From positions 744,001 through 808,000 of the forward strand of contig JAHXHN010000003.1 of assembly GCA_025656675.1 (NCBI GenBank): a DNA stretch of 64,000 nt. Reading direction: 5' to 3'. Source of the DNA: Candidatus Thiodiazotropha sp. (ex Codakia rugifera) (lineage in GTDB: Bacteria; Pseudomonadota; Gammaproteobacteria; Chromatiales; Chromatiaceae). This document shows positions 1 to 64,000 of the stretch, piece by piece. The notes below the pieces were generated by a model. It was not told where the DNA came from, did not search any database, and saw only the letters and a list, made by a program, of their open reading frames with translations. Position numbers and translations under genes: made by a program. How positions within the stretch are numbered: position 1 is the stretch's first letter; every line of letters starts with the position of its first letter.

Positions 1-219
1 GTTGTAATGGCGCCAAATGGCGATTTGCTGGTGGATGGTCATGTCTCAACACTGGATAAGCTCGAAGAAACCCTGCGAGGCGCCCTACATGCACCTGATA
101 AACGATTTGTCAGACTAAAAGGCGATCAGAACGCACAGTTCGGACTAGGGATTAAAGTAATCGACGCGGCCCGTAATGCTGGAGCGGAGTCTCTCGACAT
201 CCTCACTGAAAAGCCATGA
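1..219 (+). CDS. exbD: ExbD/TolR-type biopolymer transporter, C-terminal part
   Basis: The frame is open from the first base, so only the last 72 codons lie in the window. What remains looks like the periplasmic domain of ExbD: a segment with G-D-L-L-V-D-G, a helix containing L-D-K-L-E-E-T-L, and the closing segment G-L-G-I-K-V-I-D-A-A-R-N-A-G. ExbD forms an inner-membrane complex with ExbB that uses the proton gradient to energise TonB. Its stop codon overlaps the start of tonB (ATGA), so the two are translationally coupled. An exbB gene is expected to the left but is not visible. TolR is the alternative; the tonB neighbour argues for ExbD. Confidence 0.82.
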   Translation, partial: VVMAPNGDLLVDGHVSTLDKLEETLRGALHAPDKRFVRLKGDQNAQFGLGIKVIDAARNAGAESLDILTEKP

Positions 220-896
220 TCCAAACTAACACCAGTTGGCGTCTACTGGCAGTAACCATCTCTATGCTGTTGCATCTGCTGATCGTGATGGAATGGTCTG
301 ACAAACTGATTACCCGATCAGCGATTGAGGAACAAAAGCGATCTCCCCTGTTTGTGCAGTTGAATTTTCCTCAACCACTCCCTGAAGTGATCCCGGAAGT
401 CATTCAACCGGTAAAACCGGTAATCAAACCTGTGGCTCGTCCAAAACCCAAACCCAAACCCAAACCCAAACCCAAAACAAAGCCCAAACCTAAAAAGAAA
501 AAAGTAAAACCTGTTCTTGAACCTGTTATGGAGAAAGTGGTTGAAACCGAACCGGTTAAGGAAGTGTTAACAAAGAAAGAGGCACCACGACCTCGTGCAC
601 AGCCCCAGGTAAATCTGCGTGAACTTTTCCTGGCAAAACTGCTGGCAAGCATTGAAGAGAAAAAATACTATCCGAGCATAGCCCGTCGCAGAAATCTGGA
701 GGGAAATATAAAAGTCAGTTTCAAGCTGGAGTGTGACGGAAAAGTGGTACAGCTTGCCATCACCGGACAACACAATCTGCTGCGAAAAGCAGCAGGTAAA
801 GCAGTTGACGCAGCACAGCCGTTACCTGAAATACCACCACAAATAAAATGTCCCATGCAAATCAGCTATGCCATGGCTTATAAGTTAGATAAATGA
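216..896 (+). CDS. tonB: TonB energy transducer
   Basis: This 226-residue protein has the classic TonB layout. One N-terminal membrane helix spans about residues 8-27, an elongated periplasmic linker rich in Pro and Lys (alternating K-P) spans about 60-115, and a C-terminal domain of about 90 residues contains the family-type segment around Y-P-x-x-A-R-R-R-N-L-E-G. TonB transmits proton-motive energy from ExbBD to outer-membrane receptors for iron chelates and vitamin B12. The ATG overlaps the exbD stop, which fixes the start. The linker is encoded partly by a tandem hexanucleotide repeat. No receptor gene lies nearby. Confidence 0.9.
   Translation: MIQTNTSWRLLAVTISMLLHLLIVMEWSDKLITRSAIEEQKRSPLFVQLNFPQPLPEVIPEVIQPVKPVIKPVARPKPKPKPKPKPKTKPKPKKKKVKPVLEPVMEKVVETEPVKEVLTKKEAPRPRAQPQVNLRELFLAKLLASIEEKKYYPSIARRRNLEGNIKVSFKLECDGKVVQLAITGQHNLLRKAAGKAVDAAQPLPEIPPQIKCPMQISYAMAYKLDK
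447..475 (+). repeat. Tandem hexamer (CCCAAA)n inside tonB
   Basis: Nearly five perfect head-to-tail CCCAAA units encode the Pro-Lys alternation of the TonB linker. Gain or loss of one unit would add or remove two residues without shifting the frame, so linker length could vary by slippage. Confidence 0.85.
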
Positions 897-1027
897 ATAC
901 CCAGCAGATAAAATAATGTTGGTCATCTGCAATTACACATAACGCCAATTTATGCGGGCCATGATGAAGCCATGAGTCCAAGTGAGGAATAACTTGAAAA
1001 TCGGTTTCAACGCATAGTAAGCCTGCT

Positions 1028-1570
1028 CTACTCCCGCCAATGCTGAGGCTGATTTAGAACCTCTGAGCACTGAACCTTCCCTTCGATACGGCCGATCACG
1101 CCAGCCCTCAACGCCTGTACCATCCATGCATCAGCCTTCTCCGAGGGAATTGGATGAGGCGCCTCATAACCAAGTACGCCTGCGGTTCGAAACCCGAACT
1201 TTGGGTAGTAGCTGATATGACCAAGCACAAAAACCAAGTCCACACCTGACTCTGCCAACTGACTCAAACCTTCTCTAATCAATGCGCCTCCGATTCCTGT
1301 GCCTTGAAAATCGCATGCCACGGCTAGTGGGGCAAGAATCCGAACTGAGACTGCTTTATCGGATTGGAGTTTTGCCTGTGTGAAGAGAATATGGCCTACC
1401 AACCTTCCAGCTGATTCTGCAACCAACGATAGCAAAGGCTCTGCCGTTGCATCGTCCAGCAGACCATTGACAAGTTCCACAATTTCCTGGCCTTGCTCAT
1501 CCCCGAAGGCACTCATGTGGATATCACTAATCGCAGCACAGTCCGATGTTGTAGAATGCCTTATATTCAA
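1028..1570 (-). CDS. GNAT-family N-acetyltransferase (YhbS-like)
   Basis: A 180-residue single-domain GNAT protein. The acetyl-CoA binding loop Q-G-T-G-I-G-G lies at residues 89-95, after the usual strand L-A-P-L-A-V; the segment V-L-G-H-I-S-Y-Y-P-K-F-G-F at 115-127 is typical of the YhbS (COG3153) branch. The substrate cannot be predicted. The start is a TTG at 1568-1570, supported by an AGGGA ribosome site about 9 nt upstream and by the domain beginning at the first residues. It is a lone gene facing tonB, with no operon partner. The family call is firm, the substrate unknown. Confidence 0.8.
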   Translation of the reverse strand: MNIRHSTTSDCAAISDIHMSAFGDEQGQEIVELVNGLLDDATAEPLLSLVAESAGRLVGHILFTQAKLQSDKAVSVRILAPLAVACDFQGTGIGGALIREGLSQLAESGVDLVFVLGHISYYPKFGFRTAGVLGYEAPHPIPSEKADAWMVQALRAGVIGRIEGKVQCSEVLNQPQHWRE

Positions 1571-1667
1571 GGTACATATCCCTTTTGGTTTAACAACGCC
1601 ATAATGTGTGGATTATAAAAAGTGGATAGAGAGCCAGAACCGTTAAATATTCCAACCATTTGCTGTG

Positions 1668-2246
1668 TCAGCCATTCAGCTTGTCTACCGTAAATGCCAA
1701 TTTCCGTCCAAGCTCCAAGACAGCCTTGTGTCGTTGAGTGTCAAGCAGCGAACCATCAGCATTGAATGCTTTAAATGCTTGTGGAATGGCTTGCTGATCG
1801 GGTAAAACCATAACCCCAATATTCGCCAGTAGCATTCTCAAAAATACTAACCCACGAAGTCCACCCAAAGCACCTGGGGACGCGGCTAGGACTACAGCCA
1901 TTTTACCTTTGAAAGCCATCAGTGGTGGCTCATCATCCGACTCGGCACGTGATGCCCAGTCAATTACATTTTTCAGCAATGGGCTAAAAGCACTATTATA
2001 TTCAGGCGATGCGATTATAAATGCATCGTGGTCAATCAAAAGCCTTTTAAATTTAAGCGCATTCTCTGGAATCCCTTCATCACTCTCCAGGTCCTGGTTA
2101 AAGAGTGGCATTGGATAATCAGCCAGATCAACCAGCGTAACATTTGCTCCCGCCTCTTTGGCTCCTGATACCGCTATTTCCAACAACCTCTTGTTGAAGG
2201 ACGCTTTCCTGCTGCTACCCGAAAAAGCCAGTATTTTTGGCTTCAT
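1668..2246 (-). CDS. NAD(P)H-dependent FMN reductase family protein
   Basis: A 192-residue flavodoxin-like reductase. The N-terminal phosphate loop G-S-S-R-K-A-S at residues 10-16 binds FMN phosphate, and the S-P-E-Y-N-S motif at 80-85 contacts the flavin ring; both are hallmarks of the FMN_red family (azoreductase, chromate or quinone reductase type). These cytoplasmic enzymes move two electrons from NAD(P)H to quinones, azo dyes or free flavin. The true substrate is open. It ends about 100 bp before the acetyltransferase gene on the same strand, so they may share a transcript, although each could have its own promoter. Confidence 0.82.
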   Translation of the reverse strand: MKPKILAFSGSSRKASFNKRLLEIAVSGAKEAGANVTLVDLADYPMPLFNQDLESDEGIPENALKFKRLLIDHDAFIIASPEYNSAFSPLLKNVIDWASRAESDDEPPLMAFKGKMAVVLAASPGALGGLRGLVFLRMLLANIGVMVLPDQQAIPQAFKAFNADGSLLDTQRHKAVLELGRKLAFTVDKLNG

Positions 2247-2439
2247 ATTAACCCCTTTACTCGAATAAGTTTTGGCTCGGTGAAGCGAGTAACCTTGAAT
2301 ATACTCTGAACCGGAAAACTCGGGCGAGTGTCCGCCTGAATAAGACTATTACAGCATCCACTGTAGACCATGTTTATGTGATTTGCTTGAGATATGAAAT
2401 GACTCCATGATTATGACGACTTTTAAGCCGCCTCGGGTA

Positions 2440-2867
2440 CTATGTGATCTTGACTATCGCTTGTTTTGGATCAGCACCAGCTGCTACAAACGTAGTAATT
2501 ATATCGGCACACCCGTGACTCGCCACCTAGAGAATAGGAGCTAATCCATCATTACCTTTAAGTGTGCAGTCAGAAACAGGGCTTGTCGTAAACCTGTTAT
2601 CTTTTTGAAGAATAATGCCCTTCACCCAGGGGTGATTCTCACCAAAGAGCCTATTCAAATATTTCGGTAGCCCTGTTGGTTCAATCATGGCTGACCACTC
2701 AAAGTCCTGACCCGCAATTGAGTTTACTGTTAATGTGCCATGGGCAGATTGAATCCTCCCTGGTACTCAGGAATAAATTCAACGCCATTCACACAGGCCT
2801 GTGTGAAGTGCAATTTTCCATCTAATTTGAAAATGTACGTTTTGAGTACAGCTTTCGCAATGCACTT
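2440..2867 (-). pseudogene. Broken ankyrin-repeat protein gene (remnant)
   Basis: Reading the minus strand from 2867, one frame gives a coherent protein-like stretch (K-T-Y-I-F-K-L-D-G-K-L-H-F-T) down to about 2760. There a frameshift moves the sense into another frame that stays open (T-V-N-S-I-A-G-Q-D-F-E-W) until an in-frame TAG at 2527-2529. Just after this stop the text resumes as an ankyrin repeat: V-A-S-H-G-C-A-D-I-I-T-T-F-V-A-A-G-A-D-P, matching the consensus helix-loop-helix and its G-A-D-P turn. One frameshift plus one stop show it is dead. The upstream half has no family I recognise. The remaining bases to 3017 hold nothing I can identify. Confidence 0.6.
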
Positions 2868-3017
2868 TTATGACTGGTTGATTTCAGGATGCAACACTTT
2901 CAAACCATAACGCTATAGCTATCTTGATCACAAATACGGTACAAATGAAAAGCGCACCGAATTTGTGCTCAAGATAAGCGCATTAATTTTTATTGTTTAT
3001 TGAGATACCAAAAGTAT

Positions 3018-3680
3018 TTATATTGAGCGTTTTTTTCTTGATATGCCAATTAAAGCTATTAAGCCAGTGCCAAAAAGCCAAATTGCCGCTGGAACCGGCA
3101 CTTGACTCAGCGGTTCACCAGTAAGATTCAGCGCCAGGTTTGAGTTAATACGCAAAGATCCAAATGTACTCGCACCAAGCATATCTTCACTCTCATCAAA
3201 CTGACGAAAGTCTATGGCCAAGCCTAATACATCATTTCCAGTGCCATATTCAATTGCAAGTACGTCGAACCACCCGCCAAGCGTGTTATTTCCTCGACCA
3301 TTGCCACTAAAGTCCAAGCCGGGACGTGTTGGTGAGTTAAAAGGATAGCGTGTTGCATTATTGTAAAATCCAGTTTCTAAACGATTCCCTGTATTGGTAT
3401 TGCTGATAGGATCATAAGTGGGCGCTGCAAAATCGAAACGCCAATAGTTGCCATCATCAAATGTTACAGACGCACCTTGGTCAAAATTACCAGTAATACT
3501 GAATAAGCCTTCTATACCATGCGTCCAGGTAACTTCACTGGCACCAATACCGCCACCAACCCAGCTTCCAGGTTCAGCATTTAGATAGACTGACCCAGTT
3601 GATGCTAGTGCTGCTGTTGCTTGTTTAGAAAAAATTACAATGGTTGATATAGCAATGATTTTTAGTATGTGATTTAACAT
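3018..3680 (-). CDS. PEP-CTERM sorting domain protein, exported
   Basis: About 220 residues with an N-terminal signal peptide (hydrophobic I-I-A-I-S-T-I-V-I-F, cleavage near A-T-A-A). The C-terminal anchor begins V-P-V-P-A-A-I-W-L-F-G, continues as a hydrophobic helix and ends with R-K-K-R. That is the gammaproteobacterial form of the PEP-CTERM signal, which exosortase (EpsH/XrtA type) recognises to place proteins on or outside the outer membrane, often with an exopolysaccharide. The body has no catalytic motif I know and is rich in Gly, Asn and Asp. The ATG at 3680 has GGAG about 6 nt upstream, so I prefer it to an in-frame ATG four codons earlier. No exosortase gene is in the window. Confidence 0.78.
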   Translation of the reverse strand: MLNHILKIIAISTIVIFSKQATAALASTGSVYLNAEPGSWVGGGIGASEVTWTHGIEGLFSITGNFDQGASVTFDDGNYWRFDFAAPTYDPISNTNTGNRLETGFYNNATRYPFNSPTRPGLDFSGNGRGNNTLGGWFDVLAIEYGTGNDVLGLAIDFRQFDESEDMLGASTFGSLRINSNLALNLTGEPLSQVPVPAAIWLFGTGLIALIGISRKKRSI

Positions 3681-3699
3681 TTTAATCTCCATAAGAATA

Positions 3700-4341
3700 T
3701 TATAAATTCTTCCATGACATACACGGGAATATATGCACCATTTGAGAATTTAATGATAGTGGAAAGCGTTTTCTATTTGTAAACATCCATTTGTTAATAC
3801 AATTCCATCCAAATATGTGGTCTCCGAGTGTATAGACAGGGTTATCGCACCGTTCTGGATGCATTTCACCGATCTGATTAAGCTTTTTCGCATGCCTGAA
3901 ATGGCTATCCCCTGATATCAACATCATGTTCAGACACTTTTTAGTGACCATCCTGAAATCCGGTTGCTGGCAGAGACCACTGAAACGCAGCAGCATTGGC
4001 TGGAAAACCTGTGACCCATTTATCGTGGTACTGAATGGCCATATCGTCCGAGGGTGGACGCCTTTTGACGAATGCTCTGCCATCTGCAAAAAATACTTTG
4101 GGCAGACTTGTTTGATTGGGGCTATTGATCTGCTGGTAAGCAATCTTTGGAAAAAAACCAACCAACGGTCGGCCATGGTTATGAGATGGTCGATCAAGCT
4201 GTTGAAAGTTTGAAGTACTTTTTGGGAAATAGATTCCCGGATTTTTACCGATATGTCCTGGTTGCAATTGTTAACCAGGATGATTCTAAAAACACTGAGA
4301 AGAGTTACCTTGGCTCGATAATTCGATTCCGTCGTTTCCAC
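3700..4341 (-). CDS. Unrecognised open frame upstream of the PEP-CTERM gene
   Basis: An uninterrupted 213-codon minus-strand frame starting at GTG with a GGGAG sequence about 9 nt upstream, and ending only 8 bp before the longest PEP-CTERM reading frame. I do not recognise the product. The composition (many Phe, Met, Cys and Asn, no long hydrophobic helix, no repeats) is not convincing for a real protein, and the same DNA is open in other frames: minus 3941-4267, plus 3926-4213 and plus 4147-4518. It may be degenerate or accessory DNA rather than a gene. Listed because this 800-bp stretch holds nothing better. Confidence 0.2.
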   Translation of the reverse strand: METTESNYRAKVTLLSVFRIILVNNCNQDISVKIRESISQKVLQTFNSLIDHLITMADRWLVFFQRLLTSRSIAPIKQVCPKYFLQMAEHSSKGVHPRTIWPFSTTINGSQVFQPMLLRFSGLCQQPDFRMVTKKCLNMMLISGDSHFRHAKKLNQIGEMHPERCDNPVYTLGDHIFGWNCINKWMFTNRKRFPLSLNSQMVHIFPCMSWKNL

Positions 4342-4465
4342 CCCAAAAAGCTCCCTGGTGAATGCTCCAATACTGAACCAGCCTCCTTTCTAGAGCATTT
4401 GGCCTTTAAACGCAAGGCCTCAGGGTCAACTCAGAGACTGATTTTAAGTGCACTAGCCATCTTTC

Positions 4466-5127
4466 TCCTTCACGGGGTTTTACCCAAAATTCACGGACAC
4501 ATAAAAAAGGGCCGATAATGGCCGTGGAGGTGTGTCATGCAGAAACGTAGAAAATACTCAGAGGAGGAGTATAAAAAGAGAAGCTGTAGCTGTGACCATG
4601 GCCAATCAACCTGGCGTCACACTGAAAGAAATTGGAGAAACACTCGGTATTAATCCAGGCATGATCTGTCGTTGGCGCGATGCCTTTCCGGTTCGCATGA
4701 TGTGTCTCTGCCTAAGTGTTTCACCCAGTGGCTACTATGATTGGCGGTCCAGACCGCTGAGCAATAGAGAAAAAGGCAATCAGCGTTTGCTGGACCTTAT
4801 CAGGGACTTGCATGCAGAAAGCGATGGTGTGAAGGGTGCACCCCGAATCTGGGAAGATCTTCAATATGAGGGAGAGCATTGCAGCATGAGTGGTGTTGGC
4901 AGTTTTGCTGATAATGTGGTGATGGAAGGCTTTTTTGGTCTACTCAAGCGTGAGCGCGTAAACCGTAAGATTTACCAGACTCGTTCAGAGGCCAGAACCG
5001 ATGTATTCGATTACACTGCGCGCTCCCACAACCCAAGGCACAGGAGAAAACTTGATGGGCTTAAACAAAAGAAATTACTCTTAACTCAACCGTCCGTCGA
5101 AACTGGGTAAAATCCTTGCCCGGTGGA
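4466..5127 (+). mobile_element. Decayed IS3-family insertion sequence
   Basis: A transposase remnant (4537-5110) is bracketed by imperfect inverted repeats. On the left, about 4474-4499 reads G-G-T-T-T-T-A-C-C-C-A and then C-G-G-A-C. On the right, about 5085-5116, read on the minus strand, gives A-T-T-T-T-A-C-C-C-A and then C-G-G-A-C. The outer ends and any target duplication are too eroded to place, so the limits are approximate. At about 660 bp it is roughly half the length of an intact IS3-family element, because the core of the transposase is missing. The right end abuts or lies inside a truncated integron attC site. Confidence 0.7.
4537..5110 (+). pseudogene. IS3-family transposase remnant (orfA/orfB fusion)
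   Basis: The ATG at 4537 follows GGAGG at 4526-4530 and starts an OrfA N-terminus (M-Q-K-R-R-K-Y-S-E-E-E-Y-K). An extra A in the A-run near 4572-4577 shifts the frame; the sense continues as R-E-A-V-A-V-T-M-A-N-Q-P-G-V-T-L, with a helix-turn-helix (L-K-E-I-G-E-T-L-G-I). It then jumps to the OrfB start (S-P-S-G-Y-Y-D-W-R-S-R-P, H-A-E-S-D-G) and directly to the OrfB end (M-E-G-F-F-G-L-L-K-R-E, then N-P-R-H-R-R-K-L-D-G). The middle of the integrase core, with the first two acidic residues of the DDE triad, is deleted. It cannot be active. Confidence 0.85.
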
Positions 5128-5142
5128 GCTATTTGTTAAGCG
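5121..5142 (-). other. Truncated integron attC site (R'' end) of cassette 2
   Basis: On the minus strand, just after the stop of the 5148-5513 gene, the sequence reads CGCTTAAC followed by AAATAG. CGCTTAAC is the exact reverse complement of GTTAAGCG, which opens the same cassette at 5521-5528, as expected when R'' and R' come from one recombination unit. The rest of the attC is replaced by the IS3 remnant. Confidence 0.65.
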
Positions 5143-5147
5143 TAACC

Positions 5148-5513
5148 TCACTTCGAGCCTGCAGCATAGCCAATAGCATAACCAATGGCCCCGAGAATAA
5201 AGCAATAAACCGGCAGAACTGCGAAAATTAATGCACTTGTCGAACTGCCCGTAGCCGCACCATTTATATCAAAATACCATTGCATGTGAACAAACCACAT
5301 TAGAGGTATCACTGGTATGAGAAAACCGACAACAGCCGCAATTTGACGTTTTTTCCTTTTCTTGCCTGCTACTATGGTTTGTGCATAGATCACTATGAGG
5401 GGTAAAAGTACCCAAAGTGAAAATATATTAGGAACAACATTAGCCAAAAACAAACAGGCTACTACAGTAACGCCGATTACTATCTGAATTATTTTTGTGT
5501 CGATACGTTCCAT
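5148..5513 (-). CDS. Integron cassette 2: small multi-pass membrane protein
   Basis: About 121 residues. The start at 5513 is chosen because it lies just inside the cassette boundary; longer in-frame versions would begin within the attC site. Three hydrophobic segments are visible: residues about 8-40 (V-V-A-C-L-F-L-A-N and onward, possibly two passes), about 58-75 (I-A-A-V-V-G-F-L-I-P-V-I) and about 95-118 (S-A-L-I-F-A-V-L-P-V-Y). A basic stretch K-K-R-K-K-R separates the first pair from the next and should lie in the cytoplasm. No known family is recognised. Like most cassette genes it fills its cassette almost completely and has no promoter of its own that I can see. Confidence 0.6.
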   Translation of the reverse strand: MERIDTKIIQIVIGVTVVACLFLANVVPNIFSLWVLLPLIVIYAQTIVAGKKRKKRQIAAVVGFLIPVIPLMWFVHMQWYFDINGAATGSSTSALIFAVLPVYCFILGAIGYAIGYAAGSK

Positions 5514-5521
5514 GTTTTTAC

Positions 5522-5608
5522 GCTTAACGCCACAATTCACCGGAAGGAAAAAGCATAGCGAGGAACGAGCGGCGCTATTGCCGTCCGTGTGAAATTGCCT
5601 TGTTATAC
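5522..5608 (-). other. Integron attC recombination site between two cassettes
   Basis: Read on the minus strand, 87 bp run from GTATAAC (R'', 5602-5608) through AAGGCAATTTCAC and a GC-rich imperfectly self-complementary middle to GGTGAATTGTGGC and GTTAAGC (R', 5522-5528). The arms AAGGCAATTTCAC and GTGAATTGTGGC pair, giving the folded single-strand structure that integron integrases bind. R'' matches the R' of the upstream cassette (GTTATAC at 5895-5901) by reverse complement, so the boundaries are self-consistent. Confidence 0.8.
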
Positions 5609-5616
5609 GCCACCAT

Positions 5617-5889
5617 TTATTCAAGCTCCTTTTCGAATACTGCGATGTGTTCTTTTACCGCAGGATGCCTACGAACCCATAATTCACCTAAATATTGACT
5701 TACGTTCAAGCCTTTAAGAACGTAGGTGACTTCATTTTTCTTTGCAGCTTGAAGAAGGTCGTGGCCCTTACCCATAACATCTTCACTTACTTCTGCGGTA
5801 AACTCACCTAGTTCTTCACCCCATTCCTTTTGAATGGCTGAGATCAACTTTCCAGCCGCTTTTTCGAGGGGTGTTTTCTTCTTTGCCAT
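5617..5889 (-). CDS. Integron cassette 1: small hypothetical protein
   Basis: About 90 residues, M-A-K-K-K-T-P-L-E-K-A-A-G-K at the start, soluble, Lys/Glu-rich and probably mostly helical. No family is recognised and no catalytic motif is visible. The ATG at 5887-5889 is only 6 nt inside the cassette boundary GTTATAC (5895-5901), leaving no room for a normal ribosome site, which is common for cassette genes. The stop is 8 nt before the attC. Expression would depend on transcription entering from the right (minus direction). A longer in-frame start at 5958 would cross the cassette junction and is rejected. Confidence 0.6.
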   Translation of the reverse strand: MAKKKTPLEKAAGKLISAIQKEWGEELGEFTAEVSEDVMGKGHDLLQAAKKNEVTYVLKGLNVSQYLGELWVRRHPAVKEHIAVFEKELE

Positions 5890-5894
5890 ATTAC

Positions 5895-5901
5895 GTATAA
5901 C
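5895..5901 (-). other. Cassette 1 left boundary (R' core, GTTATAC)
   Basis: The minus-strand GTTATAC is the reverse complement of GTATAAC, which opens the attC at the other end of the same cassette. The DNA to its right on the map (TTAAAT side) lacks the paired L' box of an attC, so it may be an attI-like or secondary insertion site. No integrase gene is found between here and 6590. Confidence 0.6.
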
Positions 5902-6286
5902 ATTTAAGTAGAAGGCAACTTGCTTCCTATCCCACCTATTTCCTGATTCAACAGGCAATCTGCCTTCTATCCAGCCTAATCAGGTAGAATCAAAGGCAAT
6001 ATGCATGAAAATAATTGTGCAGTTTGCCTGCTATTTGCGTTTCAGGAAGGGGTCGAATAGAAGAAACCTCCCTGTTTAAACTCACTTTTACCTCATTTTT
6101 CATCTTCTTACCAATATCTTTATCTTAGCCTCGCAGCTTGCCCAAAACCTACTATTCAGTAAATACAGGCAACTTGTCTTCTATCCCCAAACGATTACCC
6201 AGACACTCATCCTAAAATATTGCCAGATTCAACACTATGTTGGATTCTACTGATAACGAACCTTATCGATATTCAGGAGCGATATC
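5902..6286. repeat. Gene-free stretch with three copies of a 20-bp direct repeat
   Basis: Three similar copies of AGGCAAYYTGYYTYCTATCC lie at 5913-5932, 5953-5972 and 6167-6186. Less exact pieces (AGGCAATATGC near 5993, TTTGCCTGCTAT near 6023) lie between. CCTGATT at 5942-5948 and AATCAGG at 5978-5984 form a loose inverted repeat around the second copy. No coding sequence is visible. Their position against the cassette boundary suggests either remnants of an integron recombination region or an unrelated repeat. Confidence 0.55.
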
Positions 6287-6456
6287 ATGTCCAAGCCAAG
6301 AGCAGGCTTTTCTGCAAGCTACCCCCTATTACCACCATGTCTACAGTTGTGTAAGACGTGTTTACCTCGGTGGTGAGGATGTAATAATCAGGTAGCAGTT
6401 TCGAGCACCGCCACCAATGGATTCAGGATAAGCTATTCGTGCTGAATTGTGTGTAG
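6287..6456 (+). pseudogene. REP-associated tyrosine (Y1) transposase gene, broken
   Basis: The ATG at 6287 has AGGAGC upstream and begins M-S-K-P-R, a frequent opening of RAYT proteins. After a frameshift near 6300-6312 the sense continues as L-Q-A-T-P-Y-Y-H-H-V-Y-S-C-V-R-R-V-Y-L-G, matching the family's T-P-Y-Y-H-x-x-x-R-x-V-R-R-A-F-L-x-G segment. A second frameshift near 6390 leads to S-F-E-H-R-H-Q-W-I-Q-D-K-L, again typical. It then stops at 6454-6456, and the later catalytic H-x-H and Tyr regions are absent. RAYTs are linked to REP palindromes; REP-like sequences occur elsewhere in this window. The 134 bp up to 6590 hold nothing I recognise. Confidence 0.72.
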
Positions 6457-6590
6457 CCTTCCCGCACCTCTATGCTTCTGTTTGGTGCGGAGGATCACAC
6501 CTTTCTACATGCGCATCATCTAAAAATGCCGAGCATCGTCTGGGCAAAGGACGTGAAGATGAGCTTTGATACAGTCTTGTTATATAGAAC

Positions 6591-7601
6591 TCAATGATTC
6601 AACCAATACCTGACATCCTGACTTTTCAAGAAGGCCTCGGCATCCGCTCCTTGCAACAAAGCAAAGGTTGCCAATACCCCTGCCTCGGTACAGGTGTTTG
6701 CGGCAACGGTTACAGAACGAGGTGCATGCTCAATGGGCCAACCTGTTTTGGGATTGAGCACATGTCCGTAGCGTTTGCCGTCATGCTGTAAAAAACGGCG
6801 TGCATCGCCACTGGTTGCAAGAGCACCTTTGCGGATCTTCAGAACACCGGCTGCAGCGTCGGGCTGATTCGGATTTTCTATCCCTACCGACCAGTGTTTA
6901 GCAGATTTAGTTCGGCTATTGGCATGGATATCCCCACCGAAATTAACCAACAATCCCTCTTTTGTCATTTGCTGTAAGAGCAGTAGTGTTCTGTCTACTG
7001 CATACTCCTTGCCTATGCCACCAAAATCAATCTCCATGCCTTCTGGTAGTGTAAAAAAAGGACGTGACCAGTTGACATGTTGCCATCCAACCAGGGGTAA
7101 GATTGCTTCAATAGCCGCCTGTTCAGGAATATCGCTGCCACCGTTAAATTTCCAGACACGCCGTAACACGCCGGATGTTATATCGAACATGCCTTCGCTG
7201 AGCTCCCAACACTGCTGAGCAAAATCGAGCAGGTGAGAAACTTCATCGTCCACTTTAACTGGCTGACCGTTGCTATTATTGAGTTGATGAACAATATTAT
7301 CCTCCCGGTACCGGCTGAATTTTTGTTCAATTCGCCAGGCTTCACCGGAAGCTATTTGAAGTAGTTTATTGGCAAGTGATTGATCATCGACTTCCATGAA
7401 AATATCACAGGGACTGGCCATTGCCTGAAAATGTCCTTTCCAATAGCCATCAGCCGATTCAAGTGTGGGTGGGCTGTTTTGATTGTTGAATTGTGATTTT
7501 GATTGAGGCCCTTCTGAAGGCGTAACCACTATTTCAATCCTTACTGCGTGTTGTGATGTTAATTTCCCTGAATACCATCCTTGGGTTCGAAAACGGTGCA
7601 T
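6591..7601 (-). CDS. apbE: FAD:protein FMN transferase (ApbE)
   Basis: ApbE moves FMN from FAD onto a Ser or Thr of exported target proteins. Visible family signatures, in order: A-M-A-S-P-C-D near the domain start, F-S-R-Y-R-E-D-N, I-D-F-G-G-I-G-K-E-Y-A-V-D (flavin/Mg site), A-L-A-T-S-G-D-A-R-R-F, G-H-V-L-N-P-K-T-G and C-T-E-A-G-V-L. About 336 residues from the ATG at 7601; a GTG at 7529 with AAGGA 8 nt upstream is an equally good start, since the first 60 residues are outside the domain. Neither start gives a signal peptide, which is odd for a family that usually works in the periplasm. It is last in the row trx-DUF4266-DUF3570-apbE. Confidence 0.88.
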   Translation of the reverse strand: MHRFRTQGWYSGKLTSQHAVRIEIVVTPSEGPQSKSQFNNQNSPPTLESADGYWKGHFQAMASPCDIFMEVDDQSLANKLLQIASGEAWRIEQKFSRYREDNIVHQLNNSNGQPVKVDDEVSHLLDFAQQCWELSEGMFDITSGVLRRVWKFNGGSDIPEQAAIEAILPLVGWQHVNWSRPFFTLPEGMEIDFGGIGKEYAVDRTLLLLQQMTKEGLLVNFGGDIHANSRTKSAKHWSVGIENPNQPDAAAGVLKIRKGALATSGDARRFLQHDGKRYGHVLNPKTGWPIEHAPRSVTVAANTCTEAGVLATFALLQGADAEAFLKSQDVRYWLNH

Positions 7602-7715
7602 CCCTGCACCACCTCTCCGGCATGACAATACATAAATGCAGTGATATCGCTTTGTTCAAGCAACAATGCAGAGCTGACTGAGTCAATTAAAACGTATTTT
7701 ACGAATAGTCACCCG

Positions 7716-8999
7716 CTAAAAATTGTAGCTGAACTGAACGATGATTGCCTCGACATCCGGAAACAGTTCCATGTCACTTAAGATACCGGGTGCATCGCCT
7801 TCCGGATTGTCGCCACTTTGCAGGTAGTATTCCAGACGCAAACTCATCTCCTGTTCGTTCGCCAGTTTCATACCGTATTTAAGACCCAGGGTGATACCGT
7901 TCAACTCACCGAGACGGTAATCCGCCGAGGCATATTCCGGTAGTGTTTCTCCCTCTCTTAAAAATCTATGATAGAAATCAGCTTCACTCTGGCTGTAGTA
8001 TCGGAAATGCGGTTCGAGATAACGCTTGCTGTCAAACATCCAACGATAGCGGAGATCGATGGTATGGGAGGTAATATCCCAGTCATCCCAGAAGAGGCGA
8101 TAGGAGATATCGAGAACATCCTGGGTAAAGTGGTGCTTTGTTTGCCAATAGATACTCTGTTTATTACGTGAATCCGGACGCTTCTCATAACGATAATCGA
8201 CAGGACGACCATCGTTTCCCACCACACTGACTATTTTGAAGGGGTCTGTTAAGTAGCCGCTGGAATCGCTGATCGAATAACTCAACTGCATGACCGTCTG
8301 TGAACTAATCACTTGGGTGACACCAAATATCAGATCTACCGTCGTTTTCGTATCGTCACCCCCATCCCTGGTTGCATTGAATTCACTATCGAAGCCTGCC
8401 TGTCCGCGATCGATAGCCATGCTGGAAAAACCGATGGGCAGATCACCCTCCGGACTGATGGTGTCATTCGCAACAGAGAGACCGGCGCTGACGGAGGTGT
8501 TGCGTTTGTTGAAATCACGGGTCAGTGAACCGTTCAAACTCAGGGAAAGATAATCATATTCTGTTGAAAAGTTAGCACCAAGACTGGTTTTATAGTCGCT
8601 GTTGAGCGGCTGATCCCATTGGGTACTGAAGGCGACACGCGTATCCTTGAAGGTATCATCCAGGGGTGTTTCATCAGCTGATTCAGTATAGGAACCCTTC
8701 CCGGATGGTCGCGTGAAGGTCTGCGGCTGATCGCTAGGGGTTGCACCATTTGCCGATGCACCGGTCAGCACGTCAATGACAAGCTTCAGATTCAGCGATT
8801 TTTCATCACCAAATTCACGTTTTGCGGTTATCACCGGTTCTATGGCACTGACACGGTCGACTTCAGAATAGTAGAGAATGGCGCTGTCAAAATCCCAATC
8901 ACCCTCCTCTGCCACTGTATCCGCCGCATTGATACCTAACAGCGTGCATGTTGCAGCAGTCAGCGTTGTCGTTATTTTATTTTGCTTCTTTAGTTGCAC
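7716..8999 (-). CDS. DUF3570 family protein, probable outer-membrane beta-barrel
   Basis: About 427 residues with an N-terminal export signal (K-K-Q-N-K then T-T-T-L-T-A-A-T-C-T-L-L-G, Ala-rich cleavage region). The rest alternates amphipathic strands and short turns rich in Asp, Ser, Tyr and Arg and ends in V-Q-F-S-Y-N-F, an aromatic terminus typical of outer-membrane barrels. I assign it to DUF3570 from its segments L-V-I-D-V-L-T-G-A-S-A-N-G and Q-T-F-T-R-P-S-G. Function is unproven. The likely start is a GTG at 8997-8999 inside the end of the DUF4266 gene, preceded by a G-rich GGAGG; the overlap is 10 bp and implies coupling. It always seems to travel with DUF4266 and ApbE, which suggests a shared redox or metal role. 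Confidence 0.8.
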   Translation of the reverse strand: MQLKKQNKITTTLTAATCTLLGINAADTVAEEGDWDFDSAILYYSEVDRVSAIEPVITAKREFGDEKSLNLKLVIDVLTGASANGATPSDQPQTFTRPSGKGSYTESADETPLDDTFKDTRVAFSTQWDQPLNSDYKTSLGANFSTEYDYLSLSLNGSLTRDFNKRNTSVSAGLSVANDTISPEGDLPIGFSSMAIDRGQAGFDSEFNATRDGGDDTKTTVDLIFGVTQVISSQTVMQLSYSISDSSGYLTDPFKIVSVVGNDGRPVDYRYEKRPDSRNKQSIYWQTKHHFTQDVLDISYRLFWDDWDITSHTIDLRYRWMFDSKRYLEPHFRYYSQSEADFYHRFLREGETLPEYASADYRLGELNGITLGLKYGMKLANEQEMSLRLEYYLQSGDNPEGDAPGILSDMELFPDVEAIIVQFSYNF

Positions 9000-9211
9000 C
9001 CGCAACCCCCTCCGGCAAAGCTACGTCCACCACTAGAGGCCTCTTTACTGAAGTAAATATGGTCGTCCAATCCCGCTTCAATTGGATCGGCGATCAGTTG
9101 CATCTCAGGTTTGGCAAGGAGGTTGCGTTCCCAGGGTTCAACACCAAGATTTGTACAGCCACTGAAAAGGACAGTGATAGGAATAATAAGAGCAGCCACT
9201 TTGAGCATCAT
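8990..9211 (-). CDS. DUF4266 small lipoprotein with Gly-Cys tail
   Basis: Only 73 residues. A lipoprotein signal ends in L-F-S-G-C with the lipidated Cys at residue 19; then comes a conserved core (E-P-W-E-R-N-L-L, D-H-I-Y-F-S-K-E-A-S-S-G-G) and an extreme C-terminus G-G-G-C-G-C-N. The ATG at 9209-9211 with GGAG 9 nt upstream is preferred over a longer GTG version because only it gives a normal lipoprotein signal. The position between a thioredoxin-like gene and DUF3570/apbE suggests a periplasmic partner: the S/T-rich E-A-S-S-G-G site might be an ApbE flavinylation site and the C-G-C tail a thiol or metal site. Both roles are inference. Confidence 0.78.
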   Translation of the reverse strand: MMLKVAALIIPITVLFSGCTNLGVEPWERNLLAKPEMQLIADPIEAGLDDHIYFSKEASSGGRSFAGGGCGCN

Positions 9212-9427
9212 AACAACACACTCCATTGAATAATGTTTCACTTGCAGCGGGGGACGCTGGATTAGATCAGAGCTTTCTTAAAGAAACCTTAATTCAAAAT
9301 CCCTGCAAGGTAGACATCTGGTTTTAGGATGTAGCCCTAACGTACCAATTACCTGGTTTCCTGCACCACCTCATTGAAACGACGCACTATGACAACGAAT
9401 CTTCTGTTTGATCAGACAGTCTTAATC

Positions 9428-9449
9428 ATACGGCAGGGCCGCACCCTAC
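9428..9449 (-). repeat. REP-like element
   Basis: Minus strand reads GTAGGGTGCGGCCCTGCC followed by GTAT. It shares the opening GTAGGGTGCSG and CCTGC with sequences at 11440-11501 and 20641-20680. It lies between the DUF4266 lipoprotein gene and the thioredoxin-like gene; the surrounding 260 bp contain no gene. Confidence 0.45.
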
Positions 9450-9471
9450 ACAGGACCCATGGATTCTGGAA

Positions 9472-9957
9472 CTAGCGTTTAAGGATTTCCCTGATTTCCA
9501 GTTCCCGTTTTTCTTTTTCCGATTGAAAAAAACCGATGTGCGATTTCAGAATACGTCCCTGTTTACCGATGATGTAGGAGGCAGGCATCCCTTTTAGACC
9601 ATATTGACTGGCCACATCCCCCTTGGGATCAAATGCAATCGTAAACTCGGCCGGTACTTTCGAAAGGAATGCTTCAGCCAATGAGAGATCTTTATCGACA
9701 TTAATGGCGATCACCTCCAATCCCAGAGATCGATACTTGATTTGCAGTTCACTCATCCAGGGAAAGGACGCTCTACACGGAATACACCAGGAAGCCCAGA
9801 AATCGAGCAGCACAACTTTACCTTCGTACTGACTCAAACTGACAGGTGCTTTCTCTCCCTGCAGATTAAAATCCGGTGCTGGTGGGTATTCATTCCCAGC
9901 ATGCGCATTTTCATGTAAGAAAATGAGCATAATGATCAAATAAACAATGGATTTCAC
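9472..9957 (-). CDS. Exported thioredoxin-like protein (TlpA/ResA family)
   Basis: 161 residues: signal peptide (I-V-Y-L-I-I-M-L-I-F-L, cleavage near A-H-A-G), then a thioredoxin fold with the active site W-C-I-P-C (Cys58, Cys61) and the cis-Pro loop G-M-P-A-S-Y (Pro125). TlpA/ResA proteins are periplasmic thiol-disulfide reductants used in cytochrome c or oxidase copper-centre assembly. The start is a GTG with GGAG 10 nt upstream. Only 19 bp separate it from the oxidase-like gene upstream, so they are likely cotranscribed; 260 bp with a REP-like element separate it from the DUF4266 gene. The partner may be the oxidase, SCO1, or the Cys-tailed lipoprotein. Confidence 0.85.
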   Translation of the reverse strand: MKSIVYLIIMLIFLHENAHAGNEYPPAPDFNLQGEKAPVSLSQYEGKVVLLDFWASWCIPCRASFPWMSELQIKYRSLGLEVIAINVDKDLSLAEAFLSKVPAEFTIAFDPKGDVASQYGLKGMPASYIIGKQGRILKSHIGFFQSEKEKRELEIREILKR

Positions 9958-9976
9958 TTAACCATCACTCCAAACG

Positions 9977-11371
9977 TCATACAGAAGTTTCATTCCTGTT
10001 ACTACCTTGAATAAAGATCCGCAACATGATCCAGACAAAGAGAATCCCGCCAATCACGGCAAGTAAACCACCTATACCCATCACACCCATTGCCAGCTTG
10101 GCTGAGAGTGTATCCAGCCCCTGGGCAGCCCCAGCCGTCTTGCGCTGAATTCCCATCGCCCCTGAAGCGGCCAATCCACCGATATGCAGCAGTTGACCAA
10201 CACCGTAGATCCAGGGCTGCAGCTCAGCCATCCGGCCTTGTACCGGCGGATAACCCAACTTGGGAAGCGCCAGATAAGCCAGCCCCATCAGTCCCATGGT
10301 AACCCCCACAATGGAACCGTGATAGTGAGCTGGAATAATGGTATTTACACCTGAGATGAACAAGGCGATGGCGCCACCGGAAAAAAACAGCAACATCGAC
10401 ATCCAGAGGGTTCGACGAAGCGGCTTTTCTCTCCCTTCAGCCTTCTTGGATCGTAACAGTCCCAACAGAACCAGCATGCCGATCGGCGTCACCGCAAGAC
10501 CGCCGCCATACTGCATCAACTGGGTGAAGGCTGTCCTGGACGCCAGGCTCACTGTCTGATGCAGCAGATAGATCAGGGGCACCAGCAGCACAGGGGCAAT
10601 ACCGATGATCAATAACCAATAATACCAGCGTGATTCTCCAGGCAGGGCCACCCCGCTATGAACGGCCAGCCACAACCAGGCCAGGATTATCAACTGAGTA
10701 TAGGCAAACTGCAGGGTATGACCGGCACCCCAGAAGAGGTATTCATAGTAAGCCTGTCCATCCACCCCTGCTGGCATCTGAAGCCAGGCTGTCACCAGTG
10801 CGATAATTGACATGATGACCGCCAGGGAGACAGTCAGTGCAGCCAGGCTCGGCAGGTGACCTGTTGCGTTGAATCTCAGAGACTGTCGGGTTGCATTCAG
10901 ACTCACGACCGCCTGGGCGGTAATACCCAGACCAAACAGGCCCAGCATCATAAAGAAGATGGGGCGTTGCAGCACTGGCACATAGTTATTCATCAGGGGA
11001 GCCCCGTCGCCGATAAAAGCGGATAGGGCAACACCCAATGTCCCGAACAATGCCAACAGGTAAGCCAGGCGTTGCACTAGCAACAGAACAGGTGCCGAAG
11101 ATGCAGTCAGGCACCAGACCATCCCGGTCATCGCAAGAAACCAGATCAGTACCGATTGATCCACATGTACGACCAGGGCCGTTCGAAAGAAATCCACCCA
11201 GGGGAAGAATGCTTCGCTGCCAGGGGTACGCGAAAGCACAAGTAATATCGCGAACAGGCCGGCCAGTCCCAATGCCAAAACACCCAACTGCAGCCATTGC
11301 AGGGCCAGTCTTCGCTGCCCACGCTCCGGCACGACTATGCCGATCACTGCCTCGTCATCCGATTTTAACAA
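9977..11371 (-). CDS. Divergent heme-copper oxidase subunit I-like protein
   Basis: 464 residues with about twelve membrane helices. It fits the heme-copper oxidase subunit I fold. His69 (V-V-H-V-D) is placed like the first low-spin heme ligand, His218 (G-A-G-H) like a CuB ligand, His271 (Y-L-L-H-Q) could be another, and the pair His349/His351 (A-H-Y-H-G) matches the two heme ligands of helix X. The usual adjacent His-His of helix VII and the Tyr-His crosslink partner are not seen. No genes for subunits II or III are adjacent, but heme A synthase and SCO1 are divergently encoded next door. The start is a TTG with AGGGG upstream, uncertain by a few codons. It may act as a quinol, NO or cytochrome c reactive oxidase, or have another partner. 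Confidence 0.7.
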   Translation of the reverse strand: MLKSDDEAVIGIVVPERGQRRLALQWLQLGVLALGLAGLFAILLVLSRTPGSEAFFPWVDFFRTALVVHVDQSVLIWFLAMTGMVWCLTASSAPVLLLVQRLAYLLALFGTLGVALSAFIGDGAPLMNNYVPVLQRPIFFMMLGLFGLGITAQAVVSLNATRQSLRFNATGHLPSLAALTVSLAVIMSIIALVTAWLQMPAGVDGQAYYEYLFWGAGHTLQFAYTQLIILAWLWLAVHSGVALPGESRWYYWLLIIGIAPVLLVPLIYLLHQTVSLASRTAFTQLMQYGGGLAVTPIGMLVLLGLLRSKKAEGREKPLRRTLWMSMLLFFSGGAIALFISGVNTIIPAHYHGSIVGVTMGLMGLAYLALPKLGYPPVQGRMAELQPWIYGVGQLLHIGGLAASGAMGIQRKTAGAAQGLDTLSAKLAMGVMGIGGLLAVIGGILFVWIMLRIFIQGSNRNETSV

Positions 11372-11740
11372 TCTACAATACCCCTGGTTTGTTTAAGACT
11401 TTTCGCTGATGTATGAATGGAGATCAATCACTACCCGCGTAGGGTAAGGCCCACCACACCATACCGGCTATTTGTCGGTGTGGCAGGTCGGCACCCTACC
11501 TGGATACCACACTGAAAAACAGGCCATATAGTACTTGCTATTCCAAACTCGCTTATCGTACCTTGGGGAGATGTTTAAGGCATACTATTGTGGAAGCCTC
11601 TGCGCCTGGATAATAAAATGCGGGATTTTGATAGGTTTAATTTGATTCAGCTCAGCCACTCAACCATCCAGAGTAAGCCTTATCACCTGCCCGATATGAG
11701 GGTCACTCCAATGCCATCACCCGAATGTTGCAGGTAACGT
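11372..11740. other. Divergent promoter region with REP-like palindrome
   Basis: A gene-free interval between two outward-facing units (oxidase-like gene to the left, heme A synthase to the right). Bases 11440-11501 form a nested inverted repeat: TAGGGT and CCACACC are answered by GGTGTGG and ACCCTA, with GGCTATTTGTC in the loop. Its minus-strand reading opens GTAGGGTGCCG-ACCTGC like the other REP-like copies here. I cannot place promoters with confidence. Confidence 0.5.
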
Positions 11741-11755
11741 TTGAGCGTAGATGAG

Positions 11756-12784
11756 ATGACCACGCATAATCTGGCCAATTTCCCCTTTTCATTACAGTAC
11801 CGCCTGGCACTCCTCACCTGTCTACTCGCCTTCTGCGTAGTGCTTGTAGGCGCCTATGTGCGCCTCTCGGATGCAGGGCTGGGCTGTCCTGACTGGCCAG
11901 GCTGTTACGGCCAGATGGTGGTGCCTTCGGGTGAAGTAGCGGTTGCTGATACCGAAGCATCCTTTTCCGACCGCCCACTCAATAGCGACAAGGCCTGGAA
12001 AGAGATGATCCATCGCTACCTGGCCGGGAGCCTTGGCCTGACCATTCTGCTACTCGCAGTCCTGGCCTGGCGTGGTAGACGTCACACGAGACAACCCCTG
12101 TTGTTACCGACACTACTTTTGTTGCTGGTCATCTTTCAAGCGGCTTTGGGCATGTGGACCGTCACCTTGCTGGTAAAACCGATCATTGTCACCGCCCACC
12201 TGCTTGGCGGCTTTGCCACTTTTGTTCTGTTGTGGCTATTGGCGCTGAAATTGAGGCCTGTCGACGCCTTCCACACCCTCGAAACCACAAACTCAATGCG
12301 TTGGTTGATTCGCTTCTCTCTTGTGATCCTGTTGCTGCAGATCTCATTGGGTGGCTGGACCAGTACCAACTATGCCGCACTGGCATGCAGCGAATTTCCC
12401 ACCTGCTATGCAGCCCAATGGTGGCCTGAGATGGATTTTCGGGAGGCCTTCGTGCTGTGGCGGGGTTTAGGTGTGAACTATGAATTCGGTGTGCTCGAAA
12501 ATGATGCCAGAACCGCAATACATGTCACCCATCGACTGGGTGCTTTGCTTACGGTCATCACCCTCGGACTGCTTGTATGGCGTCTGACCCGCCCTCGTTC
12601 GGCCACTGCTTTGAAAAAACTGGGCATACTTCTTTTGATGCTTCTCGCACTGCAGATTGTACTGGGAATCAGTAATGTACTCGGACATCTTCCTTTACCC
12701 GTCGCGGTAGCTCACAATGGGGGTGCCGCATTGCTGTTACTACTCCTAGTCACGCTAATTTGGGTATCACGACAACGCGAATAA
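11756..12784 (+). CDS. ctaA: Heme A synthase (CtaA/COX15)
   Basis: About 342 residues, eight membrane helices. It oxidises the C8 methyl of heme O to make heme A for aa3-type oxidases. Signatures: G-A-Y-V-R-L-S-D-A-G-L-G-C-P-D-W-P-G-C in the first loop, I-H-R-Y-L-A-G (His), A-H-L-L-G-G, V-T-H-R-L-G and V-A-H-N-G-G, which supply the heme-binding His residues, and a second Cys-containing loop C-S-E-F-P-T-C. I use the ATG at 11756; a TTG at 11741 with AGGT upstream would add five residues. Seven bp separate it from the SCO1 gene. No ctaB (heme O synthase) is seen in the window, so it must be elsewhere. Confidence 0.93.
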   Translation: MTTHNLANFPFSLQYRLALLTCLLAFCVVLVGAYVRLSDAGLGCPDWPGCYGQMVVPSGEVAVADTEASFSDRPLNSDKAWKEMIHRYLAGSLGLTILLLAVLAWRGRRHTRQPLLLPTLLLLLVIFQAALGMWTVTLLVKPIIVTAHLLGGFATFVLLWLLALKLRPVDAFHTLETTNSMRWLIRFSLVILLLQISLGGWTSTNYAALACSEFPTCYAAQWWPEMDFREAFVLWRGLGVNYEFGVLENDARTAIHVTHRLGALLTVITLGLLVWRLTRPRSATALKKLGILLLMLLALQIVLGISNVLGHLPLPVAVAHNGGAALLLLLLVTLIWVSRQRE

Positions 12785-12791
12785 CAAGACA

Positions 12792-13448
12792 ATGAAAAAT
12801 AACGACACACCTCGCATGGGCACTTTTTCCCTGCTAATCGCTCTAGCCCTTACTGCCGGTTTGCTTGCCTGGTACTACCTCACTGCGCCTCCTGTAGATA
12901 CACAGCCCGAACCTTTGAAAACCCAACAGGCACTGCTATTGCCTGAACTCAGGCCGTTGAAGCCCTTTTCACTCTCGGATCATCAAGGCAGTCAATTCGA
13001 CAATCAGAGTCTGCTTGGTCAGTGGACATTCCTGAGTTTTGGTTATACCTACTGCCCGGATATCTGTCCAACCACCATGTCCCTATTCTCAGAAATGCAT
13101 GATCAGTTGCAGACTCAAAAGGCTGCCCACCCCTATCAGATCACATTCGTATCCGTCGATCCTGAGCGCGATACGCTGGAGCGATTGTCAGAATATGTCG
13201 CCTATTTCAATCCCTCCTTTATCGGCGCAACCGGCCCTGAAGCCGCACTACAACAGTTGACCAAACCACTGGGCATCCTCTATGAACGGGTTGAGACAGA
13301 AGATAGTGCAATGGGCTATGTGATGGACCACTCTGCTTCAATTCTTCTGGTCGATCCACAGGGGCGCTTCCATGCTTATTTCAGCCCCCCCCATGACGCC
13401 GAAAAGATGGCCAACGATTTTATTGCTATCAGCAACCATGCAGAATGA
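12792..13448 (+). CDS. SCO1/SenC copper chaperone
   Basis: 218 residues anchored by one N-terminal helix (about 13-30), the rest a periplasmic thioredoxin-like domain. The copper site is intact: Cys88 and Cys92 in Y-C-P-D-I-C-P, and His180 in V-M-D-H-S-A. SCO proteins deliver copper to, or reduce the CuA site of, cytochrome oxidase subunit II. No subunit II gene lies here, so its client is either elsewhere or the CuB-bearing oxidase-like protein encoded divergently. It follows ctaA by 7 bp and precedes a zinc-ribbon gene by 12 bp, probably as one operon. Confidence 0.9.
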   Translation: MKNNDTPRMGTFSLLIALALTAGLLAWYYLTAPPVDTQPEPLKTQQALLLPELRPLKPFSLSDHQGSQFDNQSLLGQWTFLSFGYTYCPDICPTTMSLFSEMHDQLQTQKAAHPYQITFVSVDPERDTLERLSEYVAYFNPSFIGATGPEAALQQLTKPLGILYERVETEDSAMGYVMDHSASILLVDPQGRFHAYFSPPHDAEKMANDFIAISNHAE

Positions 13449-13460
13449 GTCTAGCTAATA

Positions 13461-13760
13461 ATGAACGACACAATCAAAGGTAAATGTTGGCAATGCAGCA
13501 CAGCACTAGAGGCGGCTGACTATGGCCGGGAAACGAATTGTAGAATGTGCGGCAAACCGACAAGGGTATGCCGTAACTGTGGATGGTACGCACCAGCCCG
13601 ACCCAATCAGTGTGAAGAGCCAATGGCCGAGCCCATTATGGATAAGGAGAAGCCCAACTTCTGTGGCTACTTCGAACCCACCATGGATGTAGCTTCAGAC
13701 AAGGGTAGTCATGCTGATGACGCCATACGCCAAGCGGCAGAGGACCTTTTCAAGTCCTGA
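13461..13760 (+). CDS. Small zinc-ribbon protein, function unknown
   Basis: 99 residues with three CxxC knuckles near the N-terminus: C-W-Q-C, C-R-M-C-G-K-P and C-R-N-C-G-W-Y, followed by a single Cys in N-Q-C-E-E-P and another in N-F-C-G-Y-F. The paired knuckles suggest a structural zinc ribbon. The C-terminal third is acidic and contains A-I-R-Q-A-A-E-D-L-F-K. Soluble and with no signal peptide, so cytoplasmic. The 12-bp spacing from the SCO1 gene suggests cotranscription, but the role in oxidase assembly is unproven; I have no named family for it. Confidence 0.7.
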   Translation: MNDTIKGKCWQCSTALEAADYGRETNCRMCGKPTRVCRNCGWYAPARPNQCEEPMAEPIMDKEKPNFCGYFEPTMDVASDKGSHADDAIRQAAEDLFKS

Positions 13761-13917
13761 CTTGAGCAGGTCCCGCCATTCCCAGCGGAAAGCGCCTAGC
13801 GGCGAATGGTTTCTCGTCACACTAAAAAAATGTTAAGCAACATAGGACACAGCACGAGTGCTTCACCAAGATAATATTGATGGAGCACTACATTGGATTG
13901 GCAGCTTTGACGTTGTG

Positions 13918-14616
13918 TTACCCATCCTCACTGTCCGCCAGACCAATATAACGATAGATGCCCGCACCGGCCACTGCGCCAATGACGGGCGCCACCCAGA
14001 ACAGCCATAGCTGTGCCACTGCCCAATCACCGGCAAATAGAGCCACACCTGTACTGCGCGCAGGATTCACCGAGGTATTGGTGACCGGAATACTGATCAG
14101 ATGAATAAGGGTCAGACAGAGACCGATTGCAATGGGCGCCATCCCCTTGGGTGCTCTTGGGTCTGTTGCACCGAGGATGACAAGCAGAAACATCATGGTC
14201 ATAACAATCTCAGTCAACAAGGCTGCGAATAATGAGTATCCACCAGGTGAATGGGCCCCATAGCCATTCGATGCAAAACCACCTGTTATATCGAAGCCAC
14301 CCTTGCCTGTCGCAATAAGAAACAGCACCCCGCCGGCAATCAGTGCACCAATCACCTGAGCCACAATATACGGCAACAATTGATTCGCAGGAAAACGACC
14401 ACCCGCCCAGAGGCCAATAGAAACAGCCGGATTCAGATGACAACCGGAGATATGCCCAATCGCATAAGCCATAGTCAATACGGTCAGACCAAAAGCGAGT
14501 GAAACGCCCAGTAAACCTATACCCAACTCAGGGAAGGCAGCTGCTATGACCGCACTGCCACATCCGCCAAGAACCAGCCAAAAAGTCCCAAGTGACTCTG
14601 CAACATAGCGTCTCAT
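13918..14616 (-). CDS. aqpZ: Aquaporin Z
   Basis: About 232 residues, six membrane helices and both NPA half-helices: H-L-N-P-A-V-S and V-N-P-A-R-S. The opening [20 protein letters not shown] is that of AqpZ water channels. The selectivity-filter residues expected for a water channel (Phe/His/Thr/Arg) fit, with Arg in N-P-A-R-S. The ATG at 14616 is chosen because GGGGGA lies just upstream and it matches the family start; an in-frame start four codons earlier is less likely. A single gene in the opposite orientation to the SCO1 operon. Confidence 0.92.
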
Positions 14617-14805
14617 CCTATCCCCCATTACGATTCCGATTATGATGTCTACTGTATTTATTCACGACATTTTAATCGGAATCTGGATAGATGAGTGACG
14701 CAACACTACAGAGTTAACGTAAGTTCACTTAGACAATCCATTACCATCGCCTGAATTCCTTTGCTATCGATCGGGTCTGAAGCAGGTACTTCATGAACCT
14801 CCACT

Positions 14806-14825
14806 TTAGGGCCTGTTAACACTAG
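14806..14825 (-). repeat. Short dispersed repeat (GGCCTGTTAACAC type)
   Basis: TTAGGGCCTGTTAACACTAG directly follows and overlaps the stop of the pentapeptide-repeat gene. The same string with at most a few changes is found at 58598-58616 and 62001-62017, and its right part also at 28946-28981 and 39335-39369. Confidence 0.6.
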
Positions 14826-15886
14826 TGCGCTATTCCATGGGCACCTTCAAGCAGGTTCCCACTCAGATCAACACTATCGAAAACAGCTTCCCGTAAATTG
14901 GCTTTACGCAGATTACATCGATGCAAAACCGCACCGGTAAAGTCGGCACCATAGAGATTGGTTTGCTCTAAATCGACAAACGCCAGTCTGGCCTGTCGAA
15001 AGCTTGCATCTTTCAGATTGGCGCCACTGAACATGACCCGTGATATCTGAGCATGGGAAAAATCCACACCGACCAAATTACCGCTGATTTCAACACCCTC
15101 CAGCCTTGCTCCCTGTAATTTGGCTCCGTTCAGTTTGGCACCATGCATACGGGCACCTTCAAAATTCGCCTGTTGAAGATCTGCGCCTACAAACTGTACC
15201 TTTTTCAGCTCGGCATCGATGAATAGAGCATCCCTCAAACGGGTATTGGAGAGATCCGCCTTGAGCAATTTCGCTTGGCTAAAATCGATACCACTCAAAT
15301 CGAGGTTTGTAAGCTTTGCTTGACGTAGATCTGCCTGTTTAAAACGTGCACCTGTCACGGAAGCCACCCGTGTCATATCAAGACCACGAAGATTGGCGCT
15401 ATCGAAAACTGCATCTGTGAATAGGGCACCCTCAAGCTGGCTGCGTTCCAATGAAGCTGAAGTAAGGTCTGCGCCACTCAGGTTGGCACCGGTCAAATCC
15501 GCTCCTTCAAGATTTGCTTCACGGAGATTGGCATTTCTGAGATCTGCACCTCTCAACACTGCACGACTGAACTTACCCCGTTGCAGATTATGTCCCTGTA
15601 GATTCGTATCACTGAGATCAGCTCTCGCAAAACTTGCCCCCTTCAGACTGGCCCCTTCTAACTGTGCTCCTTTGAGATCGGTTTTGTAGAGAATGGCATA
15701 GTCAAGTTTTGCGCCACGCAGATCGGCCTGATGAAGATCCATTGATCGCAGGTCAGCCTGCTTCAGGTCACACTGTTGGCACGCCCTATCGGTTGTTAAC
15801 TGATTGACTGCCTGCTCACTTGCCGATAGCAATAAGGGCATTGATACCAGAAATAACTGAATCGTCACGATGAATAATTTAGCCAA
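14822..15886 (-). CDS. Exported pentapeptide-repeat protein
   Basis: 354 residues. A signal peptide (L-F-I-V-T-I-Q-L-F-L-V-S-M-P-L-L-L, cleavage near L-S-A-S-E) is followed, from about residue 35 to the end, by some sixty tandem A-D/N-L-x-x units such as A-D-L-R-G, A-N-L-R-E and A-N-L-E-G. These build a right-handed quadrilateral beta-helix. A C-Q-Q-C pair precedes the repeats. Most characterised members (MfpA/Qnr type) are cytoplasmic DNA mimics; an exported one must do something else, probably binding at the envelope. It stands alone between aqpZ and mfd. The fold is certain, the function unknown. Confidence 0.85.
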   Translation of the reverse strand: MAKLFIVTIQLFLVSMPLLLSASEQAVNQLTTDRACQQCDLKQADLRSMDLHQADLRGAKLDYAILYKTDLKGAQLEGASLKGASFARADLSDTNLQGHNLQRGKFSRAVLRGADLRNANLREANLEGADLTGANLSGADLTSASLERSQLEGALFTDAVFDSANLRGLDMTRVASVTGARFKQADLRQAKLTNLDLSGIDFSQAKLLKADLSNTRLRDALFIDAELKKVQFVGADLQQANFEGARMHGAKLNGAKLQGARLEGVEISGNLVGVDFSHAQISRVMFSGANLKDASFRQARLAFVDLEQTNLYGADFTGAVLHRCNLRKANLREAVFDSVDLSGNLLEGAHGIAH

Positions 15887-16035
15887 TACAATACCTCTCT
15901 GTTCAAGCTCGCTGATTGAGACCCGATGATCGTAACCATAGCATGACTATCATCATTGCCAGATATTCGTATGATCTCTGGAACAAGTTATGAGACAATC
16001 GCCTGCTTTTTAAGTCAGTCCAGCCTATTCCTCGC

Positions 16036-19000
16036 ATGAGCAAACAACCAGAACGCCTGCACTCCCCATTTTCTCCCCGGTTACCGGAAGCGGTCGATGA
16101 GCGACTGCAATGGGGCAGATTATATGGGTGTAGTGCCTCCCTGGCGATCGCCAATGCTGCCAAGGCTTTCCAGGGACTGCTGCTGGTTGTCACCCCTGAT
16201 ATGCCATCAGCTACCCGGTTGGAACGGGAGCTGAGGTTCTTCCTTGATACAACCGATGTGCCGGTCATCAATTTCCCGGACTGGGAGACGCTGCCTTACG
16301 ATCTCTTCTCTCCTTTACCGGAGCTGATCTCGCAGCGACTACTGACCCTCTACAGACTGCCACAGATCTCCCATGGCATCCTTGTTGCGCCGGTATCCAC
16401 TCTGATGCAGCGCCTGGTTCCACAGCATTTCCTGGATGCCCACTGCCTTATCGTAGAGACCGGACAGCGACTCAACATTGATGAAACCCGTCGACGTCTT
16501 GAGCAGAGTGGGTATCAGTGTGTCTCTCAAGTACTTTCCCATGGAGAATTTGCGGTCAGAGGTTCGTTGCTCGATATATTTCCGATGGGTAGCCAATCCC
16601 CCTATCGTATCGACTTATTTGATGACGAGGTCGATACCATTCGTACCTTCGATCCTGAGAGTCAGCGTTCCGCTGAAAAGTTCGAACGCATCGAAATGCT
16701 ACCGGCAAGAGAATTTCCATTGGATGAAGCCGGTATTACCCAATTCCGCCGCAACTACCGAACCCAGTTCGAGGGCGATTTACAGCAAAGCCTGATCTAT
16801 CGAGATGTCTCTGATGGCAAGGTTCCAAGCGGCCTGGAGTACTATCTACCACTATTTTTCGAGCAGACCGCAACCCTCTTCGACTATCTGCCGACACATC
16901 ACATTCAGATACAGCTGGAAGAGGTCAGAGAACAGGCGACCACCTTTTTCGCTGGTGTAGAGGATCGTTTTGAGCAGCGGCGTCACGATATCGAGCGTCC
17001 AGTACTTACACCACAAAGCCTCTATCTTCCGGCAGATGAACTGGCCTCCATGCTAAAGAGAGGTAACTCAGTCACCCTGGGCTATCATGAAGTGCCGGTG
17101 CGTAGCAAAGGCTACGCTGATCGAGTCAACTTCGACACCCAACTACCCCCTCCGGTCGCTTTCCAGGCACGCAGCAAGGAACCTGCCGGGGCACTCAAAC
17201 GCTTTCTCGATGAACAGCCGATGCGGGTATTGTTCATCGCCGAAGGTGCAGGCCGTCGTGAAATGCTGTTGGGCACCCTGCACGATCTCAACATTCAGCC
17301 CAAAGTGGTCGAGAATTGGGACGCCTTCCTCAACAGCGACATCAAGATCGGTCTCTGCGTGGCCCCGATGGAACAGGGACTTGTGTTGAAGGATCAGGGT
17401 ATTGCTCTAATCACGGAGACCCAGCTCTATGGCGAACGAGTCCGACAGGAACGACGCCGGCGCAAGGTCAGCCAGGACCCCGATCAGATAGTACGTAATC
17501 TTACTGAATTGCATATCGGTGCACCGGTGGTACATGAGGATCATGGCGTCGGCCGCTATCTCGGGCTGCAAGCCCTGGATGTGGGTGGAATGGATACCGA
17601 GTTTCTGACCCTGGAGTATGCCCGGGGAGACAAGCTTTATGTACCGGTTTCATCGCTGCACCTGATCAGTCGTTATGCCGGGGCATCACCGGAACATGCC
17701 CCACTTCACCGTCTCGGTGGGGATCAATGGGAGAAGACAAAACGAAAGGCTGCCAAACAGATACGCGACGTTGCTGCAGAACTGCTTGAGATTTATGCCA
17801 GACGTGCAGCCCGTCAAGGTGTGGCCTTCCCAGCCCCTGATGCAGAGTATCAAGCCTTCGCTACCTCATTCGAATTTGAAGAGACGCCTGACCAACTACA
17901 GACCATCGACGCGGTTTTACAGGATATGGTATCACCTCAACCCATGGATCGCGTGGTGTGTGGGGATGTTGGTTTCGGTAAGACCGAGGTGGCCATGCGT
18001 GCCGCTTTCATGGCGACACAAGGCAACAAGCAGGTCGTCGTCCTGGTACCAACCACGCTATTGGCGCAACAGCATTTCCAAAACTTTTCAGATCGGTTTG
18101 CCGACTGGCCGGTCAAGGTTGAAAGTCTGTCGCGTTTTCGTTCCGGCAAACAACAACAGCAGGTTATCGATGGCCTCCAGAATGGTACTGTCGATATTGT
18201 GGTCGGCACCCATAAACTCCTTTCGGAAGGTATCAAATTCAAAAATCTTGGCCTGGTGATCATCGATGAAGAGCATCGATTCGGTGTGCGCCACAAAGAG
18301 AAACTCAAGGCTTTACGCAGTGAAGTCGATCTTCTGACTCTTACCGCCACCCCCATTCCTAGAACCCTCAATATGGCTATGTCGGGTATGCGCGACCTCT
18401 CGATCATCGCCACCCCACCGGCACTCCGTCACCCGGTCAAAACCTTTGTCAGCCAATGGAATGACAGTCTGATCAGCGAGGCCTGTCAGCGCGAACTGAA
18501 ACGTGGTGGTCAAATCTATTTTCTGCATAACGAGGTCAGCACCATTGAGAATATGGCGGAACGACTTGAAGCCCTGCTGCCTGGAATCCGCCTTCAAGTG
18601 GCGCACGGCCAGATGCGAGAACGGGAGTTGGAAGGGATCATGCGCGATTTCTACCACCAGCGCTTCAGCCTGCTGGTTTGCACCACAATTGTGGAGAGCG
18701 GCATCGATGTACCCACAGCCAACACGATGATCATCAACCGGGCCGATAAACTAGGATTGGCGCAACTGCATCAGATTCGTGGCAGGGTCGGACGCTCCCA
18801 CCATCGTGCTTACGCCTACTTGTTTACACCCCCGCCTGGCAGCATCACATCTGACGCAAAAAAGCGTCTCGAAGCCATTGAATCCCTTGAGGATCTCGGT
18901 GCCGGCTTCACCCTGTCCACACACGATATGGAGATCCGGGGTGCAGGTGAGTTGCTGGGTGAAGAACAGAGCGGCCAGATTCAGGAGATAGGTTTTTCAC

Positions 19001-19515
19001 TCTATACCGAGTTACTGGAGCGGGCTGTTGCCGCCCTGAAGGCAGGTAGACAACCGGAGCTGGACAGACCTTTGGATCATGGCACGGAGATTGAACTCAA
19101 CATTCCCGCGCTGCTGCCTGAGGACTATTTACCTGACGTCCATTCTCGCTTGGTACTCTACAAGCGTATCGCCAGTGCCAAGGACGAGACCGATTTGAGG
19201 GATCTGCAGGTAGAGATGATCGACCGATTCGGCTTGCTGCCAGTTGCCACAAAAAATCTGTTTGAGATTACAGCACTGAAACTGCGCGCCCACCCCCTGG
19301 GTATTCGCAAAATCGAGGCTGGGCCCAAAGGCGCCAGGCTGTTGTTTGACGAGAGCCCCAAACTTGACCCCTCTAAACTCATCAGCCTCATTCAGCGTCA
19401 GCCTGACAGATACCGCATGGATGGGAGTGATAAGCTCCGTTATAGCACCGATCTTGAAGAGGTCGACAAACGGGTAAATAAAATACACGATCTACTCGAC
19501 AGCCTGATAGACTGA
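16036..19515 (+). CDS. mfd: Transcription-repair coupling factor Mfd
   Basis: 1159 residues, full family length. Mfd removes RNA polymerase stalled at DNA lesions and recruits UvrA. Order of parts: UvrB-like N-terminus, CarD-like RNA polymerase-interacting domain from about 489 (G-A-P-V-V-H-E-D-H-G-V-G-R-Y), RecG-type motor with Walker A G-F-G-K-T near 646-650 and D-E-E-H-R-F-G near 743-749, motif V (C-T-T-I-V-E-S-G-I-D-V-P), motif VI (H-Q-I-R-G-R-V-G-R), and the TRCF C-terminal domain that masks UvrA binding (I-P-A-L-L-P-E-D-Y-L). No defect seen. It begins 149 bp from the divergent pentapeptide-repeat gene and precedes the csiV-like gene by 45 bp. Confidence 0.98.
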   Translation: MSKQPERLHSPFSPRLPEAVDERLQWGRLYGCSASLAIANAAKAFQGLLLVVTPDMPSATRLERELRFFLDTTDVPVINFPDWETLPYDLFSPLPELISQRLLTLYRLPQISHGILVAPVSTLMQRLVPQHFLDAHCLIVETGQRLNIDETRRRLEQSGYQCVSQVLSHGEFAVRGSLLDIFPMGSQSPYRIDLFDDEVDTIRTFDPESQRSAEKFERIEMLPAREFPLDEAGITQFRRNYRTQFEGDLQQSLIYRDVSDGKVPSGLEYYLPLFFEQTATLFDYLPTHHIQIQLEEVREQATTFFAGVEDRFEQRRHDIERPVLTPQSLYLPADELASMLKRGNSVTLGYHEVPVRSKGYADRVNFDTQLPPPVAFQARSKEPAGALKRFLDEQPMRVLFIAEGAGRREMLLGTLHDLNIQPKVVENWDAFLNSDIKIGLCVAPMEQGLVLKDQGIALITETQLYGERVRQERRRRKVSQDPDQIVRNLTELHIGAPVVHEDHGVGRYLGLQALDVGGMDTEFLTLEYARGDKLYVPVSSLHLISRYAGASPEHAPLHRLGGDQWEKTKRKAAKQIRDVAAELLEIYARRAARQGVAFPAPDAEYQAFATSFEFEETPDQLQTIDAVLQDMVSPQPMDRVVCGDVGFGKTEVAMRAAFMATQGNKQVVVLVPTTLLAQQHFQNFSDRFADWPVKVESLSRFRSGKQQQQVIDGLQNGTVDIVVGTHKLLSEGIKFKNLGLVIIDEEHRFGVRHKEKLKALRSEVDLLTLTATPIPRTLNMAMSGMRDLSIIATPPALRHPVKTFVSQWNDSLISEACQRELKRGGQIYFLHNEVSTIENMAERLEALLPGIRLQVAHGQMRERELEGIMRDFYHQRFSLLVCTTIVESGIDVPTANTMIINRADKLGLAQLHQIRGRVGRSHHRAYAYLFTPPPGSITSDAKKRLEAIESLEDLGAGFTLSTHDMEIRGAGELLGEEQSGQIQEIGFSLYTELLERAVAALKAGRQPELDRPLDHGTEIELNIPALLPEDYLPDVHSRLVLYKRIASAKDETDLRDLQVEMIDRFGLLPVATKNLFEITALKLRAHPLGIRKIEAGPKGARLLFDESPKLDPSKLISLIQRQPDRYRMDGSDKLRYSTDLEEVDKRVNKIHDLLDSLID

Positions 19516-19560
19516 GGCCAGATAGGGTAGCCCAGAAATCGTTATGGAAAGGTTTGTTAG

Positions 19561-20352
19561 ATGAGCACTATTCGGGAATCGCTTACAAGGCTGCTTTTTT
19601 GCGTGCTACTCGTACACCCCTTGCTGTTACATGCAGAAAATGATCAGACCGACGCACCTCAAAACTGGTATCAGTTTGAGGTACTGGTGTTCGAGCGCAT
19701 CGCACCGGGTGCAGGTTCAACAGAGGGTTGGTCCAGCAACCCGGGCAGACCCCAGCCTAAGCATGCGACATGGCTTTCCAAGGGCAGTCCCATGCGGGAC
19801 AATAAACCCATCGCATTTCGTGCGCTACCTGCCGAGGAGAGAGTGCTTAACAATGCCTGGGGTGCAATGCGTAGATCCCGCGACTATCGCCCTCTCTATC
19901 ATGCAGCATGGCGTCAACCCGTAAAGGACCCTAAGCATGCGCAACAAATCCATTTCTCTCTGCGGCCGGCAGATGGTGGCCAATCCTCGGACCTGAATCC
20001 ACCGAAGCTTGAGGGTAGCCTGAAGTTTGGCGTCAAGCGTTATCTGCATCTCGATGTCGATATTGCACTGCATAAGACAGTGAGTGGAAATACAACGCAT
20101 TCGAGTGGTGACGACTTTAACTTCGGCCCCAGCTTCAAACATTATCGATTGCAGGATAGCCGACGTATGCGCAGTGGTAAACTCCACTACATCGATCATC
20201 CCGTCATTGGCCTGCTGACTATCGCCAAGCGCTATGAAATGCCACAGCCGGAAATCGCTGAACCCGCCCCTCTACCGATAACACCCCCTGTTAATGTACC
20301 TGTACAGACACCCTCACAGGACAAGGTCGAAGAGAAACCTGCAAGCAACTAG
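19561..20352 (+). CDS. csiV: CsiV-family periplasmic protein
   Basis: 263 residues with a signal peptide (L-L-F-C-V-L-L-V-H-P-L-L-L-H-A). The first mature segment W-Y-Q-F-E-V-L-V-F-E-R is the hallmark of the CsiV/PF10972 family. Later blocks F-G-V-K-R-Y-L-H-L-D-V-D and R-R-M-R-S-G-K-L-H-Y-I-D-H-P also fit. In Vibrio cholerae CsiV binds peptidoglycan and supports PBP1A activity through LpoA. A gene of this family next to mfd is a common gammaproteobacterial arrangement. The C-terminal 40 residues are Pro-rich and probably disordered. Exact function here is by homology only. Confidence 0.82.
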   Translation: MSTIRESLTRLLFCVLLVHPLLLHAENDQTDAPQNWYQFEVLVFERIAPGAGSTEGWSSNPGRPQPKHATWLSKGSPMRDNKPIAFRALPAEERVLNNAWGAMRRSRDYRPLYHAAWRQPVKDPKHAQQIHFSLRPADGGQSSDLNPPKLEGSLKFGVKRYLHLDVDIALHKTVSGNTTHSSGDDFNFGPSFKHYRLQDSRRMRSGKLHYIDHPVIGLLTIAKRYEMPQPEIAEPAPLPITPPVNVPVQTPSQDKVEEKPASN

Positions 20353-20671
20353 CCTGAAAAAAAACAGGCATGATCATCAACCTGGCTGCATGTAGGGCAT
20401 TGACACAAATGGCACCTATTTGACCGCAGAAGATCGAATATTCATCCACAACCTTATTCAACCATGACTGGTGTGGCATGGCCCCACCATAACCTACTGG
20501 AAGCTTACCAATTCCTCGTATTAACGATTCAGAACCCTATTTAAGTAAGTACTAATTGTCACTTACACAATAGCTCTGTTTGGTAAGTAACCAGGATGTC
20601 TATTGAAATAATGTTACCCCAGCTGCACCAGGCCTGAAACGTAATCGGTGCCGTACAGCAGGGACGGCACC
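20353..20671. other. Gene-free interval with REP-like hairpin at the right end
   Basis: Between the convergent csiV-like and PqiC-type genes. GCCTG (20352-20356) and CAGGC (20365-20369) pair around an A-run just after the csiV stop. At 20647-20671 GGTGCCGT and ACGGCACC pair around a 9-base loop; read on the minus strand this begins GTAGGGTGCCG and overlaps the stop of the lipoprotein gene. Either hairpin could end transcription, though neither has a clear T-run. Confidence 0.5.
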
Positions 20672-21298
20672 CTACGGCTGTGATGATTCAGCCAGAGACT
20701 GAATAGTATCTGCTATCTGTTTTGCCAACTGCCCCATTGCACGATTCGCAGCCATCACGCCAGCTTCAATACCGCTCCCATCGATTACCTCTTCAATCAC
20801 CAGCTGTTGCATTTCAACCAGCTTATTGGCATGGCTCTCAATCAAACTCCAGCGTACTTGCAACCAAATCCTGTCACGCTTCTGTTCAAAGCGACTGATG
20901 TAGAAAAGTACTTCATAATCGGGATGCACACTACCATGCCAGGGATAGGAGATGACCTGCATGTTTTTTAGTTTTTGGCGCAAGAAATCGCTCATCACCT
21001 GAAGCATATTCTCTTGCAGAGAGCCAGCCCATTGGTCGAATTCATGGAGCTCAAGCTGATGTGATGATAGGCGTTTAATTATCTGAGGGCGGTCAAGATA
21101 CCCTGCCAGCTTAATCGGCCCAACACCTATCAGGGTGTGGCCGGCTTGTGGTTTAAAACGAACTATTTCAGCCACATTCGGTTCGCCATCCAGACGATAA
21201 AAACGGGTCGGTTGCGAGGGGCCCGCACACCCTGCCACAAGTAGTGTCAGCAATGCAGCGACTATCATCAATCTTGTCATGATCTTCTGTATCATCAC
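20672..21298 (-). CDS. PqiC-type ABC-transport auxiliary lipoprotein
   Basis: 208 residues. Lipoprotein signal ending L-L-V-A-G-C; next comes F-Y-R-L-D, the usual start of the PqiC/DUF330 fold, then G-V-G-P-I-K-L-A-G-Y-L-D-R-P-Q-I and the segment F-D-Q-W-A-G-S-L-Q-E-N-M. Such proteins sit on the outer membrane inner leaflet and dock MCE-protein tunnels that move lipids between membranes. The ATG overlaps the stop of the MCE gene by 4 bp, so it closes the four-gene transporter operon. Its stop is overlapped by a REP-like element. Confidence 0.85.
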   Translation of the reverse strand: MMIQKIMTRLMIVAALLTLLVAGCAGPSQPTRFYRLDGEPNVAEIVRFKPQAGHTLIGVGPIKLAGYLDRPQIIKRLSSHQLELHEFDQWAGSLQENMLQVMSDFLRQKLKNMQVISYPWHGSVHPDYEVLFYISRFEQKRDRIWLQVRWSLIESHANKLVEMQQLVIEEVIDGSGIEAGVMAANRAMGQLAKQIADTIQSLAESSQP

Positions 21299-22305
21299 TG
21301 CTTCCCTCGTAGTAGTGCTTCCGGATGACGTTCCAAATACTCTGACATAATACGAATAGAGCGGGCCGCCGCTCCCAATTCACGCAGGGTAACTGTTATC
21401 TCGTTCATCACATGAGAATCCTGACTGAGGATCTTATCAGCCGATGTGGCCACCTGCCCTAACTGAGAAAAGGCTGCGTCACCACTGGACATCGTCTGTT
21501 CCCAGCTGCTAAATGCCTGCGCCAGTTTCCCTTCGGATTCGGCAATCATTTTCTGGGATTGAACGGCTGTCCTGGTCACTTCCGCAAGCATCACCTGGGC
21601 ATTCTCAAGGGTGATAGCACTGCTATCAAGTAGCTTGGGTGTATCTTCCAACAACTGTTCAGTGACCGTTTCCAGCCTCTGGGTAACCTGGATGAGTGAT
21701 GTCTTCAATTGTAATAGTTCACCGCTCTCCACCATTTGATCGATACCATCCATAATCGCTGCAAGACGATGGGTGATACGCTCTATCGGCATCGCTTCAA
21801 TAGCTGTGGCTATTCTCTCCATGCTCGATTGAATAGTGGGGATTTCCGGGTAGTTGTTATCTGTACTGACAAACCTGACCGGTGAATCCGGATGAAAATC
21901 GAGTTCGATTTCCAGCTTACCGGTCACCAGACTTTGTAAATTGAGTCTCGCTCTGAGTCCCTGCTCGATCAGCTCATCCAACCCAATCAAACCACCACCA
22001 CTGATTCTTACACCATCAAACCCAACCCGGGTATCGTCGATGCCAATAATCACAGGAATCCTGAACTCATTATTCTGTTGTAGATAAGTGATCGACATCG
22101 ATTCAACCTTCCCCACATTGACACCGCGGAAATTGACGGGGGAGCCAACCTGCAAACCTTTTACATCACTCTCGAAGAATAGAATAAAGCGAGTGGATTG
22201 ATGCGACAAACCACCATTCGACAATAGAAAAACCGAGCCCAATCCTAATGCAAGGGTAGCTAGAACAAAGAAGCCGATGAGTGCGGGGTTGACTTTTGAC
22301 TGCAT
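21295..22305 (-). CDS. MCE-domain (MlaD-like) lipid transport protein
   Basis: 336 residues: one N-terminal membrane anchor (about 9-29), a single MCE domain (about 40-118) with V-K-G-L-Q-V-G-S-P-V-N-F-R-G-V-N-V-G, then a long, mostly helical C-terminal region of about 200 residues (E-R-I-T-H-R-L-A-A-I, T-S-L-I-Q-V-T-Q-R-L and so on). MCE proteins form hexameric periplasmic rings carrying lipids. With 336 residues it is nearly twice the length of E. coli MlaD, so a helical extension resembling that of PqiB or mycobacterial Mce proteins is likely and may span to the PqiC-type lipoprotein. Confidence 0.87.
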   Translation of the reverse strand: MQSKVNPALIGFFVLATLALGLGSVFLLSNGGLSHQSTRFILFFESDVKGLQVGSPVNFRGVNVGKVESMSITYLQQNNEFRIPVIIGIDDTRVGFDGVRISGGGLIGLDELIEQGLRARLNLQSLVTGKLEIELDFHPDSPVRFVSTDNNYPEIPTIQSSMERIATAIEAMPIERITHRLAAIMDGIDQMVESGELLQLKTSLIQVTQRLETVTEQLLEDTPKLLDSSAITLENAQVMLAEVTRTAVQSQKMIAESEGKLAQAFSSWEQTMSSGDAAFSQLGQVATSADKILSQDSHVMNEITVTLRELGAAARSIRIMSEYLERHPEALLRGKQ

Positions 22306-22310
22306 GATTA

Positions 22311-23114
22311 TCAGTTTCCTGTGGTTTGCGAGAGGGTGTCACCCCGGGTAAGAAATTCATGCACCCTGGCATCACTGGAATTGTGGAGTAAATCACCTGG
22401 ATCGCCATGAGCAATCATGGTTTTGGATTCAGGATCGAGAAATACTGAATTGTTACCAATGGCAAAAATACTGGCCAATTCATGAGTGACCACCACAATG
22501 GTGGTACCCAGACTTTCACTTAACTCAATAATCAAGTCATCCAATCGCTTTGCACTGACAGGATCCAATCCGGCTGATGGTTCGTCAAAAAAAAGCAGCT
22601 CCGGATCAAGAGCCATGGCCCGGGCTAATCCTGCACGTTTTTGCATACCACCACTGATCTCCGCAGGATAATAGTCCTCGAAACCTTTCAGCCCGACCAG
22701 TGAAAGCTTAAAGGATGCCAACTCCCGGGCCTGAGAGGCTGACAAGTCAGTGTAGGTCTCAATGGGTAAGGTGATATTCTCAGCTAACGTCATGCTGGTC
22801 CAGAGCGCTCCACTTTGATAGAGCACACCCATCCGCCGCATCAAGCCTTGACGTTTTGAACCATCAAGTTTCCAGAAAGAGTCGCCCTCATAGCGTATGT
22901 CACCCTGTGCAGGTTTTTTCAGTCCGATCAGATGACGAAGCAAGGTGCTTTTTCCACAACCACTACCTCCCATGATAATAAAAATGTCACCTCGTCGAAT
23001 GGTGAAGTTCAGATCTCGTTGGATCACAAAATCCCCATAAGCCATGGTCAGATCTGTCACTTCAATATGAGACCCTGCTGCAGGAGGGGTTAGCGACACC
23101 TTATTTTGCTGCAT
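22311..23114 (-). CDS. ABC transporter ATPase (MlaF-like)
   Basis: 267 residues, one nucleotide-binding domain. Walker A G-G-S-G-C-G-K-S-T, signature S-G-G-M-Q-K-R-A-G-L-A-R-A and Walker B L-L-F-F-D-E-P-S-A-G-L-D-P are all intact, as is the switch His in V-V-T-H-E-L. It should power the MlaE-like permease encoded 3 bp upstream; the MCE gene begins 5 bp after its stop. The M-Q-K-R signature variant is typical of MCE-linked ATPases. Cytoplasmic, peripheral to the inner membrane. Confidence 0.92.
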   Translation of the reverse strand: MQQNKVSLTPPAAGSHIEVTDLTMAYGDFVIQRDLNFTIRRGDIFIIMGGSGCGKSTLLRHLIGLKKPAQGDIRYEGDSFWKLDGSKRQGLMRRMGVLYQSGALWTSMTLAENITLPIETYTDLSASQARELASFKLSLVGLKGFEDYYPAEISGGMQKRAGLARAMALDPELLFFDEPSAGLDPVSAKRLDDLIIELSESLGTTIVVVTHELASIFAIGNNSVFLDPESKTMIAHGDPGDLLHNSSDARVHEFLTRGDTLSQTTGN

Positions 23115-23117
23115 GCT

Positions 23118-24248
23118 TCAAAAGCCTATTTGATTAAAGAGTAATGTGGTAATGGCATCCCAGATCACAATCAACAGGATGGACGTAACCATGGCTGAAG
23201 TAGTGGCATGACCTACAGCCGAGGAGTCACGACCACTCTGTAGACCGCGCAGGCAGCCTGACATGGCGATCACAATAGCAAACAGGAGACTCTTCACCAG
23301 GCCAACGGTCAAATCGGGCCATCCGATTGAGTCACGTGTCTGAATCAAATACTCCAGCAAAGAGATATCCAGCACCCCTACACCGACCAGCAGACCACCG
23401 AAGATGCCAAGAAAATTTGCCCATAGCGTGAGTAGTGGCAGCATGATAAGAAGTGCCAGGAAACGTGGCAGCACCAGAAAGTCCACGATGGAAATCCCAA
23501 ATGTCTTGAGGGCGTCAGTCTCGCCGTTTACCTGCATCGTACCGAGTTGCGCCGCATAGGCCGAACCGGTACGGCCAGCCATGATAATGGCCGTCATCAT
23601 GGCACCCATTTCCCGCACTGAACCCAGTCCGACCAGATTCGCTACATAGATTTCAGCGCCGAACATCTGTAGTTGCACAGCCCCCACGAAGGCAAGCACG
23701 GCACCAACCAATACAGCGATCAGACTGACGATAGGCAGTGCATCAGGCCCTGCTGATTGCAGAAATCCCATAAAATCGACACGCCGAAAGCTGGCTTTTC
23801 CAGACAGCAGACGTAGCATGGCGAGTACCAGCTCTCCTGCGAATTCTGTAAACTGGACCGACTCCCGCCAAGCTTCCAGGGTCGCTATTCCGACACGATA
23901 GACCAACGAGTGTCCCTGTTGCCGGCGTCTTGCACCCTTTCGTTCAGGAACAGCCTGTCCTAACTTGAGTAGCCTGTGTGCCCCTTCAGGTAAGGTATGA
24001 GGTTCAAACAGCAAGCTATATTCCATGGAATAATCGCGCAAGTGCTGCACCAGGTTGAGAAACTGGCTGTCCCAACGATTCAGCTGATGTGTATCGAGTT
24101 GTATCTCTTTCAGACCGTTCCGAGACTGCAGCTCTTTGTGTAGTAACGCCCAATCATAGGTTAAATCCTGAAGTGTCCAGTCACCAATAAACGCGAGTAC
24201 CACAGTGGCATCAGTCGGATATGAGATGATCAGTGAATCTTGCGTCAC
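23118..24248 (-). CDS. MlaE-family permease with N-terminal STAS-like domain
   Basis: 376 residues. The first ~120 resemble a STAS domain (A-T-V-V-L-A-F-I-G-D-W-T-L at 14-26; H-Q-L-N-R-W-D-S-Q-F-L). The MlaE permease follows (G-S-V-R-E-M-G-A-M-M-T-A-I-I-M-A-G-R-T-G-S-A-Y-A is split across 207-230; later M-Q-V-N-G-E-T-D-A-L). Five to six membrane helices. In MlaFEDB a separate MlaB STAS protein regulates the ATPase; here it appears fused to the permease, as in many MCE systems outside the enterics. First gene of the operon, so any promoter lies in the gap to 24607. Confidence 0.9.
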   Translation of the reverse strand: MTQDSLIISYPTDATVVLAFIGDWTLQDLTYDWALLHKELQSRNGLKEIQLDTHQLNRWDSQFLNLVQHLRDYSMEYSLLFEPHTLPEGAHRLLKLGQAVPERKGARRRQQGHSLVYRVGIATLEAWRESVQFTEFAGELVLAMLRLLSGKASFRRVDFMGFLQSAGPDALPIVSLIAVLVGAVLAFVGAVQLQMFGAEIYVANLVGLGSVREMGAMMTAIIMAGRTGSAYAAQLGTMQVNGETDALKTFGISIVDFLVLPRFLALLIMLPLLTLWANFLGIFGGLLVGVGVLDISLLEYLIQTRDSIGWPDLTVGLVKSLLFAIVIAMSGCLRGLQSGRDSSAVGHATTSAMVTSILLIVIWDAITTLLFNQIGF

Positions 24249-24607
24249 GAATTAGGTTTCCGGTTTATTTTTGCGTTATTTTAGTACTCCATCAAGGCGA
24301 TATTGATGGGTTCAGAGCCGCCCAGGTGATCCAAGGCAAAGCAAGGTGCGCCTTGCGCTCAACCGCCTCCCGGCCCGCTGAATCCATCAATATCACCTTG
24401 ATGGAGTACTTGTCTATCCCAGCACACAATCAGACACTGTCAAGATTTGTAAATGCTGGACTGAATCCACTCAATGCCAAGGAACCCCAGACTTATTCTT
24501 TAATTTTATGGTCAATGAATCAGTGGCTCTCTAAGCTTTCATCATCTAACGCCGCTATCTGAATCAATGGTCAACTCGAATATCAACACCCGTTTCCGGC
24601 AGCCACT
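24249..24607. other. Divergent gap holding a MITE-like inverted repeat
   Basis: The interval between the transporter operon and the HsbR-like gene carries no credible gene. The palindromic element at 24283-24410 occupies its centre; the remaining 200 bp (24411-24607) should hold the promoter of the rightward gene, which I cannot place. Confidence 0.5.
24283..24410. repeat. 128-bp MITE-like element with 33-bp inverted arms
   Basis: The left arm 24283-24315 and the right arm 24378-24410 are reverse complements except for two positions (C/T in the AAGG-GATATT part, G/A in GATGG-TTCAG). Both ends begin AGTACTCCATCAAGG. The 62-bp centre has its own small pairing (GCAAGG-TGCG-CCTTGC, 24341-24356). 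No coding potential. The form suggests a miniature inverted-repeat transposable element or a long structured RNA. Confidence 0.75.
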
Positions 24608-26344
24608 ATGCAAAAAAATGCAAATCTTTCTCAAAATCATGGCCTTGCACTAATTGTAGAGGACGAGATCACCAACCGTATGATTCTCAAGGCCTTGTTA
24701 AAAAAACGAGGCTACAAAGTCATAGAGGCTGAAAACGGGGCCGATGCAATCCAGCTTTTCCAACAGCATGGTCCAGATATCATCTTTATGGATGTAATGA
24801 TGCCGGTGATGGATGGTTACGAAGCCGCAGCAGAAATCAAGCAGCTCTCTGGCGACCATTTCGTACCGATCATCTTCCTCACGGCCATGTCGGATGAAGA
24901 CGCTTTGGCCAGATGCGTCGAGGTTGGCGGCGACGACTTTCTTTCAAAACCTTACAGCTTTACCGTACTCTCGGCCAAAGTGAAGGCAATGGAGCGTATT
25001 CGAATACTGCATCAGGACACCCGTATGCTCTACAGCCGCATGCAGCGTGATGAGGAGATTGCAGAACAGGTATTCAGCGGGGCCGTCATTGCCGGAAACG
25101 TTGCGCTTGAGCACATCAGAAGTCTACTCAGGCCTGCCAGCGTTTTCAGCGGCGATCTGATGTTAACGGCATTTGCCCCCTCACACGACCTGCATGTTTT
25201 ACTGGGTGACTTCACCGGTCATGGTCTAGCAGCGGCCTTGGGTGCACTACCCACCTCTGAAGTATTTCGCTCAATGACAGCCAAAGGTTTTGCTCCACAG
25301 CAAATTCTGTTTGCTATCAATAACAAGCTGCATAACCTGCTACCTACCGGTATGTTCCTGGCAGCCCAGTTCGTCAAAATCGACCACCACCTTGATCAAA
25401 TTATGATCATTAATTGCGGCATGCCCGATTGTTATCTCATTGAAAAAAACAGTATGCGAGTCAAGGAACGCATCGTTTCCCAATCCCTGCCTTTGGGCAT
25501 CGCACCCGATATCGACCTAAAGGATGATTTCTATCATCTACGTGTCGAAGAGGGAGACCGGGTGATCCTCGCCACTGATGGCGTTACCGAAGCACGTAAT
25601 TCTAAGGGAGAACTGTTCGGACAAATGCGGTTTATTCAAGCAATCAGTGAAAGCAACACACACGCCTATATTTTAGATAGGCTTGCTCTTGATCTAGAGG
25701 CATTTTGTCAGGATGCCCCTCAAGATGATGATATCAGCGTAGTAGAGGTGCCCCTGATCCCCGAACTCCTGCCGGGATGGGAGGCAACAACACCCCATTC
25801 TGAGGTACGCAAGGATCTATCACGACACCTCCTCATGCAGGACCATCCAGACTGCATCGAATTTCAACTTACCCTGCACGGTACCCAGTTACGCCAAGCT
25901 GATCCGGTACCCATACTGATTAACTATATTCAAGAGACTGCCGGTCTCCATGAACATCGTCGGCCGCTGTTTACAATCTTGACCGAACTCTATATCAATG
26001 CGCTGGATCATGGTGTACTGCATCTGGACTCCGCCCTCAAGCAGGGTGAAGATGGTTTTACCAACTATTTTCAACAGCGTGAACAACGATTGCATGCTTT
26101 GACCGAAGGACAGATACACATTGGATTGAGAATCCATCAAGTGAATGATGGTGGCTATATTGTGATTACAGTGGAAGATAGTGGCGTTGGTTTTGAATTT
26201 GCAACTTTGTCACAGAATGTGACAAATGAGACTATATACAGCGGACGAGGACTCATGTTGGTAAAATCGCTGTGCAAACAACTTCGATTTTTCGAACCGG
26301 GAAACAAAGCTGAAGTTATCTACATCTGGAACAATAACCAATAA
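24608..26344 (+). CDS. Response regulator with PP2C phosphatase and HATPase domains (HsbR-like)
   Basis: 578 residues in three parts. A receiver domain (about 12-130) has the acidic pair in V-E-D-E and phosphoacceptor Asp62 in F-M-D-V-M-M-P. A SpoIIE/PP2C phosphatase follows (about 180-385) with F-S-G-D-L-M, D-F-T-G-H-G and A-T-D-G-V-T-E metal motifs. Last is an anti-sigma-factor-type HATPase (about 410-575) with E-L-Y-I-N-A-L-D-H-G and S-G-V-G-F. This is the architecture of Pseudomonas HsbR, which both phosphorylates and dephosphorylates an anti-sigma antagonist. No STAS antagonist gene is adjacent, so its partner is unknown. Confidence 0.9.
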   Translation: MQKNANLSQNHGLALIVEDEITNRMILKALLKKRGYKVIEAENGADAIQLFQQHGPDIIFMDVMMPVMDGYEAAAEIKQLSGDHFVPIIFLTAMSDEDALARCVEVGGDDFLSKPYSFTVLSAKVKAMERIRILHQDTRMLYSRMQRDEEIAEQVFSGAVIAGNVALEHIRSLLRPASVFSGDLMLTAFAPSHDLHVLLGDFTGHGLAAALGALPTSEVFRSMTAKGFAPQQILFAINNKLHNLLPTGMFLAAQFVKIDHHLDQIMIINCGMPDCYLIEKNSMRVKERIVSQSLPLGIAPDIDLKDDFYHLRVEEGDRVILATDGVTEARNSKGELFGQMRFIQAISESNTHAYILDRLALDLEAFCQDAPQDDDISVVEVPLIPELLPGWEATTPHSEVRKDLSRHLLMQDHPDCIEFQLTLHGTQLRQADPVPILINYIQETAGLHEHRRPLFTILTELYINALDHGVLHLDSALKQGEDGFTNYFQQREQRLHALTEGQIHIGLRIHQVNDGGYIVITVEDSGVGFEFATLSQNVTNETIYSGRGLMLVKSLCKQLRFFEPGNKAEVIYIWNNNQ

Positions 26345-26413
26345 TTTCAGTTAGTTAAATATTGCTCCTACCTACTGTATGTATGGATCGATCAACACAA
26401 AATTATTCATGAT

Positions 26414-27607
26414 ATGGCAAAAACACTCGTAATCGATCCATCGGATGGGATTCGAACACCCTTTCTAAGAGGTATATTGACCCGGTCACTGACTGATGCC
26501 GGGCTTGCCTTTGAAACGGCTTATCAACTCTCTTCCGATATTCGCCAGCAGATCAGTGGTGATGATGAAATCTCAACTGAGGATGTACGTCGAAGGGTGT
26601 TGGCTGAATTGCAGAAACTGGATGAAAAGGAGGTTATCGAAAACTACGAGAGCATTAACCCTGCTGCCACTAAAGTCATGGTGATCGAACGTAAGGGCGA
26701 TATACAGCCATTTTCCATCGTCGAACACCGCCGCACACTCGAATCGACCGGCCTAAGTTCAGACAAAGCAGCCTATATCACTCAGAATGTTTTTAATGAA
26801 CTGGTAGAGTCCTATCAGGATGCCATACAGAGTACAGCGATCGGCAGACTGACCTACGATAAGCTCAAGCAACACTATGGCAAAGAGGCCGCTAAACGTT
26901 ATTTGGTATGGATCGACTACAAGCATACCCAGCGTCCTCTCATTCTGCTGATCGGGGGTGCTACCGGTTGCGGTAAGAGTACGATTGCGACAGAGGTGGC
27001 TCACCGTCTGAATATTATCCGCACCCAATCTACCGACATGCTGCGAGAAGTCATGCGCATGATGGTGCCTGAGCGATTGATACCCGAACTTCACACCTCC
27101 TCGTTTAATGCCTGGCGTAGGATCGCCGGTTCGAATGAATCCAGCACTTCATCAGAAGAGATGATGATCCATGGTTACATACATCAATCCGAACTGGTGT
27201 CTGTGCCCTGTGAAGCGGTTGTGCAGCGCGCCTTGAGTGAACAGGTTTCACTGATTCTGGAAGGCGTTCATGTATCACCCGCTCTGGTGAATCGGTTTAA
27301 AGATGAGCAGAATGCTGTCATTGTTCCCATCATGCTGGCGGTTCTCAAACAAGAAAAGTTGAAACACCATTTAAAAGACCGTGGTGTTACTGCTCCTGAG
27401 CGAAATGCCCAGAGTGATTATCTTTCCAACTTTGAGTCGATCTGGATGCTTCAATCTCATCTGCTTTCCGAAGCCGACAACAACGCCATGCCGATCATTG
27501 CAAACGATGATACCGACAAAACAACTGATCGGGTTATGCGTTCAATCATAGAGGTGTTGGAAAAGGATTTTCATGATAAGGTTGAGGATGTTTTCGGCGC
27601 AGATTGA
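26414..27607 (+). CDS. 2-phosphoglycerate kinase-type protein with ATP-cone
   Basis: 397 residues. The N-terminal ~90 resemble an ATP-cone regulatory domain (P-F-L-R-G-I-L-T-R-S-L, D-V-R-R-R-V-L-A-E-L). The kinase domain starts near 175 with Walker A G-G-A-T-G-C-G-K-S-T (about 181-190), followed by S-T-D-M-L-R-E-V-M-R and I-L-E-G-V-H-V-S-P, both typical of 2-phosphoglycerate kinase homologues. In methanogens that enzyme makes 2,3-bisphosphoglycerate for cyclic 2,3-BPG. The next gene, 12 bp on, is a phosphoglycerate mutase homologue, so the pair probably acts on phosphoglycerates. The bacterial product is not established. Confidence 0.78.
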   Translation: MAKTLVIDPSDGIRTPFLRGILTRSLTDAGLAFETAYQLSSDIRQQISGDDEISTEDVRRRVLAELQKLDEKEVIENYESINPAATKVMVIERKGDIQPFSIVEHRRTLESTGLSSDKAAYITQNVFNELVESYQDAIQSTAIGRLTYDKLKQHYGKEAAKRYLVWIDYKHTQRPLILLIGGATGCGKSTIATEVAHRLNIIRTQSTDMLREVMRMMVPERLIPELHTSSFNAWRRIAGSNESSTSSEEMMIHGYIHQSELVSVPCEAVVQRALSEQVSLILEGVHVSPALVNRFKDEQNAVIVPIMLAVLKQEKLKHHLKDRGVTAPERNAQSDYLSNFESIWMLQSHLLSEADNNAMPIIANDDTDKTTDRVMRSIIEVLEKDFHDKVEDVFGAD

Positions 27608-27619
27608 CAACCGGGGCTA

Positions 27620-28894
27620 ATGCTGACAACACACAAAGGGCTGATGATTATCCTTGATGGTCTGGGAGATCGGGGCATTCCTGCGTTTGGTGGAAAGACG
27701 CCTTTGGAAGCTGCAGAAACACCCAATATGGATAGCCTGGCAAGTGCGGGCCAATGTGGTCTGGTCGACCCTCTCTTTCCCGGTATGCCGGTTGGTACCC
27801 ATACCGGCATCTGTTTATTGTTTGGCCTGTCCAAACATCAAGCGATGAAACTGGCAAGAGGACCTGTCGAGGCCTCAGGTGTGGGTCTGAACAATAATGA
27901 TCAAGCACTCTTTTTTCGCTGTAATTTCGCCACGCTGGAAAAAACCAAAGACAGATACAACATCCTTGATCGTAGGGCGGGCCGGATCAATACAGGGGCA
28001 GAATCCCTGGCTGCGGCGATTGGACAGGTTGACTTAGGCGAAGGCATCACAGCCAGTCTGCATCCTGCCACCCAACACCGGGTCGTTCTACAACTGGAGG
28101 GGACCGGACTCTCCCATGACATCAGCAATACCGACTCTGGCAACCAATACCAAAGTAAAGGTCTCTTGCCCTGTCACGCAAATGACCCTTCTGACAGTGC
28201 AGCCGTAAATACCTCTAAGGCTGTAAACAGATTGATGGATATCATCTATGAGAAGCTATCCAACCATCCGCTTAATCTCAAGAGAATTGAAAAGAATTTA
28301 CCCCCAGCCAATGGCATCATCTGCAGAAGCCCCGGTAAACTGCCAAAAGTAAAACCCTTGCTAAAAAACCTAAAACTCAAGACTGCCGTAATTTCAGGTG
28401 AGCGAACAGTTCTCGGGCTTGGAGAGCTGCTGGGTTACACCCTTTTCAAGGATAACCGTTTCACCGCAACCTATGAAACCGATTTGAACACCAAAGTAAA
28501 AACGGCAATGCGGGCACTCGATGATCATGACATGGTCTATCTGCATATCAAAGCCACAGATATCTACTCTCATGACCAGAATCCAGCCGGTAAACGGGAA
28601 ATATTGTCAAAAATTGATGATGCCATTGCCCCTATAATCAACGACTCTCTGGTGATCGCCATTACTGCTGACCACTGTACCGACACCAACACGGGGCGAC
28701 ATACTGGTGACCCGATTCCCAGTCTGATCTATAACCCACTGGGTAGAATAGACGGGTGTCAGCAGTTTTCCGAACTGGCCTGCGCAATGGGGGGGCTTGG
28801 GCGCATCAACAGCAGCGGCTTTCTGTTGACCATGCTGGATCAAATGAATCAATTGGAAAATTTCAGACCGAAAGACAGCAGCTTTATCTCATGA
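27620..28894 (+). CDS. Archaeal-type cofactor-independent phosphoglycerate mutase homologue (ApgM-like)
   Basis: 424 residues of the alkaline phosphatase superfamily. Metal-site motifs: I-I-L-D-G-L-G-D-R near the N-terminus, T-P-N-M-D-S-L-A, and late H-x-D/D-H motifs (K-A-T-D-I-Y-S-H-D, T-A-D-H-C-T-D, G-R-H-T-G-D-P). The nucleophile segment reads P-V-G-T-H-T-G-I, where well-known archaeal enzymes have G-S-D-T-A-H; Thr may replace Ser as nucleophile, as in some relatives. Coupled to the 2-phosphoglycerate kinase gene by 12 bp. It could interconvert 2- and 3-phosphoglycerate or hydrolyse a bisphosphoglycerate. Confidence 0.78.
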   Translation: MLTTHKGLMIILDGLGDRGIPAFGGKTPLEAAETPNMDSLASAGQCGLVDPLFPGMPVGTHTGICLLFGLSKHQAMKLARGPVEASGVGLNNNDQALFFRCNFATLEKTKDRYNILDRRAGRINTGAESLAAAIGQVDLGEGITASLHPATQHRVVLQLEGTGLSHDISNTDSGNQYQSKGLLPCHANDPSDSAAVNTSKAVNRLMDIIYEKLSNHPLNLKRIEKNLPPANGIICRSPGKLPKVKPLLKNLKLKTAVISGERTVLGLGELLGYTLFKDNRFTATYETDLNTKVKTAMRALDDHDMVYLHIKATDIYSHDQNPAGKREILSKIDDAIAPIINDSLVIAITADHCTDTNTGRHTGDPIPSLIYNPLGRIDGCQQFSELACAMGGLGRINSSGFLLTMLDQMNQLENFRPKDSSFIS

Positions 28895-28945
28895 AGCGCT
28901 TCCCCTGATCAGGTGGCCAGTCGTACAGACTAACCCTAACTTAGT

Positions 28946-28981
28946 CTAGTGTAGTGTCCTACACGAGTGCCTGTTATCACC
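28946..28981. repeat. Dispersed repeat with GTGTAG hairpin
   Basis: GTGTAGTGTCCTACAC is a perfect 6-bp stem with a 4-base loop; it is followed by GCCTGTTATCACC. The same 33-bp arrangement, 28 positions alike, lies at 39335-39369. It starts about 50 bp after the ApgM-like stop. Confidence 0.6.
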
Positions 28982-29091
28982 CATATCACATTCATTTGCG
29001 GACATTCGATAAATACCCACCGAATCTGCCGATCTGCCTATACTAGAAGTAGCGAGGTTTGGCCCACCCTACCACTTCTTATACCAATACC

Positions 29092-31317
29092 ATGTCACAG
29101 CCAGAACAAATTTCACCCAATAGCGAATTCCACTCCACCGATACCAGCCATGAACCCCCCGAATTTGACCTGGATGACTCAAGCTTATACCTGAACAGAG
29201 AACTCACCTGGCTCTCCTTCAATCGACGGGTACTCAATGAAGCTGCTCAGAAACATACCCCTTTACTGGAACGGGTCAAGTTTCTGGCCATTGTCAGCAG
29301 TAACCTGGATGAGTTTTTCATGAAACGTATCGGTGGTCTTAAGCAACAGGTTGCAGCAGGCCTCACCACACCAACGATAGATGGCAGGACACCTACTCAG
29401 CAACTAACCGAGTGCCATCAGGTCACTCGCGAGATGCAACGGGAACAGCAACGTATCTATCACCAACTACAAGATCAACTGGCAGCATCTTCAATACAAA
29501 TTGCAAAATTTGAAGCCTTGAATAAGTCCCAACAACAGCAGTTGCGAGACCATTTTCAGCAAAATATCTTTCCCATGCTGACCCCTCTGGCGATGGATCC
29601 AAGCCATCCGTTTCCCTTCATCTCAAATCAAACCCTTAACCTATTGGTCACACTTCGTTATCCCAATGGATTTGATCTGCACATGGCGAGGGTCAAGGTT
29701 CCAGTCAGTAAAGAGGTTTCACCACGCCTGATCCAGGTGGATGAAGACTACACCTATGTCACTCTTGATGATCTGATCGCCAATAATCTTGACATGCTGT
29801 TTCCGGGGATGAACATAGAATCCTGTGATCTGTTCCGAGTCACTCGCAATGCCAACCTGGAACTGGATCAGGAGTCGGCAAGCGACCTGCTGGAAACCAT
29901 TGAGACTGAACTGCGAGAAAGACATTTCGCACCCATCGTTCGGCTAGAGGTCTCCACAGGGATGAATCCCACGCATCGCGGTATGTTGGCAGCTGAACTG
30001 GGGCTCGATGAAGAGCAGGATGTTTTTGAAATTGACTGTATGATGGCCCTACGCGATCTGTTTGAACTGGCGACGTTGAATATCCCGGAATTACGTGATG
30101 TCCCCCACTATCCGATGGATCACCCGCAATTAGCCCATGATAGACGCAGTATATTCCATATCATACGCGATCACGGCTCTCTTCTTTTGCAACACCCCTA
30201 TGAGTCCTTTAATACCACTGTCGAGCGTTTCTTGCGAACCGCGGCAGAGGATCCTAAGGTACTGGCGATAAAGATGACACTCTATCGCACTTCGGCTGAA
30301 GGCAATGTGCTTGACTCACTCATCAAGGCGGCTCGTAACGGTAAGCAGGTCGCCGTGCTGGTGGAGCTCAAGGCCCGCTTCGATGAGGCAGCCAACATCC
30401 GTTGGGCAAGACGTCTTGAGCAGGCGGGCATTCATGTCACCTATGGCGTACTAGGATTAAAAACCCATAGCAAACTGATCATGGTGATACGCAAGGACTA
30501 CTCTCAACTGCGCCGATACTACCATATCGGCACCGGTAACTATCATGCTGGAACCGCCCGCCTCTATACGGATCTGGGACTGCTCGGTTGTGACGAGGAG
30601 ATCGGTCAGGATCTGACTGAACTATTCAACTATCTGACCGGTTATTCCCCGCCACCCAGTTACCGTAAAATTCTCGCAGCACCCTATACACTGAAACAGT
30701 CTCTGCTGAATAAGATTGAGCGTGAGATCAGGATTCATAATGAAGGCCATTCCGCACATATCCAGATGAAGATGAACGCCTTGGAGGATCACGATATCGT
30801 TAAGGCGCTCTATAAAGCTACCCATGCTGGTGTAAAAGTCGAGCTGATTGTTCGGGACACCTGTCGTTTCCGTCCTGGTATTCCCGGCCTGAGCGAAAGC
30901 GGGAGTGTGGTCAGTATAGTGGGACGTTTCCTGGAACACGCACGTATCAGCTATTTCCTGAACGGTGGTGATGAAGAGTACTTTATTGGCTCTGCCGATT
31001 TAATGCAGCGTAATCTCATGATGCGGGTAGAAGTATTGGCACCAGTGGAATCACCCGCTCTGCGTCAAGAACTACGATTAATTCTCGATGTTCAACTTGG
31101 TGACAAACACAATGCCTGGGACATGCGTTCCGACGGTACCTATGAACGACGCATACCCGCCGAGGACGATAAATCACTTAATTGCCAGGAAACCCTGATA
31201 GGTGTTGTAGAGCGGCGCCTCGAGGCGGCAAAAAAACACCGTGAAAAGCGTATGCGTGAGAAGCTCATGTACCATTTCAAACAACGTCTGAAAAACAGCA
31301 ATCAGGATTCCGCTTGA
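29092..31317 (+). CDS. ppk1: Polyphosphate kinase 1
   Basis: About 741 residues. PPK1 polymerises the gamma phosphate of ATP into polyphosphate at the membrane. Signatures: N-R-E-L-T-W-L-S-F-N-R-R-V-L-N-E-A at the start, P-L-A-M-D-P-S-H-P-F-P, K-M-T-L-Y-R-T, the phospho-His at 459 in K-T-H-S-K-L, Y-H-I-G-T-G-N-Y-H, the second His region in V-R-D-T-C-R-F-R-P-G, and G-S-A-D-L-M-Q-R-N at the end. The ATG at 29092 is preferred to an upstream in-frame TTG. It ends 16 bp inside the convergent CNNM gene. A nearby phoBR fits a phosphate theme. Confidence 0.96.
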   Translation: MSQPEQISPNSEFHSTDTSHEPPEFDLDDSSLYLNRELTWLSFNRRVLNEAAQKHTPLLERVKFLAIVSSNLDEFFMKRIGGLKQQVAAGLTTPTIDGRTPTQQLTECHQVTREMQREQQRIYHQLQDQLAASSIQIAKFEALNKSQQQQLRDHFQQNIFPMLTPLAMDPSHPFPFISNQTLNLLVTLRYPNGFDLHMARVKVPVSKEVSPRLIQVDEDYTYVTLDDLIANNLDMLFPGMNIESCDLFRVTRNANLELDQESASDLLETIETELRERHFAPIVRLEVSTGMNPTHRGMLAAELGLDEEQDVFEIDCMMALRDLFELATLNIPELRDVPHYPMDHPQLAHDRRSIFHIIRDHGSLLLQHPYESFNTTVERFLRTAAEDPKVLAIKMTLYRTSAEGNVLDSLIKAARNGKQVAVLVELKARFDEAANIRWARRLEQAGIHVTYGVLGLKTHSKLIMVIRKDYSQLRRYYHIGTGNYHAGTARLYTDLGLLGCDEEIGQDLTELFNYLTGYSPPPSYRKILAAPYTLKQSLLNKIEREIRIHNEGHSAHIQMKMNALEDHDIVKALYKATHAGVKVELIVRDTCRFRPGIPGLSESGSVVSIVGRFLEHARISYFLNGGDEEYFIGSADLMQRNLMMRVEVLAPVESPALRQELRLILDVQLGDKHNAWDMRSDGTYERRIPAEDDKSLNCQETLIGVVERRLEAAKKHREKRMREKLMYHFKQRLKNSNQDSA

Positions 31318-32573
31318 GTATCACTGTGTTCACCCTCTTGATTAATGAGGGTTTTCTGTATAGTCACTTGATGAATGCGACGTGATGACGCATCCTGAAC
31401 GCGCACGATCAGACCATCCAATTCAAACTTCTCATCCTTCTCGGGAATCCGTTCAGTATGTTCCAGTAACCAACGATTAATCGTATCTGTCGGCTTACCT
31501 GGAATATCCATCGCATAATATTCTTCAACAACACGTAACTCGGCTGTACCTTTGACAAGCACCTTACCTTCACCCAGAACCGTCAAGTCATTTGGCTTTT
31601 TATCGCTTTCGTCGTAGATCTCGCCCACCAGCTCTTCCAGCATATCCTCCAGCGAAACCACACCGATCATCGCTCCATGCTCATCGACCACCACAGCGAG
31701 ATGAATACTTTTTGTCTTCAGCGTACGTATCAACTCATCAATGGTTGTGTTCAATGGCGTATAGAGCGGTTCTTGTCCCAATTCCGAAATCGGCATATCC
31801 AATTCGCCGGAGACGATGTTATCGATCAGGTCACGCAAGATCACCAGGCTGACGATCTCATCCGGGTCCTCTTTGTAAAGCGGAATACGAGAAAATCCCA
31901 CATTGAGTATATCGGGCAGAACATCCCGTAAGGTTCGGCGACCGTCCAGACGAAACACCTGCCTTCTGGGGGTCATCACATCCTCGGCCTTCAGGTCGTT
32001 GAAATTGAAGATGCGTTCGATCATTTCACGCTCACCGGTATCGATCACACCCTCTTCTTCACCATGCTCGATGAGTGTAATGACCTCCGACTCCGTCACC
32101 ATGGGATCATTCATCGCGTTGGTAGTGGATTGAACCCAGTTGGTAAACTGAAGAAATAACCACACCAGAGGATAGATCAAGCGCATAAAGCCATAAATAA
32201 CGGGCGCGATAAACAACGAGATCCGTTCAGAAAAACGGGTAGCAAGGCTCTTTGGGGTTATCTCTCCAAATACCAGGATCAGGATGGTAAGGACGCCTAC
32301 GGCGATACCTGGTCCCGAATCACCAAAAAAGTCAGTCGCGATAACAGTCGCCATTGCAGAGGCAGCTATATTGACTACGTTATTGCCGATCAGAATGGTA
32401 ATCAGCATACGGCTCGGGTCTTTCTTGAGAAGATATAGGGCATGAGCACCCCTTCTACCTTCCTTGTACAGTGACTCAGCGCGAGCCATCGACAGGGTGA
32501 CCAGAGCAGTCTCTGTACCGGAGAAAACGCCAGACAGTACCAGTAGCACTGTCAATATCAGGTAACTTTCCAC
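31302..32573 (-). CDS. CNNM/CorC-type membrane protein (DUF21, CBS pair, CorC_HlyC)
   Basis: 423 residues. The N-terminal DUF21 part (about 1-180) has four hydrophobic segments and the family strings F-S-G-T-E-T-A-L-V-T and G-N-N-V-V-N-I. A CBS pair follows (about 200-330; D-V-M-T-P-R and V-V-D-E-H-G-A-M-I-G-V-V-S-L-E-D), then a CorC_HlyC transporter-associated domain. Proteins of this type (YfjD/HlyC-like, CNNM) take part in Mg2+ or Co2+ efflux or homeostasis. The gene faces ppk1 and overlaps its end by 16 bp. Ion choice cannot be read from sequence. Confidence 0.88.
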   Translation of the reverse strand: MESYLILTVLLVLSGVFSGTETALVTLSMARAESLYKEGRRGAHALYLLKKDPSRMLITILIGNNVVNIAASAMATVIATDFFGDSGPGIAVGVLTILILVFGEITPKSLATRFSERISLFIAPVIYGFMRLIYPLVWLFLQFTNWVQSTTNAMNDPMVTESEVITLIEHGEEEGVIDTGEREMIERIFNFNDLKAEDVMTPRRQVFRLDGRRTLRDVLPDILNVGFSRIPLYKEDPDEIVSLVILRDLIDNIVSGELDMPISELGQEPLYTPLNTTIDELIRTLKTKSIHLAVVVDEHGAMIGVVSLEDMLEELVGEIYDESDKKPNDLTVLGEGKVLVKGTAELRVVEEYYAMDIPGKPTDTINRWLLEHTERIPEKDEKFELDGLIVRVQDASSRRIHQVTIQKTLINQEGEHSDTQAES

Positions 32574-32943
32574 GAAGTTTCTTTGTTAGTCTCGCCAAAT
32601 GTGGCCCAACTGGAATTATCACTGCTAAGGCATTGAATCACAAGCAGCCTAGTAAAATATTTTTATTGCCTCTGATTACCAAATGCCACTTTACCAATCC
32701 GATCACAAATCAAGCAGATGGTAGTTTTTCCAGACTTTACAGATAACTAGTGCTTATATACAGGTGATTATATTAAAATTGGACTAGATTTTAGGCAGCT
32801 AAAACGTACTGAGACAAGAAGAACAGCCCCTCATGACTTGCTTGGGTTTGGTTTTTTCCTAGGAAATAGGATAGGCAGAATAACCCAAGGGGGGTTATAA
32901 AGTAACCAGCTTCCCATTTACATTAAGGCTCACACAGAAATCG
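32574..32943. other. phoB upstream region with nested palindromes
   Basis: 370 bp without a gene. CTTGGGTT (32841-32848) pairs with AACCCAAG (32882-32889), and between them lies the perfect 12-bp palindrome TTTCCTAGGAAA (32855-32866). The structure ends 54 bp before the phoB start, so it could be a leader hairpin or an operator. No TGTCAT-type Pho repeats were found here. Confidence 0.4.
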
Positions 32944-33654
32944 ATGCAACGGATACTGATTGTTGAAGATGAACCCGAAATCCGGGAGATGATTCGTTTT
33001 GTCCTTGAGCCTAAGGGTTTCCTGGTCGACGAAGCCGATAATGCCCAGGACGCACGTAAACTGCTGTCCAAACACAATTATGACCTGATTCTCATGGACT
33101 GGATGTTACCCGGTCGTTCAGGACTTGATTTGACACGTGAACTGAAACAAAAGGCACCCCAGAACACACCCCCGGTCATCATGCTGACAGCAAAAGCGGA
33201 TGAATCAGATAAGGTAAAGGGACTTGATAGTGGTGCGGACGATTACATCACCAAGCCCTTTTCACCCCGAGAGATGTTGGCGCGTATAAAGGCTGTCATC
33301 CGCAGATCCAGTAGCGACAAATTAACGCAGCCCATGGACTATGCCGGATTGAGCATTGACCCTGCACGCCATTGGGTGTCGATCAATGATGAGCCTCTCC
33401 ACCTCTCTCCTGCAGAGTATCGCCTGTTGCTCTTCTTCATGACTCACCCTGATCGTGCCTATAGCAGATCACAGATCCTAGATAATGTATGGGGTGATAC
33501 AGTCTATGTTGATGAGAGAACCGTGGATGTTCATATTCGACGCCTGAGAAAGCTGCTCACGCCCTCCGGACACCACCGGTTTATCCAAACAATACGCGGT
33601 ACCGGCTATCGATTTACACCCACATCACTCTATCATGAGTCAACATCTTCGTGA
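32944..33654 (+). CDS. phoB: Phosphate regulon response regulator PhoB
   Basis: 236 residues, OmpR/PhoB family. Receiver: acidic pair in I-V-E-D-E-P-E, phosphoacceptor Asp52 in L-M-D-W-M-L-P-G, Lys in D-D-Y-I-T-K-P-F-S-P. The winged-helix DNA-binding part follows (about 135-230) with Y-R-L-L-L-F-F-M and V-D-V-H-I-R-R-L-R-K-L-L. The M-D-W-M-L-P-G and K-P-F-S-P-R-E strings favour PhoB over other OmpR-type regulators, and the histidine kinase gene that overlaps it is PhoR-like. Phosphorylated PhoB binds 11-bp-spaced TGTCAT repeats; such a site is at 51949-51976. Confidence 0.93.
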   Translation: MQRILIVEDEPEIREMIRFVLEPKGFLVDEADNAQDARKLLSKHNYDLILMDWMLPGRSGLDLTRELKQKAPQNTPPVIMLTAKADESDKVKGLDSGADDYITKPFSPREMLARIKAVIRRSSSDKLTQPMDYAGLSIDPARHWVSINDEPLHLSPAEYRLLLFFMTHPDRAYSRSQILDNVWGDTVYVDERTVDVHIRRLRKLLTPSGHHRFIQTIRGTGYRFTPTSLYHESTSS

Positions 33655-34985
33655 GGCAGTACCTTAAAATCGAAACCAGTCATCTGCTCGGTTCCCTGCT
33701 GATATTCATTCCTGTTGGCTATCTACTCCATCAGGTTGCTGCTTCAATCATGCTTGCCGTCGCCGCCTATATGTCGAAACACGGCTACTATCTGGTTAAG
33801 CTTGCATATCTGATCAATCAGGATACCCGGATAGATCCTCCCTATCCGGCAGATATTTGGGGGCTGGTCTATAGGGAGTTATCGAGATTCCGTTCACGGA
33901 GTCGAAAACGTAAACGAACGCTGAGTCGCTTCGCATCTCGTTTCAGAAAGGTAACGAGTTCGATTCCTGATGGACTGATACTATTGAATAAACCCGGCTT
34001 TATCGAGTGGGCTAATCCAGCTGCAAACCAATTATTGAATATCAGCTGGCCTCGGGATGAAAATATTGCATTCACAGATCGAATCAAACAGGAAGGCCTT
34101 AATGAATACCTGATAAATCCGGATTACTCCAGACCTATGGAGTTTCCTTCTCCTGCCAATAAAGCAGTTGTCATCTCACTACGCGTAACGCCTTTTGGTG
34201 GAAAAAAGGCACAACGTCTGGTGGTGGTTCGAAATATCACTGAAGTCTATAACCTCAATCAGACCAGACGTGATTTTGTATCCAATGTTTCTCACGAACT
34301 ACGCACACCACTTACTGTAATCACTGGATTTCTGGAAAATCTAGGTGAAAATGAGATGCTGCCATTTCAGAAACGGCCTTTTACACTGATGCATCAGCAA
34401 GCTGAACGGATGAACAGCATCATCAATGACCTGCTCACATTATCACGACTGGAAATGGGGGTAGCACCATCAGCTGAAAAACCCGTTGCCATACCCGAGC
34501 TATTAGCGAGAATTGTCGATCAAGCATCATTACTTGCTGATCAGAAGGGTGGCTACAAGATCTCAATGGAGGTGGATAATAATCTCTGGTTGCTGGGTGA
34601 AGAGAGTGAGTTGATGAGCGCTTTTTCCAATCTCATATTCAACGCCGTCATTCATACTCCACCAGGTACACAGATTCTTGTTACATGGAAACGACAAGAG
34701 AATGAAGCATGCCTGATTGTATCTGATAAAGGATCAGGTATAGAACAGCGTCACATACCTCGATTAACGGAGCGTTTTTATCGAGTCGACAAGGCACGCT
34801 CCCGTCAATCCGGTGGAACAGGTTTGGGGTTGGCCATCGTCAAACACATAATCGGTAGGCACGATGGTGAGTTGAGAATCTCAAGTCAGTTAGAGGTGGG
34901 TAGTAAATTTACCTGTGCATTTCCTGTAAATTTAACGCTGGATAAGGCTGTTGAAAAACCTTTCGAGCAGCATCAATGCCCTTAG
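33651..34985 (+). CDS. phoR: Phosphate regulon sensor kinase PhoR
   Basis: 444 residues. Two short N-terminal hydrophobic stretches (about 13-25 and 28-42) with almost no periplasmic loop, a PAS domain (about 100-200; I-P-D-G-L-I-L-L-N-K), HisKA with His215 in S-H-E-L-R-T-P-L-T-V, and HATPase with N-A-V-I-H-T-P (N box), D-K-G-S-G-I (G1) and G-G-T-G-L-G-L-A-I-V (G2). PhoR lacks a sensory periplasmic domain and reads phosphate through the Pst transporter and PhoU, neither of which is encoded here. The start is a GTG overlapping the phoB stop by 4 bp. Confidence 0.92.
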   Translation: MRQYLKIETSHLLGSLLIFIPVGYLLHQVAASIMLAVAAYMSKHGYYLVKLAYLINQDTRIDPPYPADIWGLVYRELSRFRSRSRKRKRTLSRFASRFRKVTSSIPDGLILLNKPGFIEWANPAANQLLNISWPRDENIAFTDRIKQEGLNEYLINPDYSRPMEFPSPANKAVVISLRVTPFGGKKAQRLVVVRNITEVYNLNQTRRDFVSNVSHELRTPLTVITGFLENLGENEMLPFQKRPFTLMHQQAERMNSIINDLLTLSRLEMGVAPSAEKPVAIPELLARIVDQASLLADQKGGYKISMEVDNNLWLLGEESELMSAFSNLIFNAVIHTPPGTQILVTWKRQENEACLIVSDKGSGIEQRHIPRLTERFYRVDKARSRQSGGTGLGLAIVKHIIGRHDGELRISSQLEVGSKFTCAFPVNLTLDKAVEKPFEQHQCP

Positions 34986-35032
34986 AAAATATTTTGCATA
35001 ACTGCGTAGGCAAAATAAAAACCACAACTAAT

Positions 35033-35054
35033 CACCAATTTGCGGAAATTGGTG
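35033..35054 (-). terminator. Stem-loop between convergent phoR and ihfB
   Basis: CACCAATTT (35033-35041) and AAATTGGTG (35046-35054) form a perfect 9-bp stem with a GCGG loop. A T-rich stretch follows about 10 nt later on the minus strand. Probably a terminator for ihfB, but the T-run is not directly attached. Confidence 0.45.
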
Positions 35055-35082
35055 CGAAGGCCCGCCTATTCGGCACCAGTAT

Positions 35083-35394
35083 CTAATCTTCTGGATTAGA
35101 ATGGTTAGTATGATAAGTCTCGTTCACACGATCCCGAAGTTCCTTGCCTGGTTTAAAGTGAGGTACATACTTACCGGACAAAGCTACGGTCTTGCCTGTT
35201 TTTGGATTACGCCCCATTCTTGGCGGACGGAAATGAAGAGAAAAGCTGCCGAAGCCACGAATCTCAATTCTTTCCCCTGATGCCAGTGATTGACTCATGT
35301 GCTCAATCATACACTTCACAGCCAGCTCTACATCCCGATAGGCAAGATGGCTCTGCTCCTTGGCAATAATCTCAATCAATTCGGATTTTGTCAT
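35083..35394 (-). CDS. ihfB: Integration host factor beta subunit
   Basis: 103 residues from the ATG at 35394 (M-T-K-S-E-L-I-E), the standard IhfB start, with GGAG upstream; the longer in-frame version would add 14 unsupported residues. The beta-ribbon arm is present in [10 protein letters not shown], with the intercalating Pro. The core [13 protein letters not shown] is typical. IHF bends DNA sharply at specific sites and helps recombination, phage integration and sigma-54 promoters. It lies after rpsA at 100 bp, the usual rpsA-ihfB arrangement. Confidence 0.95.
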
Positions 35395-35494
35395 TCTTGT
35401 CAGTTCTCCAATTTGCCGATTACTAAGGGGTTGCACATTTGTCGTACAACCCCTTATTTCCGGTTTCGGAGTCTATTGATTCAGACTCCAGGCT

Positions 35495-37171
35495 TCAGTC
35501 GCCCTGATTATCCATCTGCTCTTTCAACAAATCACCCAATGTCGGAACACTGGTTGCCGCATCCCGCGCATAACCTTTGATGGCAGCCGCTTCTTCATCG
35601 GCATCCTTAGCCTTGATTGAAAGCGTAATGGTACGGTTTTTACGGTCTACACCAGTAAATTTCGCCTCAATCTCGCTACCCTCTTTGAGTACGCTGCGTG
35701 CATCTTCCACGCGATCCCGTGAAAGTTCTGAGGCTCGTAAATAGCCCTCGACACCATCAACAAGCGTAATCACCGCTCCTTTGGCATCGACTTCAGCAAC
35801 GACTCCCTTGACAAAACTGCCCTTTTCATTGGCCGCCACAAACGATGAGAATGGATCCTGTGCAAGCTGTTTGATACCAAGCGAAATCCGCTCACGCTCC
35901 GGATCAACAGACAGCACCACAGTCTCGAGCTCATCACCTTTCTTGAAGTTGCGGATTGCATCTTCACCTTCATCATCCCAAGAGATGTCAGAGAGGTGAA
36001 TCAAGCCATCGATACCGCCATCAAGCCCAATGAAAATACCAAAATCGGTGATCGATTTAATATTCCCTGAGACATGGTCACCCTTATTATGGGTAGCCGC
36101 AAATTCATCCCAAGGATTGGCTTTGCACTGTTTAATACCAAGTGAGACGCGACGTCGCTCCTCATCGATATCCAATACCATAACCTCGACCTCGTCACCG
36201 AGAGAGACGATCTTGGAAGGGTGTACGTTTTTGTTGGTCCAATCCATTTCTGAAACGTGAACCAATCCTTCAACACCTTCTTCAATCTCAACAAAACAAC
36301 CATAGTCAGCAATGTTGGTCACTTTACCGAATAGGCGGGTGCTCTCAGGATAGCGTCGTGCCAATGCAACCCATGGATCGTCACCCATCTGCTTAAGACC
36401 CAGTGAGACACGATTACGTTCACGATCAAATTTCAGGATCTTGACGCTGATCTCATCTCCGATCTCAACCACTTCAGAGGGGTGTTTAACACGTTTCCAG
36501 GCCATGTCTGTAATATGCAGCAAACCATCGATGCCACCAAGGTCAACAAATGCACCGTAATCGGTGAGGTTCTTGACCACACCCTTGATTTCTTGACCTT
36601 CCTGTAAATTTTCGAGCAGCTTATCCCGCTCTTCACTGTACTCTTGCTCAACGACAGCACGGCGTGAGACCACTACATTATTACGACGGCGATCAAGCTT
36701 GATTACCTTGAATTCAAGATCCTTACCTTCCAGGTAGGCGGTGTCGCGTACAGGACGCACATCAACCAACGATCCCGGTAGGAACGCACGGATATCATTG
36801 AGTTCAACAGTAAAACCACCTTTGACTTTACCGTTGATCCGACCGATTACGGTCTCTTCTGCTTCATGTGCTTTCTCAAGCACTTTCCAAGCCTGATCAC
36901 GCTTGGCTTTTTCACGGGAGAGCCTGGTTGCACCAAAGCCATCTTCGACAGCATCCAGCGCGACTTCGACCTGATCACCGATCGCGACTTCAATATCACC
37001 ATCGTTATTAAGAAATTGAGAACGTGGAATAACACCTTCTGATTTCAGGCCGGCATTGACAATAACTGCTTCGGAAGTGATATCCAGGACGGTGCCGATA
37101 ATGATGGCGCCACTGCGAAGCTGGGTACTGGAGAGGCTCTCCTCAAATAATTCTGCGAAACTTTCGGTCAT
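35495..37171 (-). CDS. rpsA: 30S ribosomal protein S1
   Basis: 558 residues, the size of E. coli S1. Six S1 (OB-fold) repeats are visible: the first from about 20 ([11 protein letters not shown]), then others with [61 protein letters not shown] and [14 protein letters not shown]1 brings mRNA to the 30S subunit and unfolds leader structure. In this cluster it lies 137 bp after cmk. Confidence 0.98.
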
Positions 37172-37308
37172 GGGATTGGGTTTCCTGCAACACTAGGTTG
37201 CACAGGCGGGACGAAACATATAAAGATCTAGTCCGCCAAGTTGTTTGAGTGAAAAAATACAGCCGGCTATAAAAACCGACCACCTAATCTTACTGTCAAA
37301 ACAGCCGA

Positions 37309-37983
37309 TTAATGGCGAAGATTCGGCAGGGTTGCAAACACTTTCTGCATCACCTGCTGATAGACTTCATCCATAGACATGGCTGTCGAGTCCAGCTGAA
37401 GTGCCTGATCTGCTGCCATAAGTGGCGCCGCAGAACGATTACTGTCACGCTCGTCTCGCTCTCTGATCTCTTCAGTAAGACGGGCGAGATTAACACCCAA
37501 TCCCTTTTCTTTCAACTGTTTATAGCGTCTTAACGCCCTCTCCTCAGCGCTAGCTGTGAGAAAGATCTTAACCTCGGCTGTAGGGAAAACCACAGTCCCC
37601 ATATCACGCCCATCGGCCACCAGACCAGGTGGTTTGGCATAGTCTCGCTGCCATTCCAGCAACGCATCCCGTACTTGTGGAATTGCAGCCACTTTCGATG
37701 CCGCATTGCCTGCAGTTTCAGTGCGGATAAGATCTGACACATCCTCCTCTCCTAGCAGGGCTCTGGCCTGAATGAAGGATACAGGCATGTTGACAGCAAG
37801 TTCGGCTATTTTATCTGCACGATCAACACTAATACCAGCTCGTTCAACAATAACTCCAAGTACACGATATATTGCACCACTATCCAGAAAATGCCATCCC
37901 AGGGTTTCAGCCACCCGCTGAGCCAGCGTTCCCTTACCTGACCCTGAGGGACCATCGACGGTGATGACCGGTACTTTACCCAT
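37309..37983 (-). CDS. cmk: Cytidylate kinase
   Basis: 224 residues. P-loop V-D-G-P-S-G-S-G-K-G-T near the N-terminus, L-D-S-G-A-I-Y-R for CMP binding, V-A-D-G-R-D-M-G-T-V-V-F-P, and E-R-A-L-R-R-Y-K-Q-L together with R-D-x-x-D-S-N-R. It phosphorylates CMP and dCMP with ATP for nucleotide recycling. Start and aroA stop share one base, so the two are coupled. This aroA-cmk-rpsA order is conserved across gammaproteobacteria. Confidence 0.97.
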   Translation of the reverse strand: MGKVPVITVDGPSGSGKGTLAQRVAETLGWHFLDSGAIYRVLGVIVERAGISVDRADKIAELAVNMPVSFIQARALLGEEDVSDLIRTETAGNAASKVAAIPQVRDALLEWQRDYAKPPGLVADGRDMGTVVFPTAEVKIFLTASAEERALRRYKQLKEKGLGVNLARLTEEIRERDERDSNRSAAPLMAADQALQLDSTAMSMDEVYQQVMQKVFATLPNLRH

Positions 37984-39299
37984 TAGCTTGAGACCTCGGT
38001 AATCGTTAGACCGGACTTTGAGGCCAGTGGAACAAATCCAGGAAATGAGGTATTTACATTGGCACAGTCGACGATCTCAATTGATCCCGCTGATCGCAAT
38101 CCCGCCATCGCAAACGACATTGCAATTCTGTGATCCCCGTGACTTTCTACCTGGCCGCCCTCTATTGATCCACCTTTAATCACAATGCCGTCAGCAGTAG
38201 GATCTGCATGGATTCCGAGCTTTTTCAGACCCTCCGCCATAACTTGTATCCGGTCACTCTCTTTTACACGTAACTCCTCAGCCCCACTCAGGCGAGTCTC
38301 ACCTTCAGCGCATGCCGCTGCAATAAACAGGGCGGGAAATTCATCGATCGCAAGTGGCACCAGTGCTTCAGGTATCTCTATCCCGTGCAAGTTACTGGAA
38401 CGCACCCGAATGTCGGCAACGGGTTCACCACCCACTTCTCTCTCATTGATAAGTTCAATATCCGCACCCATCAATCTTAGGATTGATATCACGCCATCAC
38501 GGGTTGGGTTGATACCCACATGCTCCAACACCATCTCGGAGCCTTCCGCTATGCTGACACCAACCAGAAAAAACGTTGCAGAAGAGATGTCCGCCGGCAC
38601 ATCAATTTCACAGCCATTCAATCTGCCGCCACCCGTTACACAGATCCTGTTTGCGTTGCGCCGAACCGGATAGCCAAATCCCTGCAGCATGCGCTCCGTA
38701 TGATCCCTTGTCGGTGCGGGCTCGGTGACACAAGTTTCACCCTTAGCATAGAGACCCGCCAGCAGTAGTGCCGATTTGACCTGGGCGCTCGCCATTGGCA
38801 AATGATAGTCTATGCCATGCAGTTGATTATTGGCAGCTATCACCAGGGGTGCCGTAGCAGCTTCTGTCGAGCCGATTTTTGCACCCATCTGAATCAGCGG
38901 ATCGATCACCCTTTTCATCGGCCGACCCGATAAAGAGCTGTCACCGATCAGCGTTATCGAAATACCTTGTCCAGCAAGCAAGCCTGATAAAAGCCGCATC
39001 GAAGTACCTGAATTACCCAGATTCAAATCTGACTTTGGTGCACTCAGGCCATGCATCCCAACACCTTGAATGGTCACTCGACCCTGCTTCGGTCCATCGA
39101 TGCCAACCCCCATCTGACGGAAGGCATTCAATGTCGCCAGGCTATCCTCACCCTCCAAAAAGCCGTTAATGACTGTCACCCCATTGGCTAAAGAGCCAAG
39201 CATGACGGATCGGTGGGAAATCGATTTATCACCCGGTACACGCAAGCTGCCTGTCAGCATGCCACCGGGCTTTACTAGGTAGTTGAGTTTTTCTTGCAA
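37983..39299 (-). CDS. aroA: 3-phosphoshikimate 1-carboxyvinyltransferase (EPSP synthase)
   Basis: 438 residues. It joins PEP to shikimate 3-phosphate in the pathway to chorismate. Motifs: G-D-K-S-I-S-H-R (substrate Lys/Ser/Arg), L-N-L-G-N-S-G-T-S-M-R-L-L, V-K-S-A-L-L-L-A-G-L, R-V-K-E-S-D-R and G-D-H-R-I-A-M-S. N-S-G-T-S-M-R with Ala/Thr at the usual glyphosate-contact positions, G-N-S-G-T-S instead of G-N-A-G-T-A, suggests the class II (less glyphosate-sensitive) form. It starts 51 bp after tyrA. Confidence 0.97.
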   Translation of the reverse strand: MQEKLNYLVKPGGMLTGSLRVPGDKSISHRSVMLGSLANGVTVINGFLEGEDSLATLNAFRQMGVGIDGPKQGRVTIQGVGMHGLSAPKSDLNLGNSGTSMRLLSGLLAGQGISITLIGDSSLSGRPMKRVIDPLIQMGAKIGSTEAATAPLVIAANNQLHGIDYHLPMASAQVKSALLLAGLYAKGETCVTEPAPTRDHTERMLQGFGYPVRRNANRICVTGGGRLNGCEIDVPADISSATFFLVGVSIAEGSEMVLEHVGINPTRDGVISILRLMGADIELINEREVGGEPVADIRVRSSNLHGIEIPEALVPLAIDEFPALFIAAACAEGETRLSGAEELRVKESDRIQVMAEGLKKLGIHADPTADGIVIKGGSIEGGQVESHGDHRIAMSFAMAGLRSAGSIEIVDCANVNTSFPGFVPLASKSGLTITEVSS

Positions 39300-39334
39300 G
39301 TTAATACCACTCGTTCTCTTTCAACCTGAAATCC

Positions 39335-39369
39335 TGTGTAGTGTCCTACACTAGGCTCTGTTAACACCA
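39335..39369. repeat. Dispersed repeat overlapping the tyrA stop
   Basis: GTGTAGTGTCCTACAC (hairpin) followed by TAGGCTCTGTTAACACC. The right half encodes the last codons and stop of tyrA on the minus strand. Same arrangement as 28946-28981. Confidence 0.6.
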
Positions 39370-40223
39370 TCTACATATCTATCACGTGCCTGTTTTGCGC
39401 GTTCAAAAACCTCCAGCAGTCCCTCTTCATCACCACTTTGCAGCAGTGCGGCCAGTTCATGCAGCTCATTGGCAAACCGGGTCAGCATCCCATTTAATGA
39501 TTTTTGATTGGCAACACAGATATCCCGCCACATGACAGGATTACTCGATGCAATTCGGGTGAAGTCTCTGAAGCCACCCGCTGCAAAGCGAAAGATCTCA
39601 TCATTCTCTTTCATGCGTGCAAGACTGTCGACCAGTGTAAAGGCAAGCATATGAGGGAGATGACTGGTGGCAGCCAATACTTCATCATGGTGACCAACTG
39701 ACATATGGGTTACCTCTGCACCGCACTGCCTCCACATCTTATCGACTCGATTCACTGCATCGGCATTCGTCTCGGGCAAAGGGGTGAGAATGACCCGACG
39801 GTTACGGTACAGCTCTACAAAGGCAGCCTCCACACCACTACGTTCGGTCCCTGCGATAGGATGCCCCGGCACAAAAAAGTCCGGCACCTCCTGAAAGACA
39901 GCTTTGACATCGTCCACAACACTGCCTTTAACACTACCCGCATCGGTAACCACTGCATTTTCCGCAAGCTCTCCCCGCATGGCATGAAGGGTATCTCTCA
40001 TCGCACCCAGCGGCACAGCGAGTAAGACCATATCGGCACCTTTGACAGCTTCGCCTGCATCGTGGGTGAAATGATCAATCACACCCATGGCTTGTGCCTT
40101 CTCTAAATTGGCCCTGCCGCGCCCGCATCCGACGACCTCTTTTACCACACCCTCCGCTTTCAGGGCCATGGCGACAGAACCTCCAATCAAACCCACACCA
40201 ATTATCGCGAGCTTTTCAATCAT
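39351..40223 (-). CDS. tyrA: Prephenate dehydrogenase
   Basis: About 290 residues. An NAD-binding Rossmann motif G-V-G-L-I-G-G-S opens the protein; V-P-L-G-A-M, T-D-A-G-S-V-K, H-P-I-A-G-T-E-R-S-G-V and T-S-H-L-P-H (substrate His) follow. It converts prephenate plus NAD(P)+ to 4-hydroxyphenylpyruvate. The ATG at 40221-40223 begins right at the Rossmann fold; an in-frame extension of 37 residues to 40334 is Cys/Pro-rich and unlike the family. Monofunctional, since chorismate mutase is carried by pheA. It lies between hisC (238 bp) and aroA. Confidence 0.95.
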   Translation of the reverse strand: MIEKLAIIGVGLIGGSVAMALKAEGVVKEVVGCGRGRANLEKAQAMGVIDHFTHDAGEAVKGADMVLLAVPLGAMRDTLHAMRGELAENAVVTDAGSVKGSVVDDVKAVFQEVPDFFVPGHPIAGTERSGVEAAFVELYRNRRVILTPLPETNADAVNRVDKMWRQCGAEVTHMSVGHHDEVLAATSHLPHMLAFTLVDSLARMKENDEIFRFAAGGFRDFTRIASSNPVMWRDICVANQKSLNGMLTRFANELHELAALLQSGDEEGLLEVFERAKQARDRYVDGVNRA

Positions 40224-40461
40224 CCTAGAATCCCCAGTTGAACACCATGAAAGTGTGCACTTTGGCGGTACAGGGCAAGAGATGCTCCTGCACATCCTGT
40301 GCTCGCGACACTTGTGCATCCCTGCAGGGTGCACAATGAGACAGATTGTTTATTCTATTGCATCGATGCTCACCAAGAAGGTGAACTCTTCTGGCACGAA
40401 ATAGAACCCTGTGTTTTACCTTTTTGATACTATGCATATTGGTCAGCTGGGGAATCAAGGA

Positions 40462-41574
40462 TCATCGCTTGAGTACCTTTTTAAGTGTCGTCAGTAGACG
40501 CACGTTCTCCTCCTCCAACCCTATGGAGATACGCAGGTGATTGGGTAAGCCATAGTTCGCTATCGGCCTGGTGATACATCCCTCTTGCAACAACGCCTGA
40601 TCTACCGGGAGGGCTGCCTGTCCTAAATCGACGGTTATAAAATTTGCAACCGACGGTATGTAGTTTAAACCTACTGCTTCAAATTCATGGACATATTGCT
40701 GCATACCGGCACTGTTGATCATGACCGAACGCTGAATAAAGGCCTGATCCTCAAGTGCTGCTTGAGCAGCAACCTGAGCAAGACTGTTAACATTGAAAGG
40801 CTGTCGCACCCGATTTAACAGATCCGCAATGGTCGAACTTGATAATCCATAGCCAATTCGTAGTGATGCCAGACCATACGCCTTAGAAAAGGTCCGGGTT
40901 ACAATCACATTTGGAAAGACATCCAGCCACTGCGTTCCATCCGGATAATCACTCTCTTGGACATATTCAATATAGGCCTCATCCAGGACCACGATGACAT
41001 GCTCAGGTACTTTGACCAGAAAGGCATTTAACTCATCCTTGTTTAACCAGGTACCTGTTGGATTGTTCGGATTTGCAATCCAAATCACTCTTGTCCGGGG
41101 CGTGATCATCTGTAACATACGATCAAGATCGTGCCCATAGGCATTGGCGGGCGCAATGACCAGTTTGGCGCCAACAGCTTGACTGCTGATAGGGTAGACG
41201 GCAAAACAATACTGGGAAAACAGCGTTTCCATACCAGGCGCCAGAAAGACCCGTGCAACCATATCCAAAACATCGTTGGAACCATTACCAAGGGTGATGC
41301 AGGAAGGATCGACAGCATGTTTTTCGGCAAGCGATTGCCGCAGCTGAAAGCCACCACCATCCGGATATCGGGCCAGTTCGCTATAGCTTCGCGTGATTGC
41401 CTCGATCACTTTCGGACTCACACCCAAAGGGTTTTCGTTCGATGCCAGCTTTATAGAATGACTAATACCCAATTCACGCTCTAATTCAGAAAGTGGTTTT
41501 CCCGGCAGATAGGGCTTCAACTCTCTGATACCGGGAGCTGCAAGCTCAAGAAATGGGTTTGTCTGACTCGTCAT
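40462..41574 (-). CDS. hisC: Histidinol-phosphate/aromatic aminotransferase
   Basis: 370 residues, PLP-dependent fold type I. Visible: S-N-E-N-P-L-G-V-S-P, L-G-N-G-S-N-D-V, N-P-N-N-P-T-G-T, V-L-D-E-A-Y-I-E-Y and the PLP-lysine in T-F-S-K-A-Y-G-L-A-S-L-R-I-G-Y-G. It can convert histidinol phosphate or arogenate/phenylpyruvate-type acids. Placement between pheA and tyrA, as the hisC2 copy in other gammaproteobacteria, points to an aromatic transaminase role as well. No other his genes are here. Confidence 0.93.
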   Translation of the reverse strand: MTSQTNPFLELAAPGIRELKPYLPGKPLSELERELGISHSIKLASNENPLGVSPKVIEAITRSYSELARYPDGGGFQLRQSLAEKHAVDPSCITLGNGSNDVLDMVARVFLAPGMETLFSQYCFAVYPISSQAVGAKLVIAPANAYGHDLDRMLQMITPRTRVIWIANPNNPTGTWLNKDELNAFLVKVPEHVIVVLDEAYIEYVQESDYPDGTQWLDVFPNVIVTRTFSKAYGLASLRIGYGLSSSTIADLLNRVRQPFNVNSLAQVAAQAALEDQAFIQRSVMINSAGMQQYVHEFEAVGLNYIPSVANFITVDLGQAALPVDQALLQEGCITRPIANYGLPNHLRISIGLEEENVRLLTTLKKVLKR

Positions 41575-41692
41575 TTTCAGTGCGGATCACTAGGCGTATT
41601 GGATGGGACTGTTGTCACAATTTTGCATATCGTCTTTTTAAAACGTACATAAGATTGTGCTTGTGACATATGAGCAGTTGCAAGTGCAGCTG

Positions 41693-42778
41693 TTAGATAA
41701 CAGCTTTCGGGTATGAGCCAAGCACTTTGAATTGGGTGGCCGACTGCCCGATTTTCAGGAGTGCTTTTGCAAGATTGGCATCACTCCGGTGTCCCTCCAC
41801 ATCGATGAAGAAAACATAATCCCAGCGACCACGGCGGGAAGGTCTGGATTCTATACGTGTCATACTGATGTCGTGTTCAGCAAAGGGTGTCAGCATCGTA
41901 TGTAATCCACCGGCCTCATTATGAATGGAGAACATGATACTGGTTTTGTCATCACCACTGGCAGGTGCATCTTGTTTGCCGATCACGAGAAACCGGGTTG
42001 TATTTCCAGGTTCATCCTCTATATTCGACGCCAGTAGGTTGAGTTGGTAAATCTGACCGGCAGCCTCGCTGGCAATAGCCCCCGCCCCTGGTATCTCCGC
42101 TGCCAGCTTGGCGGCTTCAGCATTACTCCCAACGGCAACCCGTTCCACATGAGGCAGATGCTGATCAAGCCAGCCCCGGCACTGGGCCAAGGACTGGGCA
42201 TGCGAGTATATGACTTTGACCGCTTGGATCGTTGTCTCACTACCGAGCAACTGATGATTGATCGGTAGTGATACTTCACCGCAAATATGCAGTGGTGAAT
42301 TAAGAAAGGTATCCAGCGTATGGGTGATAACACCTTCAGTTGAGTTTTCAATAGGCACCACGCCATAGTGGCAGGCACCGGCCTCCACTTCACGAAAGGT
42401 ATCGGGTATTGAACCCATGGAAGTGGTCCGAACTGAATGACCAAAATGTTTTAATACCGCTTCCTGCGTATAGGTTCCATCCGGCCCGAGAAACGCCACA
42501 TCCAAAGGTTGTTCCAAGGCCAGGCATGCTGACATGATTTCCCGAAACAGCCGCGCTACTTCCTCTTCCGACAAAGGTCCTTTGTTTCGCTCCTTGACTC
42601 TGCGTAACACCGCAGCTTCACGCTCAGGACGATAAAACTCAGTCTGTGGATCCTCATTCAGCTTGATGCGTGCAACTTCCTGCGCTGCCTCTGCCCGTTC
42701 GTTGATCAGCTGTTGCAGCTGTAGATCTATCTCATCGATCCGAGTACGAATAGCATTCAGTTTCACATCATCATTCAT
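41693..42778 (-). CDS. pheA: Bifunctional chorismate mutase/prephenate dehydratase
   Basis: 361 residues. Chorismate mutase (about 1-90; I-R-T-R-I-D-E-I-D, R-P-E-R-E-A-A-V-L-R-R), prephenate dehydratase (about 94-270; F-L-G-P-D-G-T-Y-T-Q, P-I-E-N-S-T-E-G-V, N-T-T-R-F-L-V-I-G with the catalytic Thr), and an ACT regulatory domain (about 280-355; T-R-I-E-S-R-P-S-R-R). The E-S-R-P loop binds phenylalanine, so feedback inhibition is expected. It starts 9 bp after serA and lies 118 bp before hisC. Confidence 0.97.
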   Translation of the reverse strand: MNDDVKLNAIRTRIDEIDLQLQQLINERAEAAQEVARIKLNEDPQTEFYRPEREAAVLRRVKERNKGPLSEEEVARLFREIMSACLALEQPLDVAFLGPDGTYTQEAVLKHFGHSVRTTSMGSIPDTFREVEAGACHYGVVPIENSTEGVITHTLDTFLNSPLHICGEVSLPINHQLLGSETTIQAVKVIYSHAQSLAQCRGWLDQHLPHVERVAVGSNAEAAKLAAEIPGAGAIASEAAGQIYQLNLLASNIEDEPGNTTRFLVIGKQDAPASGDDKTSIMFSIHNEAGGLHTMLTPFAEHDISMTRIESRPSRRGRWDYVFFIDVEGHRSDANLAKALLKIGQSATQFKVLGSYPKAVI

Positions 42779-42787
42779 CGATTGACC

Positions 42788-43963
42788 CTAGCCCGCGTCA
42801 GTCAAAGAGCGTACCGATAACACGCCATCGATGGAATTCAAGGTATCCAACAATTCATCTGATGGCTGCTGATCCACATCGAGCAGGGTCACTGCCACAT
42901 CATCTCGGGACTTATTGAGCATGTCCAGAATATTCAATCCCTCGTTTGCCAGATCGGTGGATATCTGACCCACCATATTGGGTACATTGCTGTTTACCAC
43001 GGCGATTCTATAACCACCGTTACGGGGCAGGTTGATGGCAGGAAAGTTTACTGAATTGGTGATATTACCATTTTCAAGAAAGTCTTTGACCTCTTCTGCC
43101 ACCATGATTGCACAGTTGTCTTCAGCCTCTTTGGTGGAGGCGCCAAGGTGCGGCAGGGTAATGACTCTCGGATTGTCTTTAAGCTGATTACTGGGGAAAT
43201 CGCACACATAGGCATAGAGGTGTCCACTCTCCAATGCAGCAACGGCCGCTTCATCATCGATAATCCCATCTCGCGCAAAATTGAGCAGTACTGATCCTGG
43301 CTTCATCAGCTTCAGACGATCAGCATTGATCATGTTAGCTGTAGAATCGGTGAGTGGCACATGGAAAGTTACGAAATCAGACTTAGAGAGCAGGTCATCC
43401 ACACTCAACGCCTGTTCCACCTCAGAGGCCAGCTTCCATGCACTCTGAACAGTAATGGTGGGATCATATCCAATCACATTCATGCCTAGTGCACGGCAGG
43501 CATTGGCAACCTTAACGCCAATGGCGCCGAGTCCGATGACACCCATTGTGCGACCCGGCAGTTCAAAACCGACAAAATTCTTCTTCCCCGACTCAACTTG
43601 CTTTGAGATGCCGCTATCATCTCCGGACAGATTGGTCGCAAACCGCCATGCCTGCCCTAGATTCCGCGCTGCCAGGAGAGCACCTGCGAGCACGAGCTCT
43701 TTTACGGCATTGGCATTTGCGCCAGGTGCGTTGAACACGGGTATACCCTTTTCAGTCATTTTCGGTACAGGGATATTGTTGACCCCTGCACCCGCCCTGC
43801 CAATCGCCTTTACGCTTTCTGGGATCTGCATATCATGCATTTTATAAGAGCGCAGCAAAAGTGCATCCGGGTGGGTTATTTCAGAGGCAACTTCGTAACT
43901 ATCACGTGGCAGGCGATCCAAACCAGCTACGGAAATATTATTTAAGGTTAAAATCTTATACAT
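42788..43963 (-). CDS. serA: D-3-phosphoglycerate dehydrogenase
   Basis: 391 residues, the short form with one ACT domain. Rossmann motif G-L-G-A-I-G-V-K-V-A; catalytic Arg in N-F-A-R-D-G, Glu in the D-D-E-A-A-V region, and His in L-P-H-L-G-A-S-T. The C-terminal ACT domain (about 315-391) begins Y-R-I-A-V-V-N and is the serine-sensing part. First step of serine synthesis. It sits 16 bp after serC, so steps one and two of the pathway are coupled inside an aromatic cluster. Confidence 0.96.
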   Translation of the reverse strand: MYKILTLNNISVAGLDRLPRDSYEVASEITHPDALLLRSYKMHDMQIPESVKAIGRAGAGVNNIPVPKMTEKGIPVFNAPGANANAVKELVLAGALLAARNLGQAWRFATNLSGDDSGISKQVESGKKNFVGFELPGRTMGVIGLGAIGVKVANACRALGMNVIGYDPTITVQSAWKLASEVEQALSVDDLLSKSDFVTFHVPLTDSTANMINADRLKLMKPGSVLLNFARDGIIDDEAAVAALESGHLYAYVCDFPSNQLKDNPRVITLPHLGASTKEAEDNCAIMVAEEVKDFLENGNITNSVNFPAINLPRNGGYRIAVVNSNVPNMVGQISTDLANEGLNILDMLNKSRDDVAVTLLDVDQQPSDELLDTLNSIDGVLSVRSLTDAG

Positions 43964-43979
43964 GTTATTTCTCTGCTAG

Positions 43980-45062
43980 TTAACCATTGACTCGTTCAAA
44001 CTCAACCATGAAATCTATCAATGCCTTGACGCCTGCTTCCGGCATGGCATTGTAAATACTGGCACGCATACCACCCACAGAGCGATGCCCCTTGAGTGTC
44101 TTGAGTCCTTCCGCACTCGCGCCCTCAATAAACTTACTGTCTAAAGCGGCATCAGCCAGAATAAACGGAACATTCATCCAGGAGCGACTATTAGGGGCTA
44201 CAGGATTGGCATAAAAGTCAGAGCTATCAATGGTGTCGTAGAGGGCATCTGCCTTGCGTTGATTAATCGCGGCCATGCCTGCCAGGCCACCTTTTCCCAA
44301 TACCCATTTGAAGACCAGTCCGGCCAGATACCAACCATAGGTAGGTGGCGTATTGTACATAGAACCGTTTTCGCTATGCGTCGTGTACTGAAACATCACC
44401 GGCGTGTCATCAACCGCATTTCCGATCAGATCTTCGCGTACAATCGCCAACGTCAGCCCGGCAGGTCCAATGTTCTTTTGTGCACCGGCGTAGATAATCC
44501 CAAACTGGGAGACATCGATAGGACGCGAGAGGATTGTTGACGAGAAATCAGCAATCAGAGGAACACTCCCGGTCTCCGGCACATAAGGAAACTCCACACC
44601 CTGTATGGTCTCGTTGGGTGTGTAGTGAACATAGGCTGCATCGCTGCTGAGATTCAGTTCTGCCTGCTCAGGCGTTGTTGTAAACTTTGTCTGTTCCGTG
44701 CTTGCCGCCAGGTTGACATCGGCATAACGCTTGGCTTCAGCAATCGCTTTTTTCGACCAGGAACCGGTATTGATGTAATCCACCGTACGATTGTCACGGG
44801 TCAAATTCATCGGCACCATGGCAAATTGGCTCGAGGCACCCCCCTGCAGAAACAGCACCTTGTAGTTCTCAGGTACCTGTAATAATGCGCGAAGATCAGC
44901 TTCGGCCTGCTCTGCAATGGACATGAACTCCTTCCCACGGTGGCTCATTTCCATCACCGACATTCCTGCGCCCTGCCAATCGAGCATCTCTTCCCTGGCT
45001 TGCTGTAGTACCTCTTCCGGCAACATCGCAGGACCGGCGCTAAAGTTAAAGACTCGTGACAT
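43980..45062 (-). CDS. serC: Phosphoserine aminotransferase
   Basis: 360 residues. Start [28 protein letters not shown]-lysine in [12 protein letters not shown]-terminal [11 protein letters not shown]. It makes phosphoserine from 3-phosphohydroxypyruvate and also serves pyridoxal phosphate synthesis. It follows gyrA with a 327-bp gap and leads the amino acid part of the cluster. Confidence 0.97.
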
Positions 45063-45389
45063 CTATAGCCTCTCAATCTCTTAAATAGTTAGGGTTATTA
45101 CGCTAAAAAAATATTTTCAAGGGCACACGCCACTGAATGGCTTAACCCAGGACTTCAACCTGAACCCAAGGGTTCAGGTTCAACTCGTTCGATTCCGTCG
45201 TCACCATTCGGGACTGGCCTGCGGACCTGTTCCAATGTCCAAGGAGAGCGTCGGGTATTTTAGCCTGGAAACAAGGCTAGGAATGGGGCGTATACTCGGT
45301 CTATTCAGCCCTTGTCTCAATGTTAAAAACAGAGAGAATAAGAAAACCAAAATGGAATAATTCATTACTCCAGAACCCTTTAGCAATAG
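45063..45389. other. gyrA-serC gap with perfect hairpin
   Basis: 327 bp without a credible gene. AACCTGAACCC (45157-45167) and GGGTTCAGGTT (45170-45180) are perfectly complementary with only AA between, giving a stem of at least 11 bp with a very tight turn. No T-run follows on either strand, so it is not a plain terminator; it could set the relative level of gyrA and serC messages. A promoter for serC should be here. Confidence 0.5.
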
Positions 45390-47966
45390 TCAGTCGCTGT
45401 CGGTGATACCTTCTGAATTCTCCTCGCCACCTTCATCTGAGTCGAGGTTTTCGATCCGCTCGACACCGATTAATTTCTCCTTCTTGCTGAGGCGAATCAT
45501 AATGACACCTTGGGTATTGCGTCCCATCTGCGAAATTTCGCTGACTCGGTTACGTACCAGCGTCCCGCCGTCTGAAATCATCATAATCTCGTCTTCATCG
45601 ATTACCTGAACCGAACCGACAACATTGCCATTGCGCTCAGAGGTCTGAATCGAGATGACTCCCTGACCACCCCGGCCATGGATTGGATATTCCTTAATAG
45701 GCGTACGTTTACCGAAACCGTTCTCAGTCACAGTCAGGACATCACCTTCGTCAGCAACGATCAGGGAGACGACATGATGCCCCTCTTCCAAACGAATGCC
45801 ACGGACACCACAGGCGGTGCGTCCCATTGCCCTGACCTTGGACTCTGAAAAGCGTACGGCCTTGCCGGTACTGCTGAAGAGAAGAATATCCTGCTCCCCA
45901 TCCGTGACGGCTACCCCAACCAGTTTGTCACCATCACGAAGATCCACGGCAATAATGCCATTGCTACGTGGTCGTGAGAAGGCCTCTAAAGGTGTCTTTT
46001 TCACGGTACCTGAACTGGTCGCCATGAAGACATAGCGGTCAGCCTCATAGTCACGCACAGGCAGAATTGCATTGATCTGCTCATCCCCATTCAGGGGCAA
46101 TAGGTTGACGATCGGCTTGCCACGGGCATTGCGTCCCGCTTGAGGCAACTCGTAGACCTTCAGCCAATAGACCTTACCCATGTTCGAGAAACAGAGAATG
46201 GTGTCATGGGTACTGGCAACGAAGAGTTTGTCGACAAAATCTTCATCCTTGGTTGCTGTTGCAATTTTGCCTTTGCCGCCTCGACGCTGAGCCTGATAGG
46301 TACTGATCGGTTGGGCTTTGGCATAGCCTGCATGAGAGAGTGTCACCACCACATCCTCTTCAGTGATCAGATCTTCCAGCGTGAGGTCAAGCCGGTTCTG
46401 GATGATTTCAGTACGACGCTCATCGCCATACTGCTCACGTATACTCAAGAGTTCTTCACGAATCACCTGCATCAGTCGATCAGGGCTGCCAAGAATATCA
46501 AGAAGACCGGCAATTTTATCCAGTAAATCCTCGAATTCCTTGATTATTTTATCTTGCTCTAGACCTGTGAGTCGGTGTAATCGCAGATCCAGGATCGCCT
46601 GGGCTTGGACCTCAGTCAGGCGATAGCCCTGTGTAGTGAGACCATACTCGTCAGACAGGTCTTCCGGCCGGGTACTGGAAGCACCGGTCCGTTCAAGCAT
46701 GGACTCGACCGTGCCCGACTGCCAATGACGTGCCAACAGTCCTTTCTTTGCCTCAGCCGGACTTGCGGCCTGCTTGATCAGCTGGATCACCTCATCGATA
46801 TTGGCCAGCGCCACGGCCAGGCCCTCCAGCACATGGGCGCGATCTCTCGCTTTGCGCAATTCGAATAGGGTACGGCGGGTTACCACCTCACGACGGTGGC
46901 GGATGAAAAACTCCAGCAGCTGCTTGAGATTAAGCAGGCGCGGCCGGCCATCCACCAAGGCCACCATATTGATACCGAAGACACTCTGCATAGCGGTCTG
47001 TTGAAAGAGGTTATTGAGCACCACCTCTGCCACTTCGCCACGGCGCAGCTCGATGACGATACGCATGCCATCCTTGTCGGATTCATCACGCAGTTCAGTA
47101 ATACCTTCGATTCGCTTATCTTTTACAAGCTCGGCAATCTTTTCAATCAGGCGGGCTTTGTTGACCTGATAGGGTAGCTCGTGGACGATGATCGTCTGTT
47201 TACCATTGCTGTCGTTGGTCTCTACCTCTGTGCGAGCACGCATATAGATTCTGCCGCGCCCGGTATGATAAGCCTCCTTGATACCGCTTGCGCCATTGAT
47301 CAGGCCAGCAGTAGGAAAATCAGGGCCCGGTAGATAGGGCATCAACTGGTCGATGGAAATTGAGGGATCATCGATCACCGCAACACAGGCATTGATCACT
47401 TCAGTGAGATTGTGAGGTGGTACATTGGTGGCCATCCCCACTGCAATACCCGCCGAACCGTTGATCAGCAGATTGGGTATGCGCGCCGGTAATACCGCAG
47501 GTTCACGCTCGGTTTCGTCATAGTTGGTAACAAAATCGACCGTCTCCTTGTCCAGATCATCCAGCATGGTGTGGGCAATGCGGGCCATGCGTACTTCGGT
47601 ATATCGCATGGCTGCAGGGGAATCGCCGTCCACGGAACCAAAATTACCCTGCCCATCGACAAGCATGTATCGCATTGAAAACGGCTGCGCCATGCGCACG
47701 ATGGTGTCGTAAACTGCAGTATCACCATGGGGATGATATTTACCGATCACATCACCCACGATGCGTGCAGACTTCTTATAAGCCTTGTTCCAATCGTTAC
47801 CCAATTCGTTCATCGCGTAGAGCACACGACGGTGGACAGGTTTAAGTCCATCTCGAACATCTGGCAGTGCCCGACCCACGATAACGCTCATTGCGTAATC
47901 CAGGTAGGATTGTCGCATCTCGTCTTCGAGATTGACGGGGAGTACTTCTTTGGCGAATTCGGTCAT
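45390..47966 (-). CDS. gyrA: DNA gyrase subunit A
   Basis: 858 residues. The catalytic Tyr122 is in A-M-R-Y-T-E. The quinolone-determining segment reads [10 protein letters not shown] (Thr83, Asp87), so position 83 is Thr rather than the Ser of E. coli, as in wild-type Pseudomonas. The C-terminal wrapping domain has the GyrA box Q-R-R-G-G-K-G and beta-pinwheel blades, and ends in an acidic tail (D-S-D-E-G-G-E-E-N). With GyrB it introduces negative supercoils. First gene of the long minus-strand cluster. Confidence 0.98.
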
Positions 47967-48057
47967 CTGTTTTTACTTACTTTCGCAATCGCCCTAACCG
48001 ATTCTGTAGGGCGTCAGAAAAAGCGCATTGTATCATAGCCCCCTGACACTGTGTTGT

Positions 48058-48088
48058 ATAAAAAACGCCTGAAATCTAATTTCAGAGG
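48058..48088 (-). terminator. Rho-independent terminator after mtnA
   Basis: On the minus strand CTGAAAT-TAG-ATTTCAG (48069-48085) forms a tight stem and is followed by GCG and TTTTTTAT. It lies 11 nt after the mtnA stop and separates mtnA from gyrA. Confidence 0.8.
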
Positions 48089-48096
48089 CTCTCAGG

Positions 48097-49161
48097 TTAA
48101 TCCATCAGAAGTTTTTGCATCTTTTTCTTATTTGGCGAGAATACAACCCCCCTCTCTGTAACGATCGCATCCACCAATTCAGCCGGGGTGACATCAAACA
48201 CCGGATTCCATACTCCCGCACCTTGTGCAGCAATCTGTCGGCCACCACAAAACAGCAACTCATCTCCGCTCCTCACCTCGAGCGGTATCTCCTCCCCTGA
48301 AGCGAGACTCATATCGATCGTTGAGGTCGGTGCTGCCACCATTACCTTAACCCCATGATACTTCGCAGCCACTGCCAGACTATAGGTACCTATCTTATTG
48401 GCCACGTCACCATTGGCAGCAATCCGGTCCGACCCCACAACCACCCAATTCACCCCCCCTTGTGCCATACGATGTGCAGCCGCACCATCGGCCAGCAGGG
48501 TGACCGGTATACCATCTTGCAACAGCTCCCAGGCAGTCAATCGAGCCCCTTGTAACCAGGGACGGGTCTCATCGGCAAAAACCTCCCGGATCAAACCCTT
48601 GCCATGTGCGGCACGTATAACACCCAAAGCAGTCCCATAACCACCCGTTGCAAGTGCTCCGGCATTACAATGCGTGATGACGCCTGCATTGGGTTTAATC
48701 AGGGCTGCACCCAGCTCGCCCATTCTCCGGTTAGCCTTGATGTCTTCATCATGGATCGAGATTGCCTCTTGCAGCAGTGATTCAGTAGGATCCTCCATTG
48801 CTGACAGGTCATTGATCAATCCCTCCATCCTGTCCAACGCCCAGAAGAGGTTGACTGCTGTCGGCCTGGATCGTCGTAATCTATCGAGATCGACACGAAT
48901 CGTGGATTGCCAGCGTTGCGTTGATGATTGATAGGCTGCCCGCCCTGCCAGAACCACCCCATAGGCTGCAGTGATGCCGATTGCCGGTGCACCACGCACA
49001 ACCATGTCATGAATAGCCTGTGCGGTTTCTGATGCACAACTCAGCTCAATAAATTCCACCCGCTCGGGCAGCACCCGCTGATCAAGTAAAAAAAAATGCC
49101 CATCATGCCAGATGATCGCATCATCGGCCGTTGCCTGGGCGGCAAAATCGGTTAGATCCAT
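48097..49161 (-). CDS. mtnA: S-methyl-5-thioribose-1-phosphate isomerase
   Basis: 354 residues. It converts methylthioribose 1-phosphate to methylthioribulose 1-phosphate in methionine salvage. Motifs: [16 protein letters not shown], catalytic Cys in [10 protein letters not shown], and Asp in [18 protein letters not shown]. No other salvage genes (mtnB, C, D) are near. The divergent gene at 49294 encodes an MTA/SAH-type deaminase, a metabolically related partner, and the two share a 132-bp gap. Confidence 0.95.
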
Positions 49162-49293
49162 TGTGAGACACCATTAAGATAGGTTGTTATTAACCCAACG
49201 ACCTTATCTGTCGCATTCAGGATTAATACAATTGCATTTTTAATTGAACCAAGTGTAGTGTCTCATATAGTTCATTGAATTCAGAGACACTCG

Positions 49294-50625
49294 ATGCCAG
49301 TACAGGTTGATCAACTTATTCACCCCGAATGGATCATTCCGGTTATTCCGGAAAACCTGATCCTGACTGAACATTCCCTTGTTGTGAAAGGGGGGCGAAT
49401 CGATGCCATCCTGCCGACAGAACAGGCGAAACTGCACTACCAAACTGATCAAGATATTGCCTTACCTGGGCAGGTTCTTATACCTGGACTGGTCAATACC
49501 CATACCCATGCAGCGATGGCCCTGCTCAGAGGCCTGGCCGACGATATGCCGCTGATGACCTGGCTGAATGAACATATCTGGCCGGCCGAAGCAAAATGGG
49601 TGAATGAAGAGTTTATCCATGACGGCAGCCAACTGGCGATTGCAGAGATGCTTCTCAGTGGTACCACCTGTTTCAACGACATGTACTTTTTTCCCGATAT
49701 TACAGGTCGTGTTGCCAATCAAGCAGGTATCCGCGCCGTACTCGGCTTGATCGTCATCGATTTCCCCTCTGCCTGGGCCAGTGACGGCGATGATTACTTA
49801 CATAAAGGGTTGCAGGTACATGATCAATTTCGCACCAACCCGCTGATTCATACAGCTTTTGCACCCCATGCACCCTACTCTGTCGCCAACCCGGTGCTGG
49901 AGCAAATTCGCACCTTTGCAGATGAACTTGAAATACCGATCCACATGCATGTCCATGAGACCCATGATGAAATCGTACAAGGATTGCAAAACCATGGCAG
50001 CCGCCCACTTGCACGCTTAGACACCCTGGGTCTGTTATCCCCGTCACTGGCAGCCGTGCATATGACCCACCTGGAGAAACAAGAGATCGACCTGTTTGCC
50101 GCAAGTGGCGCTCATGTTGTGCATTGTCCTGAATCCAACCAAAAACTGGCCAGTGGCTTTTGTCCTGTAGCAGAGCTTATTGGGGCTGGCATCAATGTAG
50201 CGCTTGGTACCGATGGCGCTGCCAGTAATAACGATCTCGATATGCTCAGTGAAATGCGCGGCGCAGCACTGCTGGCAAAGGGTGTTGCAGGCAATGCCAG
50301 TACACTGCCTGCCGCCAAGGCACTTTCGATGGCAACCATCAATGGTGCTGCGGCACTTGGTCTGCAGCAGGAGACCGGCTCCCTGGAAGTGGGAAAATCG
50401 GCGGATATGATCGCAGTCGATCTGAACCGGATAAACACACAACCCGTCTATCATCCCATTTCCCAGTTGGTCTACGCAGCTGGGCGCGAGCAGGTCACCC
50501 ACGTTTGGGTAGCAGGACGCCTACTGGTCAGCGAAGGCAGACTCACAACGCTTGATGAGGACCGGCTGATCGACCGCACAAACCAATGGCGGGATCGTAT
50601 TTTGGCTGCAGATGCCGACCAGTAA
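49294..50625 (+). CDS. mtaD: TRZ/ATZ-family amidohydrolase, MTA/SAH deaminase type
   Basis: 443 residues, metal-dependent amidohydrolase. Metal His pair in V-N-T-H-T-H-A-A-M; further H-V-H-E-T (metal His), A-V-H-M-T-H, and the catalytic Asp in L-G-T-D-G-A-A-S-N-N. In Pseudomonas the gene in this position (before ubiG) deaminates methylthioadenosine to methylthioinosine. Its divergent partner mtnA belongs to the same salvage theme. SAH or another purine remains possible as substrate. Confidence 0.87.
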   Translation: MPVQVDQLIHPEWIIPVIPENLILTEHSLVVKGGRIDAILPTEQAKLHYQTDQDIALPGQVLIPGLVNTHTHAAMALLRGLADDMPLMTWLNEHIWPAEAKWVNEEFIHDGSQLAIAEMLLSGTTCFNDMYFFPDITGRVANQAGIRAVLGLIVIDFPSAWASDGDDYLHKGLQVHDQFRTNPLIHTAFAPHAPYSVANPVLEQIRTFADELEIPIHMHVHETHDEIVQGLQNHGSRPLARLDTLGLLSPSLAAVHMTHLEKQEIDLFAASGAHVVHCPESNQKLASGFCPVAELIGAGINVALGTDGAASNNDLDMLSEMRGAALLAKGVAGNASTLPAAKALSMATINGAAALGLQQETGSLEVGKSADMIAVDLNRINTQPVYHPISQLVYAAGREQVTHVWVAGRLLVSEGRLTTLDEDRLIDRTNQWRDRILAADADQ

Positions 50626-50696
50626 GGAGATTAAGCCTCCGCCACCATCCTTGACTGACGGGTTATGGAGTGTGACTGGCATACAATTCCTGGGGT

Positions 50697-51575
50697 TTAA
50701 TGCTTGGCCAGGGACTCCCTAATAAACCGTTTCCATTCATCCAGACGCTTCTGCAGCAGCAGCATGCCGTCAAAGTAGGGGACCACTTGGTTCTTGCTGA
50801 TGATCTCCCGGCCTTTTGGGCCCAAAGCGAACTGAATAAACCGATCGGCCTCCCGACTGTTGGGAGAGTTCTTGCTGAGTACCAGAAATAATGGGCGATA
50901 GAGCAGATAGTTACCCGTACGGATGTTCTCAAAACTCGGATCCCTGCCTTCCAGCTTGAGAATCTTGAAGTTCCGCTTATGGGCACTGGCAATGCCGGTG
51001 ACCGCAATAGCATTGCGATTCTGTTCCACGGCTTTCTCCAGGGGACCTGAAGAAGGGAACTCATACTCACTCTTGAATTCAACCTCCGGGCTTTCGAACA
51101 GATGCTTGCGCAGGGTGTAACCAACTCCTGAAATCTTCCCCTTGCGGATCAGCAGCTCCAGTGGCTGATCCTCCCCACCCAGTTGCGACCAGTTGGTGAT
51201 CTTGCCCAGATAGAGATCACGCAGTTGCGGCAGGCTGATCGAATCGAGGGGATTGGACTTGTGCACCACGACTACCAGTGCATCCCAGGCTACGGGAATC
51301 ATGCTGGCTCCGGCTTCTTCCCGATTGCGTTTCAGGGTGTAGCGGCAGGCCCCACCGATATCCGCTTGCCTGGCGGCAATGGCACGAATCCCTTTGGTCG
51401 CCCCCCCTCCGGAGATGTTGATGCTGACCCCAGTCTCCAGTTCATAGGCGGCAGCCAAATCGGCCATAAAGGCATTGCGAGTGATGCCACAGCCTACCCA
51501 GGAGAGCTCCAGGGCTTGTACGCTAAATGGTAAAAGTGCCAAAAACAGCAGGCACAATAAAAATTGACGACTCAA
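50697..51575 (-). CDS. PstS-like periplasmic phosphate-binding protein
   Basis: 292 residues with a signal peptide (F-L-L-C-L-L-F-L-A-L-L-P-F-S-V-Q-A-L). The mature part is of the PBP type II phosphate-binding family: I-N-I-S-G-G-G-A-T-K-G-I, D-I-G-G-A-C-R-Y, V-V-H-K-S-N-P-L-D and I-T-N-W-S-Q-L-G-G. Unlike classical PstS it carries no transporter operon; pstCAB are not adjacent. Family members without a transporter can act in signalling or as alternative scavengers. A triple Pho box lies 370 bp upstream but faces the other way. Confidence 0.8.
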   Translation of the reverse strand: MSRQFLLCLLFLALLPFSVQALELSWVGCGITRNAFMADLAAAYELETGVSINISGGGATKGIRAIAARQADIGGACRYTLKRNREEAGASMIPVAWDALVVVVHKSNPLDSISLPQLRDLYLGKITNWSQLGGEDQPLELLIRKGKISGVGYTLRKHLFESPEVEFKSEYEFPSSGPLEKAVEQNRNAIAVTGIASAHKRNFKILKLEGRDPSFENIRTGNYLLYRPLFLVLSKNSPNSREADRFIQFALGPKGREIISKNQVVPYFDGMLLLQKRLDEWKRFIRESLAKH

Positions 51576-52046
51576 TATAGTACTCCGTTTCAGAAAGAAG
51601 GATGATCCATTTTCTACCCAAGTCTAGTGGAAATATACAGTTTCGAAACACCCAGTCGCCCACTTATCACCCAGCGGCTTGATAGCATTTTATACTGTTA
51701 ACTCAACAATACTGCCCTGATGAACCCGTAAAAGTAGCCACTTGAAACAAAAGATGATTCATTGGGTGTCAATAGGGTTATTTGGATTGGCCCACTAACA
51801 TACTGACATAGGGTGAATTACCAGCTCCCTGGGAACTGTTTGAATACCTTTGCGCCCCTCCCTGCGTGAAGACAGATGCTACCTCTTTCAAAGTGTAATT
51901 GTTTGATTGATAGTGGATAATGAGATATACGTCAACTTGACCTCCCGGTGTCATAGCTTTGTCATTCCGGTGTCATAATAGGGTGAAACCCATAGCTAAC
52001 TGTACACGGAGCACCGGCAGAGAAAAGCACTTGGTGATACGATATA
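51576..52046. other. Gene-free interval carrying a Pho box
   Basis: Between the PstS-like gene (leftward) and a small rightward ORF. Apart from the PhoB-type repeats at 51949-51976 I see no genes or further repeats in it. Confidence 0.5.
51949..51976 (+). promoter_or_regulatory. Triple Pho box (PhoB binding site)
   Basis: Three copies of TGTCAT start at 51949, 51960 and 51971, exactly 11 bp apart, each preceded by G or T. This is the tandem spacing of PhoB half-sites. Orientation favours a rightward promoter about 20-30 bp on, hence the 52047 ORF and possibly ubiG. PhoB and PhoR are encoded at 32.9-35.0 kb. Confidence 0.7.
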
Positions 52047-52331
52047 GTGCATCATGCACTTGCCGATATTCGAAAGCTGTTCGTCAACGCGCAAAGTGCT
52101 AAAGACCCGCTACTGGAGGAGCCACGCCACATCGGCCAACAAGAGACCGGAGCGGTCATTGACATGCTGGTTCAGTGGTTACAACTGTGTGTCAGCATCA
52201 CTCAACCGGTATATCAATCCGTTTCACAACTGGATAATGCGGTGGCCCATGAAGCGTATATGTTTTGTATGGGTATGAAAATGCGTATGTGTACTGTCGA
52301 AACGGTAACAAAACCATACTGTAAAAAATGA
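52047..52331 (+). CDS. Small hypothetical protein downstream of the Pho box
   Basis: 94 residues starting at a GTG, with a weak GGTGA about 10 nt upstream. Soluble, no signal peptide, two or three probable helices; a C-terminal Met/Cys-rich stretch (M-F-C-M-G-M-K-M-R-M-C). No family recognised. Another frame (52054-52278) is open over the same DNA, so coding is uncertain. The best argument is its position 70 bp after a clear Pho box and 61 bp ahead of ubiG. It could equally be a PhoB-controlled untranslated RNA or leader. Confidence 0.35.
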   Translation: MHHALADIRKLFVNAQSAKDPLLEEPRHIGQQETGAVIDMLVQWLQLCVSITQPVYQSVSQLDNAVAHEAYMFCMGMKMRMCTVETVTKPYCKK

Positions 52332-52392
52332 ATGATTTCATCGATTATCCAAGTTACAAGTTGAAGATTGGTCACAGGAATTACCTAATACG

Positions 52393-53103
52393 ATGAGCAC
52401 TGAACAGATAAATGTCGACCATGCAGAGGTTAGCAAGTTCGAAGAGCTTGCATCACGTTGGTGGGACCCGCACAGTGAATTCAAGCCACTGCATGAGATC
52501 AATCCTCTCAGGCTGGACTATATTCAGCAGCTTGCACCTCTGGCCGGTAAAAAGGTACTCGATGTTGGCTGTGGCGGTGGTATTCTATCGGAGAGCATGG
52601 CTGCTTGCGGCGCCCATGTAACGGGCATCGACATGGGCGATGCTCCGCTTCAGGTTGCCAGATTGCATCTCTTGGAATCGGGATTAGAGGTCAATTATGA
52701 ACGCATCCCAGTTGAGCAGCTTGCAGACAAACAACCAGACAGCTTCGATGTAGTCACGTGCATGGAGATGCTGGAGCATGTACCTGACCCGGCATCTGTA
52801 GTAAAAGCTTGTGCAACAGCCGTAAAACCGGGTGGCAACCTCTTTTTCTCTACCATCAATCGTAATCCTAAAGCCTATTTGTTTGCTATCGTCGGCGCGG
52901 AATACCTATTGAAATTGCTGCCCAAGGGCACTCACGACTATGCGAAATTCATTCGTCCCTCTGAACTTCACGCCTGGATGCGTGATGCTGGACTCACCAG
53001 TTGCGGTATGACCGGACTGAGTTACAATCCGCTCACCCAAACCTACAAACTGGGTGAAGACGTTGATGTTAACTATTTGATAGCTGCATCGAGAGAACGC
53101 TGA
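52393..53103 (+). CDS. ubiG: Ubiquinone biosynthesis O-methyltransferase
   Basis: 236 residues, class I SAM methyltransferase. Start [11 protein letters not shown] is the UbiG signature; SAM motif [13 protein letters not shown] near 52-64; acidic post-motif [14 protein letters not shown]. It methylates both O-positions in ubiquinone assembly, so the organism respires with ubiquinone. It is 6 bp ahead of the HAD phosphatase gene. Confidence 0.96.
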
Positions 53104-53109
53104 CCAACA

Positions 53110-53760
53110 ATGCCTATCAAGTGTGTTCTATTCGATCTGGACGGCACCTTTGCCGATACCGCAGCTGACCTTCATTTTGCACTGAACCTGGTTCTCACCA
53201 GGCAAGGCCGAGAGACCGTTTCATTTGAAAAGGTGCGTCCTGCGGTTTCACATGGCAGTCAGGCGATGTTGAAAGTAGCCTTCGATATCGAACCTGATGA
53301 TGTTGGCTTCACTGATCTGCAGAAGGATTTCCTGCAGATCTATCTGAACAACATCGCTGTCTACACCAAACCCTTTGATGGTATGGAGGCGTTGATCAAG
53401 GAACTGGAGCAACGGGAAATCCACTGGGGGATAGTCACCAATAAGCCCGCCTGGCTGACAGATCCTCTGATGCAAAAACTGGGGATGAACAAAAGGGCCA
53501 GTACCATTGTCAGTGGCGACACCACCCCCTATGCCAAACCCCACCCACAACCCATTCTGCATGCCTGTCAACAATCAGGGATAGACCCTGCACAAACACT
53601 CTATGTGGGTGATGCCATCCGGGACATCGAGGCCGGTCGTAACGCCGGCACCAAAACACTGGTCGCCCTATTTGGTTATCTCGGCGAAAACGACCATCCC
53701 GGCGAATGGCAGGCAGATGGCCAGATCGAGCATCCCCTTGAGATACTCCAATGGCTCTAA
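53110..53760 (+). CDS. mupP: HAD phosphatase, probably N-acetylmuramic acid 6-phosphate phosphatase MupP
   Basis: 216 residues, HAD subfamily IA. Motif I F-D-L-D-G-T-F-A-D-T; motif II V-T-N-K; motif III Lys in K-P-H-P-Q-P; motif IV V-G-D-A-I-R-D-I-E-A. By fold it resembles Gph (phosphoglycolate phosphatase), but in pseudomonads the gene in the row ubiG-mupP-yciK acts on MurNAc 6-phosphate in wall recycling. I choose MupP on synteny; activity on phosphoglycolate cannot be excluded. Confidence 0.8.
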   Translation: MPIKCVLFDLDGTFADTAADLHFALNLVLTRQGRETVSFEKVRPAVSHGSQAMLKVAFDIEPDDVGFTDLQKDFLQIYLNNIAVYTKPFDGMEALIKELEQREIHWGIVTNKPAWLTDPLMQKLGMNKRASTIVSGDTTPYAKPHPQPILHACQQSGIDPAQTLYVGDAIRDIEAGRNAGTKTLVALFGYLGENDHPGEWQADGQIEHPLEILQWL

Positions 53761-53847
53761 AAAGCCATCCTGACGATGATTGTCAATATCACAACCCACT
53801 TCAGCCAGTTATAATGCGCGACCTAGTTTTGATCACAACACACAATC

Positions 53848-54588
53848 ATGCAAGAGAATCATCCCGAAAAAGAGCTCCTTAAGGCGCGTATAATCCTGGT
53901 GACCGGTGCGGGTAGCGGTATCGGACAGGCAGCCGCAAAAGCATTTGCCGAACACGGCGCAACAGTTGTGCTGCTGGGACGCAACGAGCGTAAACTCGAA
54001 GCGACCTATGATTTGATCGAAGCCGCTGGCTGGCCCACCCCTGCGCTTATTCCCTTCGATCTGGAGAAGGCTCCCGTTGATGATTACTATGCACTGGGTG
54101 AGAGCCTCTATCAGGAATTTGGTCAACTGCATGGACTACTTCACAACGCTGCACAGCTCGCTCTGCTGAGTCGTATTGACGATTTCGATCCTGAGACCTG
54201 GAATAAGGTCATCCAAGTCAATCTTACTGCAGCCTTTATGCTAACCCAGGCTTGTCTACCGCTTTTACGAAAAGCAAATGATGCCTCGATTATCTTCACT
54301 TCTGATCAGTTGGGACGAAAAGGCAAAGCTTACTGGGGAGCCTATGGTGTCTCGAAGTTTGCAATAGAAGGCCTGATGCAGACACTGGCTCATGAGCTGG
54401 AAGACAGTCAGATACGCGTCAACAGCATTGCACCGGGACCCACCCAAACAGCGTTGCGCGCCTGGGCCTATCCTGGTGAGGACCCAAGCACACTACCGTT
54501 ACCCGAATCCATTATGGCAAATTATCTTTACTTGATGGGGCCTGAGAGTAAAAAGACCAACGGCCAGGCGCTATCAGCCCAGCCGTAA
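53848..54588 (+). CDS. yciK: YciK-family short-chain dehydrogenase
   Basis: 246 residues. NAD(P) motif T-G-A-G-S-G-I-G-Q; N-N-A-type strand reads H-N-A-A-Q-L; the active-site tetrad is Ser (in T-S-D-Q-L, shifted) and Y-G-V-S-K. The opening segment and L-L-G-R-N-E-R-K-L match the YciK branch, whose substrate is unknown. It follows mupP by 87 bp, as in pseudomonads. The catalytic Ser neighbourhood (I-I-F-T-S-D-Q-L-G) is the usual YciK variant. Confidence 0.9.
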   Translation: MQENHPEKELLKARIILVTGAGSGIGQAAAKAFAEHGATVVLLGRNERKLEATYDLIEAAGWPTPALIPFDLEKAPVDDYYALGESLYQEFGQLHGLLHNAAQLALLSRIDDFDPETWNKVIQVNLTAAFMLTQACLPLLRKANDASIIFTSDQLGRKGKAYWGAYGVSKFAIEGLMQTLAHELEDSQIRVNSIAPGPTQTALRAWAYPGEDPSTLPLPESIMANYLYLMGPESKKTNGQALSAQP

Positions 54589-54648
54589 AAATCAAACACT
54601 TCAAGCATTACTAAAAATTATCCAGAAAACTGATGTTTTTTATGAAGC

Positions 54649-54900
54649 CTACCCTGTTGCAGAGTACACTTTAGCGTCTTGAAACTCTCTTGTGATTCTT
54701 TCGCGATAGAGCTCCAACACATGCTTTTCGTGAGCATTTTGCGCTGATTTGATCATATCGATGGACTGGATCACCTTGAGTCGTTCTTTCTGTGTCAAAC
54801 CACTGGTTAGTTTTGGCATATTGATCCCTCTCCGATCTTTCTTGTGTTCTTCAGCATAGCCCTGTTCGATCTCCTCCGGTATCGGATAAAGCTGATCCAT
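54649..54900 (-). CDS. Small hypothetical protein
   Basis: 83 residues, highly charged, no membrane segment. The middle part (L-T-S-G-L-T-Q-K-E-R-L-K-V-I-Q-S-I-D-M-I-K-S-A-Q with the break after S) and the rest look like two long amphipathic helices. I do not know a family. An ATG at the start and a plausible codon usage favour a real gene; it converges on yciK. The 239 bp upstream to the antiporter hold no further gene. Confidence 0.5.
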   Translation of the reverse strand: MDQLYPIPEEIEQGYAEEHKKDRRGINMPKLTSGLTQKERLKVIQSIDMIKSAQNAHEKHVLELYRERITREFQDAKVYSATG

Positions 54901-55139
54901 ACATAGGATTTATCTGACAAGACTTTTGCATACTGATAATACGGGCAAAGACATCTTTTCAGCCTACTTGACTACTTGTATTTCCTACCATAGCAGTCAG
55001 GTGAATAATCATGTGTGAAAGTATGTCAATATTACCCGCACAGGTAATAGCTGAATATAACTAACCTATTGAATACATTAAAGACAGGGCGATATGTGCC
55101 TACCTGGCCGACGCTTGAACAGGGACATCCAGGTGTCAG

Positions 55140-56864
55140 TCAACCCTTTCCCTGAGTATCTTCATCAGATGCAACCAGTGTGTAGTTGTCCTGCCTCACG
55201 CCCTGTAACAGCAGATCCACATTATCTTTCGGCACATCGATCATCTGCAGTGCGATTGCGCCTAAGCGAAGACTACTCTCCAGCGCCTCAGGAAACGCAT
55301 GACTTGCACCGGCTTTGACCAAGTGACCACAAGCCTCCAGATCCCGTGCTCTGGAAATAACCTGAACATGCGGGTACGCATTCCGAACGTGTGACACCGC
55401 TTTCAAAGCCGTCGGTCCATTATTGACGGTCAGAACGACCAGTGAAGCATTACCGACATTGGCGGCATCAAGCAGATCGGGGTCACTGATGTCGCCATAA
55501 TAAACCGGGAGGCCATCCTTTTTACCTTGTGCCACCCGATCCGGCTGGGTATCGAAAACAACGATCGGTACACCGCTGGTATGCAGCAGTACGGCAACCG
55601 TATGCCCCACACGACCATAGCCGCCTATAATGACACGCTGGCTCGCATCGCCATGATCGGCCGGATATTGCAAGTGATCGGCTTCATGTTCACTCCTGTC
55701 AAGCTGCTTTGCCAGTCTGTCGCTGGCGCGTACCAGCAAAGGGGTAATCAACATACTCACTGAGATCACGCCAACTGCCATGACGAAGGTTCCATCATCA
55801 ATGACTTGCAATGCCTTTGCAGAGCCAATCAGTACAAACCCGAACTCCCCTCCCTGAGCAAGAAAGAAACTGACTCTGACCGCAATCTGTTTGGAAAAAC
55901 CGAAAGCGAGGGCAAGCAGAAACAAAATCAACATTTTAATGGCCACAATGGCAAATATGTGCTGAATAAATATCAAGGCGTGTTGAGCGATTGAGGCAAA
56001 GTCGATCGACATGCCTACCGCCACAAAAAACAGACTCATCAGCAGCCCTTTATAGGGCTCAATAAAGGCTTGGATCTGTAAACGGTAACTGGACCCGGAA
56101 AGCAGCATACCCATGACAAAGGCCCCAAGCGCCATTGAGAGCCCCGCCTGATCCATCACCCATGCAGCCAAAAATACTGCAAGCATGACGACCAGAAAAA
56201 AACCCTCACGGTTACCCTGTTTGGCCAGTTGATTAAGTACGAAGGGTAAAACGTAGCGTCCCACTACAACGACCATGGCGATCATGCCAACTTCGATCAT
56301 CAACTGCTGCCAGACCGGAATCTCAGCCGAGAGTCTGCCTGTATCAGAAAGGATGGGGACCGCCGCCAACAACGGTACAATGGCCAGATCCTGCATCAAT
56401 AGGATTGAAAAAGCGGTCATACCGTGTCCACTGGCTATCTCGCCACGCTCCTGCAGGATCTGTATGACAAAGGCGGTTGAGGATAGCGCAAAGGTCAGGC
56501 CTATCAGCAAAGAAAGTGCCCAGGATGACTGGTAGAGACGGAAATAGAGAGCAATCACCAAGCCTGTCAGCAATATCTGTAACAGACCCAGGCCAAACAC
56601 CTCTCTGCGCATTGCCCATAGACGGCGTGGCCTCATTTCCAGACCGATGATAAACAACAGTAGTACTACACCAAGCTCAGTGAAGTGCCGGACATCCTCA
56701 ACATGTTCGGTGACATAGGGGCCGGGAGAGTATGGCCCCACAATCATTCCTGCAACAAGAAGACCCAATACCGACCCAAGCCCCAAATGCTTAAACAGTG
56801 CGACTGCGACAGATGTTGCAATCAGCAGCAACAGCGCAGAAAACAGAAATGTGTCAAGATGCAT
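55140..56864 (-). CDS. CPA2-family cation:proton antiporter with TrkA-N domain (KefB/C-like)
   Basis: 574 residues. The first ~380 form about twelve membrane helices of the Na+/H+ exchanger fold (G-L-E-M-R-P-R-R-L-W, L-S-S-T-A-F-V-I-Q, D-L-A-I-V-P-L). The cytoplasmic TrkA-N domain follows (about 410-530) with the NAD motif G-G-Y-G-R-V-G-H-T. Such proteins exchange K+ or Na+ for H+, and the KefB/C branch is gated by glutathione. The Q-D-L-A-I-V region carries the ion-binding Asp. No kefF/kefG ancillary gene is adjacent. Confidence 0.9.
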   Translation of the reverse strand: MHLDTFLFSALLLLIATSVAVALFKHLGLGSVLGLLVAGMIVGPYSPGPYVTEHVEDVRHFTELGVVLLLFIIGLEMRPRRLWAMRREVFGLGLLQILLTGLVIALYFRLYQSSWALSLLIGLTFALSSTAFVIQILQERGEIASGHGMTAFSILLMQDLAIVPLLAAVPILSDTGRLSAEIPVWQQLMIEVGMIAMVVVVGRYVLPFVLNQLAKQGNREGFFLVVMLAVFLAAWVMDQAGLSMALGAFVMGMLLSGSSYRLQIQAFIEPYKGLLMSLFFVAVGMSIDFASIAQHALIFIQHIFAIVAIKMLILFLLALAFGFSKQIAVRVSFFLAQGGEFGFVLIGSAKALQVIDDGTFVMAVGVISVSMLITPLLVRASDRLAKQLDRSEHEADHLQYPADHGDASQRVIIGGYGRVGHTVAVLLHTSGVPIVVFDTQPDRVAQGKKDGLPVYYGDISDPDLLDAANVGNASLVVLTVNNGPTALKAVSHVRNAYPHVQVISRARDLEACGHLVKAGASHAFPEALESSLRLGAIALQMIDVPKDNVDLLLQGVRQDNYTLVASDEDTQGKG

Positions 56865-57099
56865 GAGACCTCGCAGGATTTTGAGCTGTGCATTCTCAAT
56901 GCAAGTATCCAGGTAGTTTATCCAAACAACAACCTGGGGAACTCAATCGTCATTATTCAACGCTCCATCGCGATTAAGTGAAGTATTTTATTAGTAACCG
57001 TCTGAATTAACCCTGAAAAGTGTTGGGATATCTACTCATTGTAATCCCAGCCATCTGCGCTAGCTTCATTCTAATGAGTATCCAACTCAGGAGGAGAGA

Positions 57100-57336
57100 A
57101 TGATCAACTTCGACGTCAACGCAGTCGTTCACATCAATGAGTCACTATCAGATGAGCAGATTCACGGTATCGAGAAGGAGCTGTCCGGTGTCAGGGGAGT
57201 CGTGAGTGCCTGTGCACATATCAAGACACCTCACCTGATGGTGGTGGATTATGATCCACAAACCCTCCACTCCAGTGACTTGCTTTATCATATCGAAAGA
57301 AGCGGCGTACATGCTTCACTGGTAGGCGGTATTTAA
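57100..57336 (+). CDS. Small HMA-like ferredoxin-fold protein without CxxC
   Basis: 78 residues with a strong GGAGGAG ribosome site just ahead of the ATG. Predicted beta-alpha-beta-beta-alpha-beta with E-L-S-G-V-R-G-V-V-S-A-C-A-H, the arrangement of heavy-metal-associated domains, but the metal CxxC loop is absent (N-E-S-L-S-D). So it resembles an HMA fold that has lost or never had copper binding. Free-standing gene; next gene 122 bp on. Confidence 0.6.
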   Translation: MINFDVNAVVHINESLSDEQIHGIEKELSGVRGVVSACAHIKTPHLMVVDYDPQTLHSSDLLYHIERSGVHASLVGGI

Positions 57337-57458
57337 AGATCTCCCACCCCACCTGAAAGCGGGACATAGATCCTGCAATAGGTGAAACCCTTTAGCATAG
57401 TGTTCTATCCAGAGTAGTGCACTATACTAGCGTGGAGAGATGGTTTTTTATTAAAGAG

Positions 57459-57704
57459 ATGCACAGTACAAGAAGGTTCAACATACCCCTTGAAATATTA
57501 CTCGAGGCAAAAAAATGCACTAAGCATCATGCCTGCCTGACAGATAGCGAGTATGAACTGTGCGGCATAAGAATCACTGCTGAAAACCGGGCACGTATGG
57601 CCTGTGGCAAAGGCAAGGCGTGCCCTTACAGTTCCCAACTTGGGACTGAGATTGTCTGTACCTGCCCAGTCAGGCATGCCATACACAGTAAATATGATGT
57701 TTAA
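57459..57704 (+). CDS. Small cysteine-rich hypothetical protein
   Basis: About 81 residues from the ATG at 57459, chosen because AAAGAG lies upstream; an in-frame start 42 nt earlier is weaker. Seven Cys lie in the middle and end: K-C-T-K-H-H-A-C, E-L-C-G, M-A-C-G, A-C-P-Y, V-C-T-C-P. No signal peptide. Spacing suggests a metal or Fe-S centre, but no known family is recognised. It overlaps nothing and ends 2 bp before the DUF2461 gene, so the two are likely cotranscribed. Confidence 0.55.
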   Translation: MHSTRRFNIPLEILLEAKKCTKHHACLTDSEYELCGIRITAENRARMACGKGKACPYSSQLGTEIVCTCPVRHAIHSKYDV

Positions 57705-57706
57705 AG

Positions 57707-58396
57707 ATGGAGAGATTTAAAGGTTTCCCTCCGCAATCAATCCCTTTTCTCAGTGACTTGGCGCGCAATAACAATCGGGAATGGTTTGCCAACAACAAAC
57801 ATCATTACGAAGCCTCCATCAGAGAACCTGCACTGGCCTTCATCGAAGAGATGGCGCCAAAATTACAGAGCATCTCCAGTCAATTCCATGCGATAGCTAA
57901 AAAATCGGGTGGGTCATTGATGAGGGTCTATCGGGATACACGTTTTTCCAAGGATAAGACACCCTATAAGACCAATGTAGGCATCCAATTCAGACATGTT
58001 TTAGGCAAAGATGTACATGCACCCGGCTTTTATCTGCATATCGAACCGGGCGAGTGCTTCCTGGGTGCCGGGATATGGCACCCGGAATCAAAGACACTCA
58101 CTAAAATCAGAAACTTTATCGCAGACAATCCAGCAGCCTGGCAGGCGGCACTGGACGAAACCCCCTTTCGAAACAGCTTTCAACTTGTCGGGAGTTCCCT
58201 TATAAGACCACCAAAGGGCTTTCCCGCCGATCACCCCCTCATAGAGGATCTGAAGCGTAAGGATTTCATCGCTCTCAAGGCCTTCGATTGTGAACAGATA
58301 CACAAACCCACCTTTAGCAACTTTGTCATCAAAGGGTTCAGACAGACAGACTCGTTGATGAGCTATCTCTGTGCCGCAGTCGAGGTCAACTACTGA
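57707..58396 (+). CDS. DUF2461 family protein
   Basis: 229 residues. The start F-L-S-D-L-A-R-N-N-N-R-E-W-F-A-N-N-K and the block V-Y-R-D-T-R-F-S-K-D-K-T-P-Y-K-T-N match the DUF2461/TIGR02453 family, as does F-Y-L-H-I-E-P-G-E. Conserved but uncharacterised cytoplasmic protein. It begins 2 bp after the cysteine-rich gene. Confidence 0.85.
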   Translation: MERFKGFPPQSIPFLSDLARNNNREWFANNKHHYEASIREPALAFIEEMAPKLQSISSQFHAIAKKSGGSLMRVYRDTRFSKDKTPYKTNVGIQFRHVLGKDVHAPGFYLHIEPGECFLGAGIWHPESKTLTKIRNFIADNPAAWQAALDETPFRNSFQLVGSSLIRPPKGFPADHPLIEDLKRKDFIALKAFDCEQIHKPTFSNFVIKGFRQTDSLMSYLCAAVEVNY

Positions 58397-58757
58397 GGGT
58401 GGCGTTGTGCAACATATCCTAAGTTTCAGCAGGTCACTCAATCCCTGATAAGGGGTGCAGGTCATACCCATCACAGCAAATCATTTCACCCGCTCATGGA
58501 TGAATTGTCCGCAAATGAACGCGAGTCGACGCAAATGTTTCAATGACCTCGATTTACGGCATTCAAGCGCTGTGTCATACCGACAATAAGCGATATCTTA
58601 GGGCCTGTTAACACTAATTTGATCGTCACTGCCAAGACCATTTTTTTGTCCGGCAAGGCAGAAGGAGTGCGGTGTAGCTCATCTACATAAGCGACTGATA
58701 ACGCCGCTGGGCGAAAAAATGGCCTTGGCCCTTCGGGTTGCGCCTGAAAAAGCATAC
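58397..58757. other. Gene-free interval with a dispersed repeat copy
   Basis: Between the convergent DUF2461 and GTPase genes. TTAGGGCCTGTTAACACTA at 58598-58616 is a copy of the family also present at 14806-14825 and 62001-62017. Nothing else recognised. Confidence 0.6.
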
Positions 58758-60131
58758 TCATCTGGAAGGTGTAGTCCGCAGTCGTTGTCGTATATCCTCC
58801 CTCGCCTGCTGCAAAATAGAGTCCTTATCCACCGATTCAAGAATCTGCTGCACGATGGTTTTTGGACCGCCACTTCCCCATGAGCGCCCCTGGGCAAAAT
58901 AACGCTGTGCTGCCTGCCCGACAATATAGGTGGTGTAATAGCCCATCGCTCCCTGGGCCGCGGCTGTTACCAGGGTTGAGAGACCGGCACTGCCGGCCTT
59001 CAGGGCACTGGCCGCTATATTCACCGTCCAAACGGTTGCCATCAGTAGCGCCATCTGTGCACCTATTGTTTTAATTAATTCGCCTGCCTCACCCCGGGAA
59101 ACCGTCATACCGTAGACCTGCGCCAGATGCATAACCATTGAGGCATCCAGGGCCAGGGCCGCCACCAGGTCAGCAACCGGTATCGGATTCACAGCAACAG
59201 CAATCCCCTTGCCCAGGCAGTAACCGCGAATCACCCGCTCCGCCACCTCTTGTCGCGCCTGTACGATTCGTCCCGCCACGTCGTCACTCAGTTGACCGGC
59301 AAAAAGACTGGCGTTAAGTGCAGAGAGGACCATTCCCTCTTTTTCAATCAGTAACCACAGACTATCGGTCAACTGGGTCACATCCGGTGATGGTGATTTG
59401 CGAATCTCCTGCTCCCGGCCCTGTTCATCCAACTGCAGATAGACACGTTCCGAGGGTCGTGCGGCCACAGGTACGATATAGGTCGGGTTGACAACATCCT
59501 GTAACTTCTCCTTGAGGCTGGTTAGCAGCAACTCGAGCTCATCGCTTGTATAGCGGTCTGTTTTATTGAGCGCTACCAGTATCGGACGATTACGCCGTTT
59601 CAGTGTCTCGATGGCCTGCAGCTCGGTTTGCGTCAGATCGGCATCCAAAACAAACAGTACCAGGTCAGCACGACCTGCCACATCCTCAGCCATACGTTCC
59701 CGTGCTTCACCACTGACCTCATTGATGCCTGGGGTATCAATGAGGTAGACCCCATTGGCCTCGACTTCGTGCCAGGCCGCCATGTCACTATGGCGCGTCT
59801 CTCCATGCAATGCGCTGACACCAAAGCGTTCCTCACCCAACAGGGCGTTCAATAACGCCGATTTGCCAACACTGACCCGGCCGAAGACCGCAATATGCAG
59901 ATGACCATGCTCCAGCTTCTCGAGCATCGCCTGTACTTGCTGAAAATCATCCTTCAGACTGTCACGAATAGGATCGGGTAAGCGCTCATCTTCGAGTAGT
60001 TCACGCAGGTTATCCCTGGCCAGCTGCAGATGCTCTTCCCCCTGCCCCTGATTGTGGGCACTATTGTTTTCTTCTGAACTCTTCCAAAGCCAGTCGGGCA
60101 AAATATTGTGCACGACTTTCCAGATTTCCAC
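58758..60131 (-). CDS. Era-like GTPase with DUF697 membrane domain
   Basis: 457 residues. G1 G-R-V-S-V-G-K-S, G3 D-T-P-G-I-N, G4 N-K-T-D. The part after about 300 holds hydrophobic stretches (A-V-N-P-I-P-V-A-D-L-V-A-A-L-A, and T-V-W-T-V-N-I-A-A-S-A-L) of the DUF697 type, which anchor the protein in the inner membrane. The start is a GTG with GAGGAGA 9 nt upstream, lying 71 bp inside the end of the neighbouring GTPase gene. The pair is therefore coupled. Function unknown; such GTPases are often envelope or stress linked. Confidence 0.85.
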   Translation of the reverse strand: MEIWKVVHNILPDWLWKSSEENNSAHNQGQGEEHLQLARDNLRELLEDERLPDPIRDSLKDDFQQVQAMLEKLEHGHLHIAVFGRVSVGKSALLNALLGEERFGVSALHGETRHSDMAAWHEVEANGVYLIDTPGINEVSGEARERMAEDVAGRADLVLFVLDADLTQTELQAIETLKRRNRPILVALNKTDRYTSDELELLLTSLKEKLQDVVNPTYIVPVAARPSERVYLQLDEQGREQEIRKSPSPDVTQLTDSLWLLIEKEGMVLSALNASLFAGQLSDDVAGRIVQARQEVAERVIRGYCLGKGIAVAVNPIPVADLVAALALDASMVMHLAQVYGMTVSRGEAGELIKTIGAQMALLMATVWTVNIAASALKAGSAGLSTLVTAAAQGAMGYYTTYIVGQAAQRYFAQGRSWGSGGPKTIVQQILESVDKDSILQQAREDIRQRLRTTPSR

Positions 60132-61563
60132 TGATCGTCTCCTCGAAATAGTCCAATGCCTGGTGGGTCTTGAGCGTACCGCTCTCCTGCAACGTCTTTA
60201 ATACGGCTTTGCCAAGGCTCTCAAAGATCATGCCATAGGCTACCGCATGGATCAGCCCCCCGGTGACGGTACCCACACCGGGAAAGGCCTTCAGTACATT
60301 ACCCGTCAACGCCAGAAGCAGGGTTATACGCTTGCCGACATTCTGACTGGCCAGATCGATAAAATGTTCAACATCGACCTCACGGGCTTTTACTTCATAG
60401 AGGGAGGTGAGGGCCTTCACCATCTGAACGCCCAGGTAGCCCTGAATCAACACATCCGTTCCAGGACTGACCGCTGCCATGGCACCGATCATGGCCTTAC
60501 CCGTATACTGCTTGACCTGTTTTTCCCCCTCGTCCAGACGGTGTTCCATGGTAGCCTGGTGCAGTTTTTCCGCGCCCAGACGAACCAGACTCTCATCCCG
60601 CTGTACTTCAAGCCCTTCCGTCTCAGTCGCAATTCTGGCTTGAATCGCACTCATCAGGTCGTCGATCATCGCAACCCGCTCACGCATCACTGGCTGCTCC
60701 TTGCCATCAGCATCAATACGGATCACCTCCTCTCTGCCTCCTGCCTGGACTGCTACCACCTCTATCCCGGACAGTTGTTCATTCAGACGGGCAAGGATCG
60801 CTGTGAGCTCTTGTTCACTGTAACGATCCTGCTTATTCAATGCCACGATCAGGGGACGTTGCAATCCTTGCAGCTCAGCCAGCTCTCGGTGCTGATCACG
60901 GGTCAATTCACCCTCGCACACGTAGATGACCAGATGAGCGCGTCGTGCCTCATCACGGGCAATGCGCACATGTTCCAGGTTGGTATCGAGAATGCCTGGT
61001 GCATCGGTTAGATTCAGATCGGCACCTTCGCCATTGGCGAATCGATAGTGGGCAACCTGCCGGGTGGTTCCTGTGCGAGGATCGACCTGGATAGCCGGTT
61101 CACCGGTAATGGCCCTGATCAATGCACTCTTGCCTGACGAGACTGCACCAAAAAAGACCACATAGATTGAGGGTTGCTGCGTACGCTGATCCAGTTCCTG
61201 TAATTCCTGCTGGGCTGCGACGATGTCAACCCCTTTTGAATCTGCTTTATGGAGCGCCTCTTCAAAGGCATCTCTATCTTCCGGAAGATGGATTGTCTGA
61301 ACCTTGTTCCCCGTCATAGGCTTTGCGGGGCGCAATAACAGCCAACTCACGACCAACACAACCAAACTGAAACCTATTAGACCAACCGCATAGAATAACA
61401 ACAGTGCTGGAGAGAGTTGATCCAGCATCTGCCACACACTCAATGCCGATTCGGTGAGCTGTAACAGCAACAGAAGCATCAACAAAGAGAGAAAAAGTAA
61501 CGCCAAAACCAGTAGCAACCGCAATAGACGCTTCGGCGATGATTGACCCTGCTGTTCTGTCAT
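60061..61563 (-). CDS. Membrane GTPase with two N-terminal helices
   Basis: 500 residues. Two N-terminal membrane helices (about 12-35 and 52-75), then a GTPase domain with G1 G-A-V-S-S-G-K-S, G3 D-A-P-G-I-L and G4 N-K-Q-D. A C-terminal region (about 350-480) has Gly/Ala-rich hydrophobic segments (M-I-G-A-M-A-A-V-S-P-G, V-L-K-A-F-P-G-V-G-T). Similar overall to its downstream partner (58758-60131), so the two probably arose by duplication and may form a heteromer. Start ATG at 61563. Confidence 0.82.
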   Translation of the reverse strand: MTEQQGQSSPKRLLRLLLVLALLFLSLLMLLLLLQLTESALSVWQMLDQLSPALLLFYAVGLIGFSLVVLVVSWLLLRPAKPMTGNKVQTIHLPEDRDAFEEALHKADSKGVDIVAAQQELQELDQRTQQPSIYVVFFGAVSSGKSALIRAITGEPAIQVDPRTGTTRQVAHYRFANGEGADLNLTDAPGILDTNLEHVRIARDEARRAHLVIYVCEGELTRDQHRELAELQGLQRPLIVALNKQDRYSEQELTAILARLNEQLSGIEVVAVQAGGREEVIRIDADGKEQPVMRERVAMIDDLMSAIQARIATETEGLEVQRDESLVRLGAEKLHQATMEHRLDEGEKQVKQYTGKAMIGAMAAVSPGTDVLIQGYLGVQMVKALTSLYEVKAREVDVEHFIDLASQNVGKRITLLLALTGNVLKAFPGVGTVTGGLIHAVAYGMIFESLGKAVLKTLQESGTLKTHQALDYFEETISGNLESRAQYFARLALEEFRRKQ

Positions 61564-61652
61564 TGCAAAAAACTCTTGAAGAAACCATCCAAAACTAGTC
61601 TGATCAAAGAGGATACGGTAGAAACAGACCCTAAGCCACCCATGGAGAACTG

Positions 61653-61997
61653 ATGATCCATCTCCCCAAATCTCGTGATGCCTGGCCTTCAGCCCACTTC
61701 AATACGACCTTGAAACATGAGCTGGAAGCGGCTGATGCCGGACAACTCCCGCTACAGAAAGGCTTAGCCCTCAGTAGCTACGTCAGCGAAGAACCCTTTA
61801 GTGTGATCATTATCGATGCAACCGATGACGCTGCGACCATTCGTGTCAAGGCTTCTATTCTCTATGCTGGAATCATTGCAGGTTGTAGTTGCGCCGATGA
61901 TCCTACACCACTTGATACACAGACTGAATATTGTGAATTACAATTGGAGATTGACAAACTCTCTGCAGAGACAAAGGTCAAATTGCTGGCTACCTGA
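61653..61997 (+). CDS. Hypothetical protein with C-S-C motif
   Basis: 114 residues, soluble. Core pattern of beta strands (F-S-V-I-I-I-D-A, A-T-I-R-V-K-A-S-I-L-Y-A) ends in A-G-C-S-C-A-D-D. I recall no named family but the type is seen next to similar GTPases in gammaproteobacteria, which is uncertain memory. Divergent from the GTPase pair, gap about 90 bp. The C-S-C may be a metal or redox site. Confidence 0.6.
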   Translation: MIHLPKSRDAWPSAHFNTTLKHELEAADAGQLPLQKGLALSSYVSEEPFSVIIIDATDDAATIRVKASILYAGIIAGCSCADDPTPLDTQTEYCELQLEIDKLSAETKVKLLAT

Positions 61998-62000
61998 ATC

Positions 62001-62017
62001 AGGACCTGTTAACACTC
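62001..62017 (+). repeat. Dispersed repeat copy (GGACCTGTTAACAC)
   Basis: Lies right after the stop of the 61653 gene and before the stop of the convergent regulator. Same family as 14806-14825 and 58598-58616. Confidence 0.6.
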
Positions 62018-62051
62018 GTCCATCCGGTTTAGCCCAATCAGGGCGCAGTCA

Positions 62052-64000
62052 TCAGTCGCTATAGTCGGCTTGAACATAGTCGGCTACCTCTGACCAGTTC
62101 AAACTGATTTGGCCAAATTCATCTACTCTCGGGAGTATAATCTTTGCATGGAGAGAATGGACATGTGTTGCAATATTTTGAACCGTCCCTGCATCGGCCT
62201 GCAATAAGGATGGATGAGGCCTTATGGCATTAGCCTTCAGATAAGCAAGTACTTTGTAGGCCGTATCGTTACAGGCAAAATTACCAAGCAGGGTACTGAT
62301 TCCCAATGCGGACAGCTCTCCAAGGAAGTGTCTTGCCTGCTTCAAATCAGAAGCCAGTGAAGGCAGGTTGAACTCAATCATCAATCCGGTGCCCACGACC
62401 TGTAACCTTCTCAGTTCAGATTGTATCAACTCGAGAATTGTCTCATCTTTGGCAGTCTGTGCTGAAAGACGGATAATCAATCGGGTCATATTTCCCTCAA
62501 GCGAATATTCACCAAGTCTGTTAATCGCATGTTTACAAATATAATGATCGAGGGCTTCACCGATACCATACTGCTCAACGGTGAGGTAGATATCATTCCC
62601 AACCAGTACTATATCTGTCGCTGGTTCGGGCAGTGGTATCTGCTCTCTTATCTCCACATCACTATCATACGAGGAGGTAAATCGTTGCTCATGAAAGGAT
62701 ATAAGACCGGTATGTATGGCATTCAGAAACTGTTTTTTCTGGAAAGTATCCTCCTCACTTTCATTATCAGGAGATGCGCTCACCTGCTCCTGATAGCGGA
62801 TATACCCAGAATAGGTTTGCTGCAATGCCTGTACGGCACTTATTTCCGCGTGTTTGAGGTAAATATACGCACCGAATGGTTTGCTATCGATCAATTCCAA
62901 CCCAATCCCCAATCCTCTTTCGTCATCTGTTGCAGAACCTCTAATAAGCCCTTCGCTAAGTTGCACATAGAGCCTTACACCCAAATCTTCAATCTCTTCT
63001 TTAGAACGGCGCTGAAGTAATATTGCCAGGCTTTGATTGCCGGTTCGTGCGATGTAATCACGTTTGCTGAATAGTGCTTCTATAAGATCGGCTGCATCCC
63101 TGATACGTTTGCTTTCCACTTTATGCTGGTTACTGCCATGACCGAATGCCTGATCACCCAGTACAATTGAAAAAACTGCACAAACAGATCCCGTTAGCTG
63201 TATATCGTTACAGCTCATGTCCAGTTGCTGTAATAACTGCCGCCGGTTATGCAATCCGGTGGAAGCATCGATTAAACCTTTTTTTCCTGCTGAAAAAATT
63301 GCTTTCGCTCGGTTGATTCGTGTTTTTACTGTGGCTAACAGATGCTGTGGGCGTACCGGTTTCGTTAAAAAATCATCTGCGCCTGAGTAGAGGGCCAACA
63401 ACTTTTTTTCCAGGTCATCTTCACCTGAGAGAAACACAATAGGAATGGTCAGCGATTCCTTTCTTTCCCGAATCACCTGAGTCAATTCAATACCATTCGC
63501 TCCGGGCATATAGAGGTCCATTAAAATAAGATCTGGCTGGAACCCTTGAACCGCATCCATTACGTTAAGTGGATCGGTTATTATTAGGGTCTCAAGCTCA
63601 CCTTTACGTAATAAACTACTCGTGAATTGTGCCTGTGACTCATCATCCTCTACAATCAGAACACGGAAATGGGGTTTGGCACCGGGTGCGATGATCTGCT
63701 TGATACTCAACATCAAATCGTTGATGTTGATCGACTTGGATAAACACTGGGTAGCACCTGTGCGTAACACTTCGAGGCGGATCTCGATATCACATTGATT
63801 TGATAGAAAGATCAACTCCGGTCGGCTTTTCTTAAGGAGGCGCAACTCATCAAGAAGCTGGGGCACTATACTCATCTCCTGCAGATATTCCGTATCGATC
63901 AGGACAACCTTCGCTTTCTCACTTGCCAGGGCGACACTCAGTGCGGCTGCGTCCGTCAGGCTTAGGACCTGCCAACCGTTATTTTCAATAGCACGGGAGA
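62052..64000 (-). CDS. Tandem-receiver regulator with degenerate GGDEF and EAL domains (partial)
   Basis: The frame continues to the window edge, so the N-terminus is missing; an internal ATG at 63875 is not the start. Parts in order: end of a first receiver (V-L-I-D-T-E-Y, L-S-N-Q-C), a full second receiver with Asp in L-I-L-M-D-L-Y-M-P-G and Lys in F-L-T-K-P-V-R-P, then a GGDEF fold whose signature reads I-A-R-T-G-N-Q-S-L-A-I-L (no GG[DE]EF), and an EAL fold with L-L-G-N-F-A-C-N-D instead of D-D-F-G-T-G and no EAL. It probably binds or senses c-di-GMP, or a partner protein, rather than making or cleaving the messenger. Confidence 0.85.
   Translation of the reverse strand, partial: SRAIENNGWQVLSLTDAAALSVALASEKAKVVLIDTEYLQEMSIVPQLLDELRLLKKSRPELIFLSNQCDIEIRLEVLRTGATQCLSKSININDLMLSIKQIIAPGAKPHFRVLIVEDDESQAQFTSSLLRKGELETLIITDPLNVMDAVQGFQPDLILMDLYMPGANGIELTQVIRERKESLTIPIVFLSGEDDLEKKLLALYSGADDFLTKPVRPQHLLATVKTRINRAKAIFSAGKKGLIDASTGLHNRRQLLQQLDMSCNDIQLTGSVCAVFSIVLGDQAFGHGSNQHKVESKRIRDAADLIEALFSKRDYIARTGNQSLAILLQRRSKEEIEDLGVRLYVQLSEGLIRGSATDDERGLGIGLELIDSKPFGAYIYLKHAEISAVQALQQTYSGYIRYQEQVSASPDNESEEDTFQKKQFLNAIHTGLISFHEQRFTSSYDSDVEIREQIPLPEPATDIVLVGNDIYLTVEQYGIGEALDHYICKHAINRLGEYSLEGNMTRLIIRLSAQTAKDETILELIQSELRRLQVVGTGLMIEFNLPSLASDLKQARHFLGELSALGISTLLGNFACNDTAYKVLAYLKANAIRPHPSLLQADAGTVQNIATHVHSLHAKIILPRVDEFGQISLNWSEVADYVQADYSD

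Follow-up and report, generated by a model that had tools for sequence, protein, structure and literature searches.

A probable attI-anchored remnant of a chromosomal integron in Candidatus Thiodiazotropha and related attI sites across the genus

Features of the locus and its cassettes

The window, meaning the whole 64-kb stretch of Candidatus Thiodiazotropha DNA that was analyzed, carries on its minus strand, from right to left, an attI site with its leader, cassette 1, a complete attC (attC1), cassette 2, and the 5′ half of a second attC (attC2), which adjoins the remnant of an IS3-family transposon. Beyond this remnant, a long integron integrase gene on the plus strand survives as an N-terminal stump (Table 1). 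The two small minus-strand genes of the original prediction are borne out as ORFs of 90 and 121 aa, both nested in longer frames with alternative starts. The cassettes had been described as bounded by matching attC ends, and the complementary words are indeed present: GTTATAC (5895–5901, minus strand) is the reverse complement of GTATAAC (5602–5608, minus strand), and GTTAAGCG (5521–5528, minus strand) is the reverse complement of CGCTTAAC (5135–5142, minus strand). However, only one of the two attCs is complete. In attC2, the CGCTTAAC sequence is followed by the 5′ arm and then by the end of the IS3-type remnant; the 3′ half is absent, and the site was not detected in the 64-kb window by the covariance model described below.

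Table 1. Positions of the integron-related features in the window (G and C numbers denote genomes and contigs)
Feature	Positions	Strand	Basis or remark
attI of type A with leader	5899–6194	minus	Crossover GTT at 5899–5901; cut before the expected intI start (~6267)
Cassette 1, with 90-aa ORF at 5617–5889	5528–5900	minus	Start GTTATAC complementary to R″ GTATAAC
attC1, complete	5521–5608	minus	Covariance model R1, 87.3 bits, E 5.3e-24 (family membership)
Cassette 2, with 121-aa ORF at 5148–5513	5136–5527	minus	Start GTTAAGCG complementary to R″ CGCTTAAC
attC2, 5′ half only (R″ and 5′ arm)	5116–5143	minus	18 of 19 bases shared with a complete attC of the G018 array, E 0.017 (computed over the loci compared)
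IS3-family transposon remnant, internally deleted, with degraded inverted ends	4476–5117	plus	Ends read by eye
Type B (long) integron integrase pseudogene, N-terminal part only	3835–4503	plus	tblastn
Remnant of Y1-type (REP-associated) transposase gene adjoining the leader, where intI would be expected	6194–6447	plus	82% to G001:C59

The covariance model R1 was built from 12 attCs of 11 genomes, two of them from the source genome itself (contigs C5 and C6), with the window site excluded. Because its members were chosen for their resemblance to the window attC, an R1 score measures family membership and is not an unbiased genome-wide call. Read in this way, the attC that had been predicted between the two genes with a paired fold scored high, and it is the sole R1 match in the 64 kb at E-values up to 5. 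The R1 structure is paired in 97.8% of the cells across the 12 attCs, and its covariation score exceeds those of all 500 shuffles; the count of pairs changed on both sides is unremarkable, being reached by 50 of 500 shuffles, and the folding energy of attC1 as DNA is no better than that of shuffles (z −0.4 and −0.9). Two R1 members sit in arrays near an intact intI, at 8.4 kb in G024 and at 9.5 kb in G003, and the G024 array contains an additional R1 match 4.5 kb from the intact gene. Over the source genome, R1 returned eight rows at E up to 1, five of which exceed 45 bits, including the two model members and the window site. A home-made scorer of attC arms gave values of up to 30 for background and 32 for attC1, and because it was insufficiently specific it was dropped as evidence. 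On contig C6 of the source genome, at ~239231 (G000:C6, L014), another group of cassettes lies apart from intI; it contains an attC that resembles the window's at 77% and an ORF that by eye looks like a TIR-type protein.

Neither cassette product has a significant match in Pfam, NCBIfam, PADLOC, or PHROGs, in agreement with the original view that they match no known family; by its composition, the 121-aa product looks like a membrane protein. Product 1 was found in none of 55 sampled relatives. In a protein search confined to a class-wide sample of 368 other genomes, product 1 occurred in two and product 2 in six, with no genome in both lists, and the two genes, predicted to lie in separate cassettes, were not found together in the genomes searched. 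R1 found no attC beside the three of the six product 2 relatives that were checked, and none was seen by eye at the one of the two product 1 relatives that was read. Among viral contigs, 13 stretches fit the pattern of product 1, none of them confirmed. A sigma-70 scan of 5000–6300, which bears on a cassette promoter (Pc) directed into the array, gave one promoter-like site, on the plus strand within cassette 1; this is below the shuffles, which gave 2.8 on average. Rfam had no match, either at the gathering threshold over the entire window or in E-value mode over 4400–6600.

Elsewhere in the window, positions 2895–2985 form a very stable hairpin (z −5.0 and −6.2 versus shuffles) that ends in GCGTTATGG. 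It lies behind a PEP-CTERM gene (3018–3692, minus strand), and its 3′ end is attC-like but without an AAC R″. The PEP-CTERM gene was considered as a possible additional cassette.

The attI, its leader, and the neighboring remnants

In a DNA search with 4200–6600 as the query, window positions 5891–6117 matched the DNA just before intact intI genes in G003, G020, G018, and G004. When these sites are aligned, the homology starts at the same base, at an AAC (GTT in the cassette orientation), and most of the cassette sides are dissimilar. The stretch 5899–6194 is homologous to the leader between attI and intI of intact integrons in sister species. A sequence model, R2, of eight attI sites (three with intI and five orphan, the window excluded) matched the window at 5899–6045 with 114.8 bits and E 8.5e-35, and two weaker rows correspond to repeats within the leader. 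At nine sites, seven of them with intact genes, integrase homology from residue 1 begins 365–371 bases from the core. In the window the leader homology ends near 6194, where the Y1-type transposase remnant starts. In the 11 pairs compared, the core itself did not consistently exceed the leader in conservation. Judged by these homologies, cassette 1 borders at its right on an attI and not on the attC end of the original prediction. Within the leader, at 5911–6186, a GGCAA..TTGCC palindrome recurs as three direct copies and an inverted pair; these possible integrase-binding repeats are partly conserved in the leaders of sister species.

No integrase match was found within 3 kb to the right of the window attI. 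The remnant present there is 82% alike to G001:C59, where an open frame of the same kind extends to the contig end, and we take its transposase family to be the one named Y1/REP. At the other side of the locus, the IS3 remnant matches NCBIfam transpos_IS3 in two stretches (E 6e-30, below the curated cut-off), and 41–42 bp at its right end match G003 and G020 at 93%. The type B pseudogene, ~0.6 kb beyond the array, is 38% identical over 223 aa to a 463-aa IntI of G024 (tblastn, E 1e-39); one ORF in it matches TIGR02249 with E 8.5e-9, below the curated cut-off, and its genuine homology probably extends only to about 4475, where the IS ends. Its integrase type differs from the type that goes with the window attI, and upstream of it no type B attI scored above shuffles. 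Long IntI proteins such as that at L033:1045–2433 (G024) and its relatives form a group with open frames of ~460–490 aa. In one that was examined, Pfam Phage_int_SAM_4 matches two stretches, which suggests a duplicated core-binding domain.

The original prediction saw no integrase and proposed a search of the remaining genome for one. A working intI is indeed lacking beside the array, but the type B pseudogene is present in the window and one intact intI occurs elsewhere in the source genome, at C15:4620–5642, accompanied by a cassette array that, as read by eye, reaches the contig end. The C15 IntI and type A share 57% identity. An intact type A integrase was not found in the source genome, where the DNA search with 4200–6600 gave no match on C15. 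Degraded integrase pieces occur on C9, C6, C2, and C5 as well as in the window; those at C9:10741–12445 (G000, L068) lie on opposite strands within 2 kb.

The genes that serve as landmarks here and below (thrS, GAPDH, ubiA, exbD, tonB, and DUF3570) were identified by eye from sequence, and ApbE was identified by a Pfam match. In five relatives (G005, G019, G020, G015, and G021), a variable interval containing other genes lies between tonB and an apbE-DUF3570 block. This is the interval in which the window has its integron debris, and in G021 (L116:7456–7719) and G015 (L115:5264–5436) it contains short pieces of integrases of other types, of up to 95 aa at 43%; integron debris at this place is therefore not unique to the source species. 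A long apbE match (at least 800 bp) is present in 14 of the 22 genus genomes, the source included, and in none of the 13 others is there a type A attI match within 400 kb on the apbE contig. G001, which is 91% alike across apbE, has a different gene there, on a 4-kb contig.

attI sites and shared cassettes across the genus

R2 matched in 15 of the 22 genus genomes. The 45 rows comprise 34 sites and 11 opposite-strand echoes; 33 sites were inspected (G016:C10 was left out), and G020:C52 and G005:C168, which have no core at the expected place, were dropped, leaving 31. Seven of these have an intact intI, five have a broken one, and 19 have no integrase match within 3 kb (at the G008 site, the scan covered 2.2 kb to the right of the core). 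A search for the exact core pattern over the whole species collection, from which near records of the window are possibly omitted, found eight stretches, in records of Candidatus Thiodiazotropha or a Ctena orbiculata symbiont. Orphan attIs recur at thrS in five genomes (the source, G001, G003, G009, and G020) and beside the GAPDH gene in two (G003 and G020). The thrS copy in the source genome has lost the GTT core and most of the leader.

Among the 31 sites, five have no AAC at the core and four have less than 300 bp of cassette side, and the remaining 22 allow the R″ word of the first cassette to be compared with the start of that cassette. The two are exactly complementary at 15 sites, with ~2 expected from random words, and eight of the 15 have no intI. 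The match failed at the other seven (G006 C3, G009 C24, G016 C7, G002 C3, G005 C118b, G016 C25, and G019 C16). Orphan sites bear normal cassettes, with cassette replacement seen between close relatives. At the GAPDH orphan, the leader and flank of G003 and G020 are 98.1% alike across 2500 bp, whereas their cassette sides are without similarity (1500 and 242 bp compared).

Cassettes are also shared among attIs. In G020 the same cassette, identical over the 237 bp compared, stands at the ubiA attI with intI and at the GAPDH orphan, whose leaders are 72% alike; this cassette also lies directly before another type of intI in G009 and 1.5 kb before the corresponding intI in the single-contig genome G003. 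In G004 a related cassette end is next to four attIs. Two of them, a type A site (C9) and a type B site (C1), have an intI, and the other two (C7 and C5) are type B orphans without an integrase match over 15.9 and 19.2 kb. All four sites are at contig ends, where no more than 33 to 87 bp of the cassette can be read. The shared cassettes of both G004 and G020 lie at assembly contig ends. Stretches of the single-contig genome G015, one near a linked attI and the other near an orphan, have 763 bp in common at 91.7%, and the GAPDH orphan of G003 has 742 bp in common with a linked G015 array at 82%. The thrS cassettes are common to G003 and G009. Between G003 and G020, the attI and leader of the thrS orphan are 83–89% alike and the next stretch is 99% alike; whole-array exchange by homologous recombination could therefore explain that replacement. 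In G003 the R″ of the first cassette is followed, at the ubiA as well as the thrS attI (L074 and L075), by a stretch of 1197 bp that is 100% identical between the two sites. The stretch includes an IS110-like ORF (named by eye) and may therefore be an attC-targeting IS.

The replacement and sharing of cassettes at common orphan attIs suggest that integrases act in trans, and on these sequence comparisons they would reach dispersed orphan attIs across the genus.

Interpretation and comparison with known systems

Two components of a complete integron, an attI recognized by sequence comparison and attC-bearing cassettes, are present in the window, and the third, an intact adjoining intI, is absent. 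We consider it highly probable that the locus is the decayed, attI-anchored stump of a sedentary chromosomal integron of the genus-specific type A. The attI anchor marks the array as what is left of a complete integron, as opposed to an attC cluster standing free. The anatomy suggests that an integrase formerly inserted cassettes at this attI. The intI would later have been lost, and a Y1-type transposase remnant now adjoins the leader; an IS3-family element appears to have replaced the distal half of attC2, bringing the array next to the type B integrase stump. The junctions themselves are observed, and the order of these events is the part we infer. Since attC1 is complete and the attI retains its GTT core, cassette 1 could in principle still be moved by an integrase made elsewhere, for example the C15 IntI. 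Activity of this enzyme on the window attI is unproven, given its distance from type A and the lack of an intact type A integrase among the genes found.

A functional array, with the orphan attI and its cassettes maintained and used in trans by the C15 integrase, would accord with the cassette replacement and sharing seen at orphan attIs of sister species and with the intact core GTT and attC1 of the window. We regard this as unlikely, however, with the leader cut, attC2 broken by the IS remnant, no match to 4200–6600 on C15, and a C15 IntI of another type. The array shows no sign of recent exchange, with product 1 in none of the 55 relatives and no attI near apbE in 13 genomes, and the window locus is probably a relic.

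The original prediction classed the locus as a CALIN. This holds insofar as the array is integron-derived and has no functional intI nearby, but not in the sense of a free attC cluster, for which an attI anchor is foreign. In the strict form of this reading, the cassettes were inserted by a remote integrase at a non-attI (attG-like) site and the locus was never a complete integron. Insertion at attG is known from the literature (in the part of PMC12444791 drawn on here), no intI stands directly beside the array, and an intact one exists elsewhere in the genome; the insertion point nevertheless has ~300 bp of homology to intI-linked attI leaders, which is unexpected of an attG and largely refutes this very improbable origin. 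Scarcely credible is the alternative that the leader represents a dispersed element, mobile or repetitive, in which a GTT happens to occur, with cassettes adjoining by chance, since its GGCAA..TTGCC palindromes and its occurrence in up to several copies per genome are outweighed by the cassette boundary at the same base in aligned sites, the near-constant distance to integrase homology at nine sites, and the matching R″ of the first cassette at 15 of 22 testable sites.

With the window locus read as an integron stump, a broader proposal can be made, on which our judgment is evenly balanced: the genus would have a distributed integron, its dispersed, leader-bearing attIs mostly lacking a dedicated integrase. 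One integrase or a few would load these sites in trans, one cassette might stand first at several attIs at once, and the window array would be a decaying satellite. The window remnant is modestly interesting in itself; the related sites suggest a distributed integron with more attI sites than integrases. If loading in trans is true, a few integrases could serve many first-position sites in one genome, and models of cassette expression and exchange in chromosomal integrons would change accordingly. Such loading of orphan attIs is testable with existing recombination assays. A search of the open-access literature found no paper describing dispersed integrase-less attI sites in one genome, which is weak evidence, as subscription papers lay mostly outside it.

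The part of the IntegronFinder account used here (PMC9024848) describes CALINs as proposed degraded integrons that are called from attC sites, by default in version 2 from at least two of them, with attI undetected outside class 1. The window resembles a CALIN so described in having attC cassettes without a working intI nearby, and it differs in that its array is anchored by an attI with leader and contains only one complete attC. By R1, which is specific to one attC family, the count is one complete and one half attC; with one full attC only, the locus would probably miss the default call. An attI kept in an intI-less array separates decayed integrons from cassettes dropped at other sites, and an analysis of the R2 type provides an attI model for a genus.

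The decayed integrons and CALINs of Xanthomonas (PMC12444791) are similar in their conserved chromosomal loci and loss of intI. The sections of that report considered here place CALINs away from intI at seven loci and regard mobilization in trans as possible, and they report no attI at the remote CALINs, whereas here several loci have orphan attIs with leader, along with replacement and sharing of cassettes. In the genome survey of PMC2426708, as far as the portion used here extends, 20% of integron bearers had more than one intI and nearly a third of the intI genes were pseudogenes. The genus resembles those genomes in its several integrons and intI pseudogenes; by choice, that survey searched for intI alone and not for attI sites without it. 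The delta-attI of mobile integron cassettes (PMC12901181) is likewise an attI away from its integrase. In contrast to the short attI pieces inside class 1 and class 2 cassettes treated in the relevant part of that paper, whole leaders head chromosomal arrays in Candidatus Thiodiazotropha.
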